Assembly (NCBI GenBank): GCA_014381825.1
Contig: JACNKX010000038.1
Location: 310,001-374,000 of the forward strand
Length of the DNA stretch: 64,000 bases
Reading direction: 5' to 3'
Source of the DNA: Planctomycetota bacterium
Lineage (GTDB): Bacteria > Planctomycetota > Planctomycetia > Pirellulales > Pirellulaceae
The translations under genes and the position numbers were made by a program. The notes beneath the pieces were generated by a model. It made no database searches, was not told the DNA's origin, and saw only the letters and a program-made list of their open reading frames with translations. Below are positions 1-64,000 of this stretch, in pieces (position 1 is the stretch's first letter; every line of letters begins with the position of its first letter).

Positions 1-506
1 GAGTACTTGGCGTTGCCATTGACATAACGCAGACACAGGCCGTCGTCGTCAACGTGTTTCCGGAGAGCGGCGCCGCCCAGGCCGGGATTCAGGTCGATGA
101 TGTCATCACACGAATGATGTCGACCGAAGTCAGCAGTCTGGATGAAGTGCGAGCCGTTCTCGAGAGTTTCCGCCCAGGCGAAGTTGTTAACGCGACGGTG
201 CTCCGCGATGGAAAATCGGTTGAGGTAGAAATTCGTCTTGGAGCACGAGAAGATGTCTTTCTCGACGACGAGCGATTCGGCAGCGGCCGATTGAATGGCA
301 AACTGAGTTTACGGCGAGATGATTTTCCCGATGTGATCCAACATGATTCTGTCCTACGGCCCGAAGACTGTGGCGGACCTGTCACCGATCTTAGCGGCAA
401 CGTCGTCGGAATCAACATTGCACGCGCCGACCGCGTTGCGACGTATGCGTTGCCCGTCAGCGTTGTGCGCGATGTCTTAAAGAAGTTTCAAAGTGACGCG
501 CCGTGA
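1..506 (+). CDS. PDZ domain / trypsin-like (S1C-related) protein, C-terminal part
   Basis: The frame is open from the window edge, so the start lies upstream. The first ~65 visible residues form a PDZ domain: a GAAQAGIQVDD loop followed by a strand reading VLRDGKSVEVEIRLG. After it comes a trypsin-fold tail with DCGGPVTDLSGNVVGINIA, matching the region around the catalytic serine of HtrA-type proteases. The expected GNSGGP is PEDCGGP here, so cysteine (codon 369-371) stands where the nucleophilic serine should be. From family knowledge this looks like a periplasmic HtrA relative; whether it is a protease with a Cys nucleophile or an inactive binding protein cannot be told from this half. The stop is followed at once by the next gene. 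Confidence 0.75.
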   Translation, partial: VLGVAIDITQTQAVVVNVFPESGAAQAGIQVDDVITRMMSTEVSSLDEVRAVLESFRPGEVVNATVLRDGKSVEVEIRLGAREDVFLDDERFGSGRLNGKLSLRRDDFPDVIQHDSVLRPEDCGGPVTDLSGNVVGINIARADRVATYALPVSVVRDVLKKFQSDAP

Positions 507-541
507 AGAACAATACGAATAACGAACGGAGAGACGTACCG

Positions 542-1201
542 ATGCTGCAACGCTTGTTGATTGCGATTTCTGTCTTGGCGTCGTTAGCGACAGTGGTGAA
601 TGCTCAACTTCCGGGACGCGGCGGAGTCGGAGGGTTCTTCGGGGGTCGTGGGCGATTGCTCGTCGACTTGGAGGAAGTACGGACGGAACTAGGAATTGGC
701 GAACCACAGGCCGAGCTTCTTGATGCCTTGCAATTGGATCTTGCCGAACAGCGGCGTGCAATACGCGAGGAGGACGAGGGTCCGCGCTCCGCTGACGAAA
801 CTGTGCGCCGACTACATTTCACGCATTTGCTTGAATCACTTGCTGCATTTGACCGTCGTAGCGAATCGCTCGTCACCGTCGTACTCGAACCACAGCAGGC
901 CAGTCGGCTGTCAGAGCTGTATCGCCAGCGCGACGGCCTCCGAGCGTTTGAACGCCCAGAAGTTGCAACGAAGCTGAAACTGACGGATGAACAGAAGTCA
1001 CGGATCAAATCCCTGCGAGAGACGTTTGTCGACGGGCGCCAACGTGGCAGCACGCCGGAACAGCGCCGTGAGCTTCGTGAGAAGGAACAGGAAGCACTCC
1101 GCGACCTGTTGAACGAAGAGCAACAGACGCTCTGGAAAGAGCTGCTCGGCAAGCCGTTCGACTTTCTGTCGCCATCGAGGCGCGGCCTGCGAAATCGGTA
1201 G
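542..1201 (+). CDS. Secreted LTxxQ-type hypothetical protein
   Basis: A 219-residue protein with a signal peptide (hydrophobic residues 4-18, cleavage near VNAQ). The ATG at 542 was chosen because a GGAGAG Shine-Dalgarno precedes it and it puts the signal peptide at the N-terminus; a GTG at 503 overlaps the upstream stop but adds 13 polar residues. The mature part is charged and helical. It contains KLTDEQKSRIKSL and LNEEQQTLWKELL, which resemble the LTxxQ helices of Spy/CpxP-like periplasmic proteins. It starts 36 bases after the protease-like gene and may be co-transcribed with it, which would suit an envelope role. The function is inferred from pattern only. Confidence 0.7.
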   Translation: MLQRLLIAISVLASLATVVNAQLPGRGGVGGFFGGRGRLLVDLEEVRTELGIGEPQAELLDALQLDLAEQRRAIREEDEGPRSADETVRRLHFTHLLESLAAFDRRSESLVTVVLEPQQASRLSELYRQRDGLRAFERPEVATKLKLTDEQKSRIKSLRETFVDGRQRGSTPEQRRELREKEQEALRDLLNEEQQTLWKELLGKPFDFLSPSRRGLRNR

Positions 1202-1230
1202 CATGAACACGGCTGGCGGTTCGCTCGCAC

Positions 1231-1259
1231 TTCCCGACTACCTGGGAGCGCCTTATAAT
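1231..1259 (+). promoter_or_regulatory. Candidate sigma-70 promoter, possibly leaderless
   Basis: A perfect TATAAT lies at 1254-1259, with a weak -35 (TTCCCG, 1231-1236) 17 bases upstream. Transcription would begin about at 1266, right at the ATG (1267) of the ABC ATPase gene, so the mRNA may have no leader. No Shine-Dalgarno is visible there. Confidence 0.4.
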
Positions 1260-1266
1260 CGCCGCG

Positions 1267-2337
1267 ATGCCCAATGCCCTGAAACACAACGATCAATCTC
1301 CGGTCGTCCAGATCCAAGACCTCGCCAAAAGCTACCGAGTCTATCAAAAGAAAGAGGGCTTAGCGGCGTCCTTGCGCGGATTGTTTCATCGTGAATATCG
1401 CGAAGTCGAAGCAGTTCGCGGAATCGATCTGATTGTTGAGCAGGGAGAATTCGTTGCCTTCCTCGGTCCCAACGGTGCAGGCAAGACGACGACGCTCAAG
1501 CTCCTTTCGGGTGTCATCAATCCGACGAGCGGTACCGCGAAAGTGATGGGGCATGTTCCTTGGAAACGCGAGAACGCGTATCGCCGCCGATTCGCTTTGG
1601 TGATGGGACAAAAGAATCAGTTGTGGTGGGATCTTCCGGCTCAAGAATCGTTTCGGCTACATCAACAAATCTATCGGATTGATCGAGAAAGCTTCGACCG
1701 AACTCGTGATGAGTTGACGGAGTTGCTAGAAATTCAAGAACTGCTCAAGCAGCCAGTGCGTGAGTTGTCGCTGGGCGAACGAATGAAAATGGAGCTGACG
1801 GCCGCACTTCTGCATTCGCCGGAGGTGTTATTCCTTGACGAACCGACGATCGGATTGGATGTGGTCGCACAACACAATATCCAGCAGTTTCTCAAGCGTT
1901 ACCAAGCGGAACGTCAAATCACGATTTTGCTGACCAGCCATTACATGAAAGACGTCGCAGCGCTTTGTAAACGCGTCGTCATTATTGCGCAGGGGCGCAT
2001 CGAATATGATGGTTCATTGAGCGGCATCATCGATAGTTTTAGCGGTCATAAGATCGTGACGCTTCAATTTGCCGAAGACGACGCGATGAAGGATCTGGAA
2101 CGCTTTGGTCAGGTCTTGGAGATTGTTCCTCCGAAAGCCAAGTTACGAATCAGTCGCGCCGACGTTCCCAAGACGCTGGCCGCAATTCTCTCACAGCATG
2201 TGATCGAAGATGTCGTTGTGGAAGATCCGCCACTCGAAGAAGTCATCGCAGACGCGTTCGCCCGAGCTCGAAACGATCAAGACGAGACGATCGAACCCGC
2301 TGACGATGCATCCGCCCACGCGGAGTCGCCCAGCTAG
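1267..2337 (+). CDS. ABC-2 type exporter, ATP-binding protein
   Basis: A 356-residue ATPase that powers export through the membrane protein encoded next to it. Walker [10 protein letters not shown] is at residues 67-75, the Q-loop glutamine near 115, the signature LSLGE at 167-171, Walker B LFLDEP at 188-193 and the H-loop histidine at 225. The N-terminal [10 protein letters not shown] stretch before strand 1 and the long C-terminal extension (about 260-356) match the COG4586 group of ABC-2 ATPases, which work with COG4587/COG3694 permeases. The substrate is unknown. The stop codon directly abuts the permease ATG, a sign of tight translational coupling. The start follows a TATAAT box by 7 bases. 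Confidence 0.9.
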
Positions 2338-3171
2338 ATGTACACACGCGCCGCAACTTGGTGGACGATTCTACGCATCTGTCTCGAAGAACGTCTCGTC
2401 TATCGAGGTGACTTTGCCCTCGGGACGTTGATGCGATTTTTGCCAATCGTCACACAGATCTTTCTGTGGCAAGCGGTCTTTCACGCCAGTGGCCGAAGTG
2501 AACTCGGAGGCTACGCCGAACAGCACGTCGTCGCCTATTACCTGCTTACGATGCTCAGCCGCGCCTTTTCCAGCATGCCTGGTTTGGCATCGGGCATCAC
2601 GCGGCAAATCCGCGAAGGCGAAGTAAAGAAGTTTCTAATTCAACCGGTCGACATGCTCGGCTTCTTGCTGCTCGGTCGGATCGCCCACAAGGTCGCTTAC
2701 TATTCAGTCGCCTTTCTACCCTTTGCACTCGTCTTCTTTTTGTGCCGCAGTTACTTTTCTGATCTGCCGGATGGAGCAGCAACGCACTCGATCGCCACGT
2801 TCGCGGCGTTCCTCGCAACGCTGATCATGGGATTCATTCTCGGCTATTTCCTTGAGGCATCACTCGGCTTAGTTGGATTTTGGTGGCTGGAAGTTCGCTC
2901 GCTGCTGTTTGTCTATATGCTACTGAGCTTCTTCCTGTCCGGGCACATGTTTCCGCTTGACATGCTTCCCGAACCGTGGCGAATGATCGTGAACGTACTG
3001 CCACTCCAGTATCTAGCCTACTTTCCTGCTGCCGTGTTCCTAGGCAAGGTTTCCGGTTGGGAGTTATTGCAGGGGCTCTGCGTAGAACTCGCTTGGATGC
3101 TGTTTTTCATTGTAACAGCGCGCGTCTTGCTTCACCGCGGGTTCAAGCGATATAGCGGATTCGGCGGCTAG
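2338..3171 (+). CDS. ABC-2 type transporter permease
   Basis: A 277-residue inner-membrane protein with about six hydrophobic segments, the last near residues 230-262. The motif [13 protein letters not shown] in the first cytoplasmic loop is typical of the COG4587 ABC-2 permease family. It is the membrane partner of the ATPase ending one base earlier. Systems of this type usually carry a second, related permease gene, and none follows here. The last codons and the stop lie inside a threefold 16-bp tandem repeat, so the natural C-terminus may have been altered. Confidence 0.85.
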
Positions 3172-3201
3172 CGGATTCGGCGGCTAGCGGATTCGGCGGC
3201 T
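3154..3201 (+). repeat. Tandem repeat, 3 x 16 bp, spanning the permease stop codon
   Basis: Three exact copies of AGCGGATTCGGCGGCT lie at 3154-3169, 3170-3185 and 3186-3201, with a partial fourth (AGCG). The permease stop TAG (3169-3171) spans the junction of copies 1 and 2, and the same TAG recurs in each later copy. This looks like a slippage expansion. Confidence 0.95.
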
Positions 3202-3385
3202 AGCGCAATCGTCTTTTACCTGTAGCGGGATTCGCAAGAATTCCGAAACGGGATGGCTGAATTCATGCGAATCCAGCTACGAGTTTGTCGCTACACGTAT
3301 GTGACGACCGCACTAGTTCCCTCGTCGTACCACCGGCCAAAGCGTATCAGATTTCCAAGGCAGGCTGTGACCCTCTCCAACATCG

Positions 3386-4348
3386 CTAACCCAGCGCGAA
3401 GTAAACGCTCTCCGCCGTCTTGCGCAGCAACCACTCGCGATCGTCTTTGGAAAACTCCATACGGTCGCGGATCAACGCGATGGATGCTTTGTAGGTGTTT
3501 CCCTCACCAACGAGTTGGTAAGGCGAATCGCTTGCCCACATCAACCGCTGCGAACCGAACTCGTCATAGAGCCGCCGAATCATCGGCTGCAGATCATCGT
3601 AGGGAGCCTGCTTCTTGCCCAATGCATAGTAAGCAGAGATCTTAACGTATGTGTTCTTGTGCCGCGCAAGCGAACACAGATTCTTCAAGTCGCTCTCGCG
3701 CACTTCGCCGTCAACGCCGATTCGTGCAAAGTGGTCGATGACGACTTTTGTATCCGGAAACTGCTCACACATTTTGTTGACTTCAGGAAGGTTGTCGGGA
3801 TTGATCAGGCAACACATGGCTTGTCCAGTAGTTGCAGCAGTTTCCCACATCAACTTCATGCCGTCGTTGTTTAGCCAATGAGCGTCCTTTCGCAGCCAAG
3901 GCGTAATGCGAAATCCAGTAACTTGCTGCTTCAGGAGTTGCTTCATCGCGACATCGGGATGCGGCTTCGCATCGTCGATCATTCCGACGACCCTAAACAC
4001 GCCGGGATGCTGCGCAGCGGCGTCAGTCATATATCTATTATCGAATCCATAGAAAGTATGATGCCCGATCAAGACGACTCGCCCGACGTTCTCCTTGCGC
4101 GCGGTTGCGAGAAGCTCTTCAGTTGAAAAACTCGGCGGAGCGAGATCGTCAAGCGTTGTCCCTTGCTTGAGTGGATACTTATTAATGTCGCGAGTCCAGA
4201 TGTGCGAGTGCGCATCGATATGCACGTTTTCTTTTGAATCTGCCAATAGATCCTCACTGAGTTGGCTGGCCGCAATCAGACCAGCGGTTGCGGCCGTCGC
4301 CCGCAGCGCGTCGCGACGCGAGATGTTTGAATTACCGTTGTCTGTCAT
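3386..4348 (-). CDS. Secreted amidohydrolase-family protein (Amidohydro_2-like)
   Basis: A 320-residue protein with a twin-arginine leader (SRRDALR, residues 10-16, then an Ala-rich segment). The ATG at 4348 has a GGAG Shine-Dalgarno 8 bases upstream, so the 37 residues of open frame before it were dropped. The TIM-barrel metal motif HSH (His47, His49 in IDAHSHIW), VVIDHFARIG in the middle and LMWASDSPYQL near the C-terminus match the Amidohydro_2 family, which includes fuconolactonase and pyrone-dicarboxylate lactonase. It probably hydrolyses a lactone or amide outside the cytoplasm; the substrate is unknown. It converges on the ABC permease gene. Confidence 0.8.
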   Translation of the reverse strand: MTDNGNSNISRRDALRATAATAGLIAASQLSEDLLADSKENVHIDAHSHIWTRDINKYPLKQGTTLDDLAPPSFSTEELLATARKENVGRVVLIGHHTFYGFDNRYMTDAAAQHPGVFRVVGMIDDAKPHPDVAMKQLLKQQVTGFRITPWLRKDAHWLNNDGMKLMWETAATTGQAMCCLINPDNLPEVNKMCEQFPDTKVVIDHFARIGVDGEVRESDLKNLCSLARHKNTYVKISAYYALGKKQAPYDDLQPMIRRLYDEFGSQRLMWASDSPYQLVGEGNTYKASIALIRDRMEFSKDDREWLLRKTAESVYFALG

Positions 4349-4468
4349 CTTGAACTCCAGATTTCGAGAAGTGATTCTGTCTGCGACGATCAACAGTTTA
4401 ACCACTACACCATCGTCGTGCGCCACACGATCGCCATCGGCGTAAGTTGACCTAAGCACTCGCTGGGA

Positions 4469-6235
4469 CTAATCCCGTCGTAACGTGAAGGCCGTGTAGT
4501 GAATTCCAGTCTCGTCGTCCGTAACCAACGCTCCGCCTGGTGCCAAGTATCGAGCCAGGACAGCGAAGGGTGGCAGCGGGTTGTTGGTTAGCGCTCCGTT
4601 AAGAGCCCGGAACACGCCATTGTTCTCCGATGCCGTGGCCAGCCTCGATTGCGTTGACGCTGCGGTCGCAAGCTCGTAAAGACTTCGGAAGCCTTCCTCC
4701 GGGCGATTGAACGAGATCATTCCGGCTTTCGTCTCACCCTGTTGCCGTTTGATCTTGCTCGCGATTAATTTGAAGTCCAACTCGTTTGCCAACGATAATG
4801 AGACATCGCTCTTTGCGATAACTACCTGTTCAAATAGTTTCTCGCTATCGGTCGCCAGAAAGTAGTCGCCGACGACCGCCAAACACGGCGTCGGTAGTCG
4901 GACAAGCTCCGAGTTTTGTTGCTGGTTGCGGCGGCGTCCCACCTCTGCACGATAGTACGTGGTGCCCCCGTAGGTCTTTTGCTCGAGTCGTTCGGAGAAT
5001 TTTGCAGCCACGCGGTCGAGCATCGCGCGCGTTCGGTCGGGGTCATTCAGCTTGAGGCCGATGAGCCTCGATTGACTGTTGAGGCGTGCAGGTCGCTGCA
5101 TCCAACTCACCATCGTCGCCCGGCCTTCCAAGCCCTCGACAACCTCTCGCTCAAGATCGATGTCTAAGCCATTTGCGATCCGTTCGACGACTTGCGTCTG
5201 CCATGCCTCTTCGCCGCGAAATGTGTCGTACAAACGAGTCAGCTCGGCGTAGGTCTTATCTACATTCCAGTTCAGCGACGTGTAACTGGCAGCATCTTTT
5301 GGGACCCACGGCTCCGGGGTCACCTCACCAGCCTCGAACGCAATCATCTTCAACACACCATTACGAGGATTCTCGAGCATGACGTGTGTATGAAAGATCC
5401 CGTCGAACTCTTCCGTACCCAAGATTAAGCTTCCGCCGATCGCCTTCACACCGTTGATTCCGAGTCCTGACAGCAGCGAGATCCCCGCCTGGGCCGAAAA
5501 GTTTCCGCGTATCGCTCGTTTGGCCAACGAGAAGGGATCGGCATACCAAGTAATCTGCGGCGGTTCGTCTTTGAAGCCAACCGATCGCTTCATGATCGCC
5601 GTGAATGTCCGGTTAGTGGCAAGGCTCTCAACTTCATCGCCATCCCAAACACCCAACACTTGGGCCAGCATCACCTCGTCGCTGCTCAAACCGATCACTC
5701 CGTCACGCACAAAGTACGCGACGCGACGTTGGCGATCACCCGGGAATTCATGGAGGATGATCTCCGTTTCGTCCACCATGTTCGTCGTTCGTGTTGCTCC
5801 CTGCTCGGCCATCGCCGTCAGGGCAACTTCGATTACCTGTTCGGCCGCGAAGAGATGATCGCCAACGTCAAAAAACACAATCAGCTGCGGTCGCCCTTGT
5901 TCGGCAGCGACGAGCGCAACACACAGCTCTCCCTGAGGAATTGCCAGCAGTTCGTGCAGTGGAACGCCAACACGATCTTCGACGACTTGAAACGCCTCCG
6001 CCGCGGATCGGTACAAATCTCCTACGAACGGCTGGACTTGTTCATCGGCGGCAATCCGACCCATCGCCGTATCACGGAACTTCTCGACCAACTCGGGCAC
6101 ATTGGCGACTCGCACGTATGCCAAGGTTTCGGCGGGCAGCAAGTGGGGAGCACCGGGACGCTCTGTTTCCTCGGCATTGACAGAATTCTGAAACAAGCAA
6201 ACAGCGGCGCAGACCAAAATAAATCGCAACTTCAT
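4469..6235 (-). CDS. Secreted protein of unknown function (DUF3352-like)
   Basis: A 588-residue protein with a clear signal peptide (MKLRFILVCAAVCLFQ, cleavage near VNAEE). The ATG at 6235 is preferred over in-frame starts upstream because it places the signal at the N-terminus and a GGGAGA precedes it. The sequence begins HLLPAETLAYVRVANVPEL and repeats a pattern of beta-strands and helices, with three segments of similar type (LCVALV, ATMVSWMQR, CLAVVGDYFLATDS). This recalls the planctomycete proteins loosely grouped as DUF3352. No catalytic motif is visible. It is probably periplasmic or surface-associated; no function can be given. Confidence 0.65.
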   Translation of the reverse strand: MKLRFILVCAAVCLFQNSVNAEETERPGAPHLLPAETLAYVRVANVPELVEKFRDTAMGRIAADEQVQPFVGDLYRSAAEAFQVVEDRVGVPLHELLAIPQGELCVALVAAEQGRPQLIVFFDVGDHLFAAEQVIEVALTAMAEQGATRTTNMVDETEIILHEFPGDRQRRVAYFVRDGVIGLSSDEVMLAQVLGVWDGDEVESLATNRTFTAIMKRSVGFKDEPPQITWYADPFSLAKRAIRGNFSAQAGISLLSGLGINGVKAIGGSLILGTEEFDGIFHTHVMLENPRNGVLKMIAFEAGEVTPEPWVPKDAASYTSLNWNVDKTYAELTRLYDTFRGEEAWQTQVVERIANGLDIDLEREVVEGLEGRATMVSWMQRPARLNSQSRLIGLKLNDPDRTRAMLDRVAAKFSERLEQKTYGGTTYYRAEVGRRRNQQQNSELVRLPTPCLAVVGDYFLATDSEKLFEQVVIAKSDVSLSLANELDFKLIASKIKRQQGETKAGMISFNRPEEGFRSLYELATAASTQSRLATASENNGVFRALNGALTNNPLPPFAVLARYLAPGGALVTDDETGIHYTAFTLRRD

Positions 6236-6382
6236 CACGAAGCAATCTCCCATGGCATCAACAGGACGAGACACCCCAGTTCGGTAACGCGGGACAGACG
6301 CACGTTATACACTACCCATGCACCGGTTGGTGAGTTTCAACGTGACGTAGCGCTACTGAAAGCGAGGATCTGCGGCACGACG

Positions 6383-7567
6383 CTATTGCGTCAGGAGGTT
6401 AACGATCGCTGCGTCGATCGCTTTTCGTTTTCGCAGATGTGCTCCAACGATCGTGCCTGTTTCGTCCAACAGAAATGCCTGCGGGATCGAGTCGACGCCG
6501 TAGTGCTTCGCGATTGGATTATTCCAGACTTCGTTGCCTGGATGGTTCGAGAACATCTGCGGCCACGGAAGTTGCTTTTCGCCAACAAACTCAGCAAGTT
6601 TCTCACGGTCAACGTCGAGACTGACCCCGACGACTTCGAGCCCGTCGTCATGATAACGGTCGTAGAAGTCCTTAATGTATGGCGTCTCTTGAACGCAGCC
6701 TGGGCACCACGTAGCCCAGAATACGACGAGTACGGGCTTACCTCTCATCGACGCCAAATCGAAACGTCTGCCACGTAGAGTCGGGCTGGTGAATTTCATC
6801 GCGTTCCCAAGGACGCCGGGGTTCGCGGAGCGAAGGCGATCAAGCTGCTGTTTCAACTGCGTCACATCCGTGTGCGATGCGCACAGACGCAAGCCTTGCG
6901 AGGCGACTTCGATGGCGGTAGGAACTTCGCCCTCGTTTGCTAGTCGTTCGACGGCGGTCGAGTAGAGCTGCACATTCATTCCACAATCTGGATGGGCCGT
7001 CGAGTGCCGAGCGAGGGCGACGGGCATTTTCGTGCCGATCTCTGATTTCGTAAGGTAACTGGAAACGAATCGCTGGACCGAAGCGTTTGCAGCGGCCTGG
7101 CTGTCGTACTCGGCCTGAAACAATTCACGATAAAAGCTGTCTCGACGATTCGCATAGAGTGAAGGGTGCGAGTCGGCCCCGATCCCGAGTGCCGCCAGCT
7201 TGGCATCGTGAGACGATTGAAGTTCCATGCCCGAGCCACTTCTTTGCTCGTTCGTGGCGATTAACTTGTCCAGTCGTTGGATCAACTCGTCGATCGTCTC
7301 AGGAGTTACCGGCGTTCCGACAGCAGTCCGTTCACGTAGCTGCTGCAACTCATTCCACGCTTTGTCGAGTGGACTCGCCGTTGCCACCACTCCCCGCTCT
7401 TGAACGTCCTGGCCCGGTGCAACACCGGTATGCCAAGCGTTCTCGACGGCTTCGACCTTTTGGTTCGAGAACCCCACCGTCAGTATCGCCGTGGCGACCT
7501 CTCGGCGGTCGCACGACGCAAAGCTGAGCAAACAGATCGAACAGCCTAGTGTTATCGTTCGGTTCAT
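6383..7567 (-). CDS. TlpA-like thioredoxin-fold lipoprotein
   Basis: A 394-residue protein. The N-terminus (MNRTITLGCSICLLSFASC) is a signal with a plausible but imperfect lipobox (FASC). Residues ~40-260 are helical and not recognised. The C-terminal ~130 residues form a TlpA/ResA-type thioredoxin domain: FWATWCPGC with the CxxC at 288-291, GVSLDVDREKL, and cis-proline SIPQAF. Such proteins reduce disulfides in the periplasm and need electrons from a DsbD or CcdA type transporter; a DsbD-like gene lies 23 kb away. The start ATG at 7567 directly opens the signal peptide. Confidence 0.85.
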   Translation of the reverse strand: MNRTITLGCSICLLSFASCDRREVATAILTVGFSNQKVEAVENAWHTGVAPGQDVQERGVVATASPLDKAWNELQQLRERTAVGTPVTPETIDELIQRLDKLIATNEQRSGSGMELQSSHDAKLAALGIGADSHPSLYANRRDSFYRELFQAEYDSQAAANASVQRFVSSYLTKSEIGTKMPVALARHSTAHPDCGMNVQLYSTAVERLANEGEVPTAIEVASQGLRLCASHTDVTQLKQQLDRLRSANPGVLGNAMKFTSPTLRGRRFDLASMRGKPVLVVFWATWCPGCVQETPYIKDFYDRYHDDGLEVVGVSLDVDREKLAEFVGEKQLPWPQMFSNHPGNEVWNNPIAKHYGVDSIPQAFLLDETGTIVGAHLRKRKAIDAAIVNLLTQ

Positions 7568-7909
7568 CCCAGTACATCCATCATGATCGTATTTATCGCG
7601 ACCTCATTCGACCGATCACCGTGACGATCGCGTCACTCTCGTTCACTTGACGAAATGGCATCCTTCGGAAGTGTAGGTCACGTTCTTCATGGCTGTCGCG
7701 GGTGGAATTCGCTGCCACGGAGGCATCTATCTGCGACGCAATATCGAGGATAAGGTGATACGTCGAATGCCGTGTACGCTCCTTGAAAAAAGATGGCGAT
7801 CGACCATCGAACAACTCTTATTAGGTGACACCATCCTGTTTTTTTGAAGACGAGTTTGAACGAGAGATGACTCCAACCGAAAGCACTGGAAGTTGAGACG
7901 GATAGCAAA
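7568..7909. other. Intergenic region upstream of the malonate genes
   Basis: This 342-base gap separates the divergent TlpA-like gene and madL and must hold the promoters of both. Short open frames on the minus strand (7593-7814, 7687-7908) have no recognisable product. No clear -10/-35 pair or operator was identified. Confidence 0.5.
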
Positions 7910-8314
7910 ATGACAATCTACGGTACCGCCCTCCTTTCAATCTGTTTGCTTTTCGGATTGAGCGTGGGCCGGATTTTGGGCGCGGTGATTGGTGTCGATG
8001 CGAACGTTGGCGGCGTCGGCATTGCAATGTTGCTGCTGATTCTGGTCTGCGACCGTTTACAGCAGTCCGGTCGTATGCAACCGCCCACCACACAAGGCAT
8101 CGCTTATTGGAGTTCGATCTATATCCCGGTCGTTGTCGCGATGGCGGCCAGCCAAAACGTGGTGGCGGCGATCAAAGGTGGTCCCGTGGCGATCGTTGCG
8201 GGAGTAATGGTCGTCATTGTGAGCTTTGCGATGGTCCCCATAATTAGCCGCCTTGGGCAATCAGACGCGCCGCCGCCAAACTCGCATACGCTCCCGACGA
8301 AAGACGAATCGTGA
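7910..8314 (+). CDS. madL: Malonate transporter subunit MadL
   Basis: A 134-residue membrane protein with four hydrophobic segments (about 3-27, 36-48, 68-85 and 90-112). The N-terminal MTIYGTALLSICLLFG, the GRILGAVIGVDANVGGVG loop and the overall length match MadL, the small subunit of the two-component sodium:malonate symporter. The following madM begins inside the madL stop codon (TGATG), so the two are translationally coupled. In Malonomonas and Pseudomonas MadLM imports malonate. No strong Shine-Dalgarno precedes the ATG. Confidence 0.88.
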   Translation: MTIYGTALLSICLLFGLSVGRILGAVIGVDANVGGVGIAMLLLILVCDRLQQSGRMQPPTTQGIAYWSSIYIPVVVAMAASQNVVAAIKGGPVAIVAGVMVVIVSFAMVPIISRLGQSDAPPPNSHTLPTKDES

Positions 8315-9081
8315 TGGAACTGCTTGAACTGTTGCGGCAAGTCCTCACGAAGTATTCGCTGGTCACCGCATTTGCCGTGATTGGTGTGACCGTGTGGGGC
8401 TCCTATTTTCTGTCTGACTGTCTGACCCGAGGACGATTGCATGGCTCGGCAATTGCGATTCTGATTGGACTGCTACTTGCTTATGTCGGAGGAATCGCGA
8501 CTGGCGGTGAGAAAGGCATCGCCGACATCGAGATGCTTTCCGGAATCGGATTGATGGGCGGGGCCATGCTCCGCGACTTCGCCATCGTCGCGACGGCGTT
8601 TGGCGTGCGGATGGACGAATTTCGCAGAACTGGAATCAGCGGGATTGTGTCGCTGGCGGTCGGCGTCCTGATGTCGTTCATCGTGGGCGCCCTCGTGGCG
8701 TACAGCTTCGGTTATCGCGACGCCGTCAGCCTAACGACCATTGGGGGCGGAGCTGCGACGTACATCGTTGGCCCCGTAACCGGCAGCGCTCTCGGAGCAA
8801 GTTCCGAAGTGATCGCGTTGAGCGTCGCCGCGGGATTAATCAAGTCCATGCTAGTGATGGTCACAACCCCGTTTGTTGCCAAGTACATCGGGCTCAACAA
8901 CGCGCGCTCGGCCTTGATCTTCGGAGGTTTGATGGGCACGACCAGCGGAGTTGCAGGTGGGCTGGCAGCGACCGATCCCACGTTGGTCCCTTACGGGGCG
9001 ATGACCGCGACCTTTTATACGGGTTTGGGATGTTTGCTTGGGCCCTCTGTCGTGTTCATGCTGATACGATCGATGGTGTGA
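8314..9081 (+). CDS. madM: Malonate transporter subunit MadM
   Basis: A 255-residue integral membrane protein with about eight hydrophobic helices and glycine-rich motifs (GGIATGGEKGIADIEMLSG, TIGGGAATYIVGPVTGSALG, FGGLMGTTSGVAGGLAATDP) typical of MadM, the large subunit of the sodium-dependent malonate carrier. The ATG at 8314 shares bases with the madL stop; a GTG one codon earlier is less likely. Partner of madL. The next gene encodes an enzyme that would turn imported malonate into malonyl-CoA. Confidence 0.9.
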   Translation: MELLELLRQVLTKYSLVTAFAVIGVTVWGSYFLSDCLTRGRLHGSAIAILIGLLLAYVGGIATGGEKGIADIEMLSGIGLMGGAMLRDFAIVATAFGVRMDEFRRTGISGIVSLAVGVLMSFIVGALVAYSFGYRDAVSLTTIGGGAATYIVGPVTGSALGASSEVIALSVAAGLIKSMLVMVTTPFVAKYIGLNNARSALIFGGLMGTTSGVAGGLAATDPTLVPYGAMTATFYTGLGCLLGPSVVFMLIRSMV

Positions 9082-9114
9082 ACAACGTCATAAACTGTCA
9101 GAGGAGGACACTCG

Positions 9115-10602
9115 ATGGATGAGCTTCAACTGATGGCCCGCGCCCGTTTTCATGCCGGCGCAGTTGCGATCCGATCAGGGGTGAAAGAGCACACCTACGC
9201 GGAGCTACTCGATCGTTCCGCATCTCTGGCTTCTGAACTTTTGGGCGAGACGGACGATTTGAACGAAGGTCGCGTCGCGTATCTCGCGCCAGCCGGATTC
9301 GATCACATTTCAGTTCAATGGGCGATCTGGCGTGCAGGCGGTGTCGCCGTCCCGTTGTCACACTCTGCGACCGAGCCCGAGTTGGAGTACACGATAACCG
9401 ATTCGCAATCGCATTGCGTGATTGCTTCACGTGACTGTGCGGACAAAGTCGAAGCGATCTGCGAGCGACTAAGGCTACGTCTTTTGATCATTGAGGATGT
9501 CGACAATGTTTCCGGACAGTCGCTACCTGTCGTTACATCCGGGCGCCGAGCGATGATTCTTTACACTAGCGGTACGACCAGCAAGCCCAAGGGAGTCGTG
9601 ACAACGCACGACAATATTCAGTCGCAAATCGAATCGTTGATCGAAGCCTGGAAGTGGCAACCCTCCGATCGCATTCCATTGTTCCTGCCGTTGCATCACA
9701 TTCATGGCATCATTAACGTCATGTCCTGTGCATTGTGGTCGGGTGCCACGATCGCACCGTTTCGGAACTTTGACATGACCGCGATTTTGTCGCGAGTTGC
9801 AGACGACGCTTATACCGTCTTCATGGCTGTTCCGACAATCTACGTAAAGCTCATTCAGGCTCTCGAATCGATGGCTGACGGCGAGCGATCTAGAATCGTC
9901 GCTGGATTTGCACGAATGCGGCTAATGATTTCGGGGTCAGCCGCACTGCCAGCCAGCGTCCACGAGCAATGGACGTCATTGACCGGACAGAAGTTACTTG
10001 AGCGATACGGCATGACGGAAATAGGGATGGCGCTTTCCAATCCATTGGGCGGGGAGCGGCGTCCCGGAACGGTCGGACAGCCATTGCCTGGCGTCGCGCT
10101 CCGACTTAGTTCCGAACAAGGCGAGCCGGTGACAACCGAAGGTGAACCGGGAGAGATCCAAGTCCGCGGACCGGGCATATTCAGCGAATACTGGATGCGA
10201 CCCGAGGTCACAGCAGAATCTTTCCAAGATGGTTGGTTTCGCACTGGGGATATTGCCGTCCAAGAAGATGGATACTATCGGATCATGGGACGGCGGTCTG
10301 TGGATATCATCAAGAGCGGTGGCTATAAACTCTCGGCGTTGGAAATCGAAGCCGCACTTCTCGAGCATGCGGCGATCCGAGAATGCGCCGTCGTGGGCAT
10401 CCCGGATGATACGTGGGGCGAAGCAGTTGCGGTCGCGGCTGTTTTGAACGATGGTGAAGAACTTGATATCGAGATGCTTCGGTCGTGGAGTCGCGAGCGA
10501 CTGTCGACATACAAGATTCCAAAGCGATTGCTGGTCGTCGACGCTCTACCTCGCAATGCGATGGGCAAAGTAACGAAACCGGCGGTCACAACACTCTTCT
10601 GA
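9115..10602 (+). CDS. matB: Malonyl-CoA synthetase (MatB/ACSF3-like acyl-CoA ligase)
   Basis: A 495-residue ANL-superfamily ligase that should make malonyl-CoA from malonate, ATP and CoA. The AMP-binding loop TSGTTSKPKG is at 151-160, LPLHHIHGI at 191-199, YGMTE at 298-302, GWFRTGDI and GRRSVDIIKSGGYKLSALEIE in the hinge, and the catalytic lysine in MGKVTK (Lys485). The segment MTEIGMALSNPLGGERRPG resembles MatB (MTETNMNTSNP..) more than acetyl-CoA synthetases. A very good Shine-Dalgarno (GAGGAGGA) precedes the ATG. The substrate is inferred both from this resemblance and from the adjacent malonate importer genes. Confidence 0.85.
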   Translation: MDELQLMARARFHAGAVAIRSGVKEHTYAELLDRSASLASELLGETDDLNEGRVAYLAPAGFDHISVQWAIWRAGGVAVPLSHSATEPELEYTITDSQSHCVIASRDCADKVEAICERLRLRLLIIEDVDNVSGQSLPVVTSGRRAMILYTSGTTSKPKGVVTTHDNIQSQIESLIEAWKWQPSDRIPLFLPLHHIHGIINVMSCALWSGATIAPFRNFDMTAILSRVADDAYTVFMAVPTIYVKLIQALESMADGERSRIVAGFARMRLMISGSAALPASVHEQWTSLTGQKLLERYGMTEIGMALSNPLGGERRPGTVGQPLPGVALRLSSEQGEPVTTEGEPGEIQVRGPGIFSEYWMRPEVTAESFQDGWFRTGDIAVQEDGYYRIMGRRSVDIIKSGGYKLSALEIEAALLEHAAIRECAVVGIPDDTWGEAVAVAAVLNDGEELDIEMLRSWSRERLSTYKIPKRLLVVDALPRNAMGKVTKPAVTTLF

Positions 10603-10628
10603 GAATTGCATCAAAAGGATACAGCTAT

Positions 10629-11486
10629 ATGTTGCTCCGCATGAACTTGTTTCTTCTGACAGCTTTGACGTTGTCGCCATGGTCTCTGTTCGAAACATCG
10701 CGAGTCTCAGCTAGAGAGCTGCATGTTTCCGAGCCACCGTATCAAACCGAAGAAGGCATTCTTTATCGCGACGGCGATGATCAGACCGAGTACATGCAAG
10801 AGCGATGCCGGTTAGATGTTTACTACCCGACGGACGTCGAACTATTTCCGACGGTGGTGTGGTTCCACGGTGGTGGGTTAAAGGCGGGCAATCGCTCAGT
10901 TCCAGAGGGCCTGAAGAGCAAAGGGATCGCAGTCGTTGCGGTGAACTACAGGCTGCATCCGAAAGTCAAGTCGCCTGCGTACATTGAAGACGGCGCAGCA
11001 GCGGTCGCCTGGACGTTTAAGAACATCCCTAAGTATGGCGGCTCCAGCAAACGGATCTTTGTCAGTGGCCATTCGGCGGGCGGATACCTAACAAGCATGA
11101 TCGGGTTGGATAAACACTGGCTTGCGGCATACAAAGTCAACGCTGACGATATCGCTGGCTTGATACCTTATAGTGGACACACGATTACTCACTTCACGGT
11201 CCGAGCGGAACGCGGCATCGATGGCAAACAGCCGATCATCGACGACATGGCTCCATTGTTTCACGTGCGTAAAGATGCGCCGCCCTTGCTCCTCATCACT
11301 GGCGATCGCGAGCTGGAAATACTTGGGCGTTATGAGGAGAATGCTTATCTATGGCGCATGATGCAAGTCGTCGAGCATCCGGATACCGAGCTTTACGAAC
11401 TTGACGGCTTTAATCACGGTCAAATGGCCGAACCGGCTCACCCGTTGCTGCTGCGTTTCGTCAAACGCATCACCTCCAAGAAGTAA
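10629..11486 (+). CDS. Secreted alpha/beta hydrolase (esterase-like)
   Basis: A 285-residue protein with an N-terminal signal (hydrophobic residues 6-20). The oxyanion-hole HGGG is at 80-83, the nucleophile elbow GHSAGG at 147-152 (Ser149), an acidic residue in LLITGDREL and the histidine in GFNHGQM near the C-terminus. This is the catalytic set of the hormone-sensitive-lipase/CE10-like esterases. It starts 26 bases after the malonyl-CoA synthetase gene and may be co-transcribed. One possibility is that it frees malonate or another acid from an ester outside the cytoplasm, but that is only a guess from position. A second ATG at 10641 is equally possible. Confidence 0.8.
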   Translation: MLLRMNLFLLTALTLSPWSLFETSRVSARELHVSEPPYQTEEGILYRDGDDQTEYMQERCRLDVYYPTDVELFPTVVWFHGGGLKAGNRSVPEGLKSKGIAVVAVNYRLHPKVKSPAYIEDGAAAVAWTFKNIPKYGGSSKRIFVSGHSAGGYLTSMIGLDKHWLAAYKVNADDIAGLIPYSGHTITHFTVRAERGIDGKQPIIDDMAPLFHVRKDAPPLLLITGDRELEILGRYEENAYLWRMMQVVEHPDTELYELDGFNHGQMAEPAHPLLLRFVKRITSKK

Positions 11487-11554
11487 GAGTGGTCAGACCG
11501 ACGCCGCTTCTGCGAACGCCGTCGTTAGAAAACTAAGAACGTGGTTTGAAATTC

Positions 11555-11589
11555 GTAGCTGAAGTCGCTAAGACCAGGGCTTCAGCTAC
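11555..11589. repeat. Intergenic hairpin repeat (10-bp stem)
   Basis: GTAGCTGAAG (11555-11564) and CTTCAGCTAC (11580-11589) form a perfect 10-bp stem around a 15-base loop. It lies 69 bases after the esterase stop. No T-tract follows, so a palindromic intergenic repeat is more likely than a terminator. Confidence 0.7.
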
Positions 11590-11689
11590 AAGAATTCACA
11601 GCCTCGTAGCGAACCACAACTATTCTTCCGTAAGGAACATCCAACTCGGAAATTGTTGTCGCACAATCCGCCAGTTCGGTGCTTCGTCA

Positions 11690-12497
11690 GGGCTTTTGTG
11701 TTTTTCTATCTGTGTAGAAAGAATGGCTGGACCAGTTACTCACGTTTGTCGTGGGTTACAGTGTGGTTTTTTCAGACCTTGCAGAGCCACAACGGGAGAG
11801 CTGATCCATGCCGAAGTCCAAAGTACGTTACGTTGGCCTTGATGTCCACAAGGATTCGATGGTGATTGCCGCCGCCGAAGAAGGACGCGATGCGGCTTGT
11901 GAAGTTACTACGGTGCCGGGAGATTGGGCGTCGCTCGAAAAGCAACTGAAGCGACTCGCCACGGGCTACACCTTGAAACTCTGTTACGAAGCCGGGCCGA
12001 CCGCGTTCGAGCTGCATCGGCGGCGGGTCAAGGCCGGCTATGACAATCAAGTCATCGCACCGTCGCTGATTCCCCGCAAGCCTGGGGAACGCACTAAGAC
12101 GGACTCCCGGGACGCGGCGAAACTGGCTCGGTGCCTGCGCGCCGGCGACCTCTCGCCGGTGTGTGTTCCCGATGCGGACACGGAAGCGTTGCGGGATCTC
12201 GAACGGGCTCGCGATGCTGCAAAGAAGTCCGAGACGGCGGCCAAGCATCAGCTCGGCAAGCTCCTTCTGCGTCAAGGAAGGCGTTGGGACGGTGACTCGA
12301 ATTGGACCATCAAGCACTTGGATTGGATTCGCACTCAGTCGTTTGACCATGAAGCTCACGGTCGTGTGTTGCGTGATTACATCAAGTCGCTTGAAGACGC
12401 AACGGAACGCGTGAAGCGGCTGACTCGTGACATCGAACGCGAGTTAGCCGGCTTTTTGTGGGCCATTGCCCAGGAGCGTGAGTTGGTGGCCGCGTGA
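11690..12497 (+). mobile_element. Remnant of an IS110-family element
   Basis: This stretch holds about 118 bases of non-coding sequence followed by a transposase gene that encodes only the N-terminal DEDD half. IS110 elements carry their structured guide (bridge) RNA in the non-coding end next to the transposase. The segment 11690-11807 has the right place and contains an imperfect hairpin at 11735-11744/11750-11759. No end repeats were identified, as expected for IS110, and the element boundaries are uncertain. Confidence 0.6.
11808..12497 (+). CDS. IS110-family transposase, truncated (DEDD domain only)
   Basis: A 229-residue product with the RuvC-like DEDD catalytic domain of IS110 transposases: VGLDVHKDSMV (first Asp), CYEAGPTAFEL (Glu) and TDSRDAAKLARCL (last Asp pair). 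It then continues into a helical linker (residues 140-215). Full-length members have roughly 330-400 residues and a C-terminal Transposase_20 domain with the catalytic serine; this is absent. The frame ends at a TGA at 12495-12497, and the DNA after it no longer reads as transposase. The protein is presumably inactive. It is kept as a CDS because the remaining frame is intact. Confidence 0.75.
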   Translation: MPKSKVRYVGLDVHKDSMVIAAAEEGRDAACEVTTVPGDWASLEKQLKRLATGYTLKLCYEAGPTAFELHRRRVKAGYDNQVIAPSLIPRKPGERTKTDSRDAAKLARCLRAGDLSPVCVPDADTEALRDLERARDAAKKSETAAKHQLGKLLLRQGRRWDGDSNWTIKHLDWIRTQSFDHEAHGRVLRDYIKSLEDATERVKRLTRDIERELAGFLWAIAQERELVAA

Positions 12498-13120
12498 ACT
12501 GAGTTCGGACAGAGCGTCGCGACCGCGCCAATGGAACAGACACCTCAAGAGAAGGAAGATCCCAAACACTTTCGCAGTCGGTCCCGTTGCACCGATTGCA
12601 AAACGAAACTTTGAATTAACAGGGGAGAGTCGTGACGAGCGACAGGAAGGGGAATCCCTGTCGCACCCTTGAGCCGTTTCGAGTTCGCATCGCCAGACGC
12701 GTTTCCGAGATGATGCTCGCCACGTAGAAGAGAGGCCGCCCCGCACCGGATCGTTCATGCGGTATCCAATCCGCGTATATCAGATTGATCCACCGTCGCA
12801 GCGTTGCTCGTCACCAACCCCCGATGATCACGAGACGAAAACGTAGTTTCACTCCCACCCTTGACAGGTCCAGCCGTATCAGGGTGTGGTGAGCCTCGAG
12901 CCGCACCAATATCCACAAAAACGCCTGGCGCGGCTCGCAGTTCGCCACACCCTACGCTTCTCTAATTTGAAAAACCGAAAAGCCCTGGGCGCTCGGTCGA
13001 AAAGGTTGTCCAACGCGGCACTTGTACCTAAGATGGAAGTCTCGCAAGCCCTCCGATGATCGACCGAAACATTGGGGCTTGCTAACGGTACAGCGAACGA
13101 TTTAGAACGAGCCAAATCCA
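12498..13120. other. Gene-poor region after the IS110 fragment
   Basis: There are 623 bases without a convincing gene. A hairpin lies at 12639-12664 (GCGACAGG / CCTGTCGC, 10-base loop). The region probably includes decayed DNA from the lost 3' part of the insertion element. A minus-strand frame (12444-12758) has no recognisable product. The last ~100 bases must hold the promoter of the J-domain gene that starts with GTG at 13121. Confidence 0.5.
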
Positions 13121-15349
13121 GTGACTGACAATTTCAATCCGTACGCCGAATGGCTCGGTCTCGTTGCGAGCACGACTCCGCCGAATCACTATCAATTGTT
13201 AGGGATCGACGAATCAGTTACCGGTGCGAGCGAAATAGCCAGCGCCGCCGATCAAGCGATGACCCGAGTGAGGGCATGTAAACCGGGGTTGAACGCCGCA
13301 GCTTGGGCACAGCTGCTAGATCAGATTTCCGCGGCTAAGACTACCCTGACCGACCCGGCTCAGCGACGGAGCTATGATCAACTACTAGCAGCACCTACCC
13401 CAGCGACTGCCGCGCCGGTCAACCCAAACCTGCTTCCACCGACGCCAGCCGTACAAGTGCCAGTTCCCGCGCCAACGATTGTCGCACAACCAGCAACCCC
13501 GCAGCAGTCCGCGCCTCAAACCATCGATCCGATGGCTCCGGTCGCGGCGACGCCGATTCCTGTAGCCGCTCAGATGGTTCAACCAACGCCAGTCGCCACT
13601 GTCCCCCAAGCGGTACCCTATCTGCAAGCCGCCAGCCCTGCGACGGCAGCGCCCAATCCGATGGCACCTATCGCGCAGGCAATGCAAGGCGTACCGATCG
13701 CTCTCCCAGTACCGCAAGCAGCTACAAACCCGATGTCGCCGACCGGACAGTTGGCTCCGGTCGATCAGGCGATGCCCGTTGCGCCGTCGCCGATCGCACC
13801 GATGCAACCGGCAGGCGTGCCAGTCGCCGCGCAGACTCCGACGCAGGTCGCTCCGATCGCCGCGCAGCCAACGGCTAGTCCAATGTTGGCAGCGCGACCC
13901 GTTCCTCCCGCCCAGTCGGAAGCTCCGATTGACGCGCCAGCGCTGAAACGAAAGCAATCAGCGACCGCGCGAGCGCATTCAAACTCCGGTGGATTACTCG
14001 GTCCAATTCTGCTGGGAGGCACTGTGGGCGGATTGATCCTCGTCGTCGTCGGAGTGGGATTCTATCTTGCTGGTTCGAAACCCGACCCGGATCCAGAACC
14101 GATCGCCGTCGTTTCGACGACAAAGGGTGACAGAGTCTCTTCGACAATCCCAAGGCGCCTCGACGAGATCCCCGAATCGGAACGACCTCGACCAGACACT
14201 TACATTCCTCCGACTCCGCCACCAGTTACCCCCACACCAGAACCGATGGTGGAGCCAACTCCATCCGTGACACCAGCGCCAACGCCGCCGGAACCGACCA
14301 CTCCTAGTCCCGAGCCAATGGTCGAGGCGAAGCCTAGCCGGAAAGAGTTGCGGGCCTTGTCTCGAGCCCTCACGACCGCTCGCGTGGCCATTGGCGAGTT
14401 GAACTTTTCGGTCGCAGATGATGAGATTTCTAAAGCTCTAGAATTGGCCAAACTCGATGAGCACAAGGCAAAGATCGTCCGGTTGCAGTTGCTAAGCGAC
14501 TACGTCAATCGATTCACGGCGGCGATTGAAGCAACGCTTGGACGCGTTAATGCAGGCGATCAAATCCCAATCGGCGACAAAACATTTGGCATCGTCGAAG
14601 TCTCACCGGAATTGCTAATCATTCGGTACGGTGGTCGCAATTTGCGGTACCCGTTGAGCGAATTGCCGCCTGGCTTGGCGACACGATTGGCCGAGATGTC
14701 TCTTGACGCGACGGCTCCCGAGACCGTTGCGATGAAAGCCGCGTTCGTTTCCATCAATCCGAAGATCGGTGACGATGAGCTTGAGAAAGTGCGCACATGG
14801 TGGGAAGAAGCGGCCAGCGTGAGCAATGTCCAGGATTTGATTACCGCGATCAACGACGACTACAGTCTCAAACAAGACATGATGGTCAAGCCTCTCGAGC
14901 CAAACGCGATGGCTGAACTAACCGCTCGCGCCGATCGCTTGAAGGATGCGACGACGATCGAAGACTTTGCCAAAGAGTTTCAAGCGGCCATTGACGAATC
15001 GCTCAAGACGCTCGAAGCCGATCTGGAGTTGAGTGTGGGCGGAAGCACGATCGTCAAGATCAAGGAACTAAAGTCAGACCGAGTCATGCTGACGATTGCA
15101 GAAGAAACCAGGGGCTATCAGCTGACGAAGCTGCCGCTTGGCCTTGCTGCATCAATCGCTGAAAGAATCCTTCCGCGCGACACACCTCTCACAATGGTCA
15201 TGAAAGGTGCCTATTTCGCCGCTCGCGACAAAGATCAACCGAACAAACAATTTCGCCCCATCGTTTTCGAATGGTGGAAACAAGCCGCCCAAATGGACCA
15301 ACAAATGCAGCCGGTCATCAGCGAGTTGGCCAAGCAGTATCCAGAGTAG
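13121..15349 (+). CDS. J-domain-like, proline-rich single-pass membrane protein
   Basis: A 742-residue protein starting at GTG. Residues 1-88 resemble the planctomycete DnaJ-like N-terminal module: NPYAEWLGL, PPNHYQLLGI, then LTDPAQRRSYDQLL. Residues ~90-270 are a long Pro/Ala/Gln low-complexity stretch. A hydrophobic helix at about 290-312 (LLGGTVGGLILVVVGVGFYL) would span the membrane. Next come a second Pro/Thr/Glu-rich linker and a C-terminal domain (~405-742) with two related blocks, IPIGDKTFGIVEVSPELLIIRY and a later VGGSTIVKIKELKSDRV version. The J-like part would be cytoplasmic and the C-terminal repeats outside. It lacks an obvious HPD motif, so co-chaperone activity is doubtful. Confidence 0.75.
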   Translation: MTDNFNPYAEWLGLVASTTPPNHYQLLGIDESVTGASEIASAADQAMTRVRACKPGLNAAAWAQLLDQISAAKTTLTDPAQRRSYDQLLAAPTPATAAPVNPNLLPPTPAVQVPVPAPTIVAQPATPQQSAPQTIDPMAPVAATPIPVAAQMVQPTPVATVPQAVPYLQAASPATAAPNPMAPIAQAMQGVPIALPVPQAATNPMSPTGQLAPVDQAMPVAPSPIAPMQPAGVPVAAQTPTQVAPIAAQPTASPMLAARPVPPAQSEAPIDAPALKRKQSATARAHSNSGGLLGPILLGGTVGGLILVVVGVGFYLAGSKPDPDPEPIAVVSTTKGDRVSSTIPRRLDEIPESERPRPDTYIPPTPPPVTPTPEPMVEPTPSVTPAPTPPEPTTPSPEPMVEAKPSRKELRALSRALTTARVAIGELNFSVADDEISKALELAKLDEHKAKIVRLQLLSDYVNRFTAAIEATLGRVNAGDQIPIGDKTFGIVEVSPELLIIRYGGRNLRYPLSELPPGLATRLAEMSLDATAPETVAMKAAFVSINPKIGDDELEKVRTWWEEAASVSNVQDLITAINDDYSLKQDMMVKPLEPNAMAELTARADRLKDATTIEDFAKEFQAAIDESLKTLEADLELSVGGSTIVKIKELKSDRVMLTIAEETRGYQLTKLPLGLAASIAERILPRDTPLTMVMKGAYFAARDKDQPNKQFRPIVFEWWKQAAQMDQQMQPVISELAKQYPE

Positions 15350-15394
15350 CGGGTTAAATTGCGGCCCGATTCGATCATTCAGGGCGAGTCACTC

Positions 15395-17050
15395 ATGCTT
15401 CGTGTTCATTGCGGCTTCGGAGTTCTTACGGCGATCCTGTTCGTATCGGGACGACTCGCGCACCTTCCAGCCGCCGAAATCGACGAGCGACCAAACGTCG
15501 TTTTCATTCTTGCCGATGATCTTGGAATTGGTGACGTCGAGTGTTACGGGCGCGAGCGATGTGCCATTGAGACGCCGCACCTTGATTCACTTGCCCGAGA
15601 CGGAATGCGTTTCACCGATGCTCATTGCGTTGCCTCCGTGTGTGTCCCGTCTCGGATAGCGATTATGACCGGGCGATACCCTTGGCGATTTCAGCCCCCT
15701 AAGCCGGATGGCCCGTGGGGCTTTCTTAATCCTCGCTTGCGAACCGATGCCTATACGCTCGGCAGAACGCTGCAACATTCGGGTTACCGAACTGGCTACG
15801 TCGGCAAATGGCATCTCGGAACGCTGATGCAAACGACCGATGGTAATAATCAAGGTCCAACGAACGTCGATTACACGAAGCCATTAAAGGTTGGCCCTTC
15901 GGACTATGGATTTGATTATAGCTTTGTCCTGCCAGGATCACTCGACATGTTTCCTTACGCGTTCGTCAAGAACGGCAAGTTCGTTGGGAGCGTCACTGCG
16001 CAAAAAGGTTGGAGCGCCTTCAATCGAGTGGGCCCCGCCGCAGAAGACTTTGAAGATGTGAAAGTGCTTGACACGTTCTCGACGCAAGCCGAGGAATTCA
16101 TCGCAGAGGCTGCAACCTCCACTCCAGCACAACAACCGTTCTTCCTCTATCTGGCATTGACCGCGCCACACACTCCGACAAGCCCCAGTCGCAAGTTCGA
16201 AGGAAAGAGCGATCTTGGACTCTATGGCGACTTCGTCATGGAAACGGATAACTGTGCCGGGCGGGTATTGGCCGCTTTGAAACGGCATGGCATCGAAGAC
16301 AACACAATCGTGGTTGCATCGTCGGATCATGGTGCTGGGGCTTACGCGGGGAACATTCGCAAGGCGACCCCTGGCCAGCTGAAGCTCCTCGAAAAGAATG
16401 GGCATTACGCAAGCGGAATCTATCGCGGTTATAAGTTTTCGCTTTATGAAGGCGGCTTACGAGTCCCCTTGCTTGTTCGCTGGCCGAACGTCGTCAAAGC
16501 AGGCAGTCAGTGCGATCGACTAGTTGGTCTGATCGACATATTTCGGACGTGTGTTGAACTGGCTAACACCGACAGTTCCGACGACGCGGGCGTGGATTCC
16601 GTCAGCTTGGTTCCGCTGCTTCGAAATCCGGACAGTCCCCCAGTTCGCCAGACGTTTGTGATGCAGTCGATCCGTGCGTTTGCATTCCGGTCAGGAAAGT
16701 GGAAGTTGGCACTATGCCCGGGCAGCGGGTGTCCCGGCGTTTATGGGAATCGACCGACGCAAGACGAAGCGTGGAAGAAAGCACTTGCCGATTACGGACG
16801 ATCGCCTAGTAATCGCAATGAATTACTGCGGGCACCTTTTGTGCAACTGTTCGACGTCGAAGCCGACCCAACCGAGTCGATAAATCTTGCCTCGACGAAT
16901 GAAGCCCAAGTGCGTGAGATGATCGAACACCTTGATGCGCAGATCGCCAGAGGTCGTAGTACGCCAGGGCCCTCGCAAACAAACGATCGCGAACGAATTA
17001 ACTACCTGTCGGGAGTGCCGCGTTACGTGTTGGGAGGAGGAAAACGATAA
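15395..17050 (+). CDS. Secreted arylsulfatase-type sulfatase
   Basis: A 551-residue type I sulfatase with an N-terminal signal (hydrophobic residues 8-18). The ATG at 15395 fits the signal peptide better than the TTG at 15359. Metal ligands are in NVVFILADDLG (Asp41, Asp42). The formylglycine motif CVPSRIAIMTGR has Cys83 as the residue that a sulfatase-modifying enzyme would convert. TGYVGKWHLG and a late VVASSDHGAG segment complete the fold. It removes sulfate esters, likely from algal or host polysaccharides, as usual in marine planctomycetes; the substrate cannot be told. It converges on the DUF1501 gene. Confidence 0.9.
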   Translation: MLRVHCGFGVLTAILFVSGRLAHLPAAEIDERPNVVFILADDLGIGDVECYGRERCAIETPHLDSLARDGMRFTDAHCVASVCVPSRIAIMTGRYPWRFQPPKPDGPWGFLNPRLRTDAYTLGRTLQHSGYRTGYVGKWHLGTLMQTTDGNNQGPTNVDYTKPLKVGPSDYGFDYSFVLPGSLDMFPYAFVKNGKFVGSVTAQKGWSAFNRVGPAAEDFEDVKVLDTFSTQAEEFIAEAATSTPAQQPFFLYLALTAPHTPTSPSRKFEGKSDLGLYGDFVMETDNCAGRVLAALKRHGIEDNTIVVASSDHGAGAYAGNIRKATPGQLKLLEKNGHYASGIYRGYKFSLYEGGLRVPLLVRWPNVVKAGSQCDRLVGLIDIFRTCVELANTDSSDDAGVDSVSLVPLLRNPDSPPVRQTFVMQSIRAFAFRSGKWKLALCPGSGCPGVYGNRPTQDEAWKKALADYGRSPSNRNELLRAPFVQLFDVEADPTESINLASTNEAQVREMIEHLDAQIARGRSTPGPSQTNDRERINYLSGVPRYVLGGGKR

Positions 17051-17152
17051 AGGACTACACGTCGAGCGCACCGGGATTGGTATGAAACGTGTCTGTTTCG
17101 CTCCCCAAACGCTGCCTCAACGACAGGGGCAAGTTTGTGAGAGACGGGAGAA

Positions 17153-18598
17153 TTAGGTGAGGATCTCTTGGACGACGCGCCCTGCGACATCAGTCAACCG
17201 AAAGTTGCGACCTTGATGGCGCATCGTAAGTCGTTCGTGGTCGATGCCCAATAGATGCAGCATCGTGGCGTGAAGGTCGTTGATATGCACGATATCGTCG
17301 ACTGCATTGTAACCCAATTCGTCCGTTCCTCCATGCGAATGTCCGCCGCGAATTCCTCCGCCAGCCAGCCACATCGAGAAGGCTCGCATATGATGGTCGC
17401 GACCGGCACCACCTTTATTCGTCTGCGCCATTGGCGTGCGACCGAATTCACCTCCCCAAATCACCAACGTATCTTTGAGCATATCCCGTTGCTTCAGGTC
17501 CTTGATCAGCGCGGCCGATGCCTGATCACAGAGTTCCGCACACACATTCATGTACTGAACGAGATCATTGTGGTGATCCCAACCTCGATGATACAGATGG
17601 ATGAACCGAACGCCGCGCTCCGCAAGCCGACGCGCCAGCAGGCAATTCGCGGCGAACGACCCATCGGCACCTTTCGTGCCGTACATATCCAACACGTGCT
17701 GCGGTTCGTCAGCGAAGTTCGTTAACTCTGGCACGCTCATCTGCATTCGAAAGGCGAGTTCATACTGGCTGATGCGCGTTTCGATTTCGGGATCCTGGAG
17801 CCGTCGACTGCCAAGGCCATTCAACGCGCCAACCGCATCAACGACATCGCCTTGACGATCGCGAGTTACACCGCGCGGATTGTTGAGATAGTGAACCACG
17901 TCGCCCGCGGAGTGAAACGGAATGCCCTGCAATCTTCCGGGCAGGAACCCCGCGCTCCACTGACGCGTCGCGATCGGTTGCGGATTGCGGCCGCCGATGC
18001 TGGTCAACACGACAAATCCCGGAAGGTTTTCGGTTTCAGCTCCCAATCCGTACAGCACCCACGATCCCATACTCGGTCGCCCCGAGATGGATGTCCCGGT
18101 ATTCATCACCGTATGAGCGGGATCATGGTTGATCTGATCAGTGTGCATTGAACGGACAATGCAAATGTCGTCCGCGATGTTGCTGATGTGCGGGAAGAAC
18201 TCGCTGATTTGTTGCCCCGATGCTCCATGCCGATCGAATTTCGCGAGTGGGCCAAGGCAAACAAGTCGCTTTCCTTGCAGTTGAGCGATCGGCTGCCCTT
18301 TCGTGAACGACTCGGGCATTGGCTGGCCGTCGAGTTTTGCGAGCTTTGGCTTGTGATCGAAACTCTCCAAGTGAGACGGTCCACCTGCCATACACAGAAA
18401 TATGACGCGTTTGACTTTCGGCGGTATATGCAACGGGTTAACAACACCGCGCGAAGCTATTCCACGCAAAGCATCGGATACTTCGGCTCGTGAGGTAGAG
18501 CCGAAGAGCGAACCGAGGGCGACCGAACCGAGTCCAAGAGAAGTTCTTCCCAGAAAGTTACGGCGGGCAGATCGAGATGCGATTAAAACTGGAGTCAT
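17153..18598 (-). CDS. DUF1501 family protein with Tat leader
   Basis: A 481-residue protein exported by the Tat route (SARRNFLGR near residue 10, then a Gly/Leu-rich segment). The core has the DUF1501 features: RVIFLCMAGGPSHLESFDHK, HDPAHTVMNTGTS, WGGEFGRTPMAQ and GRDHHMRAFSMWLAGGGIRGG. This fold is related to alkaline phosphatase and sulfatase, but without the formylglycine cysteine. In planctomycetes such genes usually sit beside a DUF1549/DUF1553 partner; none is adjacent here. The function is unknown. Confidence 0.88.
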   Translation of the reverse strand: MTPVLIASRSARRNFLGRTSLGLGSVALGSLFGSTSRAEVSDALRGIASRGVVNPLHIPPKVKRVIFLCMAGGPSHLESFDHKPKLAKLDGQPMPESFTKGQPIAQLQGKRLVCLGPLAKFDRHGASGQQISEFFPHISNIADDICIVRSMHTDQINHDPAHTVMNTGTSISGRPSMGSWVLYGLGAETENLPGFVVLTSIGGRNPQPIATRQWSAGFLPGRLQGIPFHSAGDVVHYLNNPRGVTRDRQGDVVDAVGALNGLGSRRLQDPEIETRISQYELAFRMQMSVPELTNFADEPQHVLDMYGTKGADGSFAANCLLARRLAERGVRFIHLYHRGWDHHNDLVQYMNVCAELCDQASAALIKDLKQRDMLKDTLVIWGGEFGRTPMAQTNKGGAGRDHHMRAFSMWLAGGGIRGGHSHGGTDELGYNAVDDIVHINDLHATMLHLLGIDHERLTMRHQGRNFRLTDVAGRVVQEILT

Positions 18599-18893
18599 TT
18601 CGTTGACTCTCCAGAGAAGACGCGCGGGTTGCGTCTATTTAACCACGAGCCTCACGCGACGTCGAGGTTTGTTAAGGATTCTGATGCCGGTAGTCCATTC
18701 CAGCAACGGACTACAGTCGCCCAGAACGCTAAATCATAGCGAAACGCTCTCAACCTCGGCGATCGACGTGTCGATCCCAACGTGGAAGACCCGTAGCGCT
18801 TGACCATTCGACCGCTCCCTTGCCGAGGAAGGATAAATCGACGAGGATGCGGCGGTCGCGCTGCAATAATCAGGAGTTTACCGGAGCGTTCTA

Positions 18894-19343
18894 GTGCCCA
18901 CACAATCGCGATCCAAAGTTCTGTTTCTTTGCACGGGAAACTCATGCCGAAGCCAGATGGCCGAAGGTTGGGCTCACGCGCTAAAACCCTTTGCGATCGA
19001 GGCCTATTCCGCCGGCATAGAAAAGCACGGCCTCAATCCGCGGGCGGTCCACGTCATGCAAGAGGCCGAAGTCGACATCAGCGCTCAGCAGTCGAATACC
19101 GTTGGCGAGTTGGGCGACATCCAATTCGACGTGGTTGTCACCGTCTGTGGTCACGCGGACGAAAACTGCCCAGTTTTTGCCGGAGCACCGCGAGTCGTGC
19201 ATGTCGGCTTCGACGACCCGCCGAAACTCGCCAGAGATGCGGAAACGGAAGAAGAAGCACTAGATCACTTCCGCCGTGTTCGAGACGAGATTCGCGACTT
19301 CGTACAGGGACTTCCAGACAATTTGCCGAGCAGTGCGTCATAG
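18894..19343 (+). CDS. arsC: Arsenate reductase, thioredoxin-coupled ArsC
   Basis: A 149-residue protein of the low-molecular-weight phosphatase fold that reduces arsenate to arsenite. The P-loop is FLCTGNSCRS with nucleophile Cys13, and the shuttle pair is Cys85 and Cys92 in VCGHADENCP. These correspond to Cys10, Cys82 and Cys89 of the Staphylococcus aureus enzyme, so all three redox cysteines are present. The start is a GTG. No arsR, arsB or acr3 gene is nearby, so it is an orphan. Confidence 0.92.
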   Translation: MPTQSRSKVLFLCTGNSCRSQMAEGWAHALKPFAIEAYSAGIEKHGLNPRAVHVMQEAEVDISAQQSNTVGELGDIQFDVVVTVCGHADENCPVFAGAPRVVHVGFDDPPKLARDAETEEEALDHFRRVRDEIRDFVQGLPDNLPSSAS

Positions 19344-19367
19344 GTCAAAACCGAAAGCGGCCTGGAA

Positions 19368-19946
19368 TCATTCAATTCCGGCTTGACGCATCTTCGCCCT
19401 CGCGCGGCTTAGCGTTGGGCCAATGCTGTTTTCTGGCATCCCAACCGAAGAGCTGATTTCTCGATAGCTCTTGCCCTCAAGATGATACATCCGAATGACG
19501 TCGGCTTCTGGGCCGTGCAAACTCAGCAGGAGTTGCTCGACTTCGTCACGGTTGTTGATGCGCTCTTCGGGAGGCAAAACGTGCCGAGCCCGTGGGTCGG
19601 CGCGATCAGCGACCCCTACAAGACTTGCTGAACTCGTCTTTCGCTTTAATAACTCGCGGACGACCACTCGTCGAGCGATCACGGTCAAATATGTTGCAAG
19701 ACTACTGTCACCGCGAAAGCGACGCAGGACGGCGAAGTCATTGTCCACGATTGTGAACATAACCTCTGCGGCCAGGTCCTCCCTATCCTGAGGGGACAGT
19801 CGTATCGAGCGTGATTGCGACGTGTGATTTACAACATGCACCACGAGCCCCAGAAAGCGATCTACAAAGTCTTCCCAGGCGCGCGAACCGCTACACAGGC
19901 AACGTTGCAACAGATCTCGGTCGATGTCAGATAGTGACACGGCCAT
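19368..19946 (-). CDS. ECF-type RNA polymerase sigma factor
   Basis: A 192-residue sigma-70 family protein. Region 2 covers about residues 12-90 (WEDFVDRFLGLVV, then FRGDSSLATYLTVIARRVV). Region 4 covers about 130-190 (RDEVEQLLLSLHGPEADVIRMYHLEGKSYREISSSVGMPENSIGPTLSRARAKMR), which contains the helix-turn-helix. No anti-sigma gene is adjacent. It converges on arsC and diverges from fdxA. Regulated genes are unknown. Confidence 0.88.
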   Translation of the reverse strand: MAVSLSDIDRDLLQRCLCSGSRAWEDFVDRFLGLVVHVVNHTSQSRSIRLSPQDREDLAAEVMFTIVDNDFAVLRRFRGDSSLATYLTVIARRVVVRELLKRKTSSASLVGVADRADPRARHVLPPEERINNRDEVEQLLLSLHGPEADVIRMYHLEGKSYREISSSVGMPENSIGPTLSRARAKMRQAGIE

Positions 19947-20387
19947 TTCTCCGCCATGTACACGGCATCAGCCAGGCGTTTGAGAGGCTTCCATGCCGTC
20001 AGAACGATCAAAAGTCAAGATATTATTGATTTTAGATACGGTTAGAAGGTGAAGCAAGTCTGATATTTTTGCCACGCCAAACCCGAGATACCCCAACGGC
20101 TTGACAGCTACCTCCGACAGCACTAACATTCGCGAAGCCTTGTCGCTTCGATGCATCAAAAGTGCTTCGCAGGCAAGAACTTATTGCGATTGCAAGAGGG
20201 TCGCCGTTCGCCGGTGGGAAGTTATTACTGCGGGCAAACTGGGTGGCTGGATAGAAATGCGGGAATGCTTCAGAAACTTAAAAGTTTCGATGAGGAACGA
20301 CAAGACACCGTACCGACATGTTTCTTAACGCCTGCGTTACGCTAGTGTGGGCGATTTCTACGATTGACGCATCAGGAGACTCGATTC
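19947..20387. other. Intergenic region between sigma factor and fdxA
   Basis: There are 441 bases with no convincing gene. An AT-rich patch at about 20010-20060 stands out from the surroundings and could hold promoter elements for either divergent gene. Short plus-strand frames (20101-20328 and 20151-20345) read as unstructured sequence and were not accepted. Confidence 0.45.
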
Positions 20388-20663
20388 ATGACTCATGTGG
20401 TTGCAGCGCCTTGCTTTGCATGCAAGTACACCGATTGCGTAGTTGTATGCCCCGTGGAGTGCTTCTACGAAGGTGAGCAGATGCTCTACATTCATCCCGA
20501 TGAGTGTATCGACTGCGAAGCGTGCGTTCCGGAATGCCCGGTGGAAGCGATTTTCCACGAAGACAACCTCCCCGAGGAGTGGGCCGACTTCACTGCGCTG
20601 AACGCAGAGTTGTCGCCAACGCTTCCAGTACTAACTGAGAAGAAGGATCCACTCGGCGAATAG
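20388..20663 (+). CDS. fdxA: 7Fe ferredoxin (FdxA type)
   Basis: A 91-residue electron carrier with one [3Fe-4S] and one [4Fe-4S] cluster. Cys9, Cys17 and Cys50 match the 3Fe ligands of Azotobacter FdI. Cys21, Cys40, Cys43 and Cys46 match the 4Fe ligands, each offset by one residue. The surrounding sequence ([44 protein letters not shown]) is strongly conserved. The ATG at 20388 has an AGGAG Shine-Dalgarno; an ATG at 20364 is less likely. It is shorter at the C-terminus than FdI, and its last codons lie in the terminator stem. Confidence 0.93.
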
Positions 20664-20675
20664 CGAGTGGATCCT
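20646..20675 (+). terminator. Rho-independent terminator of fdxA
   Basis: A perfect 11-bp stem GGATCCACTCG (20646-20656) / CGAGTGGATCC (20665-20675) with an 8-base loop is followed by TATTTTG. The left arm lies inside the last codons of fdxA and the stop is in the loop. Confidence 0.85.
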
Positions 20676-20731
20676 ATTTTGTGCAGTTGGTGCGATCTGG
20701 GCTGAACACAAGACAGAATCTTTAAAACGAC

Positions 20732-20770
20732 CGCCCGTCGGCCAGTTGGTTGCGCGGGCGTTTTCTATTT
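20732..20770 (+). terminator. Second terminator-like hairpin after fdxA
   Basis: CGCCCG (20732-20737) pairs with CGGGCG (20755-20760) and is followed by TTTTCTATTT. The loop is 17 bases. It may be a backup for the fdxA terminator. Confidence 0.5.
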
Positions 20771-20927
20771 GTCCCCGCTCAACTTCGCACTCGCGAATCT
20801 CTCTTGTTGGTAGCAGCGGAGCTACCTATACTCCGCGCCACTTGTTCAGCAGCCCACGTCTCTCGTGGCTTGCAGCCTGCTCGTTTCGCGCCTCTGAAAC
20901 CGCATTTAACATTTCCGGAGAAACAAG

Positions 20928-22145
20928 ATGTCTCCAAAACTCTACTGCCTGTCGTTGTGCTTCAGCATATGCAGTATCAGCACGTTTGTGGGCTCGGCGA
21001 TCGGCCAACTGAAGTTTCGCGAAGTCGGAACTGTACGGCCAGCAAGCAACGAAGAAACCGGTGACGACGTCTCTGGCGAAGCGGTCGGAACGGCGAACAA
21101 GGCGGCACCGACGCTCGAACCGCGCGGTCTGACCATAACCAAAGTCTCGGCAGGGGATGGCGTTCTTCCTCGCGATCACAATCAGAAGTGGCGGGAGTAT
21201 GACATTCGGCCATACACTTCACGCGTCACAACAACAGAACGCCCTGAGCAGGCAGTGATCGACTGGATTCTAAGAGAGACAGGCACGGAGGTCTGGTTTA
21301 CGGAACCGTTTGGAATTCTGAACGCCGGCAAGGACACGCTGCGAGTCTACCACACCGACGAAATGCAGTCGGTCGTCCGAGACGTCGTGGACCGCTTGGT
21401 CAGCAGCCGGGCCGAATCTCACGCGTTCGGTGTCCGACTCGTGACCGTTGGCAATCCCAACTGGCGAGCCAAAGCTCTTCCTCTGATGCAGAGCGTGACA
21501 GTCCAGTCAGCGGGTGTCGACGCTTGGTTGCTATCGAAAGAGAACGCAGTGATCCTGGTTGGCGAACTCCGTAAACGCGTGGACTTCCGCGAGCACAACT
21601 CGCCGAATCTCTTGATCCACAACGGTCAATCACAAACCATCTCTGCGCTGCATCCTCGAAATTACACGCGCTCCGTACAATTAAGGGAGAACGCGTTCCC
21701 GGCGTACGAGTTGGAAATGGGACAGATTCAGGAAGGTTATTCGCTACAGATCAGTCCGTTGCTTGCTCTCGACGAACGTAGCGTCGACGCGATCCTGAAG
21801 TGCCAAATCGATCAAGTCGAGAAGCTACTTCCGGTCAACATCGACGTGCCAACGGTCACGACTTCCCGACAAACGGTTCAGGTGCAGGTGCCCCAATTGG
21901 TCAGTTGGCGGCTGCACGAGCGATTTCGCTGGCCCACCGATCAGGTTCTTTTGCTGAGTTGTGGGGTTGTCGCGACACCAGCTGCAGAACGAACTCCTCT
22001 CGGCCTCCCGAAGTTGCTGGGCGCCGATCGCGGCCGAGCGGACGCTTTACTCTTCATCGAAAGCAACGGGAAAGCAAGCCAAACCTTGCTGGGCGATCAG
22101 CGTTCCGCGGATCGGTCGAGCCCAAACTATCGCGGAAGATATTGA
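20928..22145 (+). CDS. Secreted protein with secretin-like C-terminal region
   Basis: A 405-residue protein with a signal peptide (residues 5-25, cleavage near AIGQ). GGAG lies upstream of the ATG. The middle contains DEMQSVVRDVVDRLVSS, similar to the N-domain helices of secretin-type proteins. The region EGYSLQISPLLALDERSVDAIL...VDVPTVTTSRQTVQVQVPQLV resembles the beta-strand core of type II/III secretins in a shortened form. It is far too short for a full pore and no pilus or secretion genes are nearby, so it may be one of the stand-alone secretin-like periplasmic proteins common in planctomycetes. The assignment is by pattern only. Confidence 0.6.
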   Translation: MSPKLYCLSLCFSICSISTFVGSAIGQLKFREVGTVRPASNEETGDDVSGEAVGTANKAAPTLEPRGLTITKVSAGDGVLPRDHNQKWREYDIRPYTSRVTTTERPEQAVIDWILRETGTEVWFTEPFGILNAGKDTLRVYHTDEMQSVVRDVVDRLVSSRAESHAFGVRLVTVGNPNWRAKALPLMQSVTVQSAGVDAWLLSKENAVILVGELRKRVDFREHNSPNLLIHNGQSQTISALHPRNYTRSVQLRENAFPAYELEMGQIQEGYSLQISPLLALDERSVDAILKCQIDQVEKLLPVNIDVPTVTTSRQTVQVQVPQLVSWRLHERFRWPTDQVLLLSCGVVATPAAERTPLGLPKLLGADRGRADALLFIESNGKASQTLLGDQRSADRSSPNYRGRY

Positions 22146-22338
22146 ATCGGCTCGCCGCAAAATCTGCTAAAACGCCGAACTCCAAGCTCGTTAGCTGCAT
22201 CTCGACGTCGGAATCGTGTCCATTTAGAATGACATTTGCCGAATCCGCCTCGGATGAATACCGGCTGCCCGCGTGGGCACTTGCAATGTAGGATATGGAC
22301 TGTCCTGCCTTTCATCTTCTTCCTCAGTGTTGCCGAAT

Positions 22339-23655
22339 ATGTCTGCTGATTCGAATCGCCGTGTCGTTGTTACTGGTGTCGGTGTCGTGAGTCCTCTCGG
22401 GAATTCCAAGGAAAGCCTCTGGGATGCACTGCGGAACGGCCGAAGCGGCGTGGCCAAATTACAATTGATCTCGACCGAGAATCTCCCCACTTGTTTCGGT
22501 GCCGAAGCGACCGATTTCACCGGACATATCGATAATTTTGGGCCGCTCGATTCAGGTCGTAAGAAGGCCATTCGCAAGGGCCTGAAAGTGATGTGCCGCG
22601 AGATTCAAATGGGAGTAGCGGCAGCACAACTAGCGATGACCGATGCGGGGCTTGAGCCAGGTGGATACGATAACGATCGGACGGGTGTGGTCTATGGCTC
22701 GGACTACATCATGACGCTGCCGGAAGAGTTTACTGAGGGCGTCAGGAACTCCTGCGACGAACAAGGTCGGTTTGAGTTTGATCGCTGGGCAGAAGACGGA
22801 TTGCCCAAAGTCACTCCGCTTTGGCTGCTCAAATACTTGCCGAACATGCCAGCCAGCCACATCGCGATTTACAATGATATGCGTGGCCCAAACAACTCGA
22901 TCACATTGCGAGAAGCATCCGCCAACCTTGCTGTTGCCGAAGCCTACTCGACGATCGCGCGCGGGAGTGCTGATGCAATCATCGCGGGTGCCACCGGGAC
23001 GCGTGTCCATTCACTGCGCTCAATTCACGTCGTTCTTCAAGAGCCAATCGCCAACGGAAGCGATGATCCAACAAAACTAAGTCGCCCCTTCGATCGCAAC
23101 CGAACGGGCCTGGTTCTCGGCGAGGGAGCCGGGGCGATCATGCTGGAAGAACTGGAAACAGCAAAGTCTCGCGGTGCGAATATTCTCGGCGAAGTCGTCG
23201 GATATGGTTCATCGACCGTCACGGATCGAGTGGGCGTACCGCAAACCGATGTCGCCCTTCGAAACGTGATGCAGCAAGCGTTGCGAACGTCAGGATTGAG
23301 CATTGACGAAGTGGGCCACATTCACGCACACGGGCTCTCGACAATACCCTGCGATGCCGCTGAAGCGGCGGCAATTCAAGCAACGTTCGCGAACCGGGGG
23401 GCACCGATTCCCGTGACTGCGGCGAAGAGCTATTTCGGCAACCTTGGTGCAGGCAGCGGAATCGTCGAGATCGTCGCCAGCCTTCTCGCGATGCAAAAAG
23501 GCGAACTCTTCCCAATCCTTAACTACGAGGATGAAGATGCAGACTGCCCGATAAGTGCCGCCAAGCAAAGTGCCTCGCCTGGCGATAGCTTTATCAACAT
23601 AAACATCTCGCCTCAGGGCCAAGCAGGCGCAATCGCAATTCGTGCGTTCGCCTAG
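22339..23655 (+). CDS. Ketosynthase-fold protein lacking the catalytic Cys (KS-beta/CLF-like)
   Basis: A 438-residue protein that aligns along its whole length with FabF-type beta-ketoacyl-ACP synthases: RVVVTGVGVVSPLG at the N-terminus, RPFDRNRTGLVLGEGAGAIMLEE, HAHGLST and AAKSYFGNLGAGSG. The catalytic cysteine (ATAC in FabF) is replaced by Glu192 (LREAS, codon 22912-22914). The first catalytic histidine is kept (His331), the second is Asn368, and the C-terminal GFGG loop is changed. It therefore cannot condense acyl chains in the normal way and resembles chain-length factors, which have Gln at the Cys site. No ACP or partner KS gene is adjacent. The ATG at 22339 was chosen because homology begins there. 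Confidence 0.88.
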   Translation: MSADSNRRVVVTGVGVVSPLGNSKESLWDALRNGRSGVAKLQLISTENLPTCFGAEATDFTGHIDNFGPLDSGRKKAIRKGLKVMCREIQMGVAAAQLAMTDAGLEPGGYDNDRTGVVYGSDYIMTLPEEFTEGVRNSCDEQGRFEFDRWAEDGLPKVTPLWLLKYLPNMPASHIAIYNDMRGPNNSITLREASANLAVAEAYSTIARGSADAIIAGATGTRVHSLRSIHVVLQEPIANGSDDPTKLSRPFDRNRTGLVLGEGAGAIMLEELETAKSRGANILGEVVGYGSSTVTDRVGVPQTDVALRNVMQQALRTSGLSIDEVGHIHAHGLSTIPCDAAEAAAIQATFANRGAPIPVTAAKSYFGNLGAGSGIVEIVASLLAMQKGELFPILNYEDEDADCPISAAKQSASPGDSFININISPQGQAGAIAIRAFA

Positions 23656-23836
23656 TCTCGCACCGAGACAGTGCTAGCGTGCCAATTCCCGCCACGAACA
23701 GTTGTGTATTTCGCCGTGCCCCCCCAGCTTTTGGCCTCCCTCATTGCCTTGACTAGTTGTGTCGAGTTGTTGGGGCACAACACCCGAAGAAGGAAAGGAG
23801 ACAGAGTTCACGTAACGCGAATGGAGAACGGGGGAG

Positions 23837-24514
23837 ATGCAAAGACGGGATTTTCTTCGACTCGGGCTTGCAACGGCTCCGATAAGCATTGCGCTAGGCT
23901 GTCGATCACATCAATTCGGCCATGTGATCAACGATAATCAAGCGGACATGGTCGGCAGCCATACCGCTGGTGCCGAGACTTTCAAGCCGCTGATCAACAA
24001 AAGCGTCGCGAAGTTGCTCGGTCGTCAAGAGACTCAGCTTCATTCCGTCGCATTCAACGCCGGGCCACCCGCTCCCAAGCGAATTTGCTTTGTGTGCGTC
24101 GAAAACCGTAGCATTGAAGAACTTGGCGACTTCAAGGACCAGATCTACGAGCAAATCGACTCACAGATTTTGCAAGCTCAAATGTTCGATCCGATCAGCC
24201 GTCGATTCGTCGACTCTGCCTTGTACGAAACGCGTCTGCGCCCCGATGCGCTTTTTGTTCCTGAAAACATGCGATTGTTCATGGCTGCGCTCGAACAACA
24301 AGGCCAGCCCTTCGACTACCTTCTTTATGCAACGCTGACCTCCGGAACAACGGAAAACAACCAGGACTATCAGCGCGACTATCTGTTGACGCTCGAGATG
24401 GTAAACGTCCACACCGGACAGTATGACAAAGAATCCGCAAAGGTCCGAAAAGGTTATCATCATTCGCGTGCTGGCAAGTGGATGAACTACAACCCGTTCA
24501 CGCGTCAATCTTGA
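23837..24514 (+). CDS. Tat-exported lipoprotein, LpoB-like (PBP activator family)
   Basis: A 225-residue protein with a twin-arginine lipoprotein leader (QRRDFLRLG..SIALGC). The body resembles LpoB/COG3417, the outer-membrane lipoprotein that activates penicillin-binding protein 1B: RICFVCVENRSIEELGDFKDQIYEQID, then FDYLLYATLTSGTTENN and LLTLEMVNVHTGQYDKESAKVRKGY. The next gene encodes a COG3014-like lipoprotein, the neighbour of LpoB-like genes in several proteobacteria. A role in cell-wall synthesis is inferred from this pairing and similarity. Confidence 0.75.
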   Translation: MQRRDFLRLGLATAPISIALGCRSHQFGHVINDNQADMVGSHTAGAETFKPLINKSVAKLLGRQETQLHSVAFNAGPPAPKRICFVCVENRSIEELGDFKDQIYEQIDSQILQAQMFDPISRRFVDSALYETRLRPDALFVPENMRLFMAALEQQGQPFDYLLYATLTSGTTENNQDYQRDYLLTLEMVNVHTGQYDKESAKVRKGYHHSRAGKWMNYNPFTRQS

Positions 24515-24533
24515 GGCATGCAAAGCGGGCGCG

Positions 24534-25976
24534 ATGCTCTATCTTTCGAGATCTGGTACTACGGCGGCGGTAATATTCGCCTCGGCGATTGTGGCTGCGC
24601 TCGCCGGTTGTTCGACACACGCTCATCGTGTGCGTAGCGCGAGGCAGGCCTACTTTGCCAATGACCTGAGCGCTGCGGCTTCATTACTTGAACTAGCGGA
24701 AGCGGATCTTCCTCAAGAGCGCGACTGCCTGGTGCTCGATCGCGCCGTGGTGTTGCTCGCGCAGGGCGATCCCGCCGGTGCGGAAACACTCTTGCGCGAT
24801 GTTCGCGATAAGTTTGATTACTTAGAACAGAACTCCGTCGCCGAGTCGGGTTTGTCGCTGCTTACAGACGATACGGTCGTCGCTTACGCGGGTGAAGATT
24901 ACGAGAAAGTGATGGTCCGAGCCATGCTCGCCATCAGCAATATTATGTATGACGGGGCCGACGCGACGGCATATTGTCTGCAGGTAGATCAGAAACAGCG
25001 AGAGTTTGCGGAACGAGCGGCGACCGCGTCGGGCAAACCGCCGGAAGCTCTCATCGCGAACGTCGCCATTGGTGCCTATCTGCGTGGCGTTGTTCAAGAG
25101 GAATCGCACGTTCACTATGACGATGCTGAACGCGCGTTCGCTAAGGTCTCCGAATGGGAGCCGACGTTCGAATTCGCCCAGTTCGATTTGGAGCGAGTCC
25201 GAACTGGTGTCCATTCCGCCCCCGGAAACGGCGTGGTGTATCTCTTCGCTTTGGTCGGTCGAGGTCCCTATAAGGAAGAGAGAGTTGCCGCAGTGACAAG
25301 CGACTCGCTGCTAATCGCCGATCGTCTGATCAGTGCTGCGGGCGACCATACGCTCCCGCCGACGATTGCGCCGATCAAGATACCGATGATCGTCGTGCCG
25401 GCCAACACGGTCGATTCAGTCGCTGTCGATGTGAACGGCAATCCAGAAGCACTGACGCAAACGGTCACTGACGTAGGAAAGCTTGCGGTCGCTCAGTTCG
25501 CCGCCGAGGAGCACGAAGTCATCGCGCGAGCAATTGTGCGGCGTGTCCTGAAGAAGACGATCGTCTATGCATCCAAAGAATCGCTGGATATCGAAGATGG
25601 AGTCGAAAACTTTGCACTCGATGCGGCCGGTGTCATGTGGGAAGCCAGCGAGCAAGCCGACACACGTTGCTGGGGCTTGCTGCCAGAAACGATCCAGGTG
25701 CTGCGACTCGAGTTGCCTATCGGTACGCATCAGCTGACTTTGCATCCCGCTCATCACGGACAGCCGATTGGCGCGGCTCATACAACTCGCGTGGAAGTCC
25801 TCGATGGCAGGAACACCTACGTTCTGGCGTCGTTTCCCACCCAAGACCTCGTCGGCCAGATTCTGACTTCGCAGCCACCTCGATCGACGGCTGAGAATCG
25901 CTCGATGGACCACTCGTATCAAGCGTCTCGCCCCAGCGCCGAGCCTAGCGAGACAGCGACCTTCCTGATACGGTAG
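24534..25976 (+). CDS. COG3014-like lipoprotein
   Basis: A 480-residue protein with a signal peptide and lipobox AALAGCS (Cys ~26). Residues ~30-120 are TPR-like (RQAYFANDLSAAASLLELAEADL, VLLAQGDPAGAETLLRDV). The middle has YAGEDYEKVMVRAMLAISNI, a hallmark of COG3014 proteins, and DVGKLAVAQFAAEEHEVIARAIVRRVLKKTIVYA later. It lies 19 bases after the LpoB-like gene and is probably co-transcribed. Its biochemical role is unknown; the genomic pairing suggests a shared envelope or peptidoglycan task. Confidence 0.75.
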   Translation: MLYLSRSGTTAAVIFASAIVAALAGCSTHAHRVRSARQAYFANDLSAAASLLELAEADLPQERDCLVLDRAVVLLAQGDPAGAETLLRDVRDKFDYLEQNSVAESGLSLLTDDTVVAYAGEDYEKVMVRAMLAISNIMYDGADATAYCLQVDQKQREFAERAATASGKPPEALIANVAIGAYLRGVVQEESHVHYDDAERAFAKVSEWEPTFEFAQFDLERVRTGVHSAPGNGVVYLFALVGRGPYKEERVAAVTSDSLLIADRLISAAGDHTLPPTIAPIKIPMIVVPANTVDSVAVDVNGNPEALTQTVTDVGKLAVAQFAAEEHEVIARAIVRRVLKKTIVYASKESLDIEDGVENFALDAAGVMWEASEQADTRCWGLLPETIQVLRLELPIGTHQLTLHPAHHGQPIGAAHTTRVEVLDGRNTYVLASFPTQDLVGQILTSQPPRSTAENRSMDHSYQASRPSAEPSETATFLIR

Positions 25977-25982
25977 CTAGTT

Positions 25983-26011
25983 GGATCACGCCACTTTTTG
26001 AGGCGTGATCC
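25983..26011. terminator. Terminator-like hairpin after the COG3014 gene
   Basis: GGATCACGCC (25983-25992) pairs perfectly with GGCGTGATCC (26002-26011) around a 9-base loop containing TTTTT. No T-run follows the stem, so it may act in RNA stability or termination by another route. Confidence 0.5.
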
Positions 26012-26035
26012 CATGTGTAAGTTCGAGTGAACACA

Positions 26036-26104
26036 TCGTTTAACGGCAAGCCGAAGGCGACTTCGTGGCTGAAACACTGTCGCCTTCGGCTTGCCGTTAA
26101 ACGA
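26036..26104. repeat. Perfect 26-bp inverted repeat upstream of hisI
   Basis: The arm at 26036-26061 (starts TCGTTTAACGGCAAGCC) is an exact reverse complement of 26079-26104, with a 17-base loop (26062-26078). It ends 20 bases before the hisI GTG start. Its length and perfection suggest a palindromic repeat element that could also fold in RNA. Confidence 0.9.
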
Positions 26105-26124
26105 ATGAATGGAAAGGAAAGCCG

Positions 26125-26508
26125 GTGAGCGGCCCAGACTTTAGTAAGTCAGACTTGATTCCAGCCATCGCTCAGGATGTAGATTCGGGCGATGTACTGA
26201 TGCTTGCGTACATGAACCGAGAGTCGTACGACGAAACCTTAAAGACGGGCCGCGTGTGCTACTACAGCCGCAGCCGCCAGAAGCTGTGGCGCAAGGGCGA
26301 AGAGAGCGGCAACGTCCAAAAGCTCCATGCCATTTATTACGACTGCGATGCGGACACGTTGCTTGTCAAAGTTACACAAGTCGGCGGTGCCGCTTGCCAT
26401 GAAGGCTACAAAAGCTGTTTTTTCCGCAAAGTAGATCCCACAACCGGCGAGATTGAAGTCATCGGTGAACGCGTCTTCGATCCAGCCGAAGTCTATAAGA
26501 AGAGTTGA
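26125..26508 (+). CDS. hisI: Phosphoribosyl-AMP cyclohydrolase
   Basis: A 127-residue enzyme that opens the purine ring of phosphoribosyl-AMP in histidine synthesis. Signatures: [39 protein letters not shown], the Mg site DCDADTLL and the zinc cysteines in [11 protein letters not shown]. It has only the HisI domain, without fused HisE. The start is a GTG preceded by GGAAAG. hisG follows after 3 bases, so the two form an operon. Confidence 0.95.
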
Positions 26509-26511
26509 TCG

Positions 26512-27390
26512 ATGTCTGACAAAGTCCTTAAGCTCGGCATTCCAGCCGGCAGCTTGCAAGAGTCAACGGCTGCCTTGTTCAAGAAGGCCGGTTACAACAT
26601 CACGTTTTCCTCGCGATCGTACTACCCGACGATTGACGACGAGGAGATCGAGTGTCTGCTGATCCGGGCACAGGAGATGGCGCGCTATGTCGAGCAGGGA
26701 ATCCTCGATGCTGGCATTACCGGACGCGATTGGGTCGTCGAAACTGAAGCTGATGTCGTGGAGATCTGTGAATTGGTGTTTTCGAAGGTCAGTCGCCGAC
26801 CGGTTCGCTGGGTCTTGTGCGTTCCGAACGATTCGCCAATTCAAAGTGTGAAGGACCTCGAAGGTAAACGCATCGCGACGGAAGCTGTTGGACTGACCAA
26901 GGGTTATCTTGCGAAGCACGGCGTCAACGCTATCGTTGAGTTTTCGTGGGGGGCAACCGAAGTCAAACCGCCAAAGCTCGCCGATGCGATCGTTGAAGTC
27001 ACCGAAACCGGCAGTTCGCTCCGCGCCAACGACTTGCGAATTCTCGACGAGGTGATGCAAAGCACGACGCGTTTCATCGCGAACAAGACTGCGCGCGCAG
27101 ACGCCTGGAAAAGCGACAAACTCGACAACATCGCGTTAATGCTTCAGTCATGCCTAGCTGCCGAAGGCAAAGTTGGATTGATGATGAATGTAGCGCGAGA
27201 TCATCTCGAAACCATTCTGGAGTTGCTTCCGGCCTTGCAGAAACCAACCGTCTCTTCGCTTTCCGATCCCGATTGGGCCGACATCAATACGATCGTCGAA
27301 GCGAGTGTCGTCCGCGCGATCGTTCCTAAGCTTAAGGCGGCTGGTGCGAAAGGCATCGTCGAGTATCCGATCAGCAAGATCATCGACTAG
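26512..27390 (+). CDS. hisG: ATP phosphoribosyltransferase (long form)
   Basis: A 292-residue enzyme that carries out the first step of histidine synthesis, joining ATP and PRPP. It begins [22 protein letters not shown]. The PRPP-binding stretch is [16 protein letters not shown]. The last ~80 residues ([19 protein letters not shown]..) are the regulatory HisG_C domain found only in the long form, which binds histidine and does not need HisZ. It is directly downstream of hisI; other his genes are not in the window. Confidence 0.95.
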
Positions 27391-27402
27391 AGACCCAGCG
27401 AG

Positions 27403-28707
27403 ATGCCAGTCATCAAGACAAAAACGCTTGGGAAGTGGCTCACATGGTCGATGCTCGTCGTCCTGATTCTATCGGTCACGATCTGGTTCGCCGGTCGCGA
27501 AACGCTTCCTCGCAAGATTGTTATTGCAACAGGTGAGAAGGGCGGGTTGTACTATGCTCTCGGCGCGGAGCTTCAAACATCGCTTCGCAAACGCCTCGGG
27601 CGAATGCCCGACGTGCTCACGACCGCAGGATCGGTTAAGAACGTCGAACTTCTTAATCATGAAGAGGCGCATCTGGCCATCGTTCAGGGAGGAGCGGTCG
27701 CGATGGACGAAGTTACAGTCATCACACCTCTCTATCCGGAATTGGTACTGGTGATTGTTCGCAAAGATCACGATATGGAATCGATGGCAGATCTACTGGG
27801 CCGAAACGTTGCCCTCGGTCGTGAGGGTTCTGGAATGCGCGCCAGCGCGATCAACCTTTTGGCACGGTTTGAGATTGATCCGGACGAGTTTGGCCAGAAC
27901 GATCTCTACTTCAAGCAATTGCTCGACACGCCGGAACTCGACGCCGCGATCGTGACGACGGGAATCGAAAACCAAGACGTGAACGAGGTACTCGCGACAA
28001 ACGAGTTCCAATTGCTTCCAATCCTCGACGCGACCGCCATCGAAATGCGCGACCCTTATTTTCGCCGGATGGAGATTCCGACAGGCCTCTTCTCTGAGCG
28101 TCCGGCTGTTCCCGAACGTCCCACGCCGACATTAGCAACGACCGCCTACCTTGTCGCGCGGGCAGACGCTCATCGAACCTTAGTCGATGCAGCTCTGACG
28201 GCGATCCACGAGGAAGACCTTCGCCTACAAGTACCAACGCTGATTCCTCGTCATGAAGCTGCGCGATGGGTCTCGACACGCTTGCACTCGCAGGCTCAAC
28301 GCTACTTCCATCCATCGGACGATCTTGGCTTTATGGCGAACGTGATGGAAACCTTGGCGGCCGGCAAGGAGTTGCTTTTTGCACTCGGAGCGGGGGTCTA
28401 CCTCCTCTGGCACCGTCTGCGGCGGCTGCGCGACAAAGAGAATCAGGAAGCGATCAGCCGGCAAAAGGATTATCTCGATCGATTTCTGGAAGAGACCCTT
28501 CAAATCGAAACCGCTCAAATGAACACAACGGATGTCGCTAAGCTCGAAGCATTTCTCGACGACGTAACACGAATCAAACTGAAGGCACTCCACGAGTTCA
28601 CCGAAGAAGAACTCCGAGGTGATCGCTCTTTCTCGATCTTCCTGACACAATGCGCGAACTTAATCAGTAAGATCCAACTGAAGATCGTCTCACAAGGTCG
28701 CGGTTAG
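27403..28707 (+). CDS. Membrane-anchored TAXI-family solute-binding protein
   Basis: A 434-residue protein. An N-terminal hydrophobic anchor (about 12-30) precedes a TAXI-type periplasmic binding domain (~35-320): KIVIATGEKGGLYYALG, AHLAIVQGGAVAMDEV, NVALGREGSGMRASAINLL. A second membrane helix (~327-345) and a charged coiled-coil tail (~350-434) follow. No TRAP permease (dctM-like) gene is adjacent, so it may work as a sensor or partner of a distant transporter. It starts 12 bases after hisG and is likely co-transcribed. Confidence 0.8.
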   Translation: MPVIKTKTLGKWLTWSMLVVLILSVTIWFAGRETLPRKIVIATGEKGGLYYALGAELQTSLRKRLGRMPDVLTTAGSVKNVELLNHEEAHLAIVQGGAVAMDEVTVITPLYPELVLVIVRKDHDMESMADLLGRNVALGREGSGMRASAINLLARFEIDPDEFGQNDLYFKQLLDTPELDAAIVTTGIENQDVNEVLATNEFQLLPILDATAIEMRDPYFRRMEIPTGLFSERPAVPERPTPTLATTAYLVARADAHRTLVDAALTAIHEEDLRLQVPTLIPRHEAARWVSTRLHSQAQRYFHPSDDLGFMANVMETLAAGKELLFALGAGVYLLWHRLRRLRDKENQEAISRQKDYLDRFLEETLQIETAQMNTTDVAKLEAFLDDVTRIKLKALHEFTEEELRGDRSFSIFLTQCANLISKIQLKIVSQGRG

Positions 28708-29092
28708 CCTCGATTGGAGGCATCTGACCCGAGCTGGCGCGGCAGCTGCCCCTTGAGTTCCTTCGATCAACAAACGGCCTCTCCGCCTTTCAAACCCGTG
28801 CGTCTTCACGGTAGTGCCTGACGAGATTCGGTGAGCGAGATCACCAGATCGAAATGCCCGATGACGACGGCTTCTCGGCGTAATGTTTTCCGAGATAGTG
28901 AGTAGGCCGGACCAAGTGCAGCGCGTTCCGGCATGTCCAGGATAGGTACACGTCACCACTCAACCCACGCCGAAGCAGCGTCGCTTTGCTCCTTGATTCG
29001 GCCTACGTTGGTTCGCCCCACGCTTCTTCTTCGACACACTTCGGAGCGACGCCACCCCAGTTGACGTCGTATCGTCTCAGCTGAATAAATCG
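28708..29092. other. Intergenic region with one copy of a dispersed repeat
   Basis: There are 385 bases with no convincing gene. Positions 28902-28933 hold one copy of the GTAGGCCGGACC...CGTTCCGGCA repeat that recurs at both positions near the end of the next gene. The rest has no recognised structure. Confidence 0.5.
28902..28933 (+). repeat. Dispersed ~33-bp repeat, copy 1
   Basis: Reads GTAGGCCGGACC, then a variable centre, then GCGTTCCGGCA. The same ends are found at 29588-29626 and, inverted, at 29662-29694. Confidence 0.7.
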
Positions 29093-29635
29093 GTGAAACG
29101 AAGACCGCGACCAATCAGCCACACGATCGACGAGGCATACATTCGATTCGTCTTTCGGCTCACTCGAGGTGACAAAGTTGAGATTCTGGACAGTCTCGAA
29201 GGCAAGATTCTGTCAAACGATTCCGATAGTCCAATTCTCAATGACGGGACGTCGTTGCCTCAATTCGAGAATTCGATCAATGAAGCTCTTTATCGACTCG
29301 AAGTTGATGAACAGACGAAAGGCGCTCGATCCTGGTCAATAACGAAGCGCAAAGTGAAGGACAACTGGCTCGTGCCAAAGCCCAGCATTCCCGCAGAAGT
29401 GACGGTCGCTCTAGAATTCATATCTGTGCCGCTGTCATCTATTTCAATTGTCGCCGCGGATGCAATTACAGATGACGTAGCTCAACATTGCATTCCTCTG
29501 ACGTTCGAAAAGTGGCAAGCTGTGGTCGGAAATGCACTGATATCGCATGTGAATGACAATCTCCCAGAGGGTGTACTCTGGAGCCAAGTAGGCCGGATCA
29601 AGAAGCGGAGCGACGCCGCTCCGGCAATGGGATGA
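29093..29635 (+). CDS. Hypothetical protein
   Basis: A 180-residue frame starting at GTG. It is not recognised. The composition is normal for a soluble protein: FRLTRGDKVEILDSLEGK, LPQFENSINEALYRLE, EVTVALEFISVPLSSIS. There is no signal peptide or membrane segment. Its last ~16 codons run through a copy of a dispersed repeat (29588-29626), so the original C-terminus may have been replaced. No Shine-Dalgarno is evident. It could be a decaying gene. Confidence 0.45.
   Translation: MKRRPRPISHTIDEAYIRFVFRLTRGDKVEILDSLEGKILSNDSDSPILNDGTSLPQFENSINEALYRLEVDEQTKGARSWSITKRKVKDNWLVPKPSIPAEVTVALEFISVPLSSISIVAADAITDDVAQHCIPLTFEKWQAVVGNALISHVNDNLPEGVLWSQVGRIKKRSDAAPAMG
29588..29626 (+). repeat. Dispersed repeat, copy 2 (inside a coding end)
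   Basis: GTAGGCCGGATC...CCGCTCCGGCA, related to copy 1 with an insertion of about 6 bases. It encodes the C-terminal residues of the preceding hypothetical protein. Confidence 0.7.
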
Positions 29636-29661
29636 AAGGTGGCGCAGGTTTATACTGACGC

Positions 29662-29694
29662 TGCCGGAACGGCGCTACGCTCGGTCCGGCCTAC
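29662..29694 (-). repeat. Dispersed repeat, copy 3 (inverted)
   Basis: On the minus strand it reads GTAGGCCGGACC...GCCGTTCCGGCA. Together with copy 2 it forms an imperfect inverted repeat around 35 bases of spacer. Confidence 0.7.
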
Positions 29695-29818
29695 CTGCCT
29701 TTGCGCCTTTTGCTTGGCCGACGCTTGCAATCGCTAACATGTTGATTGATATTGAATTCCCTCAATCCATCGTGTGTTGTTCGCCTACCGCAATCCATTG
29801 AATAGAGGAAGAACGTCA

Positions 29819-30388
29819 ATGATCCATCGAAGCCTCGCCACTGGTCTTTTGTTGTTCGTGTTGGCGCTTGTGAACTCTACTGGGGCCGTTGAAATAGACG
29901 CCGAGGCGAAAACCAACGACCGCAAAGAAGCCAATCAAGCGAAAGCGATCTTTGAGAAGATCAAGTCGTTGTCGGGCGAGTGGGAGCACAAGGACCTGAA
30001 GGGCCAGGTGGCACTCAGCGTCCGTGTCATCGCGGGCGGATCTGCGGTCGTTGAACGCCAGTTTCCGGGATCGCCGATGGAGATGGTCACGGTCTACCAC
30101 TTGGACGGCGACGACGTCATGTTGAACCACTATTGCATGCTCGGAAACCAGCCGCGCCTGAAGGCGACGATCGGGGACAAGAAAAATACGATCGTTTTCA
30201 ATTTTGTATCAGCGACCAACCTCGCCTCGATAAACGACGCGCACATGCACCAGGGCAAGCTCACGTTTGTCGACAAGGACTCGATCAGTTCAACCTGGAC
30301 GAAGTTCGTTGGCGGAAAAGCAGCCGAAGAACATTCCTTTGAGATGATTAGAAGGAAGAAGGAACGCAAGTCGGAGAAGGTGCGCTAA
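29819..30388 (+). CDS. Small secreted protein, lipocalin-like
   Basis: A 189-residue protein with a signal peptide (LATGLLLFVLALVNSTGAVE). The ATG at 29819 has GAGGAA upstream; an in-frame start 45 bases earlier lacks these features. The mature part alternates strands, starting with IKSLSGEWEHKD and continuing VRVIAGGSAVVERQF, MVTVYHLDGDDVMLNHYC, TIVFNFVSATNLA. This resembles small beta-barrel proteins of the DUF1579 or lipocalin-like kind. The function is unknown. The C-terminus is very basic (IRRKKERKSEKVR). Confidence 0.7.
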   Translation: MIHRSLATGLLLFVLALVNSTGAVEIDAEAKTNDRKEANQAKAIFEKIKSLSGEWEHKDLKGQVALSVRVIAGGSAVVERQFPGSPMEMVTVYHLDGDDVMLNHYCMLGNQPRLKATIGDKKNTIVFNFVSATNLASINDAHMHQGKLTFVDKDSISSTWTKFVGGKAAEEHSFEMIRRKKERKSEKVR

Positions 30389-30817
30389 CGGTAGGGACTC
30401 GCACTGATCGATCCGACCCGCCGCCGACGCACTTTCGAGAACCAACGAACCTGCGTGTGTTTTAACAACTCGTGGCGAGTGACATGGGACGAGAAACGAT
30501 CCATCTTCGACAGAGGCAAGTTTCCGTGAATATGCCTGGGGAACTGCTGGAGTTAAACTCTAGTAGGTCATGATTCTTGATCTCGTGATGACTCGACGGC
30601 GGGAGTTGCTGGCTCTTAACTTCTGGTTGAACCTAGTGGTCTGCCGCTGCTTAGTGTTCGGTTGCGAGCATTCTGTGACCGGGGCTTCCAGCCGCAGTTT
30701 TACAGACGCTGCGGCTGGAAGCCTCAGCCACGTCCAACCCCAAGATTGAGCGGCGACCGACTACTAGGTTGCGACACCACATTCAAACGGCATACGCCGT
30801 ATCTCAAGCCGCTCGCG
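30389..30817. other. Intergenic region between convergent genes, with hairpin repeat
   Basis: There are 429 bases without a convincing gene. They contain the 15-bp hairpin at 30683-30723. A plus-strand frame at 30662-30844 is only this repeat read through and was not accepted. Confidence 0.5.
30683..30723. repeat. Intergenic hairpin repeat (15-bp stem)
   Basis: GGCTTCCAGCCGCAG (30683-30697) pairs perfectly with CTGCGGCTGGAAGCC (30709-30723), with an 11-base loop. There is no T-tract. It lies between two converging genes. Confidence 0.85.
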
Positions 30818-33367
30818 TTACCTCAATCCGGAATTCGCCAGTGACTCGCTTACGATAGACGACGCGCCCGCTTTCTCGAAGGCTTCCAAGAATGGCTTCG
30901 GTGACGTGTAGACTCCGTCCAAAAGAATCGGTTTGTTGGGGCTGCCGGCAGGGAAGATGGCATAGAACGGAATCGTTCCTGATTGATGGCCAAGTTGCTC
31001 CATCAAACGATCAATTTCCGGCGCTGGTTGAGTCTTGTCGGCTCGCAGTGCGATGATCCCGTGTTTTTCGATAAATGCTTTGGTATCGTTCGTGTTCAAG
31101 GCGACCGCCTCATTCGATTTGCAAGTCAGTCACCAGTCGGCTGTAAAATCGACGAAGACGGTTTTCTTCTCGGACGTCAGTTGTTCGAGTAACTCCTGAG
31201 TATACGGCTTCCAAGCAAGTTCATTACTGTCGGATCGCGGAACGCGATCTTCAAGATCTCCGATAGTCTCGGTTCGCACTCCGATTTCCTTATCGACGGC
31301 TCTTTGAAATCGAGCCGTCATAATCGATGCAAGATTCGTAGATCGAATCGGTTCAATCGGCGCTCCATAAGCAAACAATCCGGTGACGGTGGCAAACGCA
31401 GTCGCCGCTACCCAAGCAGCCCCTTTTTTGTCGAGCGATTCCGTAAGTGGCACACGACCGATCCACCAAAATGCCGCCCAGAGTCCCATCATGAAAGCGA
31501 CTGTTGGAACGACGTACGGGATCGGGATGAATGTTAACAGGAAGATGACAGTGCCTAACAGCACGAAGCCCATCATGTGCTTGAACGTATCCATCCACGC
31601 ACCGGGCTTCGGCAGAAACGACACCAGTTCGGGAAACGCTCCGATTAACAAATAGGGGCTCGCCATACCAAGTCCCACACAGCCAAAACCTGCGTAGGCG
31701 ATTACCGGCGGTTGCACGACCGCCCACGTCAATGCCGATCCGAGAAGCGGACCACTGCATGGTGTCGCCAACACGGTCGTAAGAACTCCCTTGAAGAATG
31801 CACCGGACGCACCTTCTTTCGTTGCGAGACCACCGACCTTTCCCGATCCCACGAAACCTGGAATTGGAATCTCCCATACACCGACAAAACTCAACGCGAA
31901 CGCGAAGACTACCGACGTAAGGATCACGTTGAACGTCACACTACTGAACTGCTCGCCCCAACTGAGCCCCATGAATACCGAGAGCGTCGCGAGGATCAAG
32001 AAGACGGACATCAGCCCAAGGCTGTACCAGACGTTTAACATGAAGCTTCGTGCACGATTATCTCCCGCTTGTTGAACAAACGCCATCACTTTAAGTCCAA
32101 TAACTGGCAACACGCACGGCATGAAATTCAAAATGAAGCCGGCCACGAACGCCATCAATAATACGACCGGTGTTGATAGTTCGGCCGTTGTGCTCTGCGT
32201 GTCGAGGTTGTCCAAGTCGAGCGTTGTATCTGTCGCAGCGATCTGATCGCTGGGCGGCGTTACTTCCTTTGTTTGCCGATTTGCTAGATCGGCAGCATCT
32301 TTGTACTCGGACGTCGTGAAACTAAGTAGCGATGTACCCACGACCGCGTCATCACCGACTTCTATCGTCCCTTGAAAGGACGCGCCAGTCGGAAGATCGC
32401 AACTGGCAAGCGTGCATGTCTGATATCCGATCAATCCGGCTATCGTGTGCGTACCAGGAGTCGCGTCGGCGGGCACCTTGATTTCGACGGACCAAGTGAC
32501 CGGCTCCTCGTGGAAGTAGACTAGCGGTTCCTCCTCTAGGCCCAATTCATGTTCAATCGGTTTCACTGACGCAGTGAACGTAGACGCCTTCCACTCGTTT
32601 GGTTCGCTGACGGCGATCAGCGTTGGTTTCGAGATGAGCTTTGGATCTTGCGGCGCGTAAGCATAAATGTGCCACGTCGATTCGGGATCAGCGCTCAGCG
32701 ATATCGTGAAGGAACTACCGGGCTGAACGGTCGCTGGTGTAATCGTTCCACGTAGCGTGACATGAGCCGATTTCGTCCGAAACTCGGTAACGATGGGCGA
32801 CTCTTTGTAATACCCCGCGAACTTGGCGACGACAGGCTTGTTGGCGATAGGAATGCAAGAGCCTTTGTCCTGACAGACCTGGCCGTTGAATTTCACTTGC
32901 AGCTCGGTTGCTGCCGGGTCGATCCCATTGGCGAGCTGAATCGGTGCTGTCCAGACAACTACACCGTCATGCTCTTCGACCGGAACATCGAAGAACTCGT
33001 ACTTCTTCACGTGAGGTGCGGCATCTGGTTTGAATTCGCCGGTGATTGCCGCTTGGTCTGCCGACGCAAGCTTGATCACACTGCGTTGTGGGCCGCCCGC
33101 CAGCTGGGTCACTGAGTAAACGTGCCATGTGGGTTCCATCGTCGCCGTTACAGAGAGGCGACCATTTCGCGTACCCTCGACAACTTGAAACTCCGCGGAA
33201 AACGTCGCTTTATCGCCGCCCAAAGGTCCGCCCAAACCTGGAATTCCCAATTGGTCGATAATATTCAACGGCGGCGAGGCCGGCGTGTCCTGTCCAACCG
33301 TGATTGATTCGGCGAGCGTTATAAGGCAAGCGACGAAGAAGGCGGCAGCCGTGGGTAGCCGATTCAT
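30818..33367 (-). CDS. DsbD-type thiol:disulfide transporter, candidate selenoprotein (UxxC)
   Basis: If the in-frame TGA at 31132-31130 is read as selenocysteine, the product has 849 residues. Domains: signal peptide (1-25); two periplasmic alpha-type domains with cysteine pairs Cys165/Cys171 (QVCQDKGSC) and Cys318/Cys323 (YQTCTLASC); a membrane domain (~400-670, about eight helices) with the paired cysteines Cys418 (NFMPCVLPVIG) and Cys537 (LATPCSGPLLG); and a C-terminal thioredoxin domain (~715-849). There the motif is FTADW-U746-LTC749-KSNE, followed by cis-proline TIPFYAIF. The TGA falls exactly on the first active-site cysteine. The family passes electrons from cytoplasmic thioredoxin to periplasmic proteins such as the TlpA-like one here. 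A pseudogene or sequencing error is the alternative. The ATG at 33367 opens the signal peptide. Confidence 0.85.
31097..31112 (-). promoter_or_regulatory. Candidate bacterial SECIS hairpin
   Basis: In the mRNA, UGAGGC-GGUC-GCCUUG forms a 6-bp stem (two G-U pairs) with a GGUC apical loop placed 24-27 nt after the UGA. Bacterial SECIS elements lie just downstream of the UGA and carry a G in a small apical loop; E. coli fdhF also has GGUC. It is short, so support is moderate. Confidence 0.5.
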
Positions 33368-33593
33368 GCTGTTAATACCTTTGGAGAGAGTCTGGCGGGG
33401 CATCGGTTGATTCTATGGAATGTTGAAAACCCGGGTCAACGGACGATCTGGAAGATTCTCGTACGAGGATTCTCACTCTGCTAAAGGAAAACTCACTCGT
33501 TCGCGGAGCAAATCATCCTGTACACCATTATCGACGTAGTACGCAGCTCATTCGGTGAGGTGGAGTACAAACACGCTCCCTGTTACAGCCTCG

Positions 33594-34580
33594 TTACATT
33601 TCAGCAAGCCTCGCGATAATCTCGTCTAGCCGTGCGAGAATAACTTCATGGTTCTCGAACTTGCGTAGCTCTACGGCGACCCACTGCACCCAGTTCATTC
33701 CAGATAACAACACCGTACTTCGGTCGTATGCGTCGACCAACGCCAATTCATCGAGCGATAACGGGCGCAGCGACTGATACGCGGCAAGGCCCTGTTTCCA
33801 ATTCGTTCGGTCTCCACCCACGAGACTCCCCAGCAATCTGGCAACATCACACGCAACATGATCCACTCGCATCGCACCGAAGTCGACGATTCCGCTTACT
33901 TCTTCACCTTCGAAAAGGACGTGATCATGCCAGACGTCGCGAATGCAGGGTTGCAGTCGGAACCGCGACCGACTCGCGAGTTCCAAGATGGGCTTCGTTT
34001 CTGCCGAGAGTTCGTCGAACCAATACATGATCGTGGCTGCGCGACTTTGGAATTCGGCCCAGTCCATCGCGGCGACGGCTCGCGACATCTCCTCCGCCTC
34101 ACCCAAACACAATCGATCGAGTTGCTCGCGCCGCGTCGCGATACCGGGAGCAGCACCTGCGACTGACTCAATCGACTCAGCACTTTGATGAAACTGTGCC
34201 AGCGCGACAAGAGCTGCATCGAGTCGATTGCTCGTCGGATGCTCACGAAAGTCCGCCGTACCCGGTAGCCAAGCGGTGAGTTCCCAGTATTGTCCCTCCA
34301 ACGAAACGAACGTCTGGCCACCGCGCGATTGAATCGGAGTGGGCACTTTTGCAAATCCATTAGCCGACACGCGACAGATCACTTCATGGAGCCACTGCAG
34401 TTGGGTGCGACTCGGGTGCTCCTTTGGCCAACGACGAAGGCAGAGTGTGGAATCGCCGCAACTCACTTTCCAGAACGCAGCTCCGCTGAATCCGCCCGCT
34501 CCGCCAAGCGACTCGACACTCTGAGCAGCGACGCCTGGATAGTGGCTTAGGACACCTGCCACGCTGGCTAGATCGGACAT
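33594..34580 (-). CDS. APH-family phosphotransferase (kinase fold)
   Basis: A 328-residue protein of the aminoglycoside phosphotransferase/homoserine kinase II fold. An N-terminal GGAGGFSGAAFWKV stands in for the P-loop-like strand, followed by LCLRRWP with the ATP-contacting basic residue. The Brenner-type region is CIRDVWHDHVLF, and the metal-binding aspartate is in GIVDFGAM. The substrate is unknown; it may be a small alcohol or amino alcohol. The variant of the HxDxxxxN motif (DVWHDHVLF) is unusual but common in this family's outer branches. No operon partner is seen. Confidence 0.8.
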   Translation of the reverse strand: MSDLASVAGVLSHYPGVAAQSVESLGGAGGFSGAAFWKVSCGDSTLCLRRWPKEHPSRTQLQWLHEVICRVSANGFAKVPTPIQSRGGQTFVSLEGQYWELTAWLPGTADFREHPTSNRLDAALVALAQFHQSAESIESVAGAAPGIATRREQLDRLCLGEAEEMSRAVAAMDWAEFQSRAATIMYWFDELSAETKPILELASRSRFRLQPCIRDVWHDHVLFEGEEVSGIVDFGAMRVDHVACDVARLLGSLVGGDRTNWKQGLAAYQSLRPLSLDELALVDAYDRSTVLLSGMNWVQWVAVELRKFENHEVILARLDEIIARLAEM

Positions 34581-34712
34581 TTTGCTTCAGCCTCACTGTG
34601 GAACGAGATCAGTTCTCCCCCCGGAACAGTCGGCAAATCCCGCGAATTCCGTACACTCATCGCCAACTTGCCTAGACAATCCGTGGGCGGCTAAAATGTA
34701 GCCATTAGCCTT

Positions 34713-34845
34713 CTTAGGCGTAAGAGTCGCAATTGCCTAACGATGGTGTATATTTTACCTACCTTGCTTAGGCGCACACCCTGACACAATCACCCTTCCA
34801 GAAACGCGTGACGGCGCGATCCCGCCTACTTTGCTTAGGAATAAG
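34713..34845 (+). promoter_or_regulatory. Cluster of CTTAGG motifs upstream of the metalloprotease
   Basis: CTTAGGCGTAAG (34713-34724) and CTTAGGAATAAG (34834-34845) are both CTTA-N4-TAAG palindromes. A half-site CTTAGGCG lies at 34767-34774 and an inverted GCCTAA at 34735-34740. The last copy overlaps the probable Shine-Dalgarno of the metalloprotease gene, so a binding protein could block translation or transcription there. Confidence 0.35.
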
Positions 34846-34849
34846 AATC

Positions 34850-37564
34850 ATGAATTCAAGTGCTCTCCGTAGAATCCTGGTCGTATTTTCCATCGGACTG
34901 ATTTCCGCTTCCGTTACATTCGCTGACGATTCGGACACGCCAAAGGATGACGCTGCCGATCCAAAGGCGGCGACGGCAGCACCGGCTACATCAAGTTCTT
35001 CGCCGACTTCATCTTCGTCCACGCCAAAACCTCCTGCACCGCCGTATGCCGCCCTGTTAAAGGATGCCAAGACACACACAGGCATGATGACGCTGCACCA
35101 GAAGGGGAACAAGCTGTACGCCGAGATGGGCAGCTCTGACTACGGTTCGGAATTCATCGTTCTCATTTCAATCGCCAAGGGCGTTGGGATGAGTCCATTG
35201 CTTGGCGGTTACAGCTGGGGATTCGGAGATGATTGGGTCTGGAAGTTCCGCAAGATTGATGACCGAGTTCATGTGATTCGACGGAATGTTCGATTCGAAG
35301 CTAAGAAGGGATACCCCGAGAACTTCGCATTGCAGAATGCCTATACTGACAGCGTTCTCTTCAGCCTGCGAATAGTTTCGAAGGGTCCCAAGGGTGGCGA
35401 CCTCGTCGACATGACGCCGGTATTCATGAGCGATCTCCCACAGATCAGTCAGGTTCTTCCGGGATTCGGGTTTACATCCGATCGATCGACTTGGGCATCC
35501 ATCAAGGCATTTCCCAAGAACGTCGAATTGGAAGTCGCCGCGACATACGCTTCGAGCGGTCGTTTCGAGTTTGATACGGTTGCGGATTCTCGCGGGATGA
35601 CGATCAATGTTCACTATTCGATTAGCAAGCTCGCTTCCACCGGCTACAAATCTCGGATGGCAGACGATCGAGTCGGTTACTTCCTGACTGTGCGCAAAGA
35701 CTACAACAAGATCAGCGATCGCGACCAATTCGTGCGATACGTCAATCGATGGAACTTGCAGAAGCCGCCGGGTGCGACGGAAGCTCCTTATCCTCCGAAG
35801 GAACCGATCGTCTTTTGGATCGAGAAGACTGTTCCCCACAAGTATCGCCAGGCGGTCCGCGAGGGAATCTCCGAATGGAACAAGGCATTTGCGAAGGCCG
35901 GATGGCTGAACGCGATTGAAGTTCGCCAACAGCCAGACGACGCGGACTGGGATCCGGAAGACATCAATTACAACACATTTCGTTGGATCACGGCCGACGC
36001 GGGGTTCGCGATGGGACCATCTCGTGTGAATCCCTACACCGGCCAGATCCTCGACGCGGACATCATTTTCGATGCTGACTTCCTCAAATTTTGGAAGGAA
36101 GAGTTCGAGACGTTGACACCGCAGGACGTCGCGGCGATGACAGGTGGTCCGCTCGATCCACCCACGGATAAAGCTTCGCGAGCTTTTGGCCTCGTTAGCA
36201 ATCATCCCGAATGCCGACTCAGCACGGGGATGTCGAGCCAAATGGCGTTTGGCACCACCGCGATTCTCGCTCGCGCCGATGCCAAAGTAGCGCTCGAACA
36301 AAAAGAGAAGCTCATCATGCAGGGCTTAAAGGAAGTCACGATGCACGAAGTCGGCCACACGCTCGGTCTGCGACATAACTTCAAGGCCAGCAAGATGCTC
36401 AGCCTGAAGGACGCCAACGATCCCGCAAAGACTAGTAGCAATGGCATGGTTGGTTCCGTGATGGATTACAACCCGACAAACATCGTCTCGAAGGAATGGG
36501 AGCAAGGCGACTACTACACAACCACGCTCGGCCCGTACGATTATTGGGCCATCGAATACGGTTACAAGCCCTTGTCCGGCGGAACGACCGGCGAAGTGAA
36601 AGAGTTGAATAAGATCGCGTCGCGCAGCGGTGAACCGCAGCTCGCGTACGCTACGGATGAGGATACAGTTGGCAGCGACCCTGATCCAAACTCGAACCGA
36701 TTCGACCTCGGTGACGATGCGTTAGAGTATGCGAAGATGCGGGCCAAGGTTGTGCAGGAGATCCTTCCCGAGTTGGTGAACCGAACTGCCGAGGACGGCA
36801 AGGATTACACTCAGACCCGGCGAGCCTTGAACATCCTGCTATCTCAGCACGGACAGGGCATGTTCTTTGTCGCCCGTTATGTCGGCGGCCTGGAAACTAG
36901 TCGCAGCCACAAAGGCGATAAGGATGCGAAGCCACCGGTAAGCATCATTGACGTCGCGAAGCAGCGCGAAGCTTTAAAGCTGCTCGAAGAACAAGTCTTC
37001 AGCGACAACCCATATCAATTCCCGGACGACTTATACAAATATCTCGGTGCCTCGAACTGGCGACATTGGGGATCGTCGAACACGAACCGGAAAGATTTCC
37101 CGCTGCACGACGTTGTTTCTATGTGGCAGACTCGCGTCCTGGATCAGCTTACATCGTCGACTGTGCTGGAGCGGATTCACGACACGGAACTCAAGGCCGC
37201 GCCGGACCAAGACCTGCTTACGACCGCGGAACTCATCGAACGATTGACCAAGTCCATCTTCTCTGAACTGGACACCATCAAAGACGGTGATTTTACGAAT
37301 CGCAAGCCAGCGATCAGCAGCCTGCGACGCAGCTTGCAACGCGAGTATCTGCGCACGCTTTCCAACTTGGCGATGGGACGGACATCCGCCCCCGACGATT
37401 GTCAGACGATCGCCTTCGCGGATTTGTCGTCGCTCGATGCACGGATGGGCCAAATGCTGAAGAGCAATGTCAAACTGGACAGTTACTCGCGGGCACACTT
37501 GGTCGAATCGGCAAGTCGCATTCAAAAGGTGCTCGCCGCTGAATTGTCCTTGTATGGCCCTTAA
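34850..37564 (+). CDS. Secreted zinc metalloprotease (DUF5117/DUF4953-like)
   Basis: A 904-residue secreted metzincin-like protease. The signal peptide covers residues 8-25. The ATG at 34850 has AGGA at a good distance; upstream frame residues lack a signal. A low-complexity Ser/Pro/Ala linker (~30-65) follows. A domain resembling DUF5117 (~70-250) precedes the catalytic part with VTMHEVGHTLGLRHNF, where His499, Glu500, His503 and His509 form the HExxHxxGxxH zinc site. SVMDYNPTNIV provides the Met-turn. The C-terminal ~300 residues are helical. It probably degrades extracellular protein. Confidence 0.88.
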   Translation: MNSSALRRILVVFSIGLISASVTFADDSDTPKDDAADPKAATAAPATSSSSPTSSSSTPKPPAPPYAALLKDAKTHTGMMTLHQKGNKLYAEMGSSDYGSEFIVLISIAKGVGMSPLLGGYSWGFGDDWVWKFRKIDDRVHVIRRNVRFEAKKGYPENFALQNAYTDSVLFSLRIVSKGPKGGDLVDMTPVFMSDLPQISQVLPGFGFTSDRSTWASIKAFPKNVELEVAATYASSGRFEFDTVADSRGMTINVHYSISKLASTGYKSRMADDRVGYFLTVRKDYNKISDRDQFVRYVNRWNLQKPPGATEAPYPPKEPIVFWIEKTVPHKYRQAVREGISEWNKAFAKAGWLNAIEVRQQPDDADWDPEDINYNTFRWITADAGFAMGPSRVNPYTGQILDADIIFDADFLKFWKEEFETLTPQDVAAMTGGPLDPPTDKASRAFGLVSNHPECRLSTGMSSQMAFGTTAILARADAKVALEQKEKLIMQGLKEVTMHEVGHTLGLRHNFKASKMLSLKDANDPAKTSSNGMVGSVMDYNPTNIVSKEWEQGDYYTTTLGPYDYWAIEYGYKPLSGGTTGEVKELNKIASRSGEPQLAYATDEDTVGSDPDPNSNRFDLGDDALEYAKMRAKVVQEILPELVNRTAEDGKDYTQTRRALNILLSQHGQGMFFVARYVGGLETSRSHKGDKDAKPPVSIIDVAKQREALKLLEEQVFSDNPYQFPDDLYKYLGASNWRHWGSSNTNRKDFPLHDVVSMWQTRVLDQLTSSTVLERIHDTELKAAPDQDLLTTAELIERLTKSIFSELDTIKDGDFTNRKPAISSLRRSLQREYLRTLSNLAMGRTSAPDDCQTIAFADLSSLDARMGQMLKSNVKLDSYSRAHLVESASRIQKVLAAELSLYGP

Positions 37565-37628
37565 GCTAACCGAACAACCCGGCACGGATGCGCTAGCGAC
37601 TCCGTAATAACAGCAGGAGGCTGGAGCA

Positions 37629-39065
37629 ATGTTCGTTCGCGTCGTTTTGTTTGCGAGTGTCTTCGCAATTGGTGTCGTCTCTTCGGACGCGGACAACTGC
37701 TCTGCACAGACGCCGGCGCTCCGCGAGCCAGTGATCGCGACGATGCGAACTGCAGCTGAATTCTATCGAGGGCGAGTTGCGTCGCACGGTGGTTACGTCT
37801 ACCACTACTCGCTCGACTTGAGCCAGCGTTGGGGTGAAGGCGTGGCGACGACGAATCAAATCTGGATTCAGCCGCCTGGAACGCCGACCGTCGGCTTGGC
37901 CTACCTCAAGGCGTACGAGGCCACGGGCGAGCGATTCTATTTGGATGCCGCGAAGGACGCCGCGCTGGCGGTCGCCTATGGGCAGTTGAAATCCGGCGGT
38001 TGGACCAATTCGGTCGATTTCGATCCGAAGAGTCGAACAACCGCAGCCTATCGTAACGGGAAGGGCAGTGGAAAGAACAACTCGTCGCTAGACGATGGCC
38101 AAACTCAGTCCGCCATCCTTCTAATGATTCACGCTGACGAAGTACTCGACTTCAAAAACAAAACGATTCACGATTCGGCGATCGACGCGCTCGATGCTCT
38201 TTTGAAAGCACAGTTCCCCAACGGTGGGTTTCCACAGGTGTGGACGGCCCCCGTCAAACCGCAGCAGGCAGCGAAGGCCAACTATCCGGATTACGATTGG
38301 CGAACCAAAGGCCGCATCAAGAACTACTGGGACATGTACACGCTGAACGATAACGTCACCGGATACGTCGCGGCCGTGCTGATCGATGCAGCGAAGATAT
38401 ACCACGAAAAGCGATATGCAACCGCAGCTCGCAATCTGGGCGACTTCTTGATCCTCGCTCAGATGCCCGAACCACAACCAGGATGGGCACAGCAGTACAA
38501 CTACGTGATGCAACCAATCTGGGCGAGAAAGTTCGAGCCGCCAGGCGTTTCGGGTGACGAGACTCAGGAAGTTCTCGAAACGCTCATGAAACTTTATCAA
38601 GTGACTGGTGACCGCAAGTACCTGGAGCCAATTCCGCGCGCACTGTCTTGGCTCAACCGATCGCAACTGTCGAACGGACAGATCGCACGTTACTACGAAC
38701 TCAGAACGAATCGTCCACTTTACATGTCGCGACGAGGTGATACTTACTCATTAACCTATGACGACTCAGACTTGCCAAGCCATTACGGCTGGAAAACCGA
38801 ATCTCGCATCGACCAACTTGAGCAGCAGTACAAAGAGGTGCAGGGAAATCGCGTTCAGGCGAATCGCGACCGTGCCGCGCAATCCGACATTCCAACGATT
38901 GAACGTGTAATCGAAGGTCTCGACTCGAACGGTCGCTGGGTAAGTACGTACGGCGGCGAGCGACTCGTTGGCCAAGCCAAGATGCCGATCGGAACGAAGT
39001 ATCTTTCGAGCCAAGTCTTCAGCGACAATCTAACGACACTAAGCGAGTTCCTACTCTCCAACTGA
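37629..39065 (+). CDS. Secreted pectate lyase (Pec_lyase / PL10-like)
   Basis: A 478-residue protein with a signal peptide (MFVRVVLFASVFAIGVVSS). The body is an alpha/alpha-barrel: GGYVYHYSLDLSQRWGEG, LDDGQTQSAILLM, FPNGGFPQVW, MYTLNDNVTGYV and FSDNLTTLSEFL, as in the polygalacturonate lyase family PF09492. It cleaves pectin-type polysaccharide by beta-elimination. It begins 64 bases after the metalloprotease gene with GGAGG upstream, and with the sulfatase it suggests life on algal or plant polysaccharides. Confidence 0.85.
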   Translation: MFVRVVLFASVFAIGVVSSDADNCSAQTPALREPVIATMRTAAEFYRGRVASHGGYVYHYSLDLSQRWGEGVATTNQIWIQPPGTPTVGLAYLKAYEATGERFYLDAAKDAALAVAYGQLKSGGWTNSVDFDPKSRTTAAYRNGKGSGKNNSSLDDGQTQSAILLMIHADEVLDFKNKTIHDSAIDALDALLKAQFPNGGFPQVWTAPVKPQQAAKANYPDYDWRTKGRIKNYWDMYTLNDNVTGYVAAVLIDAAKIYHEKRYATAARNLGDFLILAQMPEPQPGWAQQYNYVMQPIWARKFEPPGVSGDETQEVLETLMKLYQVTGDRKYLEPIPRALSWLNRSQLSNGQIARYYELRTNRPLYMSRRGDTYSLTYDDSDLPSHYGWKTESRIDQLEQQYKEVQGNRVQANRDRAAQSDIPTIERVIEGLDSNGRWVSTYGGERLVGQAKMPIGTKYLSSQVFSDNLTTLSEFLLSN

Positions 39066-39079
39066 TCGTCCCGTCTGTT

Positions 39080-39808
39080 ATGACTCCCAGTGGTTTTGAC
39101 ATCCTCTACGAGGAAGGCCCGTGCTTGGTGGTCAACAAACCAGCGGGCGTCTTAACTCAAGCGCCTCCCGGTATCGATAGCCTGGAGGTGCGAATCAAGC
39201 GGTTCCTCATCGAGCGAGAGAACAAACCAGGAAAGGCATATCTCGGTGTGCCGCATCGACTGGATCGGCCTGTCTCGGGAGCGTTAGTCGTTGCGAAACA
39301 TGTTCGCGCGGCAAGAAGACTCAGTGAGCAATTTGAGGGCCGATTGGTGGAGAAGACATATTGGGCAATCGTCGAGGGCAATGTAACCGACGACGATGGC
39401 AAATGGATCGACCACCTTCACAAGGTGGCAGACAAAGCACGCGGCGAAGTCGTAGATGCCGATCAGCCAAACGCAAAGCGAGCGATTCTCACGTATCGTG
39501 TGAAGCATCGCTTTGACGGAAAGACGTGGCTCGAGATCACTCTTGAGACAGGGCGCTATCATCAGATTCGCGTCCAGACCAGTTCTCACGGCTTTCCGGT
39601 AGTTGGCGATGCTTTGTATGGCGCAACAACCGCGTTCGGTCTGCAATCAGAAGATCCTCGCGATCGCGTGATCGCGCTCCACGCACGCGACCTTGCATTT
39701 CGGCACCCCATGACGAAAGAAGACGTCTGCGCGACAGCGCTGCTTCCCGCGTCGTGGAAGACATTTGATCAGGCCGACCTCCGTTCGGCTGTCAGACCGC
39801 CAAGTTAA
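39080..39808 (+). CDS. RluA-family pseudouridine synthase (short form)
   Basis: A 242-residue enzyme that isomerises uridine in RNA. LVVNKPAGVLTQAPP is near the N-terminus, and the catalytic motif HRLDRPVSG has Asp62. LETGRYHQIRVQTSSHGFPVVGDALYG closes the active site. It lacks the N-terminal S4 domain, as in RluA and TruC-like members, so the RNA target is undetermined. It begins only 14 bases after the pectate lyase stop, probably by gene packing rather than a shared function. Confidence 0.9.
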   Translation: MTPSGFDILYEEGPCLVVNKPAGVLTQAPPGIDSLEVRIKRFLIERENKPGKAYLGVPHRLDRPVSGALVVAKHVRAARRLSEQFEGRLVEKTYWAIVEGNVTDDDGKWIDHLHKVADKARGEVVDADQPNAKRAILTYRVKHRFDGKTWLEITLETGRYHQIRVQTSSHGFPVVGDALYGATTAFGLQSEDPRDRVIALHARDLAFRHPMTKEDVCATALLPASWKTFDQADLRSAVRPPS

Positions 39809-39846
39809 GACTGACTCCATTACGCGGTTCGGTTGTTGGTGAGCCC

Positions 39847-39876
39847 TTGGCGGCTCGCGGCATCACAACTTATAAT
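39847..39876 (+). promoter_or_regulatory. Candidate sigma-70 promoter of mqnA
   Basis: TTGGCG (39847-39852), an 18-base spacer and a perfect TATAAT (39871-39876). The expected start site lies about 16 bases before the mqnA ATG. Confidence 0.5.
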
Positions 39877-39898
39877 TCGCGTTTGGAAAGCTGGAGTT

Positions 39899-40684
39899 AT
39901 GCCCAAGAACATCAAAGTCGGTGCCGTTTCGTACCTGAACACCAAACCCTTGGTGTACCGCTTGGACGAGATCGCACCGTATGCGGACATCTCGTACGAT
40001 TTGCCAAGTCGATTGGCCGACCAACTTACCAGCGGTGAGTTGGACGTGGCGCTGATACCGTCAGTCGAGTACTTTCAAGACGCGAGCTACGAGATCGTGT
40101 CCAACGCGTGCATCGGCTGTCGTGGGCCAGTGCTCAGCGTAAAGTTGTTGACGCGTGTTCCGTTCGACCAGATCAACACGTTGGCGCTGGACGAGGGTTC
40201 TCGTACGAGTGTTGCGCTCGCTCGCATTTTGTTGCAGCAGCGATTTGGACTTAAGCCACGCCTCGAATCGCTTCCTATAGGCGCCGGCGTTGACGATTCA
40301 GCCGCCGACGCCATTCTGCTTATCGGCGACCGTGCGATCCACCCGCCGGAGGGCAACTTCATCGACGAGTGGGATCTTGGCGATCAATGGTGTCGTTGGT
40401 CAGAATTATCGTTCGTTTTTGCTATGTGGGTCTCGCGTCCCGGCGTCGACACGACGGCATTAGCTTCCGCTTTCGAGCAAGCCAGGGACGAAGGCACGGC
40501 GAATCTCGATAGAATCGCATCGGAGGAAGCAGCGGCTGTGGGGCTCAGCGAATCTGAATGCCTTTCGTACCTTCGTGACAATCTGTATTTCACCCTCGGA
40601 CACCGCGAGCAAAACGGTCTCGAGTTGTTCAGACACCACGCAGTCGTTCTTGGCATGGCACCTGCCGATGCTTCGTGCAGTTAA
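39899..40684 (+). CDS. mqnA: Chorismate dehydratase (futalosine pathway)
   Basis: A 261-residue periplasmic-binding-fold enzyme that turns chorismate into 3-enolpyruvylbenzoate, the entry to the futalosine route of menaquinone synthesis. Signatures: VGAVSYLNTKPLVY, YDLPSRLADQLTSGELDVALIPSVEYF, LDEGSRTSVALARILL and DAILLIGDRAI. The ATG at 39899 is where homology begins, with GGAG very close upstream. mqnC follows after 35 bases, so the two form an operon. Confidence 0.93.
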   Translation: MPKNIKVGAVSYLNTKPLVYRLDEIAPYADISYDLPSRLADQLTSGELDVALIPSVEYFQDASYEIVSNACIGCRGPVLSVKLLTRVPFDQINTLALDEGSRTSVALARILLQQRFGLKPRLESLPIGAGVDDSAADAILLIGDRAIHPPEGNFIDEWDLGDQWCRWSELSFVFAMWVSRPGVDTTALASAFEQARDEGTANLDRIASEEAAAVGLSESECLSYLRDNLYFTLGHREQNGLELFRHHAVVLGMAPADASCS

Positions 40685-40719
40685 GCCGTGCAAGCGAGTC
40701 AAATTTAGAAGCAAAAGTT

Positions 40720-41850
40720 ATGGTCGCACGAATCCTCGACAAAGCAGTTGCCGGCGAACGGCTCACGCGCGAAGAAGGTCTCTCGCTCTTAGAGAGCAAT
40801 GACTTGACCGCCCTCGGCCGAGCGGCCGACGCTGTCGCTCGTCGGCTCCATTCTGAGGAGTATCGCACTTACAACATCGACCGCAACGTTAACTACACAA
40901 ATGTTTGCACGGCGGTTTGCGACTTCTGTGCCTTCTATCGAGGCCCCGGCGACAACGAAGGGTACGTCCTGCCACGCGAGGAGTTGCTGAAGAAAGTCGA
41001 GGAGACCGTCGCTCTTGGCGGCGAACAAATATTGATGCAAGGTGGACTTCATCCCAAGTTCAAATTGGAGTGGTACGAGGAGCTGTTGCATGACATCAAG
41101 AGTCGCTTCCCGCAAGTGAATATCCACGGGTTTAGTCCGCCCGAATTGCATCACTTTACTAAGGTCAACAACCTTCCGATTCGCACCGTCTTGGAGCGGT
41201 TGAAGGCCGCCGGGTTGGGGAGCATTCCTGGTGGTGGGGCCGAGATTCTTGTGGATCGAGTCCGTGACGCGATCACACGCGGCAAGGTGAATACCGACGA
41301 TTGGTTACACGTGATGCGGACATGGCATGAGCTAGGGGGACGCAGCTCAGCGACCATGATGTTTGGTCACGTCGAGACACTGGCGGAGCGAATCGAACAC
41401 CTCGATCGATTGCGGCAGGCCCAAGACGAAACGGGCGGCTACACGGCTTACATCTGCTGGACCTTTCAGCCCGACAACACGGACATGGCCGACGTCGCCA
41501 AAGTGGGGCCGTACGAGTATCTAAAGACGCAGGCGGTTTCACGTTTGTATTTGGACAACTTTGCAAATATCCAATCCAGTTGGGTGACGCAGGGCTTAAA
41601 GATCGGCCAACTTGCGCTGCTGTTCGGAGCAAACGACATGGGCAGTCTCATGATCGAAGAGAATGTTGTCGCTGAAGCTGGAACGGTCCATTTCCTGACG
41701 CTTGAGCAGATCCGAGACGCAATCTCCGAACTAGGATTCGTCCCGCGTCAACGCAACGTGTTCTATGAACTTGCTGATCAGCAGCGGGAACAATTTGCTA
41801 TAGAAGCGAACAAGGACTTTGGCAAAAGCGTGTTGCCTGTCCTCGCATAG
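40720..41850 (+). CDS. mqnC: Cyclic dehypoxanthine futalosine synthase (radical SAM)
   Basis: A 376-residue radical SAM enzyme that cyclises dehypoxanthine futalosine in menaquinone synthesis. The iron-sulfur motif CTAVCDFC (Cys63, Cys67, Cys70) is followed by AFYRGPG. Other family features are LGGEQILMQGGLHP, GLGSIPGGGAEIL, ATMMFGHVE and GANDMGSLMIEENVV. The ATG at 40720 gives the usual length; a GTG 45 bases upstream overlaps mqnA. Co-transcribed with mqnA. The other pathway genes (mqnB, mqnD, mqnE) are not in this window. Confidence 0.95.
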   Translation: MVARILDKAVAGERLTREEGLSLLESNDLTALGRAADAVARRLHSEEYRTYNIDRNVNYTNVCTAVCDFCAFYRGPGDNEGYVLPREELLKKVEETVALGGEQILMQGGLHPKFKLEWYEELLHDIKSRFPQVNIHGFSPPELHHFTKVNNLPIRTVLERLKAAGLGSIPGGGAEILVDRVRDAITRGKVNTDDWLHVMRTWHELGGRSSATMMFGHVETLAERIEHLDRLRQAQDETGGYTAYICWTFQPDNTDMADVAKVGPYEYLKTQAVSRLYLDNFANIQSSWVTQGLKIGQLALLFGANDMGSLMIEENVVAEAGTVHFLTLEQIRDAISELGFVPRQRNVFYELADQQREQFAIEANKDFGKSVLPVLA

Positions 41851-41879
41851 TTTGGTCGACAGCCAGAGCGAGCCCAGAA

Positions 41880-42398
41880 GTGCAATCGGAATCACTGATC
41901 GGTGAATTGACGCGTTCGATAATCGCGGAGTTGCGTGATGCCTGGAAGAAGGCAATGCATTGCGTCGATCAGCTTGATGACGAACAGCTCTGGAGTCGGC
42001 CGAGTGCGGAGATGAATAGCGTTGCGAATCTATTGCTTCACCTCAACGGCAATCTCCGGCAATGGATCGTTTCCGGCATTGGTGGCAGCGAAGACAATCG
42101 CAATCGTCCACTTGAGTTCGACGAGAGAACGCCGCTCGCAAGGGCAGAGTTGCTGGAGCCTCTGAGTGAAACTCTCAAAGAGGTTGAAAACGCGATTCTC
42201 GCTCAGACGGCCGTCGAGCTAGTACGTATCCGTCGAGTCCAGGGATTCGAAGTGACCGGGGCCGAAGCGATCATCTCAAGTGTGTCGCATCTGCGGGGCC
42301 ACTCGCAAGAGATCGTTCATATGACGCGGCGATTGCTAGGGGCTGAATATCGATTCGAATTCGTGCCGCAGACGCCGGAACAGGGCGCGCCGCAATAA
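41880..42398 (+). CDS. DinB-like (DUF1572) protein
   Basis: A 172-residue four-helix-bundle protein with GTG start. ELRDAWKKAMHCVDQLDDEQLWSRP, SVANLLLHLNGNLRQWI and SSVSHLRGHSQEIVHMTRRLLG match the DinB/DUF1572 fold, including histidines that may bind a metal. Some relatives use bacillithiol or mycothiol to modify small molecules; the role here is unknown. It begins 29 bases after mqnC and could be the last gene of that operon. Confidence 0.8.
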   Translation: MQSESLIGELTRSIIAELRDAWKKAMHCVDQLDDEQLWSRPSAEMNSVANLLLHLNGNLRQWIVSGIGGSEDNRNRPLEFDERTPLARAELLEPLSETLKEVENAILAQTAVELVRIRRVQGFEVTGAEAIISSVSHLRGHSQEIVHMTRRLLGAEYRFEFVPQTPEQGAPQ

Positions 42399-42458
42399 CA
42401 CGCAAGTGTTGAGGTATTAACAGCGTTCCTCCCTTGGCTTCGCCCGAGACGAAAAAAA

Positions 42459-42491
42459 CAACGCCCGCAACTCCAAAGAGCTGCGGGCGTT
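42459..42491 (-). terminator. Rho-independent terminator of the outer-membrane barrel gene
   Basis: On the minus strand AACGCCCGCA pairs with TGCGGGCGTT (42460-42469 with 42482-42491), followed by a run of T (complement of 42452-42458). It ends transcription of the gene on the minus strand and also faces the converging DinB gene. Confidence 0.85.
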
Positions 42492-42551
42492 CCCAAATTC
42501 AATCAACAACCTCTGTGCCCAATCTTCGAAGACCGGACTCCCACCTTATGG

Positions 42552-43706
42552 CTAGAAATCTACGCCGGCGCGGGCATACAGACCATCGAGGCTGACATTA
42601 CCGATCAAGTGTGAGTTCTGACCTTCAATATGCGAGTCGCTAAAGACGCGGCGATCACTGAAGTCGAGCAATTGAGTCATCTCGTAGCCCGCTGCTCCAG
42701 TGAGCAGGAATCGCCTCCAAGGGCGACGATAGTTGAGACCAACATTCATTTCCAGAACCGTTGACATACGACGCTCGCTAGAGCGAACATCCGTTGGGAC
42801 ACCGGGTTCGTCATCAGGGAGAAAGAGTCGAGTGTCGAACGTGCCGAACATCGCGCCCGCTTTCGCGCCCATGCCAAGGGTCAGGCGGTTGGTCACGCGC
42901 CACTTCAACTCCGTACCGAGCAACAGTCCGCCACCGACGTAGTCGCTGGTTTCAAAACCGCGATATGGGACTTGAAAGTCGCCACCTGTGTACGTGACGT
43001 CAAAGCCCTGCTCCAAATCCATAACGCGACCCGTTCCGCCCATTCGCAATGTCAAATGCTCGGTTGTGATCAACGATTGCGCGATCTCTAAATCGTAAGC
43101 GTTGTAAGAAAAGTCATAGTTCGCCGTCGCGCTCGTCGCTCGGTCATCCGGCGTGATGTCGTTGACGGCGTCGTCGCTGTCGTTGTTTTCACTGTTGTCA
43201 CTGCTGATAAACGAGGCACGTAGACTACCGATCCGTCTTTCGGTGATTTGCTGATCGAAGTCCGTAAAGCGAAAGGTAATTTCTGGTCCAGCAACGCAGT
43301 GCCCCAACCGCTTGCCAAATGCGATTCGATATCCAGCTTCATACTCGGGGGTGATCGACAATATATCTCCCACTGCACCACGATCCTGCACTCCCCCGAT
43401 GTCCGTAATGCCGTACTGCGTTGCGGGATTTCGGACGGCCCAATACAGCAAATCAACTTGTGCTAACCAGCCGGGGCGCCCGTCTGTTTCTAGCAGAGCG
43501 GTTGAAGGCCAGTAGTCCTCTTTTTCACTCGTTTGGTAAGCAGACTCGTTCTGTTGCGATTCGAGTTCGCTCAGCCGACTGTAGACATCTGCTAGTTCGC
43601 TCGCATAGGAAACGTAGTCGGCTTCGGCTTGGGCCGAAGCGATCGACGGGTAAAGTAAACTCCCGCTTACAGCCAAAAGTAGGAGACTTAGAGAATGGTA
43701 TTTCAT
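42552..43706 (-). CDS. Outer-membrane beta-barrel protein (Lpg1974-like)
   Basis: A 384-residue protein with signal peptide (LLLLAVSGSLLYPSIASAQA), a short coiled coil (~30-50, ELADVYSRLSELESQQ) and a predicted barrel of alternating strands. It includes GWLAQVDLLYWAV near the start and ends in AGVDF; a final Phe is the usual outer-membrane insertion signal. The start of the barrel and its spacing recall the Legionella major outer membrane protein family. The ATG at 43706 has a strong GGAGGA upstream. It was probably retained as a porin. Confidence 0.8.
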   Translation of the reverse strand: MKYHSLSLLLLAVSGSLLYPSIASAQAEADYVSYASELADVYSRLSELESQQNESAYQTSEKEDYWPSTALLETDGRPGWLAQVDLLYWAVRNPATQYGITDIGGVQDRGAVGDILSITPEYEAGYRIAFGKRLGHCVAGPEITFRFTDFDQQITERRIGSLRASFISSDNSENNDSDDAVNDITPDDRATSATANYDFSYNAYDLEIAQSLITTEHLTLRMGGTGRVMDLEQGFDVTYTGGDFQVPYRGFETSDYVGGGLLLGTELKWRVTNRLTLGMGAKAGAMFGTFDTRLFLPDDEPGVPTDVRSSERRMSTVLEMNVGLNYRRPWRRFLLTGAAGYEMTQLLDFSDRRVFSDSHIEGQNSHLIGNVSLDGLYARAGVDF

Positions 43707-44141
43707 GTTTGTTCCTCCGTGAATTCGGGACATGCTGATTGCGAGATCTGCAATGGTGATCGACGCCGTTCGACCGATGATTCGAAAGCAGGTTAGACTC
43801 CTGGATACGCCGGTTGCATGAGTTGGCGCAAGTCGAGTTTGCGGAGACCGTCCTTGATCGCTCGTACGAACTTGATTCGGAAATCATGGTCCCGAAAGGT
43901 CAACAACTGCGACGAAGGAGTTCGGAATCGCCAACATTCGCTGTCCGTGGTATCGCCTAGAGAATGGCGACGCAACGTGCCAATACGGTCGGTGTTGTCG
44001 CCTGTCGCCGTTCTAATGCGGGTACCGCATCTCGCAGTTCGTTGACCTGGTGAGGTCGTAAGAATCGATCGGAAGATCACACTCACACCCGCACAACATC
44101 ACCCGTCCGTCGCAGGGGCCGAGAGTTTTCGACTCTTCGAA
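43707..44141. other. Intergenic region
   Basis: There are 435 bases between two minus-strand genes. A GTG-initiated minus-strand frame of 97 codons (43793-44086) is present but has no recognisable domain or Shine-Dalgarno. The region must contain the promoter of the barrel gene. Nothing else is seen. Confidence 0.4.
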
Positions 44142-46416
44142 CTAATCCGATTGCGCAACTTCATCATGCTTGATGAGTATCGACTCGCCATCGACTTCAA
44201 GCAGAATGTCGCCATCTAACGAAACACTCGCCTGTCGACCCCGTCGAGCGAGCGTCCACGCAAGATCAACAAACTCAGGACTTCCGAACTTTATGACGCG
44301 TGCTGCATCGTGCTCCGCGGTATCTTGGTTGACAAGGCGACTGTCAATCCAACGACCATTGCGGCGATAGAAAGCATTGTCCGTGGCTTGCTGGACATTC
44401 GTGATCGCCACTCTGTTGAGGTTCGCATCGAAGAAGCAGTTGCGAAACTTTTCGCAAGCTGCCATGCGTTGGAGACCATTGTTGAGATCTTGATTGACAG
44501 AGGCGATTCCAGAACGCGTACCTATCGCACGAGCTTGATAGTTCGAGATCGATTGCTCCAGCAGCTTCTCTTCGGAGGCGAGATCCGTGCCCTCGGTAGC
44601 TAGAAACGACGTGTATTCGGTAAGGATGCCAAAGTCCGTCGAGAGCCGGATGATCTCGTCCGACAGTTCCTTCAACCGTGGGTCGTTCGATTTGGGATTC
44701 GCCGCAACGGCTCCCATATCACGAATCGCGTCGGTCAGCCCCGCAATCTTTCGAGTGGCCCACAACCGACCGACGAAAGCGTTCCTGACGCCCCCTTCGG
44801 ATGTATCGAAATTGAACTGAAAGCTCTTTGCCTCTCCCGACCGTTCGCCCTTTAACATGAACCGAAGCGGCGCCTTGCCGGTATATCGACCAAGAAGAAC
44901 GAGTTGATCTCCGTCGAACAGGTCGGGTAATCGACCTGGCAGCAAGTCGCTGATGCGCCCAGCGTCCAGATGGCCTTTCGAATTGACGGCAACTAGTTCC
45001 GGCGACGCGAGAATCGGCCCGTCCAGTCCATCAAACACTCGACTGACTTTGACTTCGACGTCTTCGCCGGGAAATACGAATGTCGCGAAAGCTCTTGTGT
45101 TCAGAGCTATCTTGTCCAGCAGTGGTGTATTGACGTCAAACCCGACACCAAATGTAAACACGCGACGCGAGTGAATGTTGGCCTCCGTCGCGACATCGCG
45201 AATTGCCTGTTCCGACCTGACGCCAACTGTAGGCAAGCCATCGGTCATAAACAGCACGATCGGCAGGACACCTCTTCTTGGTCGCCGGCGAAGCGACTCG
45301 ACTAGCGCGTCGTGCAAGTTGGTCCCGCCATTCGCCTTAATTCCCTGTACAAACGCTTTCGCGGCGGCCAATGTTTCGTCGGTCTTTTCAACCGCAACCG
45401 GTGCGAATGCTTCGACCGCGTCGTTGTAAACGATCACGTTGAATGACTCGCCTTCGAGCAAGCCTTCGAGAACCGAGAGCGCGGCGTCTTTCGCTTGGGC
45501 AATCTTCGCGCCTCGCATGCTCCCCGACCGATCGATCACGAGCGTCAATTCGCGTTTCGGGGCTGGCTTGTCGGAAGATGCGTTTTCGTCGGAGGTGCCC
45601 GCCAGCAGCAGAAAGCATCCGCCTGATCGATCGGCATCAGGATAGGAGAACAAAGAAGCCGTGACGGCTCCGCGGCGAAGCAAGTAACTCAACCGAAACG
45701 CTCCCGGATCGAGTTTCGCGATTTCCGAGATACGAACCGATCGACGTTTGTTGCCCTTCTTAATCGTTTCAATCTGATGGCTCGGAGAATACACCGCATT
45801 GATCGACCGATTCGACTTGATCTCGACGTCGACCTCCCAGGGAGTGTCATAGGCGACCGACTGGCTGCGCGGAAGTTCGTAATCGATTCGATCTCCGTCA
45901 GCTTTGAGCAAATGTTCGTAGGTAAATTGGACTTGCTGTTCGCCATTTGGTTCAACAGGAAACACGCTCGTCCGCACGACGCTGTATCCAGCGAATTCAA
46001 GCAGCGCGGGGGTCTTTGAGTTTCTTTACGATCGAGTCAAACGTGGCTTTGGCACGTTCCTTTGTCAGCAGTTCAGCAGACGGTTCAGAGCCTGCACCCT
46101 GGAAGGTAAAGGCCCGGATGGCTGCTCCATCAGGGACAGGCAAAAGGAACTCGGCGGTCTCTCGTTTAGTTCCGGTATTCTTCAGGTGAATGTTGAGCGT
46201 TGTCGTCGCGATCTGCTCCAAGATCGTTACTCGTGCCGTGATGTTGGTGACTCGAAGCGGCTGCGAGATTGCCGCCGATGATCGGTAACTCTGCGGCACG
46301 ATGACGTTGGACGCCCACGCACGAGGTGCGAGTTGTTGAGCGTCGACCGTACGAAATTCGCTGGCCAGACATAAACACACAACAAAGCCGATGACAAGTC
46401 TCACGTTACGATTCAT
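44142..46416 (-). pseudogene. VIT + von Willebrand A domain protein, frameshifted
   Basis: The gene is read in two frames. The first (46416-45997) encodes a signal peptide and the VIT domain up to IVKKLKDP. The second (to 44142) continues ALLEFAGYSVVRTSVFPVEPNGEQ and includes the vWA domain with the MIDAS motif LVIDRSGSMRG, then GTNLHDAL and FMTDGLPTVG. The join is at a run of five G (46008-46012 on the plus strand); with four, the frame is continuous and gives about 757 residues in the inter-alpha-trypsin-like VIT/vWA family. The ATG at 46416 follows GGAGAGG. A sequencing error, a recent mutation or slippage at the run are all possible. Confidence 0.85.
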
Positions 46417-46633
46417 GTCGCCTCTCCTTTCAAGAAACAATTCTGTTGGCCAACGTGATGAATCATAGCCGTCAGCGAGCGACTGTCTCGTAAAGTGTTT
46501 GTAACGAAGTGACCGGCGCGGTTGCGCGCTCTTCACGAACCGAAGGAGCTGCTTACATCGTGATAGCAAGAAACGGGTGGCCGCCAGCTGCGCTCAATCG
46601 TATGCTGCGTAAAACACCTATTTGGAGCCGACA

Positions 46634-47491
46634 ATGTCGAGCAGCGACTATGAGCGAATCGAGCAAGCCATTCGGTTCCTTGAGCAACGCTATCAGCAAC
46701 AGCCAACTCTCGAGGAGATCGCGGAACATCTTGCACTCAGTCAATCGCACTTCCAGCGATTGTTCCAGCGTTGGGCGGGCATCAGCCCTAAACGTTTCCT
46801 GCAATTCCTGACGCTTCAGGACGCGAAGCAGCGGCTACGTGATTCGGCCAGCGTTCTCGATGCGACCTTCGACGCCGGACTGTCCAGTCCTGGACGACTT
46901 CACGATTTGTTCGTCACGCTCGACGCAGTTACACCCGGTGAGTACAAGTCGGGTGGTCGCGAACTTCAAATCCGCTACGGCTTTCACGATACACCATTCG
47001 GCGAAGCGTTCATCGCATCGACCGAACGAGGCATCTGCAGTCTGGAGTTTCCGGAAACAAGTGAACGTTCCGCAGTACTCGACGCGTTCCAGCGACGATG
47101 GAGCCTGGCGACGATTAAACAGAATCAACGCTACACGGCGGCGCTAGTCGAACACATTTTTGTTAACGCAGATCCGGCGCGTCGACAACCGTTGAGCGTG
47201 TTCGTTAAGGGAACGAACTTTCAAGTACGTGTATGGGAAGCTCTATTACGAATTCCTGTTGGCACCGTCACGTCGTATGGAGACCTAGCGAAGCGTCTTG
47301 GCAACGGCCGCGCGAGCCGCGCGGTCGGGGCAGCCGTTGGTAGCAACTGGGTAGGGTATTTAATCCCCTGCCATCGCGCCATTCAAAGCAGCGGGATCGC
47401 CCATCGCTATCGATGGGGCACGGCGAGAAAGAAAGCCATGCTCGGGTGGGAAGCGGCGGTCGCAGCCGATTCCGAGCAACAAGGAACTTAA
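46634..47491 (+). CDS. Ada-like AraC regulator fused to O6-alkylguanine-DNA methyltransferase
   Basis: A 285-residue fusion. Residues ~5-105 are an AraC-type helix-turn-helix pair (PTLEEIAEHLALSQSHFQRLFQRWAGISPKRF). Residues ~115-280 form the suicide methyltransferase with IPCHRAI, where Cys246 takes the methyl group. KGTNFQVRVWEALLRIPVG and VGAAVGSNWVGYLIPCHR are standard. The zinc-cysteine N-terminal domain of E. coli Ada is absent, so it cannot sense methylphosphotriesters in the same way. It diverges from the VIT gene. The ATG at 46634 was chosen over a TTG at 46622. Confidence 0.9.
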   Translation: MSSSDYERIEQAIRFLEQRYQQQPTLEEIAEHLALSQSHFQRLFQRWAGISPKRFLQFLTLQDAKQRLRDSASVLDATFDAGLSSPGRLHDLFVTLDAVTPGEYKSGGRELQIRYGFHDTPFGEAFIASTERGICSLEFPETSERSAVLDAFQRRWSLATIKQNQRYTAALVEHIFVNADPARRQPLSVFVKGTNFQVRVWEALLRIPVGTVTSYGDLAKRLGNGRASRAVGAAVGSNWVGYLIPCHRAIQSSGIAHRYRWGTARKKAMLGWEAAVAADSEQQGT

Positions 47492-47831
47492 AGTGAACCA
47501 CCTCTTTCGTTCCGTGTCATGGTGGTACGGCTGCAAGTTAAAACATGCGACGTCGCAGCAGCCTTGCTCCGTTAACCTTACACATGGTCTCCGGTTCGAT
47601 GGAACTTTACGATCCGTCTATACGCGAGGAACTACTGGCTAGAGTCGAGCGGGATCCGAGTTCGCTGTCTTTCCACCAAGCTTCTGCGTGCCGAGGATGC
47701 TTGACAATCGCAGCCATTGTATTCGCCTTCGGATTTGGCATGGCGATCGGGGCTTGGTGCTTCCCGTGAACCCGCCATCAAACGCACTCAAACGAACGAC
47801 TGCATCTCGCTACGCATAACGGTTACGCATT
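47492..47831. other. Intergenic region with possible small gene
   Basis: There are 340 bases between the convergent Ada-like and haemoglobin genes. The only candidate is a short frame (47599-47769) encoding a small membrane protein, listed separately. No terminator was seen. Confidence 0.4.
47599..47769 (+). CDS. Possible small single-pass membrane protein
   Basis: A 56-residue frame: a charged N-terminal half (MELYDPSIREELLARVERD) and a C-terminal hydrophobic segment (TIAAIVFAFGFGMAIGAW). This order suits a tail-anchored micro-protein. Upstream in-frame ATGs at 47584 and 47545 are possible. No Shine-Dalgarno supports any of them. Confidence 0.3.
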   Translation: MELYDPSIREELLARVERDPSSLSFHQASACRGCLTIAAIVFAFGFGMAIGAWCFP

Positions 47832-48209
47832 CTATTCGACGATTTCGCTCTTTGTACTTTCGACGAACGCCAATACATCCTTTTGCTCTTGGGCACCCAC
47901 TTCGAACGACGCAAGCGTGTCACGAAGGTGCTCGGCAAAACGCTGCCAATCTGCTTCGTCAATCTTCATGCCTAGGTGCGTCGTCGCCATATCGCGCCCC
48001 GTGTAGAGCAGGTTTCCACCGGCGTTCGCACACAGAAACTCGATCAGCAGTTGCTTCTCACGTCGCAGACCGTCATCACCTCGATGCCGCCAAAATCTTC
48101 CGAGTCGGTCATCAGCCTGTAACCTCGCGATAAGATCAGCCGCCACCGCCGCAATCGCATCGTAACCACCAAGGCGAACATAGAGGGTGTCAAGCGTATC
48201 ATCTGTCAT
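47832..48209 (-). CDS. Group I truncated haemoglobin
   Basis: A 125-residue heme protein of the 2/2 globin fold. It opens with TLYVRLGGYDAIAAVAADLIARL. The middle CANAGGNLLYTGRDM and the proximal histidine His78 in TTHLGMKIDEADW follow the pattern of trHbN proteins. It likely binds O2 or NO. The ATG at 48209 has a AAGGAGAT-type Shine-Dalgarno. The gene stands alone between convergent neighbours. Confidence 0.9.
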   Translation of the reverse strand: MTDDTLDTLYVRLGGYDAIAAVAADLIARLQADDRLGRFWRHRGDDGLRREKQLLIEFLCANAGGNLLYTGRDMATTHLGMKIDEADWQRFAEHLRDTLASFEVGAQEQKDVLAFVESTKSEIVE

Positions 48210-48401
48210 CTTTATCTCCTTGCGATCAATGAGACGGCCGTACGCGCTTTGTTAGTTCACGGGCAATCGGACGATCTCGAACCACGAATTCTCCTTGTGT
48301 AATCCGGTGCCTGATCGTACCATCAACGATGTTTGATGTATTCCCGGTATGAGCGAGTTAGGCGGGGATTACTTGATTTCGGACATGGAGTTCATTCCAG
48401 C

Positions 48402-49784
48402 GTGCTCAACATTCATCGACGAGAGTTTCTTCGCACGGGCTTGACCGGTTTCAGTGCATTAACTCTTTCCGAGTTGTATCGCTTGCGAGCGCAAGCAGCG
48501 GAACCCGCTTCCGGCAACACAGCGGTGATTCTCGTATGGCTGCGTGGAGGCGCGAGCCATCTCGACACATTCGATCCGAAGCCCGACGCACCGTCCGAGT
48601 TTCGTGGCCCCTACGCACCAATCGACACCGCGACTCCCGGCATACAAATCTCCGAATTGCTGCCACGCCTTGCCACTTTGTCCGATCGATTCGCTTTGCT
48701 ACGGTCGGTTGCTCATACCGGCGGCGGACATCCGGCGGGGTCGCTTCAAGTTCTGGGGGGCGATCCGGATCGGCAAGATAAGGTCAAGCCGGTCTACCCC
48801 GATTGGATGACGATTGCCAACTACTTGCGTCACGATCCGAAACAAACGATTCCTAACTATGTAGCGATCAACCCCGTCGATCGCTACGACAGCTTTACGA
48901 TCGCCGGTTCGACCTATCTTGGGCCGAGCTACGGTGCTTTCAAGGTGATCGGCGATCCAAGCCGACCCAACTTCGAGATACCAAACATCGGGCTCGCCAC
49001 CGACAAGCAAGGGCGATTACAGCAACGACTCGACTTGAAAGGGGCGTTGGATCGTCTCCAGCGCAGTGTCGACCAATCCGGTGTCGTCGATGCGGTTGAT
49101 AAGTTCGAATCGCAAGCGTTGAACCTTCTTACCAGCCCCACCGCGCGAAGAGCATTTGATTTAAGTAAAGAGACGGACGCGGTCCGCGATCGTTATGGTC
49201 GGAACCAATGGGGCCAGCAGTGCTTGATAGCTAGGCGATTGGTAGAAGCCGGCGTCGAAATCATCGCAACGGAATTCGACGGACCGCTGTGCGGGCGCGT
49301 CGCGAACTGGGACGATCACGCCGTCAACCACCACGTCTTCGACGCAGTCAAATTCCGCGCCCCTTTCTTCGATCAAGCCATTTCCGCGCTGATCGAAGAT
49401 GTTTACGCGAGAAACCTTAACAAACGAGTTCTGGTCGTTGTCACTGGAGAATTTGGACGAACGCCGCGTATCTCGTACGTCGCCAGCAGTGGCGGAGGCG
49501 TTGCAAGCGGTGCGGTCGGAACGGTCCAGCCGGGTCGAGACCACTGGCCTCGCGCCAATACAATGTTGTTTGCTGGAGGCGGCATCGAAACCGGCCAGGT
49601 CATCGGCGCAACGGACGCCCGTGGTGAAGATCCGGTCGATCGTCGAGTTGGGCCCGGTGACTTCCTAGCAACGATCTATCGTCATTTAGGAATCGATTAC
49701 GAACGCGTCGCGATCCCGAACTTCTCTGGACGCCCGGTCCCCTTGCTTAGCGACGGCAAGGCTATCTCCGAGCTTGCTGGCTGA
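48402..49784 (+). CDS. DUF1501 family protein with Tat leader
   Basis: A 460-residue protein starting at GTG (LNIHRREFLRTG, a standard Tat leader for this family). GGAG lies 11 bases upstream. An ATG at 48336 would add 22 residues before the leader and is less likely. The DUF1501 core has VILVWLRGGASHLDTFDPK, GGGHPAGSLQVLGG, VVVTGEFGRTPRIS and GRDHWPRANTMLFAGGG. No DUF1549/DUF1553 gene is adjacent, so its partner is elsewhere or absent. The function is unknown. Confidence 0.88.
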   Translation: MLNIHRREFLRTGLTGFSALTLSELYRLRAQAAEPASGNTAVILVWLRGGASHLDTFDPKPDAPSEFRGPYAPIDTATPGIQISELLPRLATLSDRFALLRSVAHTGGGHPAGSLQVLGGDPDRQDKVKPVYPDWMTIANYLRHDPKQTIPNYVAINPVDRYDSFTIAGSTYLGPSYGAFKVIGDPSRPNFEIPNIGLATDKQGRLQQRLDLKGALDRLQRSVDQSGVVDAVDKFESQALNLLTSPTARRAFDLSKETDAVRDRYGRNQWGQQCLIARRLVEAGVEIIATEFDGPLCGRVANWDDHAVNHHVFDAVKFRAPFFDQAISALIEDVYARNLNKRVLVVVTGEFGRTPRISYVASSGGGVASGAVGTVQPGRDHWPRANTMLFAGGGIETGQVIGATDARGEDPVDRRVGPGDFLATIYRHLGIDYERVAIPNFSGRPVPLLSDGKAISELAG

Positions 49785-49786
49785 GC

Positions 49787-52700
49787 CTAAACCTGGCACG
49801 CGTCTCGGACTTTTTGGCTGCGATCCTTTTTGCAGCGATTCAGAGCCTGCCTAGCCTCCGCACTATCCTTTCCGATCACGGCAAGTGCTCGCGCCGCAGC
49901 GGCGCGGGTAGCGACTTGCCCGCCGACACTGAGGTTTATCAACGGACCGATTGCCGACGAAGTGTCTAACACTTCATAAGGTCCGCGACCGTATTCACAA
50001 ATCACATCCGCCGCGACACTTTGTAGCTGCACATCATCAACATCTTCGAGAACTGCGACAAGATGCGGAAGTGCGGCGAGTGGGTATTCATAAAGCAAAC
50101 GCTTGACATACTGCGTGACACTCCATTGCTCCTCGAGCAGCGCTCGCAGTAAGTCAGGCATAGCGGCGAACGAATTAGTTCCGAGTTGTTCAAGTTTCTC
50201 TCTGGCTAACTCGTGTTCAGCAGCATCCTTTGAGCGAAGTTCGGAGAGGATCTGACACACCTCTTCCATAAGTGGCTCACTAGTAGAGATGGCACTTCTG
50301 TCGTCTCCTGACGGCTCCACGCAATACTCATCAACAAATCGCTTGATGAACCCAGGCGCGTCCAATTGAGCGAGTGGGCCGCCATCACCACCCGACATCG
50401 AGTTGCATAGTTCATTGGCGATATGCAGTCCGAGCGACCGGTACGAATCGAACCGATCCGCATCATAGAATTGATCCGAGGTGGGGTCATGGGGGAACTC
50501 GTCTTGAGTGCGGTGGAATTGCCGCAACTCGTACGGCTCGTCACCATTCAGTGTTGGCTTCATATATGCCAAATACCCATCCGGCGAACCTTCCTCTGGG
50601 TATCGTATCCTCACAACTACGAAATGGGATCGCGATAGTTTTGTTGCCGCATCCGGCACGAGTTTCTCGAGTGCGAGCGGCATCTCTTCTTTGCCCATCG
50701 GAATAAACAAGATGCCATCATCTCTCTTTACGTTTCTTATCAGTCGCGTTAGATCAGAAAATACGAAGCTACTATCCTGCCCTGCATCCGAAGCGATAAT
50801 CAGCCGACACCGCCTCTTCAGGAGTGACTCGATGCCAAGGTTTTCGTAATGTCCGCCGTCCGTCACGAAGCAGAATGATCGCTTCTCGAGACGTTGCAGT
50901 CGGTTGTAAAGGAATCGCAGTGGTGTGAAAGGAGTTGTTACGACAAGGCGTCGCAATGCCGCGGGAAGCCAAGAATCGTGCCCTGGGTTCGGGACCCACT
51001 GTCCGAGCCTGATATTCGCAAGAAACAACAAGCCAACGATCAATGGATTGTCGGTCTGAACCGGACTGACCGCCGCGCCTGAAATCGCCACCGCATCTTC
51101 AAGCGAATACTCGCCTTCCAGATATCGGCTGGTCTTGGCGTAGTGTGTGGATTGCGACCCGCAATAGAGCTTCGAGAATAGGAATCGGTCGCGATTCGTC
51201 GTGTATTCGGCACCGTCGTGTATGCGGCGCGTATGAACCGCGCCAGTGAGTAGGTGATAGGGGCGACCTACTTTTGTCGTTTCAAGCTGTGCAAGCGGGA
51301 TGCCCTTCGCAAGCCCTGGCGTTTTCTCGATCCACATGCTCGCGATTCTGCGGCTGTAAAAGCCATGCCATGACGTGGCGTTCAAGTCGACGAGTGCGCT
51401 TGCGATGATAAATACGATCGAAGAAAAAACAAACCAATTCCAGCGGGTTTGCTGATCCTCGACGAGGACAGTCGAGGCGTAGATTTTATTCCTGTCGCTG
51501 ATCGCGTTTCCATAGTACGCCTTGAGGAGTTCACGGTTGATTGCATAGACGGCACGAACATCAGCGTCCTTGATGATGGCTGGGTGTGGCTTCGGGCCGT
51601 GCGCTAGCGACTCGCTATGCGGGTCATCATTCTCATGGGACATATCGGCAGTATTCGTATGCACAATCGCGGCTTGAGCAACGCGCGCCGCTCGCTTATG
51701 AATCCTCAGAAGTTTTTCGCCCCACGCTTGAGGCTCCAGGCCGGGATGAAACGCACTAACTTGATCGAATGCCGCGCGAAGTTGAGGAGTTGGCTTTTCC
51801 GAACTGCCCATGAAGTTGGCAATTACTTTGTCAGGAAGGAAAGTGGAATAAAACTCTGGCCTAATTAGTCGTTGATTCATTTCACGGACGAGACGCGTTT
51901 GCGTTTCACGACGCTTTCTTCTCGCACTAACGGTTTCGGCCAGCAAGTTTTCGGTTGACTCCTCCCCGTCCGCGACCACTAATTCGCCCACATAGGTGAA
52001 AAGATGCCACCAGCGACTGAGGAATGAGACTTTTGCGAACTCTTTAGGACGATTAATATCCCCATCGTCACCAAGGATTCCACCGTCACCCAGCCGAACC
52101 TTGTCGTGATCCAACTCTTGATCGACGAGCAGCAGCGCGAGTTTGTTCTGCAACTGAAAGTCCACCATCGGAAGCATGTTGGTTGGAACTTTGAGAAGCG
52201 GATCTCCGTCGGCAATGTTTGCTCCACGTTCTTGATTCACTCGCGTGCGTCTTTGTTCGGGCGACTTGGTTAGTATCTCTCGAAGGAATTCGAGGTCTCG
52301 AATCGAGAGCTTTCCTAGTTGTGCAGGTGTGACGGACGGACCTTGCGCAGACTTTCCAGGTTTCGCCTCCTCGCCAGCCGCAGGTTTATCAATCGCCGCA
52401 CTACCTTGCGTCAATTCCTGCCACTCTTCCTCATACAACGGGCACGACACGGCGTCCGCTGCAGATTCCCAGACATGCCCGGTTCCATCTTTACTTTCGC
52501 GGCCGACAAGTTGACCCCACATCGGCGCAGTGAGATCCCACGACCTGATGTCGGACAAGAATATGCGGTCTTCGCGATAATCGCTGTAGTTCGATATATT
52601 TTCGACGGCGAAATAGGCAACGAACAGGAATGGAACTCCATAAGCGAGGGCGCGCGTCGTCAACCAAAATACATATCGCTCAGCCACGTTCTTGGGATTC

Positions 52701-53596
52701 GTGCCGCTCCGAATCAATCGCTGTGGAGTCAGATAGGGTAGCAGGCTCGCCGCTATGGCACCGAAGAAAAGGGCCTTGAAGGTTGAACTAAAACTCGTGT
52801 GCGACGTCCCACTCGAAAAGGAAATATCTCCAGTTCCAAGAAGCGCTGCGATTGCCACCAAAATAGATGCGATTAGCACGTAGAAGACATAACGCGCTAC
52901 TGTCCCAGATGCGTGTCGGACGAATTTGAAATAAGAAACGGCCCAAAACATCGCCCAGAACACAAAGAGAACAAATGTTGGAAAGAGGGCACGGAGGACG
53001 TCTCCTTGAAATCCCAGTGCCGAAATCCAATCTTGAACCGCGACGTAATCGAGCATTCGAAAGAGGTAGGTCACCAGCGACGCCATCGCGACGAGCCCGC
53101 TGAAAACCACGAGCCATATCAACAGCAAACCGATCAGATAACGGTTAACGAAAACCCACGTCTTCCGAAGATACTGACCGCCATGAATGAATTTCATCAT
53201 TCGCGGGGATTGCTTTCCATCGCTGTCAGCAATGGGAAACATGGATTCACTTTCCGCACAGTCCACATTCGTCGATTCCGCCTGCAGTGCCGCGGATGAC
53301 AAATAGGCCCCCGCATAACCGCCACCGGAAACAGTTGACAAATAGTCGATGAAGGGGAGAACGCCACGGCGGTGGAGCGCCTGGAGAACTCCAAGGGAGA
53401 AAGCCGCCGAACGGACGCCGCCTCCAGAAAGCGCAAGGCCAACTAAGCTTTCTCGAATATCATCGGGTGCGTCTATACGATCCAACGCACGCTTTCGACG
53501 CAAAACTATCTCTGCGATTTCAGCTTCGCGAACCGTGTCCAGATCCACAATGACTTGCTCGTCTCCGTCAGCACCTGCGTTCGCAGAATCATTCAT
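49787..53596 (-). CDS. Membrane patatin-like phospholipase with C-terminal HEAT repeats
   Basis: A 1269-residue protein. The patatin start LALSGGGVRSAAFSLGV (55-71) supplies the oxyanion hole, and the nucleophile is Ser90 in STVSGGGYAGAY, where the usual GxSxG begins with Thr. The partner aspartate is Asp913 in FVTDGGHYENLG, more than 800 residues later. Between them are about six or seven transmembrane helices (~150-340, ~800) and a charged region. The last ~130 residues are HEAT-like (PDLLRALLEEQWS, LPHLVAVLEDVDD, RAAAARALAVIG). The ATG at 53596 follows AGGAAAGGG; the open frame upstream lacks features. It is likely an unusual lipid hydrolase at the membrane. Confidence 0.85.
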   Translation of the reverse strand: MNDSANAGADGDEQVIVDLDTVREAEIAEIVLRRKRALDRIDAPDDIRESLVGLALSGGGVRSAAFSLGVLQALHRRGVLPFIDYLSTVSGGGYAGAYLSSAALQAESTNVDCAESESMFPIADSDGKQSPRMMKFIHGGQYLRKTWVFVNRYLIGLLLIWLVVFSGLVAMASLVTYLFRMLDYVAVQDWISALGFQGDVLRALFPTFVLFVFWAMFWAVSYFKFVRHASGTVARYVFYVLIASILVAIAALLGTGDISFSSGTSHTSFSSTFKALFFGAIAASLLPYLTPQRLIRSGTNPKNVAERYVFWLTTRALAYGVPFLFVAYFAVENISNYSDYREDRIFLSDIRSWDLTAPMWGQLVGRESKDGTGHVWESAADAVSCPLYEEEWQELTQGSAAIDKPAAGEEAKPGKSAQGPSVTPAQLGKLSIRDLEFLREILTKSPEQRRTRVNQERGANIADGDPLLKVPTNMLPMVDFQLQNKLALLLVDQELDHDKVRLGDGGILGDDGDINRPKEFAKVSFLSRWWHLFTYVGELVVADGEESTENLLAETVSARRKRRETQTRLVREMNQRLIRPEFYSTFLPDKVIANFMGSSEKPTPQLRAAFDQVSAFHPGLEPQAWGEKLLRIHKRAARVAQAAIVHTNTADMSHENDDPHSESLAHGPKPHPAIIKDADVRAVYAINRELLKAYYGNAISDRNKIYASTVLVEDQQTRWNWFVFSSIVFIIASALVDLNATSWHGFYSRRIASMWIEKTPGLAKGIPLAQLETTKVGRPYHLLTGAVHTRRIHDGAEYTTNRDRFLFSKLYCGSQSTHYAKTSRYLEGEYSLEDAVAISGAAVSPVQTDNPLIVGLLFLANIRLGQWVPNPGHDSWLPAALRRLVVTTPFTPLRFLYNRLQRLEKRSFCFVTDGGHYENLGIESLLKRRCRLIIASDAGQDSSFVFSDLTRLIRNVKRDDGILFIPMGKEEMPLALEKLVPDAATKLSRSHFVVVRIRYPEEGSPDGYLAYMKPTLNGDEPYELRQFHRTQDEFPHDPTSDQFYDADRFDSYRSLGLHIANELCNSMSGGDGGPLAQLDAPGFIKRFVDEYCVEPSGDDRSAISTSEPLMEEVCQILSELRSKDAAEHELAREKLEQLGTNSFAAMPDLLRALLEEQWSVTQYVKRLLYEYPLAALPHLVAVLEDVDDVQLQSVAADVICEYGRGPYEVLDTSSAIGPLINLSVGGQVATRAAAARALAVIGKDSAEARQALNRCKKDRSQKVRDACQV

Positions 53597-53908
53597 GCGA
53601 CTGCCCTTTCCTAGTGAATGACAACGCATGCCGCTGCCAGTCCTGCCAAGGCTTAACCACAGGCCTTGAATCAGGCCTAATGCGAAGCAGCTTATCCGGG
53701 GGGGGACACTAATGCAAGCATCTTCGAGGTATTTGAGCCCGCTTTCTAAGACACTGACACAAAGAGCCGCCGTCGTTGCACCGGGTTTGCCGTTTAAGTC
53801 TGCATAGTCTCGCTGACTTAACAGCAAGGCACCCTCTCGGCCACCGCGCGGTGCCGCAGATGTTCCCCCAACACCACGCAACACTTTGTGTCGTCAGATT
53901 CGTATCGC
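53597..53908. other. Intergenic region
   Basis: There are 312 bases between two minus-strand genes. The patatin frame stays open upstream to 53884, but translation there resembles no protein. A run of eight G lies at 53698-53705. No terminator was identified. Confidence 0.4.
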
Positions 53909-55195
53909 TTACGAGAATACGGCCTGAACGGGCACACCGTCATTGGCGATCTTAAAGGGGCGCTTCGACGCGGAGTACTCGATCCGATCGGTGGGAATGC
54001 CGAGCGCTTGAGCGATCGTCGCATTGAAGTCTGCGACCGTCACCTCATCGTCGTCGACGAAATGTCCGCGATCGTCTGACGCGCCGTGGACATAACCACC
54101 CTTAATTCCGGCACCTGCGATCAACGAACTGTAGACCGCCGGATGGTGATCACGACCAACGCGTTCGTTAATCTTTGGGCTTCGACCAAATTCAGATGTC
54201 AGAACGACAACGGTCTCATCCAAGAGGCCGGTTCGTTCAAGATCATCAAGCAGTGCGGCAACCGCCGTATCCACTTGAGGTCCCTTCTCCGCAAGCGTTT
54301 CGAAGTTGTCGACGTGTGTGTCCCACCCCCCAAGTTGCACTTCGACGAAACGAACATCACGTTCCAACAAACGACGAGCCAACAAACAGCCCTGCCCAAA
54401 GTTGCCGCTACCATAGGTAGCACGGAGTTTGCTATCCTCTTGCTTCACGTCGAATGCTTTGACATCTTCGCTCTGCATTAAGCGAATCGCCTCGGCGTAC
54501 ATATCTCCGTAACCCTGGACTTCTTTGTAAGGGTAGCGGGCCAAAAACTGGTTGCCAAATTTTGCAACCAAATTCAATCGTCGGTTGAAGTCCTTTTCGG
54601 TAACGCCACCCAGGAGCTTCGAGTTCTGTAGCCCCGCGGTCGGATTTCCGATTGGTAGCGGAGCAAACTTCAAATCCATATAGCCAGCGCCTGGGTGATC
54701 CGACCCGCCGTTGATGACGACGTTTGCCGGCACATTTTTGTTGATCTGGCCTTTGGCTTTCGCGACCCAAGCGCCCATCGCGGCATGACGAACCGTGGCG
54801 CGGGGAGCGTAGCTCGTATGTGCAAGGTAACGACCTTGCGCGTGGGCTCCTTGATTCGTGGTCATCGATCGAACGATGGACAGTTTATTCATCCGTTCGG
54901 CAAGCTTCGGAAAATGCTCGCTCAGACGAACGCCGTTGACACTCGTACTGATGGCCTTCGTCGGTCCTTGCGTCTCGCCACCTGGCTTCGGATCAAACGT
55001 GTCGAGGTGCGTCATTCCACCCGACATGAATAAGTAGATCGCCTTTTTTGCCTTGCCGGGTTTGGCCTGTTGCGCAAACGCTTGTGCTCCCGTGCCGAGC
55101 CACGGCAGCATGCCCACGCCGAAGCAAGCCTTTGCCATGTGTGCGGCAAAGGCTCTGCGAGACACTTCGTCAAAGTTTTTTATCTGTTCCAACAT
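53909..55195 (-). CDS. DUF1501 family protein (paired with DUF1549/1553 gene)
   Basis: A 428-residue protein. The leader VSRRAFAAHMAKACFGVGMLP is of the Tat type. Core motifs: KAIYLFMSGGMTHLDTFDPK, TNQGAHAQGRYLAHTSY, VVVLTSEFGRSPKIN and GRDHHPAVYSSLIAGAGIKGG. It lies 7 bases after the DUF1549/DUF1553 gene, the arrangement typical of planctomycetes and Verrucomicrobia, where both products are exported. The molecular function is unknown. Confidence 0.92.
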   Translation of the reverse strand: MLEQIKNFDEVSRRAFAAHMAKACFGVGMLPWLGTGAQAFAQQAKPGKAKKAIYLFMSGGMTHLDTFDPKPGGETQGPTKAISTSVNGVRLSEHFPKLAERMNKLSIVRSMTTNQGAHAQGRYLAHTSYAPRATVRHAAMGAWVAKAKGQINKNVPANVVINGGSDHPGAGYMDLKFAPLPIGNPTAGLQNSKLLGGVTEKDFNRRLNLVAKFGNQFLARYPYKEVQGYGDMYAEAIRLMQSEDVKAFDVKQEDSKLRATYGSGNFGQGCLLARRLLERDVRFVEVQLGGWDTHVDNFETLAEKGPQVDTAVAALLDDLERTGLLDETVVVLTSEFGRSPKINERVGRDHHPAVYSSLIAGAGIKGGYVHGASDDRGHFVDDDEVTVADFNATIAQALGIPTDRIEYSASKRPFKIANDGVPVQAVFS

Positions 55196-55202
55196 GCAAC
55201 GC

Positions 55203-57053
55203 TCACTGAATAAACATGAATTCGGGTGTGTTGAGCAGGATCCAAATCAACTCGCGATTGCCACGATTCGCTTGCTTCGCTTGAGCAAAGACATTCATCG
55301 CCAATCGACTCTCCGTTGAATTAGGTTCCCGTCCGAGAATGCTCAAATAGATGATTCGAATGCGGAGTTTTTGATCCCTGTCCGCTTTGGCGAGCAGTTC
55401 CATCAACTGCGAACCTTCTCGCACGATTTGGTAGTGATGCTTGCCGTTGATAAGCGTCAGAATCTGAGACACCGTCGGGTCGCGATTCGAGCCCGAAATC
55501 AGCTCTCGATCCGATGCGCCAAAGTCACGAAGAAAGTGCCCGGCGGCGGCGGGCTGACGCATCTCGGAGGCTCTCGCAAGACTAGGCCCGGTCGGCTTCT
55601 TAGCACCGGACATGGACATGCTCGGTTTCTTACCGCGATTTTGGCGATCCTTATAAAGCGCGACGCCCCGATCAACGATCGCGCTGGGCGAAGTACTTTG
55701 AATATCGAAATACGGGAAACGATACGGGCTGTTTTGTTCGTAGGTACTCGCAAGCGGCTCGTTCATGCTGAGCGTAACGAGCGAATCCCAGATTTGTTCA
55801 GCCGTCATGCGTCGCAACGTCGGGCCAGGAAAATGAAACGGCTCCTCGCTAACTTCGCGATACACCGCCCGGCGTTGATAGACGTCAGTGTTCATCAACA
55901 TGCGCAGATACTGCTTCATGTTGAAGTCGAGACGGACCATTGCATAGGCAAGAAATTTCATCAGTTCGGGATTCGACGCCTCCGCTCCTTCGATATCGTC
56001 TAGCGGCTCGATCAAACCAACGCCCATCACCTTCTTCCACAATCGGTTCGCGATCACCTTCGCAAACAACGGGTTTTCTTTCGACGTCGCCCAACTGGCG
56101 AACGCCTCACGCCGCGCCTGCCCATCGCGCAATCGCGGGTTCTCCCCAAAGATCGTCTTCGGAGTGACTGCATCGTTTGCCTTCGCGTTTCCGTAATCAT
56201 AATCTTTCGGAAAACGCAGCAGACGATTGTCTGCGTCGCTCAATTCCCATTGGTTGTAGCGAGCGAGCTGGTTGACGAGTTGCCGTTGCTGCGGGGTCAG
56301 ATTCCGCTTTTTTATCTCGGCCGCGATCGCACGACGCTGCTGTTGATACTCCTTGCCGCCCGCGCGTGTATTGACGCTATACGTGAACGCCGCCATTTCG
56401 TAAAAGTCTTTTTGTGTCCAGCGCTCAAACGGATGATCGTGGCACTGAGCGCACCCAATTTGTGTTCCTAGAAAGATTGAGACCGTGTTCGACAGATTGT
56501 CGAGTGGCATCCCTTGGTCGCGAAGGTAGTAACCAACTGCGCCGTTCTCACTTGGCGTGCCCGATGCCGACAGCAGCTCGTAAACGAACTCGTCATACGG
56601 TTTGTTCTTCTTCAGCGACTCCTTTACCCATTCGACATAGCTGTGCAATTCGACGCCACTCCCAGCCGACTTGATTCGCAAGACGTCTGCCCAGTAGTTG
56701 TAGTAGTTGCTTGCATAGCCGTCCGACGCGAGCAGATAGTCGATCAAGATCTCTCGCTTGTTCTTTTCCTTCGCGTCGAGGAAGTCAAAAGCTTCCTGGC
56801 CTGTAGGAATCGTACCCGTGATGTCGAGGTAAACGCGGCGCATGAAGATGCGATCGTTCGCGGGCAGGCTTGCAGCGACTCCATGCTTAGTCCGATCGGC
56901 TTCAATCAACTGGTCGATCCGTGCCGCGGCAGCGAGAATCGGCGCGCGACTCGCTTCGAGTCTGGCAGCTCGCTGATCATCAGCGGCGCGGCTATCCGGC
57001 GAATAGACAATCAGACTAACCGCGAATAACGCGGCACATGAGATGGATCGCAT
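55203..57053 (-). CDS. DUF1549/DUF1553 protein with CxxCH motif
   Basis: A 616-residue secreted protein with signal peptide (ISCAALFAVSLIVYS). The DUF1549 half (~45-250) contains FMRRVYLDITGTIPT, YYNYWADVLRI and the motif CAQCHDHPFERW at 201-212, where Cys201, Cys204 and His205 could bind heme c. The DUF1553 half (~300-610) has FASWATSKENPLFAKVIANRLWKKVMGVGLIEPLDD, ERMTAEQIWDSL-type text and a final LNTPEFMFIQ. First gene of the pair with the DUF1501 gene. No catalytic role is established for the family. Confidence 0.92.
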   Translation of the reverse strand: MRSISCAALFAVSLIVYSPDSRAADDQRAARLEASRAPILAAAARIDQLIEADRTKHGVAASLPANDRIFMRRVYLDITGTIPTGQEAFDFLDAKEKNKREILIDYLLASDGYASNYYNYWADVLRIKSAGSGVELHSYVEWVKESLKKNKPYDEFVYELLSASGTPSENGAVGYYLRDQGMPLDNLSNTVSIFLGTQIGCAQCHDHPFERWTQKDFYEMAAFTYSVNTRAGGKEYQQQRRAIAAEIKKRNLTPQQRQLVNQLARYNQWELSDADNRLLRFPKDYDYGNAKANDAVTPKTIFGENPRLRDGQARREAFASWATSKENPLFAKVIANRLWKKVMGVGLIEPLDDIEGAEASNPELMKFLAYAMVRLDFNMKQYLRMLMNTDVYQRRAVYREVSEEPFHFPGPTLRRMTAEQIWDSLVTLSMNEPLASTYEQNSPYRFPYFDIQSTSPSAIVDRGVALYKDRQNRGKKPSMSMSGAKKPTGPSLARASEMRQPAAAGHFLRDFGASDRELISGSNRDPTVSQILTLINGKHHYQIVREGSQLMELLAKADRDQKLRIRIIYLSILGREPNSTESRLAMNVFAQAKQANRGNRELIWILLNTPEFMFIQ

Positions 57054-57126
57054 TTCTGTTCCTTGAGACTTCGCAGACGAGATTCATTGCGAGACAGCTC
57101 CATTCGAAGCTGAATCGCCTCGCGTG

Positions 57127-58122
57127 TCAAGCGGAACGATGCGTCCGGAGAGCATCGACTACCGATTCCATGTCACTACGCAGCGGAGCCACGAATTCGA
57201 TCGCTTCACCGGTGATCGGGTGCGTGAGGGCTAATCGTCGGGCATGGAGGGCCTGACGGTTCAACAATATGTTGTCTTCGTCATCACCGCTGATCTCGCC
57301 CAGCGTGATCTGCGAACGCCCACCGTAAAGCCGATCGCAGAGTACGGCGGCGCCGACGTGAGCTAAATGAACTCGTATCTGGTGTGTGCGACCTGTCTTC
57401 GGCACGACTTTCAGGAGCGCGAAACCGCGAAATCTCTCCACCACTTCATAAAACGTCTTGGCATCGCGAGACGTCGAGTGATCTGCGCGAATTGCCTTCC
57501 TTTCGCGATGATATGGGTGTGCTCCGATCGGTTGTTCAATGATATCCCGATCACGATCCAGTGAACCGATCACGATAGCAGCGTATTCCTTCTCGGTCGT
57601 CCGCGCCTCAAACTGAGCAGCCAAACGAAGGTGAGCCTGATCGGTTTTCGCGACCACCATGACTCCGCTCGTCTCGCGGTCCAGCCGATGGACAATTCCC
57701 GGTCGCGACGGGCCTCCCACGGAACTCAATTGCCCAAAGCGAAAAGCGAGTGCGCTCGTCAAGGTCCCAGACCAATGGCCTTTCGCCGGATGAACCACCA
57801 TGTCAGGAGACTTATTGACGGCAATCAGATGATCATCTTCGTACAGGACATCCAGCGGGATGTCTTCCGGTGCGGGACCGTCTTTGGGTAATTCAGGCAG
57901 CACAATCGAGATCGATTGGCCAACCTTCAGTCGATACGAGGCCTTCGTTCGCTTGCCGCCAACTTGCACACCGCCTGCATTGATGGCTTGCCGCAGCTTT
58001 ACACGACTATAGCTCGGAAACTGAGTAGCAAGAAACGCGTCCAGGCGGGAGTCGATATGCTCTTCACCAACGATCAGCTCAACCGCCTCGGACGAATGAC
58101 CGTCTGGAGATTTACTTGTCAC
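57127..58122 (-). CDS. rluD: RluD-type 23S rRNA pseudouridine synthase
   Basis: A 331-residue enzyme close in length to E. coli RluD (326). The N-terminal S4 RNA-binding domain (HIDSRLDAFLATQFPSYSR, ~22-40) is followed by IAVNKSPDMVVHPAKGHWSGTL, the catalytic HRLDRETSG (Asp148) and PKTGRTHQIRVHLAHVGAAVLCDRLYGG. The GTG at 58122 was chosen because S4 homology begins soon after and it lies 4 bases past the upstream stop. A longer frame (to 58341) is only the upstream gene read in another phase. Confidence 0.9.
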   Translation of the reverse strand: MTSKSPDGHSSEAVELIVGEEHIDSRLDAFLATQFPSYSRVKLRQAINAGGVQVGGKRTKASYRLKVGQSISIVLPELPKDGPAPEDIPLDVLYEDDHLIAVNKSPDMVVHPAKGHWSGTLTSALAFRFGQLSSVGGPSRPGIVHRLDRETSGVMVVAKTDQAHLRLAAQFEARTTEKEYAAIVIGSLDRDRDIIEQPIGAHPYHRERKAIRADHSTSRDAKTFYEVVERFRGFALLKVVPKTGRTHQIRVHLAHVGAAVLCDRLYGGRSQITLGEISGDDEDNILLNRQALHARRLALTHPITGEAIEFVAPLRSDMESVVDALRTHRSA

Positions 58123-58126
58123 GCGA

Positions 58127-59155
58127 TTATTCAGACGGAGCTTCGTCAGAAGCAGGCGTTTCGCTCGCCGGAGTCTTACTAGGTTCTGGGACCGGTTTGC
58201 TTGCGGCTGGGTCACTGGGTGCTGGGTCACTGGGCGCTGGGTCACTGGGCGCTGGGTCACTGGCCTCGGGCGCATCCTCCTTCTTTGGAGTGGGCACAGC
58301 GTCTTCGACCTTTTCCTCGGCATCCTCCTTCGGTGTTGCATCAGCTTCCGAACTCGGGCCGTTTAACTCCGGGCCAGCTTCTGACGAATCGTCTGCCGGG
58401 GGAGTCGGCTCCGCCCCTGGCACCGTCGAAGGGAATACAGGCAAGGAAAGGTCTGGGCGATCCGAAAGATCACCTAAGTCCGCTGGGAGATTGGGAAGCC
58501 CGAGATCGCTTCCCGGACCACCGGGCATCCCAGGAATCGCAGGTGGACGGGGTGTTTGATTTGCGAACCAATTGTACCACTTCTCCGTCGAGGTATCGCT
58601 TAAAGCATCGGTGCGCCGTTGTGCTTCTTTGCCAAGACCCGAGGTCGCCGAACTGCTCGCGAGCTTACCGTAGTACTCTTTGGCTTTTTCAATATTCGCC
58701 ATTGACTCGTAAACTTGCCCCAGTCCGAACCAGGCGCGCTGTCGCAAGATCGATTCCGGCACCTTTTCGACCACAAGATAGTTGCGTTCCGCCTCGGCCA
58801 AGTTTCTCTTGGCGTTGTCGCGATTGGTATAAAGATCCCCGATCCCTTCGGCCAACTTCAAATCGGCTTCTGCTAAGTGAGCCCACACGCCAGCCGTCGT
58901 GCCTTGATTCGCCGAGGCCACGATCTCAAGCGCTTCCGGATCCCGTTCCCCGAACGCTTGGAAGAACTGATTCCATCCGGCCTGCGAACGGGCCGCCTGA
59001 TCCTGCACCAAAAACGTTCCCGCGACCCCAGCAGCGATCACGAGCAGTACGAGCGCTAAGATCGTCTTCGAGTGACCCTGGACCTGACCCAAGTGTTTGC
59101 CAATCCAGTCAGCCAGGACGTTGGTTTGCAATTCGTGGCGTCGATCTGTCTTCAT
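58127..59155 (-). CDS. TPR-type single-pass membrane protein with acidic Pro-rich tail
   Basis: A 342-residue protein. A short cytoplasmic N-terminus with RHELQTNVLADWIGKHLGQVQGH is followed by one membrane helix (~31-52). Next is a TPR-like periplasmic part (EADLKLAEGIGDLYTN, WFGLGQVYESMANIEKAKEYYGKLA), as in YfgM-like proteins. The last ~130 residues are Pro/Asp/Glu/Ser-rich disorder with four DPAPS-type units encoded by a 15-bp tandem repeat. It precedes rluD in the same operon. Confidence 0.75.
   Translation of the reverse strand: MKTDRRHELQTNVLADWIGKHLGQVQGHSKTILALVLLVIAAGVAGTFLVQDQAARSQAGWNQFFQAFGERDPEALEIVASANQGTTAGVWAHLAEADLKLAEGIGDLYTNRDNAKRNLAEAERNYLVVEKVPESILRQRAWFGLGQVYESMANIEKAKEYYGKLASSSATSGLGKEAQRRTDALSDTSTEKWYNWFANQTPRPPAIPGMPGGPGSDLGLPNLPADLGDLSDRPDLSLPVFPSTVPGAEPTPPADDSSEAGPELNGPSSEADATPKEDAEEKVEDAVPTPKKEDAPEASDPAPSDPAPSDPAPSDPAASKPVPEPSKTPASETPASDEAPSE
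58206..58265 (-). repeat. Tandem repeat, 4 x 15 bp, inside the TPR protein gene
   Basis: Four near-identical 15-bp units (plus strand GCTGGGTCACTGGGC) lie at 58206-58220, 58221-58235, 58236-58250 and 58251-58265. They encode four SDPAP-type pentapeptides and keep the reading frame. Confidence 0.92.
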
Positions 59156-59491
59156 CTTCCGTGCCGTTATTCGAGGGTGAAGGGCGAGAGTGCCAGTGGT
59201 TGAGTTCCTTCCGTGGCGAACCGAAACTGGATGATCGGCATCCCACCGAAGAACGGAAGTATAGAACTGACCAAGGAATAGCTCAAGGGCGAAGCACCAT
59301 CAAATCCCTGCACGCGTACCGTACTCGACCGCCACAGTGCGGCCACATCGACAGTTCCGGCCTTCGGCGTTGTGAGTCTCCACAAAGAAAACTGTTAGAT
59401 ATCCATCTGGCGTAACATTAACGTAACATCCATGCCCTAGAGTCTCCCGCAGTGCTACATCTTTCTCGGCTGATCTAAAAGGAGACTTCAC

Positions 59492-61006
59492 ATGACTCGG
59501 CTCCCAATCGTCACTCTCGCTCTTTGCTTCGTGTTGACTCTGGTCAGCAGCGCATCGGCTGCCGATCCAACACTGAGCGAGCTTCTTGAAAAGGCAATCT
59601 ATACCGAGCAAACGGTTGGCGACCTCGACGCCGCCGTGAATCTTTACGAACAGATTGCCGCAAAACACGAACTGAATGCCGAGACGGCGGCACGAGCTCA
59701 GCTGCACCTTGGGATGGCACGATTAAAGCGTGGCGATCGCGCTAAGGCGACGGAAGCGTTTCGGATTCTGGTCGACAGGTATCCCAGTCGAGACAAGATC
59801 GTTAAGTACGCGGAAAATCAGATTCCCCCCGACCTCGACGAAGCACTACACCAGATTCGCAATAACTACGTCGATGTCCTGGACGACGAGGACGAACTGA
59901 TGGCGGCCGCTATTCGAGGTGTTCTCGGAGAGCTCGACGAGTACTCAGGACTTCTTAGCGCCGAGGCGATGGATGAGTTTAAAGTCACCCTGAGTGGCAG
60001 GCTCGTAGGCATTGGCGTTGCGATCGCGCTACAGGAGGGAAGGCTCGTCGTCACGACACCAATCGTGGGATCGCCGGCCTTCGAAGCGGGGCTGCTCGCC
60101 GGTGATACGATCGCCACGATTGACAACACGTCGGTCGCCTCGATACCAGAAGACGAACGCCTGAAAGAAGCCGTGCGGCGTTTGCGAGGGAAAGCAGACA
60201 CCGCCGTTACGGTCGGCATCATCTCGCCGAACTCAGAGAAAGCCAGAGACATCCGGATCGTGCGTCGCCCCCTGAAGCTCGACACCATCGTGGGCAACGA
60301 TCGTGAGGACTCTGGGACGTGGCGGTATGAGCTAAGCAAAGAACCTAAGATCGACTACCTTGCCATCCTGTCCTTCGGGCGTGAAGCAGCACGGGACCTG
60401 CGAACGGTCGTCGCGCACCTGGAAGAACAAGGCTCACAGGCGATAGTCATTGATCTTAGGAATTCACCTGGAGGCCTTATGAAATCCGCGATCGATTGTG
60501 CGGACCTCTTTCTGAACGAGGGAGTCATAGTCGAGGTAAGAGGTCGGAACCAGAACGAGACGCATCGGGCCAAGCCAACGCAATTTCTTGCCGGCGTGCC
60601 AATCGCAATTCTGACAAACTCCGCCACTGCCTCGGCAGCGGAGATTTTTGCGGGCGCTTTGCGAGATCATCATCGCGCCGTGATCGTAGGTGAACGAACT
60701 CATGGCAAAGGAAGTGTTCAGAGTTTAATTACGCTGAAAAGCGGAAACGCAATCAAGCTAACGACGGCTCGGTTCTATTTGCCGAATGGCAGAAATATCC
60801 AAAAGCCATCCAATGCAACTGAAGAAGACGTCTGGGGCATCAGTCCCTCGGAAGGGTTCGGCGTCGAGTTATCAGAAGAAGAAAGACGTGCGTACGGCCC
60901 GCTTCGCGCCGCTCAAGCTTCGGTCGAAGTCGAAGCAGTTCCTGAATTCTCGGATCGTGTTCTCGAAAAGGCGATGGAATACTTAACGCAGCAAACGAAG
61001 GAGTAG
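59492..61006 (+). CDS. S41 C-terminal processing protease (CtpA-like)
   Basis: A 504-residue periplasmic protease with signal peptide (LPIVTLALCFVLTLVSSASA). Unusually, TPR-like helices (~30-105, LGMARLKRGDRAKATEAF) precede the standard parts: a PDZ domain (~160-250, RLVVTTPIVGSPAFEAGLLAGDTI) and the S41 core with the catalytic dyad Ser381 (TNSATASAAEI) and Lys406 (THGKGSVQ). AAGGAG lies upstream of the ATG. The histidine kinase gene begins 10 bases later, so the protease may act on or be controlled by that system. Confidence 0.92.
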   Translation: MTRLPIVTLALCFVLTLVSSASAADPTLSELLEKAIYTEQTVGDLDAAVNLYEQIAAKHELNAETAARAQLHLGMARLKRGDRAKATEAFRILVDRYPSRDKIVKYAENQIPPDLDEALHQIRNNYVDVLDDEDELMAAAIRGVLGELDEYSGLLSAEAMDEFKVTLSGRLVGIGVAIALQEGRLVVTTPIVGSPAFEAGLLAGDTIATIDNTSVASIPEDERLKEAVRRLRGKADTAVTVGIISPNSEKARDIRIVRRPLKLDTIVGNDREDSGTWRYELSKEPKIDYLAILSFGREAARDLRTVVAHLEEQGSQAIVIDLRNSPGGLMKSAIDCADLFLNEGVIVEVRGRNQNETHRAKPTQFLAGVPIAILTNSATASAAEIFAGALRDHHRAVIVGERTHGKGSVQSLITLKSGNAIKLTTARFYLPNGRNIQKPSNATEEDVWGISPSEGFGVELSEEERRAYGPLRAAQASVEVEAVPEFSDRVLEKAMEYLTQQTKE

Positions 61007-61015
61007 CGACCGAAC

Positions 61016-62932
61016 GTGATACGTTTCTCGTCAATTGATACGACCGGCCAGAGGCACTGGCCGGTCGTCTTGCTGCTGCTCACCGTGTTGTTTTCGTCGG
61101 CAAGCGTGCTTTGGCTGACCAATGCGGCCGTGCGCAACGAACGTGCCGCCGTCCGTCAACGTTTAACAGAAGCGTATCACAGCCGATTGCGACTGGCTGA
61201 ATCATGCGTTGAAGAATACTGGCGGTCGATCGACGCCGAGATCGAGCAGCTCGCAGCGAAAAACAGCGGCCCTGAGCTATTCAAAGCGTGTGTCGCGGCA
61301 GACTTGGCCGATAGCATCTTGATCGTAGATTCTGGTGGAGCAATTACTTATCCAGCGCCGTCGGTGCACATCGAGATCGCCAGCCTGAACCCAAAGGCGT
61401 GGGCCGCCGCGAACCAGTTGGAATTTCGCGACCACTCGATTGCAGATGCTACCGAGGCTTATGCTGCAATTGCCACCACCGAACCGCAACCAAATGCCGA
61501 GGCGCGGGCATGGATGGCACACGCCCGATGTCTTGAGAAAGGTGGCCAACGGGATCAGGCAATCAGTATCCTTACGAACGAACTGGGGCAACCTGGTATT
61601 GCCGCCGCCCTCGATCAGGACGGCCGCAGCGTTCGGCTCGATGCGCTGCTTCGCGCTACGCAGCTGGTCGCCGCAGCCGATGGACAGGCGAGCCGCCTCG
61701 AAACCTTGCAAGAGTCTTTACAACAATTGCTGAACGATTACGGCAACAAAGTCCCTTCTGCTCAGCGGCAGTTCGCGATGCGCGCATTCCGAGAGCTGTT
61801 TCCCGAATCACCTGAATTCGAGACCTTCAGCGCCGAGCAGCTCGCGGCGAATCATTTCGACTCTCCGCAGAGCAAGCATGGCATTCTTTGGAAGCGGGAA
61901 CAGCGTGACTCTGGCGTCATACTACTGTTTCGGAATGAGAACGTGATCACGACAGTTGAAGAGTTGATTGCCGAGTGGAGCACATCGGACGAGCGGATCG
62001 TCGCTTCGCTAGAAACCGACAGCGAAGTTGCTAACGCGGACGTAGCGACTCGTCCTCTCCATTCAATGCCTGATTGGAATTTGTCGGTCCAATTGAATGA
62101 TCCATCGTTATTCGAGGATGCATCCCGCCATCAAACAGCACTCTACTCGCTTGCCGCGCTGCTATCGATTGCCGCCGTCGCGGTTGGCGTAGCTGTGACA
62201 GGAATCTTCGTTCGCAGGCAACTGAAGCTTGCGCAGATGAAGAACGACCTTGCCGCGGTCGTAACACATGAGTTACGGACCCCGCTGGCCTCCATTCGAG
62301 TGCTTGTCGACACACTGCTCGACGACAGTACAACCAATGCGTCGCGAACGAAGGAGTATTTGAAACTGATTGCTCAGGAAAATGAGCGCCTGAGCCGGCT
62401 GATCGACAACTTCCTTACATTCTCACGACTGGAACGGAACCAGCAGCGATTTGACTTCCGCGCGTCCGACCCCGCAAATCTGGCCGACCAAGCCGTCGTT
62501 GCCATCAATGGCAAACTGAATGATGCGAGTTGCGTCTTCGAGCGGGAGCTTCAACCCGGCCTGCCATCGGTCCACGTCGACCCCGACGCGATCGTGACAG
62601 TGCTTTTGAACTTGCTCGATAACGCCGTCAAGTTTACCGGCGACGAGAAACGGATTGAATTGCGAATCAGCCGCGACGAACAGTTCGTTCGATTCGAGAT
62701 CGAAGATAACGGCATCGGCATGTCGGCCACGGACGCTCGAAATGCCTTCGAGCGATTTTATCAAGCGGACACGCGATTATCGCGAAGCCACGGCGGATGC
62801 GGTCTCGGGTTGAGTCTAGTCCGCTCGATCGTCGACGCTCACAACGGCAGCGTGGCGATCGCCTCGAAGTCGGGAGTTGGGAGCACGTTCACAGTGCGGC
62901 TTCCATTTGATAATGCCAATGAAGTCGTGTGA
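61016..62932 (+). CDS. Sensor histidine kinase
   Basis: A 638-residue membrane kinase starting at GTG. The first membrane helix (~15-36) and second (~376-400) enclose a ~340-residue periplasmic sensor that contains TPR-like text (ARAWMAHARCLEKGGQRDQAISIL). No HAMP is evident. The HisKA domain has the phospho-acceptor His418 in VVTHELRTPLAS. The HATPase_c domain has NLLDNAVKFTG, DNGIGM and GGCGLGLSLVRSIV. It is the sensor for the response regulator encoded 10 bases downstream and lies in an operon with the CtpA-like protease. Confidence 0.93.
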   Translation: MIRFSSIDTTGQRHWPVVLLLLTVLFSSASVLWLTNAAVRNERAAVRQRLTEAYHSRLRLAESCVEEYWRSIDAEIEQLAAKNSGPELFKACVAADLADSILIVDSGGAITYPAPSVHIEIASLNPKAWAAANQLEFRDHSIADATEAYAAIATTEPQPNAEARAWMAHARCLEKGGQRDQAISILTNELGQPGIAAALDQDGRSVRLDALLRATQLVAAADGQASRLETLQESLQQLLNDYGNKVPSAQRQFAMRAFRELFPESPEFETFSAEQLAANHFDSPQSKHGILWKREQRDSGVILLFRNENVITTVEELIAEWSTSDERIVASLETDSEVANADVATRPLHSMPDWNLSVQLNDPSLFEDASRHQTALYSLAALLSIAAVAVGVAVTGIFVRRQLKLAQMKNDLAAVVTHELRTPLASIRVLVDTLLDDSTTNASRTKEYLKLIAQENERLSRLIDNFLTFSRLERNQQRFDFRASDPANLADQAVVAINGKLNDASCVFERELQPGLPSVHVDPDAIVTVLLNLLDNAVKFTGDEKRIELRISRDEQFVRFEIEDNGIGMSATDARNAFERFYQADTRLSRSHGGCGLGLSLVRSIVDAHNGSVAIASKSGVGSTFTVRLPFDNANEVV

Positions 62933-62942
62933 GTAAAGCAGA

Positions 62943-63623
62943 ATGCCGTCGATCTTAATCATCGAAGACGATGCAACTCTCCTCCGAGGGCTGCGCGACA
63001 ACTTCATGTCGCGTGGCTTCGATGTAAGCGTCGCAACGGACGGAACTAATGCGTTAGACGCCGCGACTCAAGATAGTACCGACATTATCCTGCTCGACAT
63101 TATGTTGCCACACGTCAATGGCTATGAGATCTGTCGTCGTGTGCGAGAGGCCGGCGTCGAAACGCCGATCGTGATGCTAACGGCCAAAGGCCAGGAAGAC
63201 GACATTATCCGCGGCCTGGAACTTGGGGCCGATGACTACGTGACGAAACCCTTCAGCATCCGTGAGCTGGCGGCTCGCGTGAAGTCGTTGCTGCGACGAA
63301 AGGAGCCCGATACGCTCGTTCGTTTCGGCGACTGTGATGTCAACCTCGCCGCTCAAACACTTCGTCGCAACGGTAAACTCATTCCCCTAACAACGAAAGA
63401 ATTCCGCCTTCTTGCCTTATTTCTCCGCAGGCCGGGTCGCGCGCTCACTCGCAACGAGATTCTCGATGCCGTCTGGGGACACTCCGTGATTGTCACTGGT
63501 CGCAGTGTTGACCGTTGCGTTACCACACTGCGTTCCAAAGTCGAGCCCGATCCACGGAACCCGCAATTCATCGGCACAATTCGTGACATCGGATACCGAT
63601 TCGAGCTGCCGTGTGATGCCTGA
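62943..63623 (+). CDS. OmpR-family response regulator
   Basis: A 226-residue regulator. The receiver domain (1-120) has acidic residues Asp9 and Asp10, the phosphorylation site Asp52 (LLDIMLPHVNG), MLTAKGQ and the Lys in VTKPFSIREL. The winged-helix DNA-binding domain (~135-225) reads LTTKEFRLLALFLRRPGRALTRNEILDAVWG and ends GYRFELP. It is encoded directly downstream of the histidine kinase. Target genes are unknown; the operon's own protease is a candidate. Confidence 0.95.
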   Translation: MPSILIIEDDATLLRGLRDNFMSRGFDVSVATDGTNALDAATQDSTDIILLDIMLPHVNGYEICRRVREAGVETPIVMLTAKGQEDDIIRGLELGADDYVTKPFSIRELAARVKSLLRRKEPDTLVRFGDCDVNLAAQTLRRNGKLIPLTTKEFRLLALFLRRPGRALTRNEILDAVWGHSVIVTGRSVDRCVTTLRSKVEPDPRNPQFIGTIRDIGYRFELPCDA

Positions 63624-63673
63624 TGCCACGTTCGGTAACTCAGCGCGCGAGCGACGTGCTATTTCCAAGATTT

Positions 63674-64000
63674 CTAATGGTCATCACCGTCGTGGCAAAC
63701 GAGATCAATCACGACGGCGCTCGCGAGAATCAATACGTCGTCCTCTCCTGCGTCGATGTCAATCCCGTAGGTATCGGTCCAACTGAACCATCTTTTCGAC
63801 ACGCTGGCAACGCTCGCTCCATGACGAGAGAACGTGTACTCGTGATCTAAGAAGTTGCCCTTCGCTTCCAAGTCGTCAGGTCCGGGAATGTCTACTTCGA
63901 ACTTACAATGAAAGAAGGTGAACAGCTTTTTCTTCACGGTCGCGTACAAATCGCCACGGACGCAATTTGGTACGAGGGTCCCCAGGAAAGCAACTTCTGC
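63674..64000 (-). CDS. LURP-one-related (YxjI-like) protein, N-terminus beyond the window
   Basis: The frame stays open to the right edge, so the start lies beyond it. The visible 109 residues contain LYATVKKKLFTFFHCKFEVDI, GNFLDHEYTF, VASVSKRWFSWTDTYGIDI and GEDDVLILASAVVIDLV, matching the C-terminal two thirds of the LOR/YxjI fold, a 12-stranded barrel around a central helix (related to Tubby). The role is not known. It converges on the response regulator gene with 50 bases between stops. Confidence 0.85.
   Translation of the reverse strand, partial: AEVAFLGTLVPNCVRGDLYATVKKKLFTFFHCKFEVDIPGPDDLEAKGNFLDHEYTFSRHGASVASVSKRWFSWTDTYGIDIDAGEDDVLILASAVVIDLVCHDGDDH

Follow-up and report, generated by a model that had tools for sequence, protein, structure and literature searches.

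DsbD is the hub that supplies reducing power outside the membrane. In the Escherichia coli protein, electrons reach the alpha domain from the membrane domain by way of the gamma domain, in which Cys461 is the attacking residue (PMC3961690). The pKa of this cysteine is 10.6, raised by Asp455 and Glu468; it is the highest reported for the N-terminal cysteine of a CXXC motif in the thioredoxin family and has been explained as protection against side reactions (PMC3961690). Selenocysteine (Sec) machinery and selenoproteins have been described in planctomycetes (PMC4807772). Here, we describe a planctomycete dsbD-like gene with an in-frame TGA at the codon for this very cysteine. Very probably, judging from sequence comparison, it encodes a DsbD with Sec as the N-terminal, attacking residue of a UxxC pair in the gamma domain, and we predict its product to be a selenoprotein.

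The gene occupies positions 30818..33367 on the minus strand of the window, the whole stretch of 64,000 nt analysed here. With TGA read as selenocysteine it codes for 849 residues, and the Pfam models DsbD_N, DsbD_TM, and Thioredoxin_7 match above their curated cut-offs. A preliminary description of this DNA had reported a single TGA separating two frames of the same phase, had placed it at the first cysteine of a redox CxxC followed by 103 codons for a thioredoxin domain, and had proposed a candidate selenoprotein DsbD. The observation is confirmed, and the proposal has good support. Scanning the 849 codons of the minus-strand frame from 33367 to 30818 identified the TGA at 31132-31130 (codon 746; feature 31130..31132, minus strand) as the sole interruption before the terminal TAA at 30820-30818, which ends the 103 codons lying 3' of it. 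The text at the site, FVDFTADW-TGA-LTCKSNEAVALN, reads ...FVDFTADW-U-LTCKSNEAVAL... if the TGA is U. The TGA aligns with the catalytic cysteine of homologues and, by sequence comparison (E about 1e-4), with the first cysteine of ADWCISCK in the DsbD C-terminal domain structures 6dnu and 6dnl. Cys749 (31121..31123, minus strand), the second residue of the UxxC pair, is invariant in 21 aligned Sec-DsbDs, which were picked from 47 for alignment and domain counts. A second in-frame ATG at 33403, 12 codons upstream of 33367, may instead be the true start. When TGA is treated as a stop, as in the program-made list of open reading frames, the gene is cut before the thioredoxin domain, and the enzyme can thus look broken in annotations made by gene callers of this kind. 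We reject a reassignment of the genetic code, as TGA terminates 3 of 12 checked open reading frames in the window. Seven other UxxC or CxxU frames with open flanks in the window are chance-like in appearance, and no tRNA genes were found in its 64,000 nt.

The domains of the predicted protein follow the order DsbD_N, DsbD_TM, and C-terminal thioredoxin. The alpha domain (DsbD_N, N-terminal periplasmic; residues 61-176; 32840..33187, minus strand; 43.2 bits, cut-off 25) carries Cys165 and Cys171, the transmembrane beta domain (DsbD_TM; residues 401-612; 31532..32167, minus strand; 76.3 bits, cut-off 27.1) carries Cys418 and Cys537, and the gamma domain (C-terminal thioredoxin; residues 719-833; 30869..31213, minus strand), identified by Pfam and by matches to 6dnu/6dnl, 4ip1, 2fwe, and 1uc7, carries the UxxC active site. 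A redox pair is therefore found in each of the three domains, and in the 21-row alignment C418, C537, U746, and C749 are invariant while C165 and C171 are nearly so. Pfam recognises DsbD_TM and Thioredoxin_7 in all 21 Sec-DsbDs and DsbD_N in 18 of them; the best thioredoxin model of the window protein is PF13899. The NCBIfam DsbD model NF001419 scores 129.9 bits against a cut-off of 330, so the window protein is a diverged DsbD or DsbD-like protein that falls outside this subfamily model. Sec746 corresponds to E. coli Cys461, and alignment places Asp740 (31148..31150, minus strand), six residues before Sec, and Glu753 (31109..31111, minus strand), seven residues after it, at the equivalents of Asp455 and Glu468. 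Asp is present at -6 in 71 of 71 Sec and Cys genes, a position fixed by the construction of both search motifs, and Glu at +7 in 45 of 47 Sec genes versus 15 of 24 Cys genes; the GAG codon of Glu753 also falls within the stem of a hairpin discussed below, and either role could account for its conservation.

A structure model of the whole protein (mean pLDDT 77) has a pTM of 0.44, which leaves the domain arrangement unsure. It predicts a pair of beta domains at the N-terminus, then a helical membrane part, and finally a thioredoxin fold at the C-terminus, in which the first active-site helix would begin directly after U746. The modelled C-terminal part resembles the solved DsbD gamma domains 4ip1, 2fwe, and 1uc7 with TM-scores of 0.70-0.77 by target. 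The putative second beta domain spans residues 203-337 (32357..32761, minus strand). Among solved structures, the one closest in fold to the model is the ScsB N-terminal domain (6c29), with a TM-score of only 0.39 by target and no selenium in its title; many further matches are unspecific beta-sandwich proteins.

Could the TGA be a nonsense mutation or a sequencing error, followed by a decaying remnant of a gene? One point mutation or error would be enough to interrupt an open gene with a lone TGA. However, the codon recurs. Matches to the window protein were detected in 369 of 396 genomes of the order and, among the matches listed, six genomes besides that of the window have one in-frame TGA, at the same codon in 6/6, which argues that the TGA of the window is not due to chance. 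The variants at the site in the listed order genomes are W-U-LTCK, W-U-ATCK, S-U-MTCK, and G-U-LICK. Also among the matches listed are one row with a TAA, a stop in the N-terminal domain, and one with a TAG, the natural end; the cysteine is intact in both. We scanned 84,980 named genomes with a pattern requiring D-F-T-A before and C-K after the TGA and thus blind to Sec-DsbDs with other flanks (e.g. the DFYADW type), and obtained 85 stretches. By frame inspection these comprise 46 DsbD genes with TGA, three other thioredoxin-fold candidates, and 36 chance-like cases; L126 and L141, whose examined open frames lack the membrane motif, were counted as DsbD by their tails, and L126 also by its position beside L119 in the tree described below. 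With the window gene included, 47 distinct Sec-DsbD genes from many assemblies have TGA at this codon. By title, which places 45 of the 46, they belong to planctomycetes, with four from verrucomicrobia (L070, L090, L097, L120) and two from undescribed bacteria (L065, L080). Homologues with cysteine at the site (n = 24) use TGC in 21 cases and TGT in three. The residue before U in the 47 Sec genes is Trp in 36, Ser in 4, Gly in 4, and Thr, Tyr, and Asn in one each; the residue before Cys is Trp in 24 of 24 Cys genes, though the motif allowed W, S, or G. Among viral contigs, the three pattern matches are all short chance-like frames.

The three remaining thioredoxin-fold stretches are observations in their own right. 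In Mariniblastus (L115, 3697-3729, minus strand), a short thioredoxin has an in-frame TGA (W-U-PPCKK) with 96 open codons before and 74 after it, and is another candidate Sec thioredoxin by its sequence. The stretches L102 (3610-3642, plus strand) and L106 (1491-1523, plus strand), from Phycisphaerae/Phycisphaerales, look like thioredoxin folds with U-x-x-CK, and their open frames show no membrane motif of DsbD; these are candidate selenoproteins of another kind.

Neutral evolution of the codons after the TGA, which the preliminary description had raised as a means of refutation, is not what we see. Between the window gene and L084, the tail has a dN of 0.20 and a dS of 1.86, near saturation, at 72% identity, and dN/dS is 0.07-0.42 in the 20 closest pairs of Sec genes whose codon identity falls within 0.3-0.97. 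These ratios indicate that the domain downstream of the TGA is under purifying selection. As L084 is an independent assembly of a close relative and has TGA at the same codon, as do many others, sequencing error is not credible. Moreover, the hairpin described below is specific to TGA forms, and only one match to the window DsbD was found in its own genome (G000), a search that could miss CcdA-type proteins; there is thus no recognised copy to replace a broken gene. Taken together, the chance that the TGA is a mutation or an error is close to nil.

A tree of the 47 Sec and 24 Cys genes was computed with the Sec/Cys column masked, using a quick search and one support measure. The window gene and L084 group together (SH-aLRT 100). 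By parsimony, the tree requires at least five Sec/Cys changes. Four of these cannot be avoided given the well-supported branches, so switching has occurred repeatedly. The tree contains some long branches, and the placement of L058/L091 and of the verrucomicrobial genes, which are possibly misplaced, is uncertain.

Does the message carry a signal for Sec insertion? A hairpin with the stem UGAGGC/GCCUUG and the loop GGUC lies within the coding sequence at 31097..31112 (minus strand), 20-35 nt from the U of the UGA. In its GU-containing loop and its distance from the UGA it is similar to SECIS elements of bacteria, for example the one in E. coli fdhF. Taken alone, the window hairpin is modest: its z-score is -1.40, 26 of 300 shuffles were equally good, and four other folding windows around it, set against dinucleotide shuffles, had z-scores of -1.91, -0.05, 0.02, and -0.62. 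The signal lies in the family, where a compact hairpin with a GU loop occurs 20 to about 36 nt after the TGA in Sec genes. We folded the 27 nt at +15..+41 of 46 Sec and 24 Cys genes and compared them with synonymous-codon shuffles. Sec genes have a mean of -8.4 kcal/mol and a mean z of -2.52, with z < -1 in 46 of 46, versus -2.6 kcal/mol and -0.21 in Cys genes, with z < -1 in 4 of 24 (rank-sum p = 2e-10). A wider 54-nt fold shows a weaker difference (mean z -1.03 for Sec, +0.08 for Cys, p = 1.4e-5). As the genes are related and not independent, both p values overstate the number of events; moreover, sampling differs, the Cys set coming from order genomes and the Sec set mostly from the pattern scan. 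Removed before these statistics were seven copies from the same genomes (L022, L089, L101, L107, L109, L111, L140), the non-DsbD thioredoxins L106 and L115, L102 by a length filter, and, for folding, L139 (an N in its row); the motif of the Cys set, ...C..CK, left out at least L025, L038, and L039, which end in CQ or CH, and the duplicates L053 and L056.

Two main registers account for 30 and 10 of the 46 Sec genes. In these, 178 of 180 and 64 of 70 stem cells, respectively, form pairs, and GU stands at a fixed place in the loop in 40 of 40. The remaining six Sec genes form hairpins in other registers, while only 1 and 4 of the 24 Cys genes reach five pairs under the two registers. Stem pairs are exchanged among Sec genes, with G-C, A-T, and C-G at one position. 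Does the structure then simply reflect conservation of the NEAVAL peptide, without being a SECIS element? The heptapeptide NEAVALN does lie over the hairpin in 19 of the 47 Sec genes. Nevertheless, shuffles that keep the peptide abolish the structure, which ranks in the best 5% in 40 of 46 Sec genes versus 2 of 24 Cys genes, and genes encoding TERFALN, NENSVFS, or NEAVVYS instead also have a hairpin about as far downstream, built from other stem pairs. Furthermore, genome G393 contains sister copies (L052; L027/L053) with 80% nucleotide identity before the site, in which the Sec copy has the hairpin and the Cys copy folds at 0.0 kcal/mol. We therefore consider a mere by-product of the peptide very improbable. 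As a feature of the family, structure and GU loop are present in Sec forms and absent from Cys forms, and the sequences point to a bacterial SECIS-like element, specific to TGA forms. The sister copies of G393 might also reflect switching by selenium supply.

No Rfam family exceeded its threshold in the window; the hairpin was not recognised, and the gene region had only a sub-threshold match to mir-744. Downstream of the gene, a perfect 15-base inverted repeat, GGCTTCCAGCCGCAG / CTGCGGCTGGAAGCC (window 30683-30723), is overlapped only by a sub-threshold Rfam match and may be a terminator or an interspersed repeat.

A genome that decodes UGA as Sec needs the corresponding machinery, and the search suggested in the preliminary description located all of it. 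The genome of the window (9.69 Mb, 99.9% complete) encodes tRNA-Sec (67 bits, cut-off 47; ARAGORN agrees, with anticodon tca), SelA (470 bits), SelB (352 bits against a cut-off of 242), whose match lies some 300 bases from that of SelA, and SelD (345 bits), which has an in-frame TGA of its own within SCAGUAGKL. In 14 control genomes, the tRNA-Sec model exceeded its cut-off in five and the SelA, SelB, and SelD models in two, so the tRNA match by itself is weaker evidence and the protein matches weigh more. A second SelD-like match (G000:C45:42491-43399) lies on the contig of the window in a 741-codon frame without TGA and is perhaps an Ndh-SelD fusion, as described in marine bacteria (PMC2398784).

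SelB also co-occurs with the TGA. It exceeds its cut-off in 39 of the 46 Sec-DsbD genomes and in 103 of the 396 order genomes. By identical match coordinates, compared by eye and perhaps incompletely, 16 of the 46 were recognised in the order sample; together with the window they make 17, of which 15 have SelB, and their removal leaves SelB in 88 of 379 order genomes. Fisher's test gives an odds ratio of 18.4 (p = 3e-16) for 39/46 versus 88/379, and p = 6e-8 inside the order sample only (15/17 versus 88/379). Two of the seven Sec-DsbD assemblies without SelB over the cut-off are, by identical match coordinates, G057 and G074, which are 70% and 65% complete.

Might the UGA nonetheless be read in another way, as Cys or Trp through a modified tRNA or leaky termination, or serve to regulate a short and a long form? 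The product of decoding is predicted from sequence alone, and the interchange of Sec and Cys forms in the tree (minimum five changes) implies that cysteine works at this site. However, the genome holds tRNA-Sec with SelA, SelB, and SelD, the co-occurrence with SelB is strong, other open reading frames in the window use TGA as an ordinary stop, and the hairpin sits where bacterial SECIS elements usually do. We regard such alternative decoding as very unlikely and retain the reading of the gene as a Sec-containing DsbD.

What, then, would this protein do? For the insertion of Sec, the flow of electrons, and the partners, we infer the following course. SelB with Sec-tRNA would insert Sec at the UGA, guided by the mRNA hairpin 20-35 nt downstream, as the machinery and the hairpin suggest. 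A cytoplasmic donor, presumably thioredoxin, would reduce Cys418/Cys537 of the membrane domain, from which electrons would pass to Sec746/Cys749 of the gamma domain. The N-terminal pair Cys165/Cys171 would receive them next and hand them on to extracytoplasmic partners. We base this route on the E. coli DsbD pathway and on the finding that the six redox positions are all conserved.

Sec is far more acidic than cysteine, with a pKa of about 5, which makes it an unexpected choice at this residue. Our joint reading of these results is a tentative one, for which the odds are slightly short of even: the export of reductant across the membrane in a broad planctomycete/verrucomicrobial group may be selenium-dependent, with the single recognised DsbD of this genome a selenoprotein; Sec may occupy exactly the position of a cysteine whose pKa is exceptionally high in E. 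coli DsbD (10.6), with retention of the acidic residues responsible for that value, implying a different protection chemistry; and some four or five Sec/Cys switches may have occurred in the genes compared. Sec at the equivalent of Cys461 makes the protection idea directly testable, and the switches, including sister copies within one genome, provide a natural experiment on the retention of selenium.

How far has such a protein been anticipated? The preliminary description had left undecided whether a Sec-containing DsbD was on record, and the answer is divided. The conserved domain cd02953 is one that we take to be DsbD-gamma. In a table of the marine GOS survey by Zhang and Gladyshev (2008), 22 sequences with UxxC stand under 'Trx-like 2 (Thiol disulfide interchange protein)', cd02953 (PMC2398784), so the domain was not wholly unforeseen; the precedent goes without the name DsbD, however, and neither that term nor transmembrane occurs in the main text of PMC2398784. 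The likeness to our gene is a UxxC in the presumed DsbD-gamma domain; the difference is that Trx-like 2 is a table row in that main text, set beside the window gene by description only, and its sequences could be fragmentary members of this family. A 'Thiol:disulfide interchange protein' with UxxC and PF13098 (WP_011366075.1) is recorded in PMC13188914 and PMC9312934, and this selenoprotein is named for Geobacter and Syntrophus in PMC1794560. It is likewise a UxxC selenoprotein of thioredoxin fold, and PF13098 also matches 3 of the 21 Sec-DsbDs, whereas PF13899 is the best thioredoxin model for ours; the comparison is again by description only.

A 2026 review (PMC13188914) counts 119 selenoprotein families or subfamilies and, in its available text, mentions DsbD once, for the UxxxxU rhodanese form TsoB. 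A 2021 survey (PMC9402790) mentions a fusion of a Prx-like U/CxxC protein with 'DsbC (Pfam11412)', and PF11412 is the accession of DsbD_N in our domain search. The term DsbD was not found in the available text of PMC12013277, PMC1088965, PMC5029168, PMC1794560, or PMC9312934. In the literature searched, with subscription journals and supplements outside its scope, no full-length DsbD containing Sec was recognised, and we consider the Sec-DsbD family at most partly anticipated in these texts. TsoB (NF045694), a rhodanese/DsbD fusion-like selenoprotein, shares the DsbD membrane region with residues 373-614 of the window protein, but it has two Sec residues in UxxxxU and a rhodanese form, while the window protein has a single U in UxxC and scores 122.1 bits against the NF045694 cut-off of 805. 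E. coli DsbD itself shares the architecture of the window protein, with DsbD_N, DsbD_TM, and a C-terminal thioredoxin, a Cys (or U/C) pair in each, Asp at -6, and Glu at +7. From the E. coli protein it differs in a score below the NCBIfam DsbD cut-off, in a predicted second N-terminal beta domain, and in the TGA that takes the place of the first gamma cysteine.
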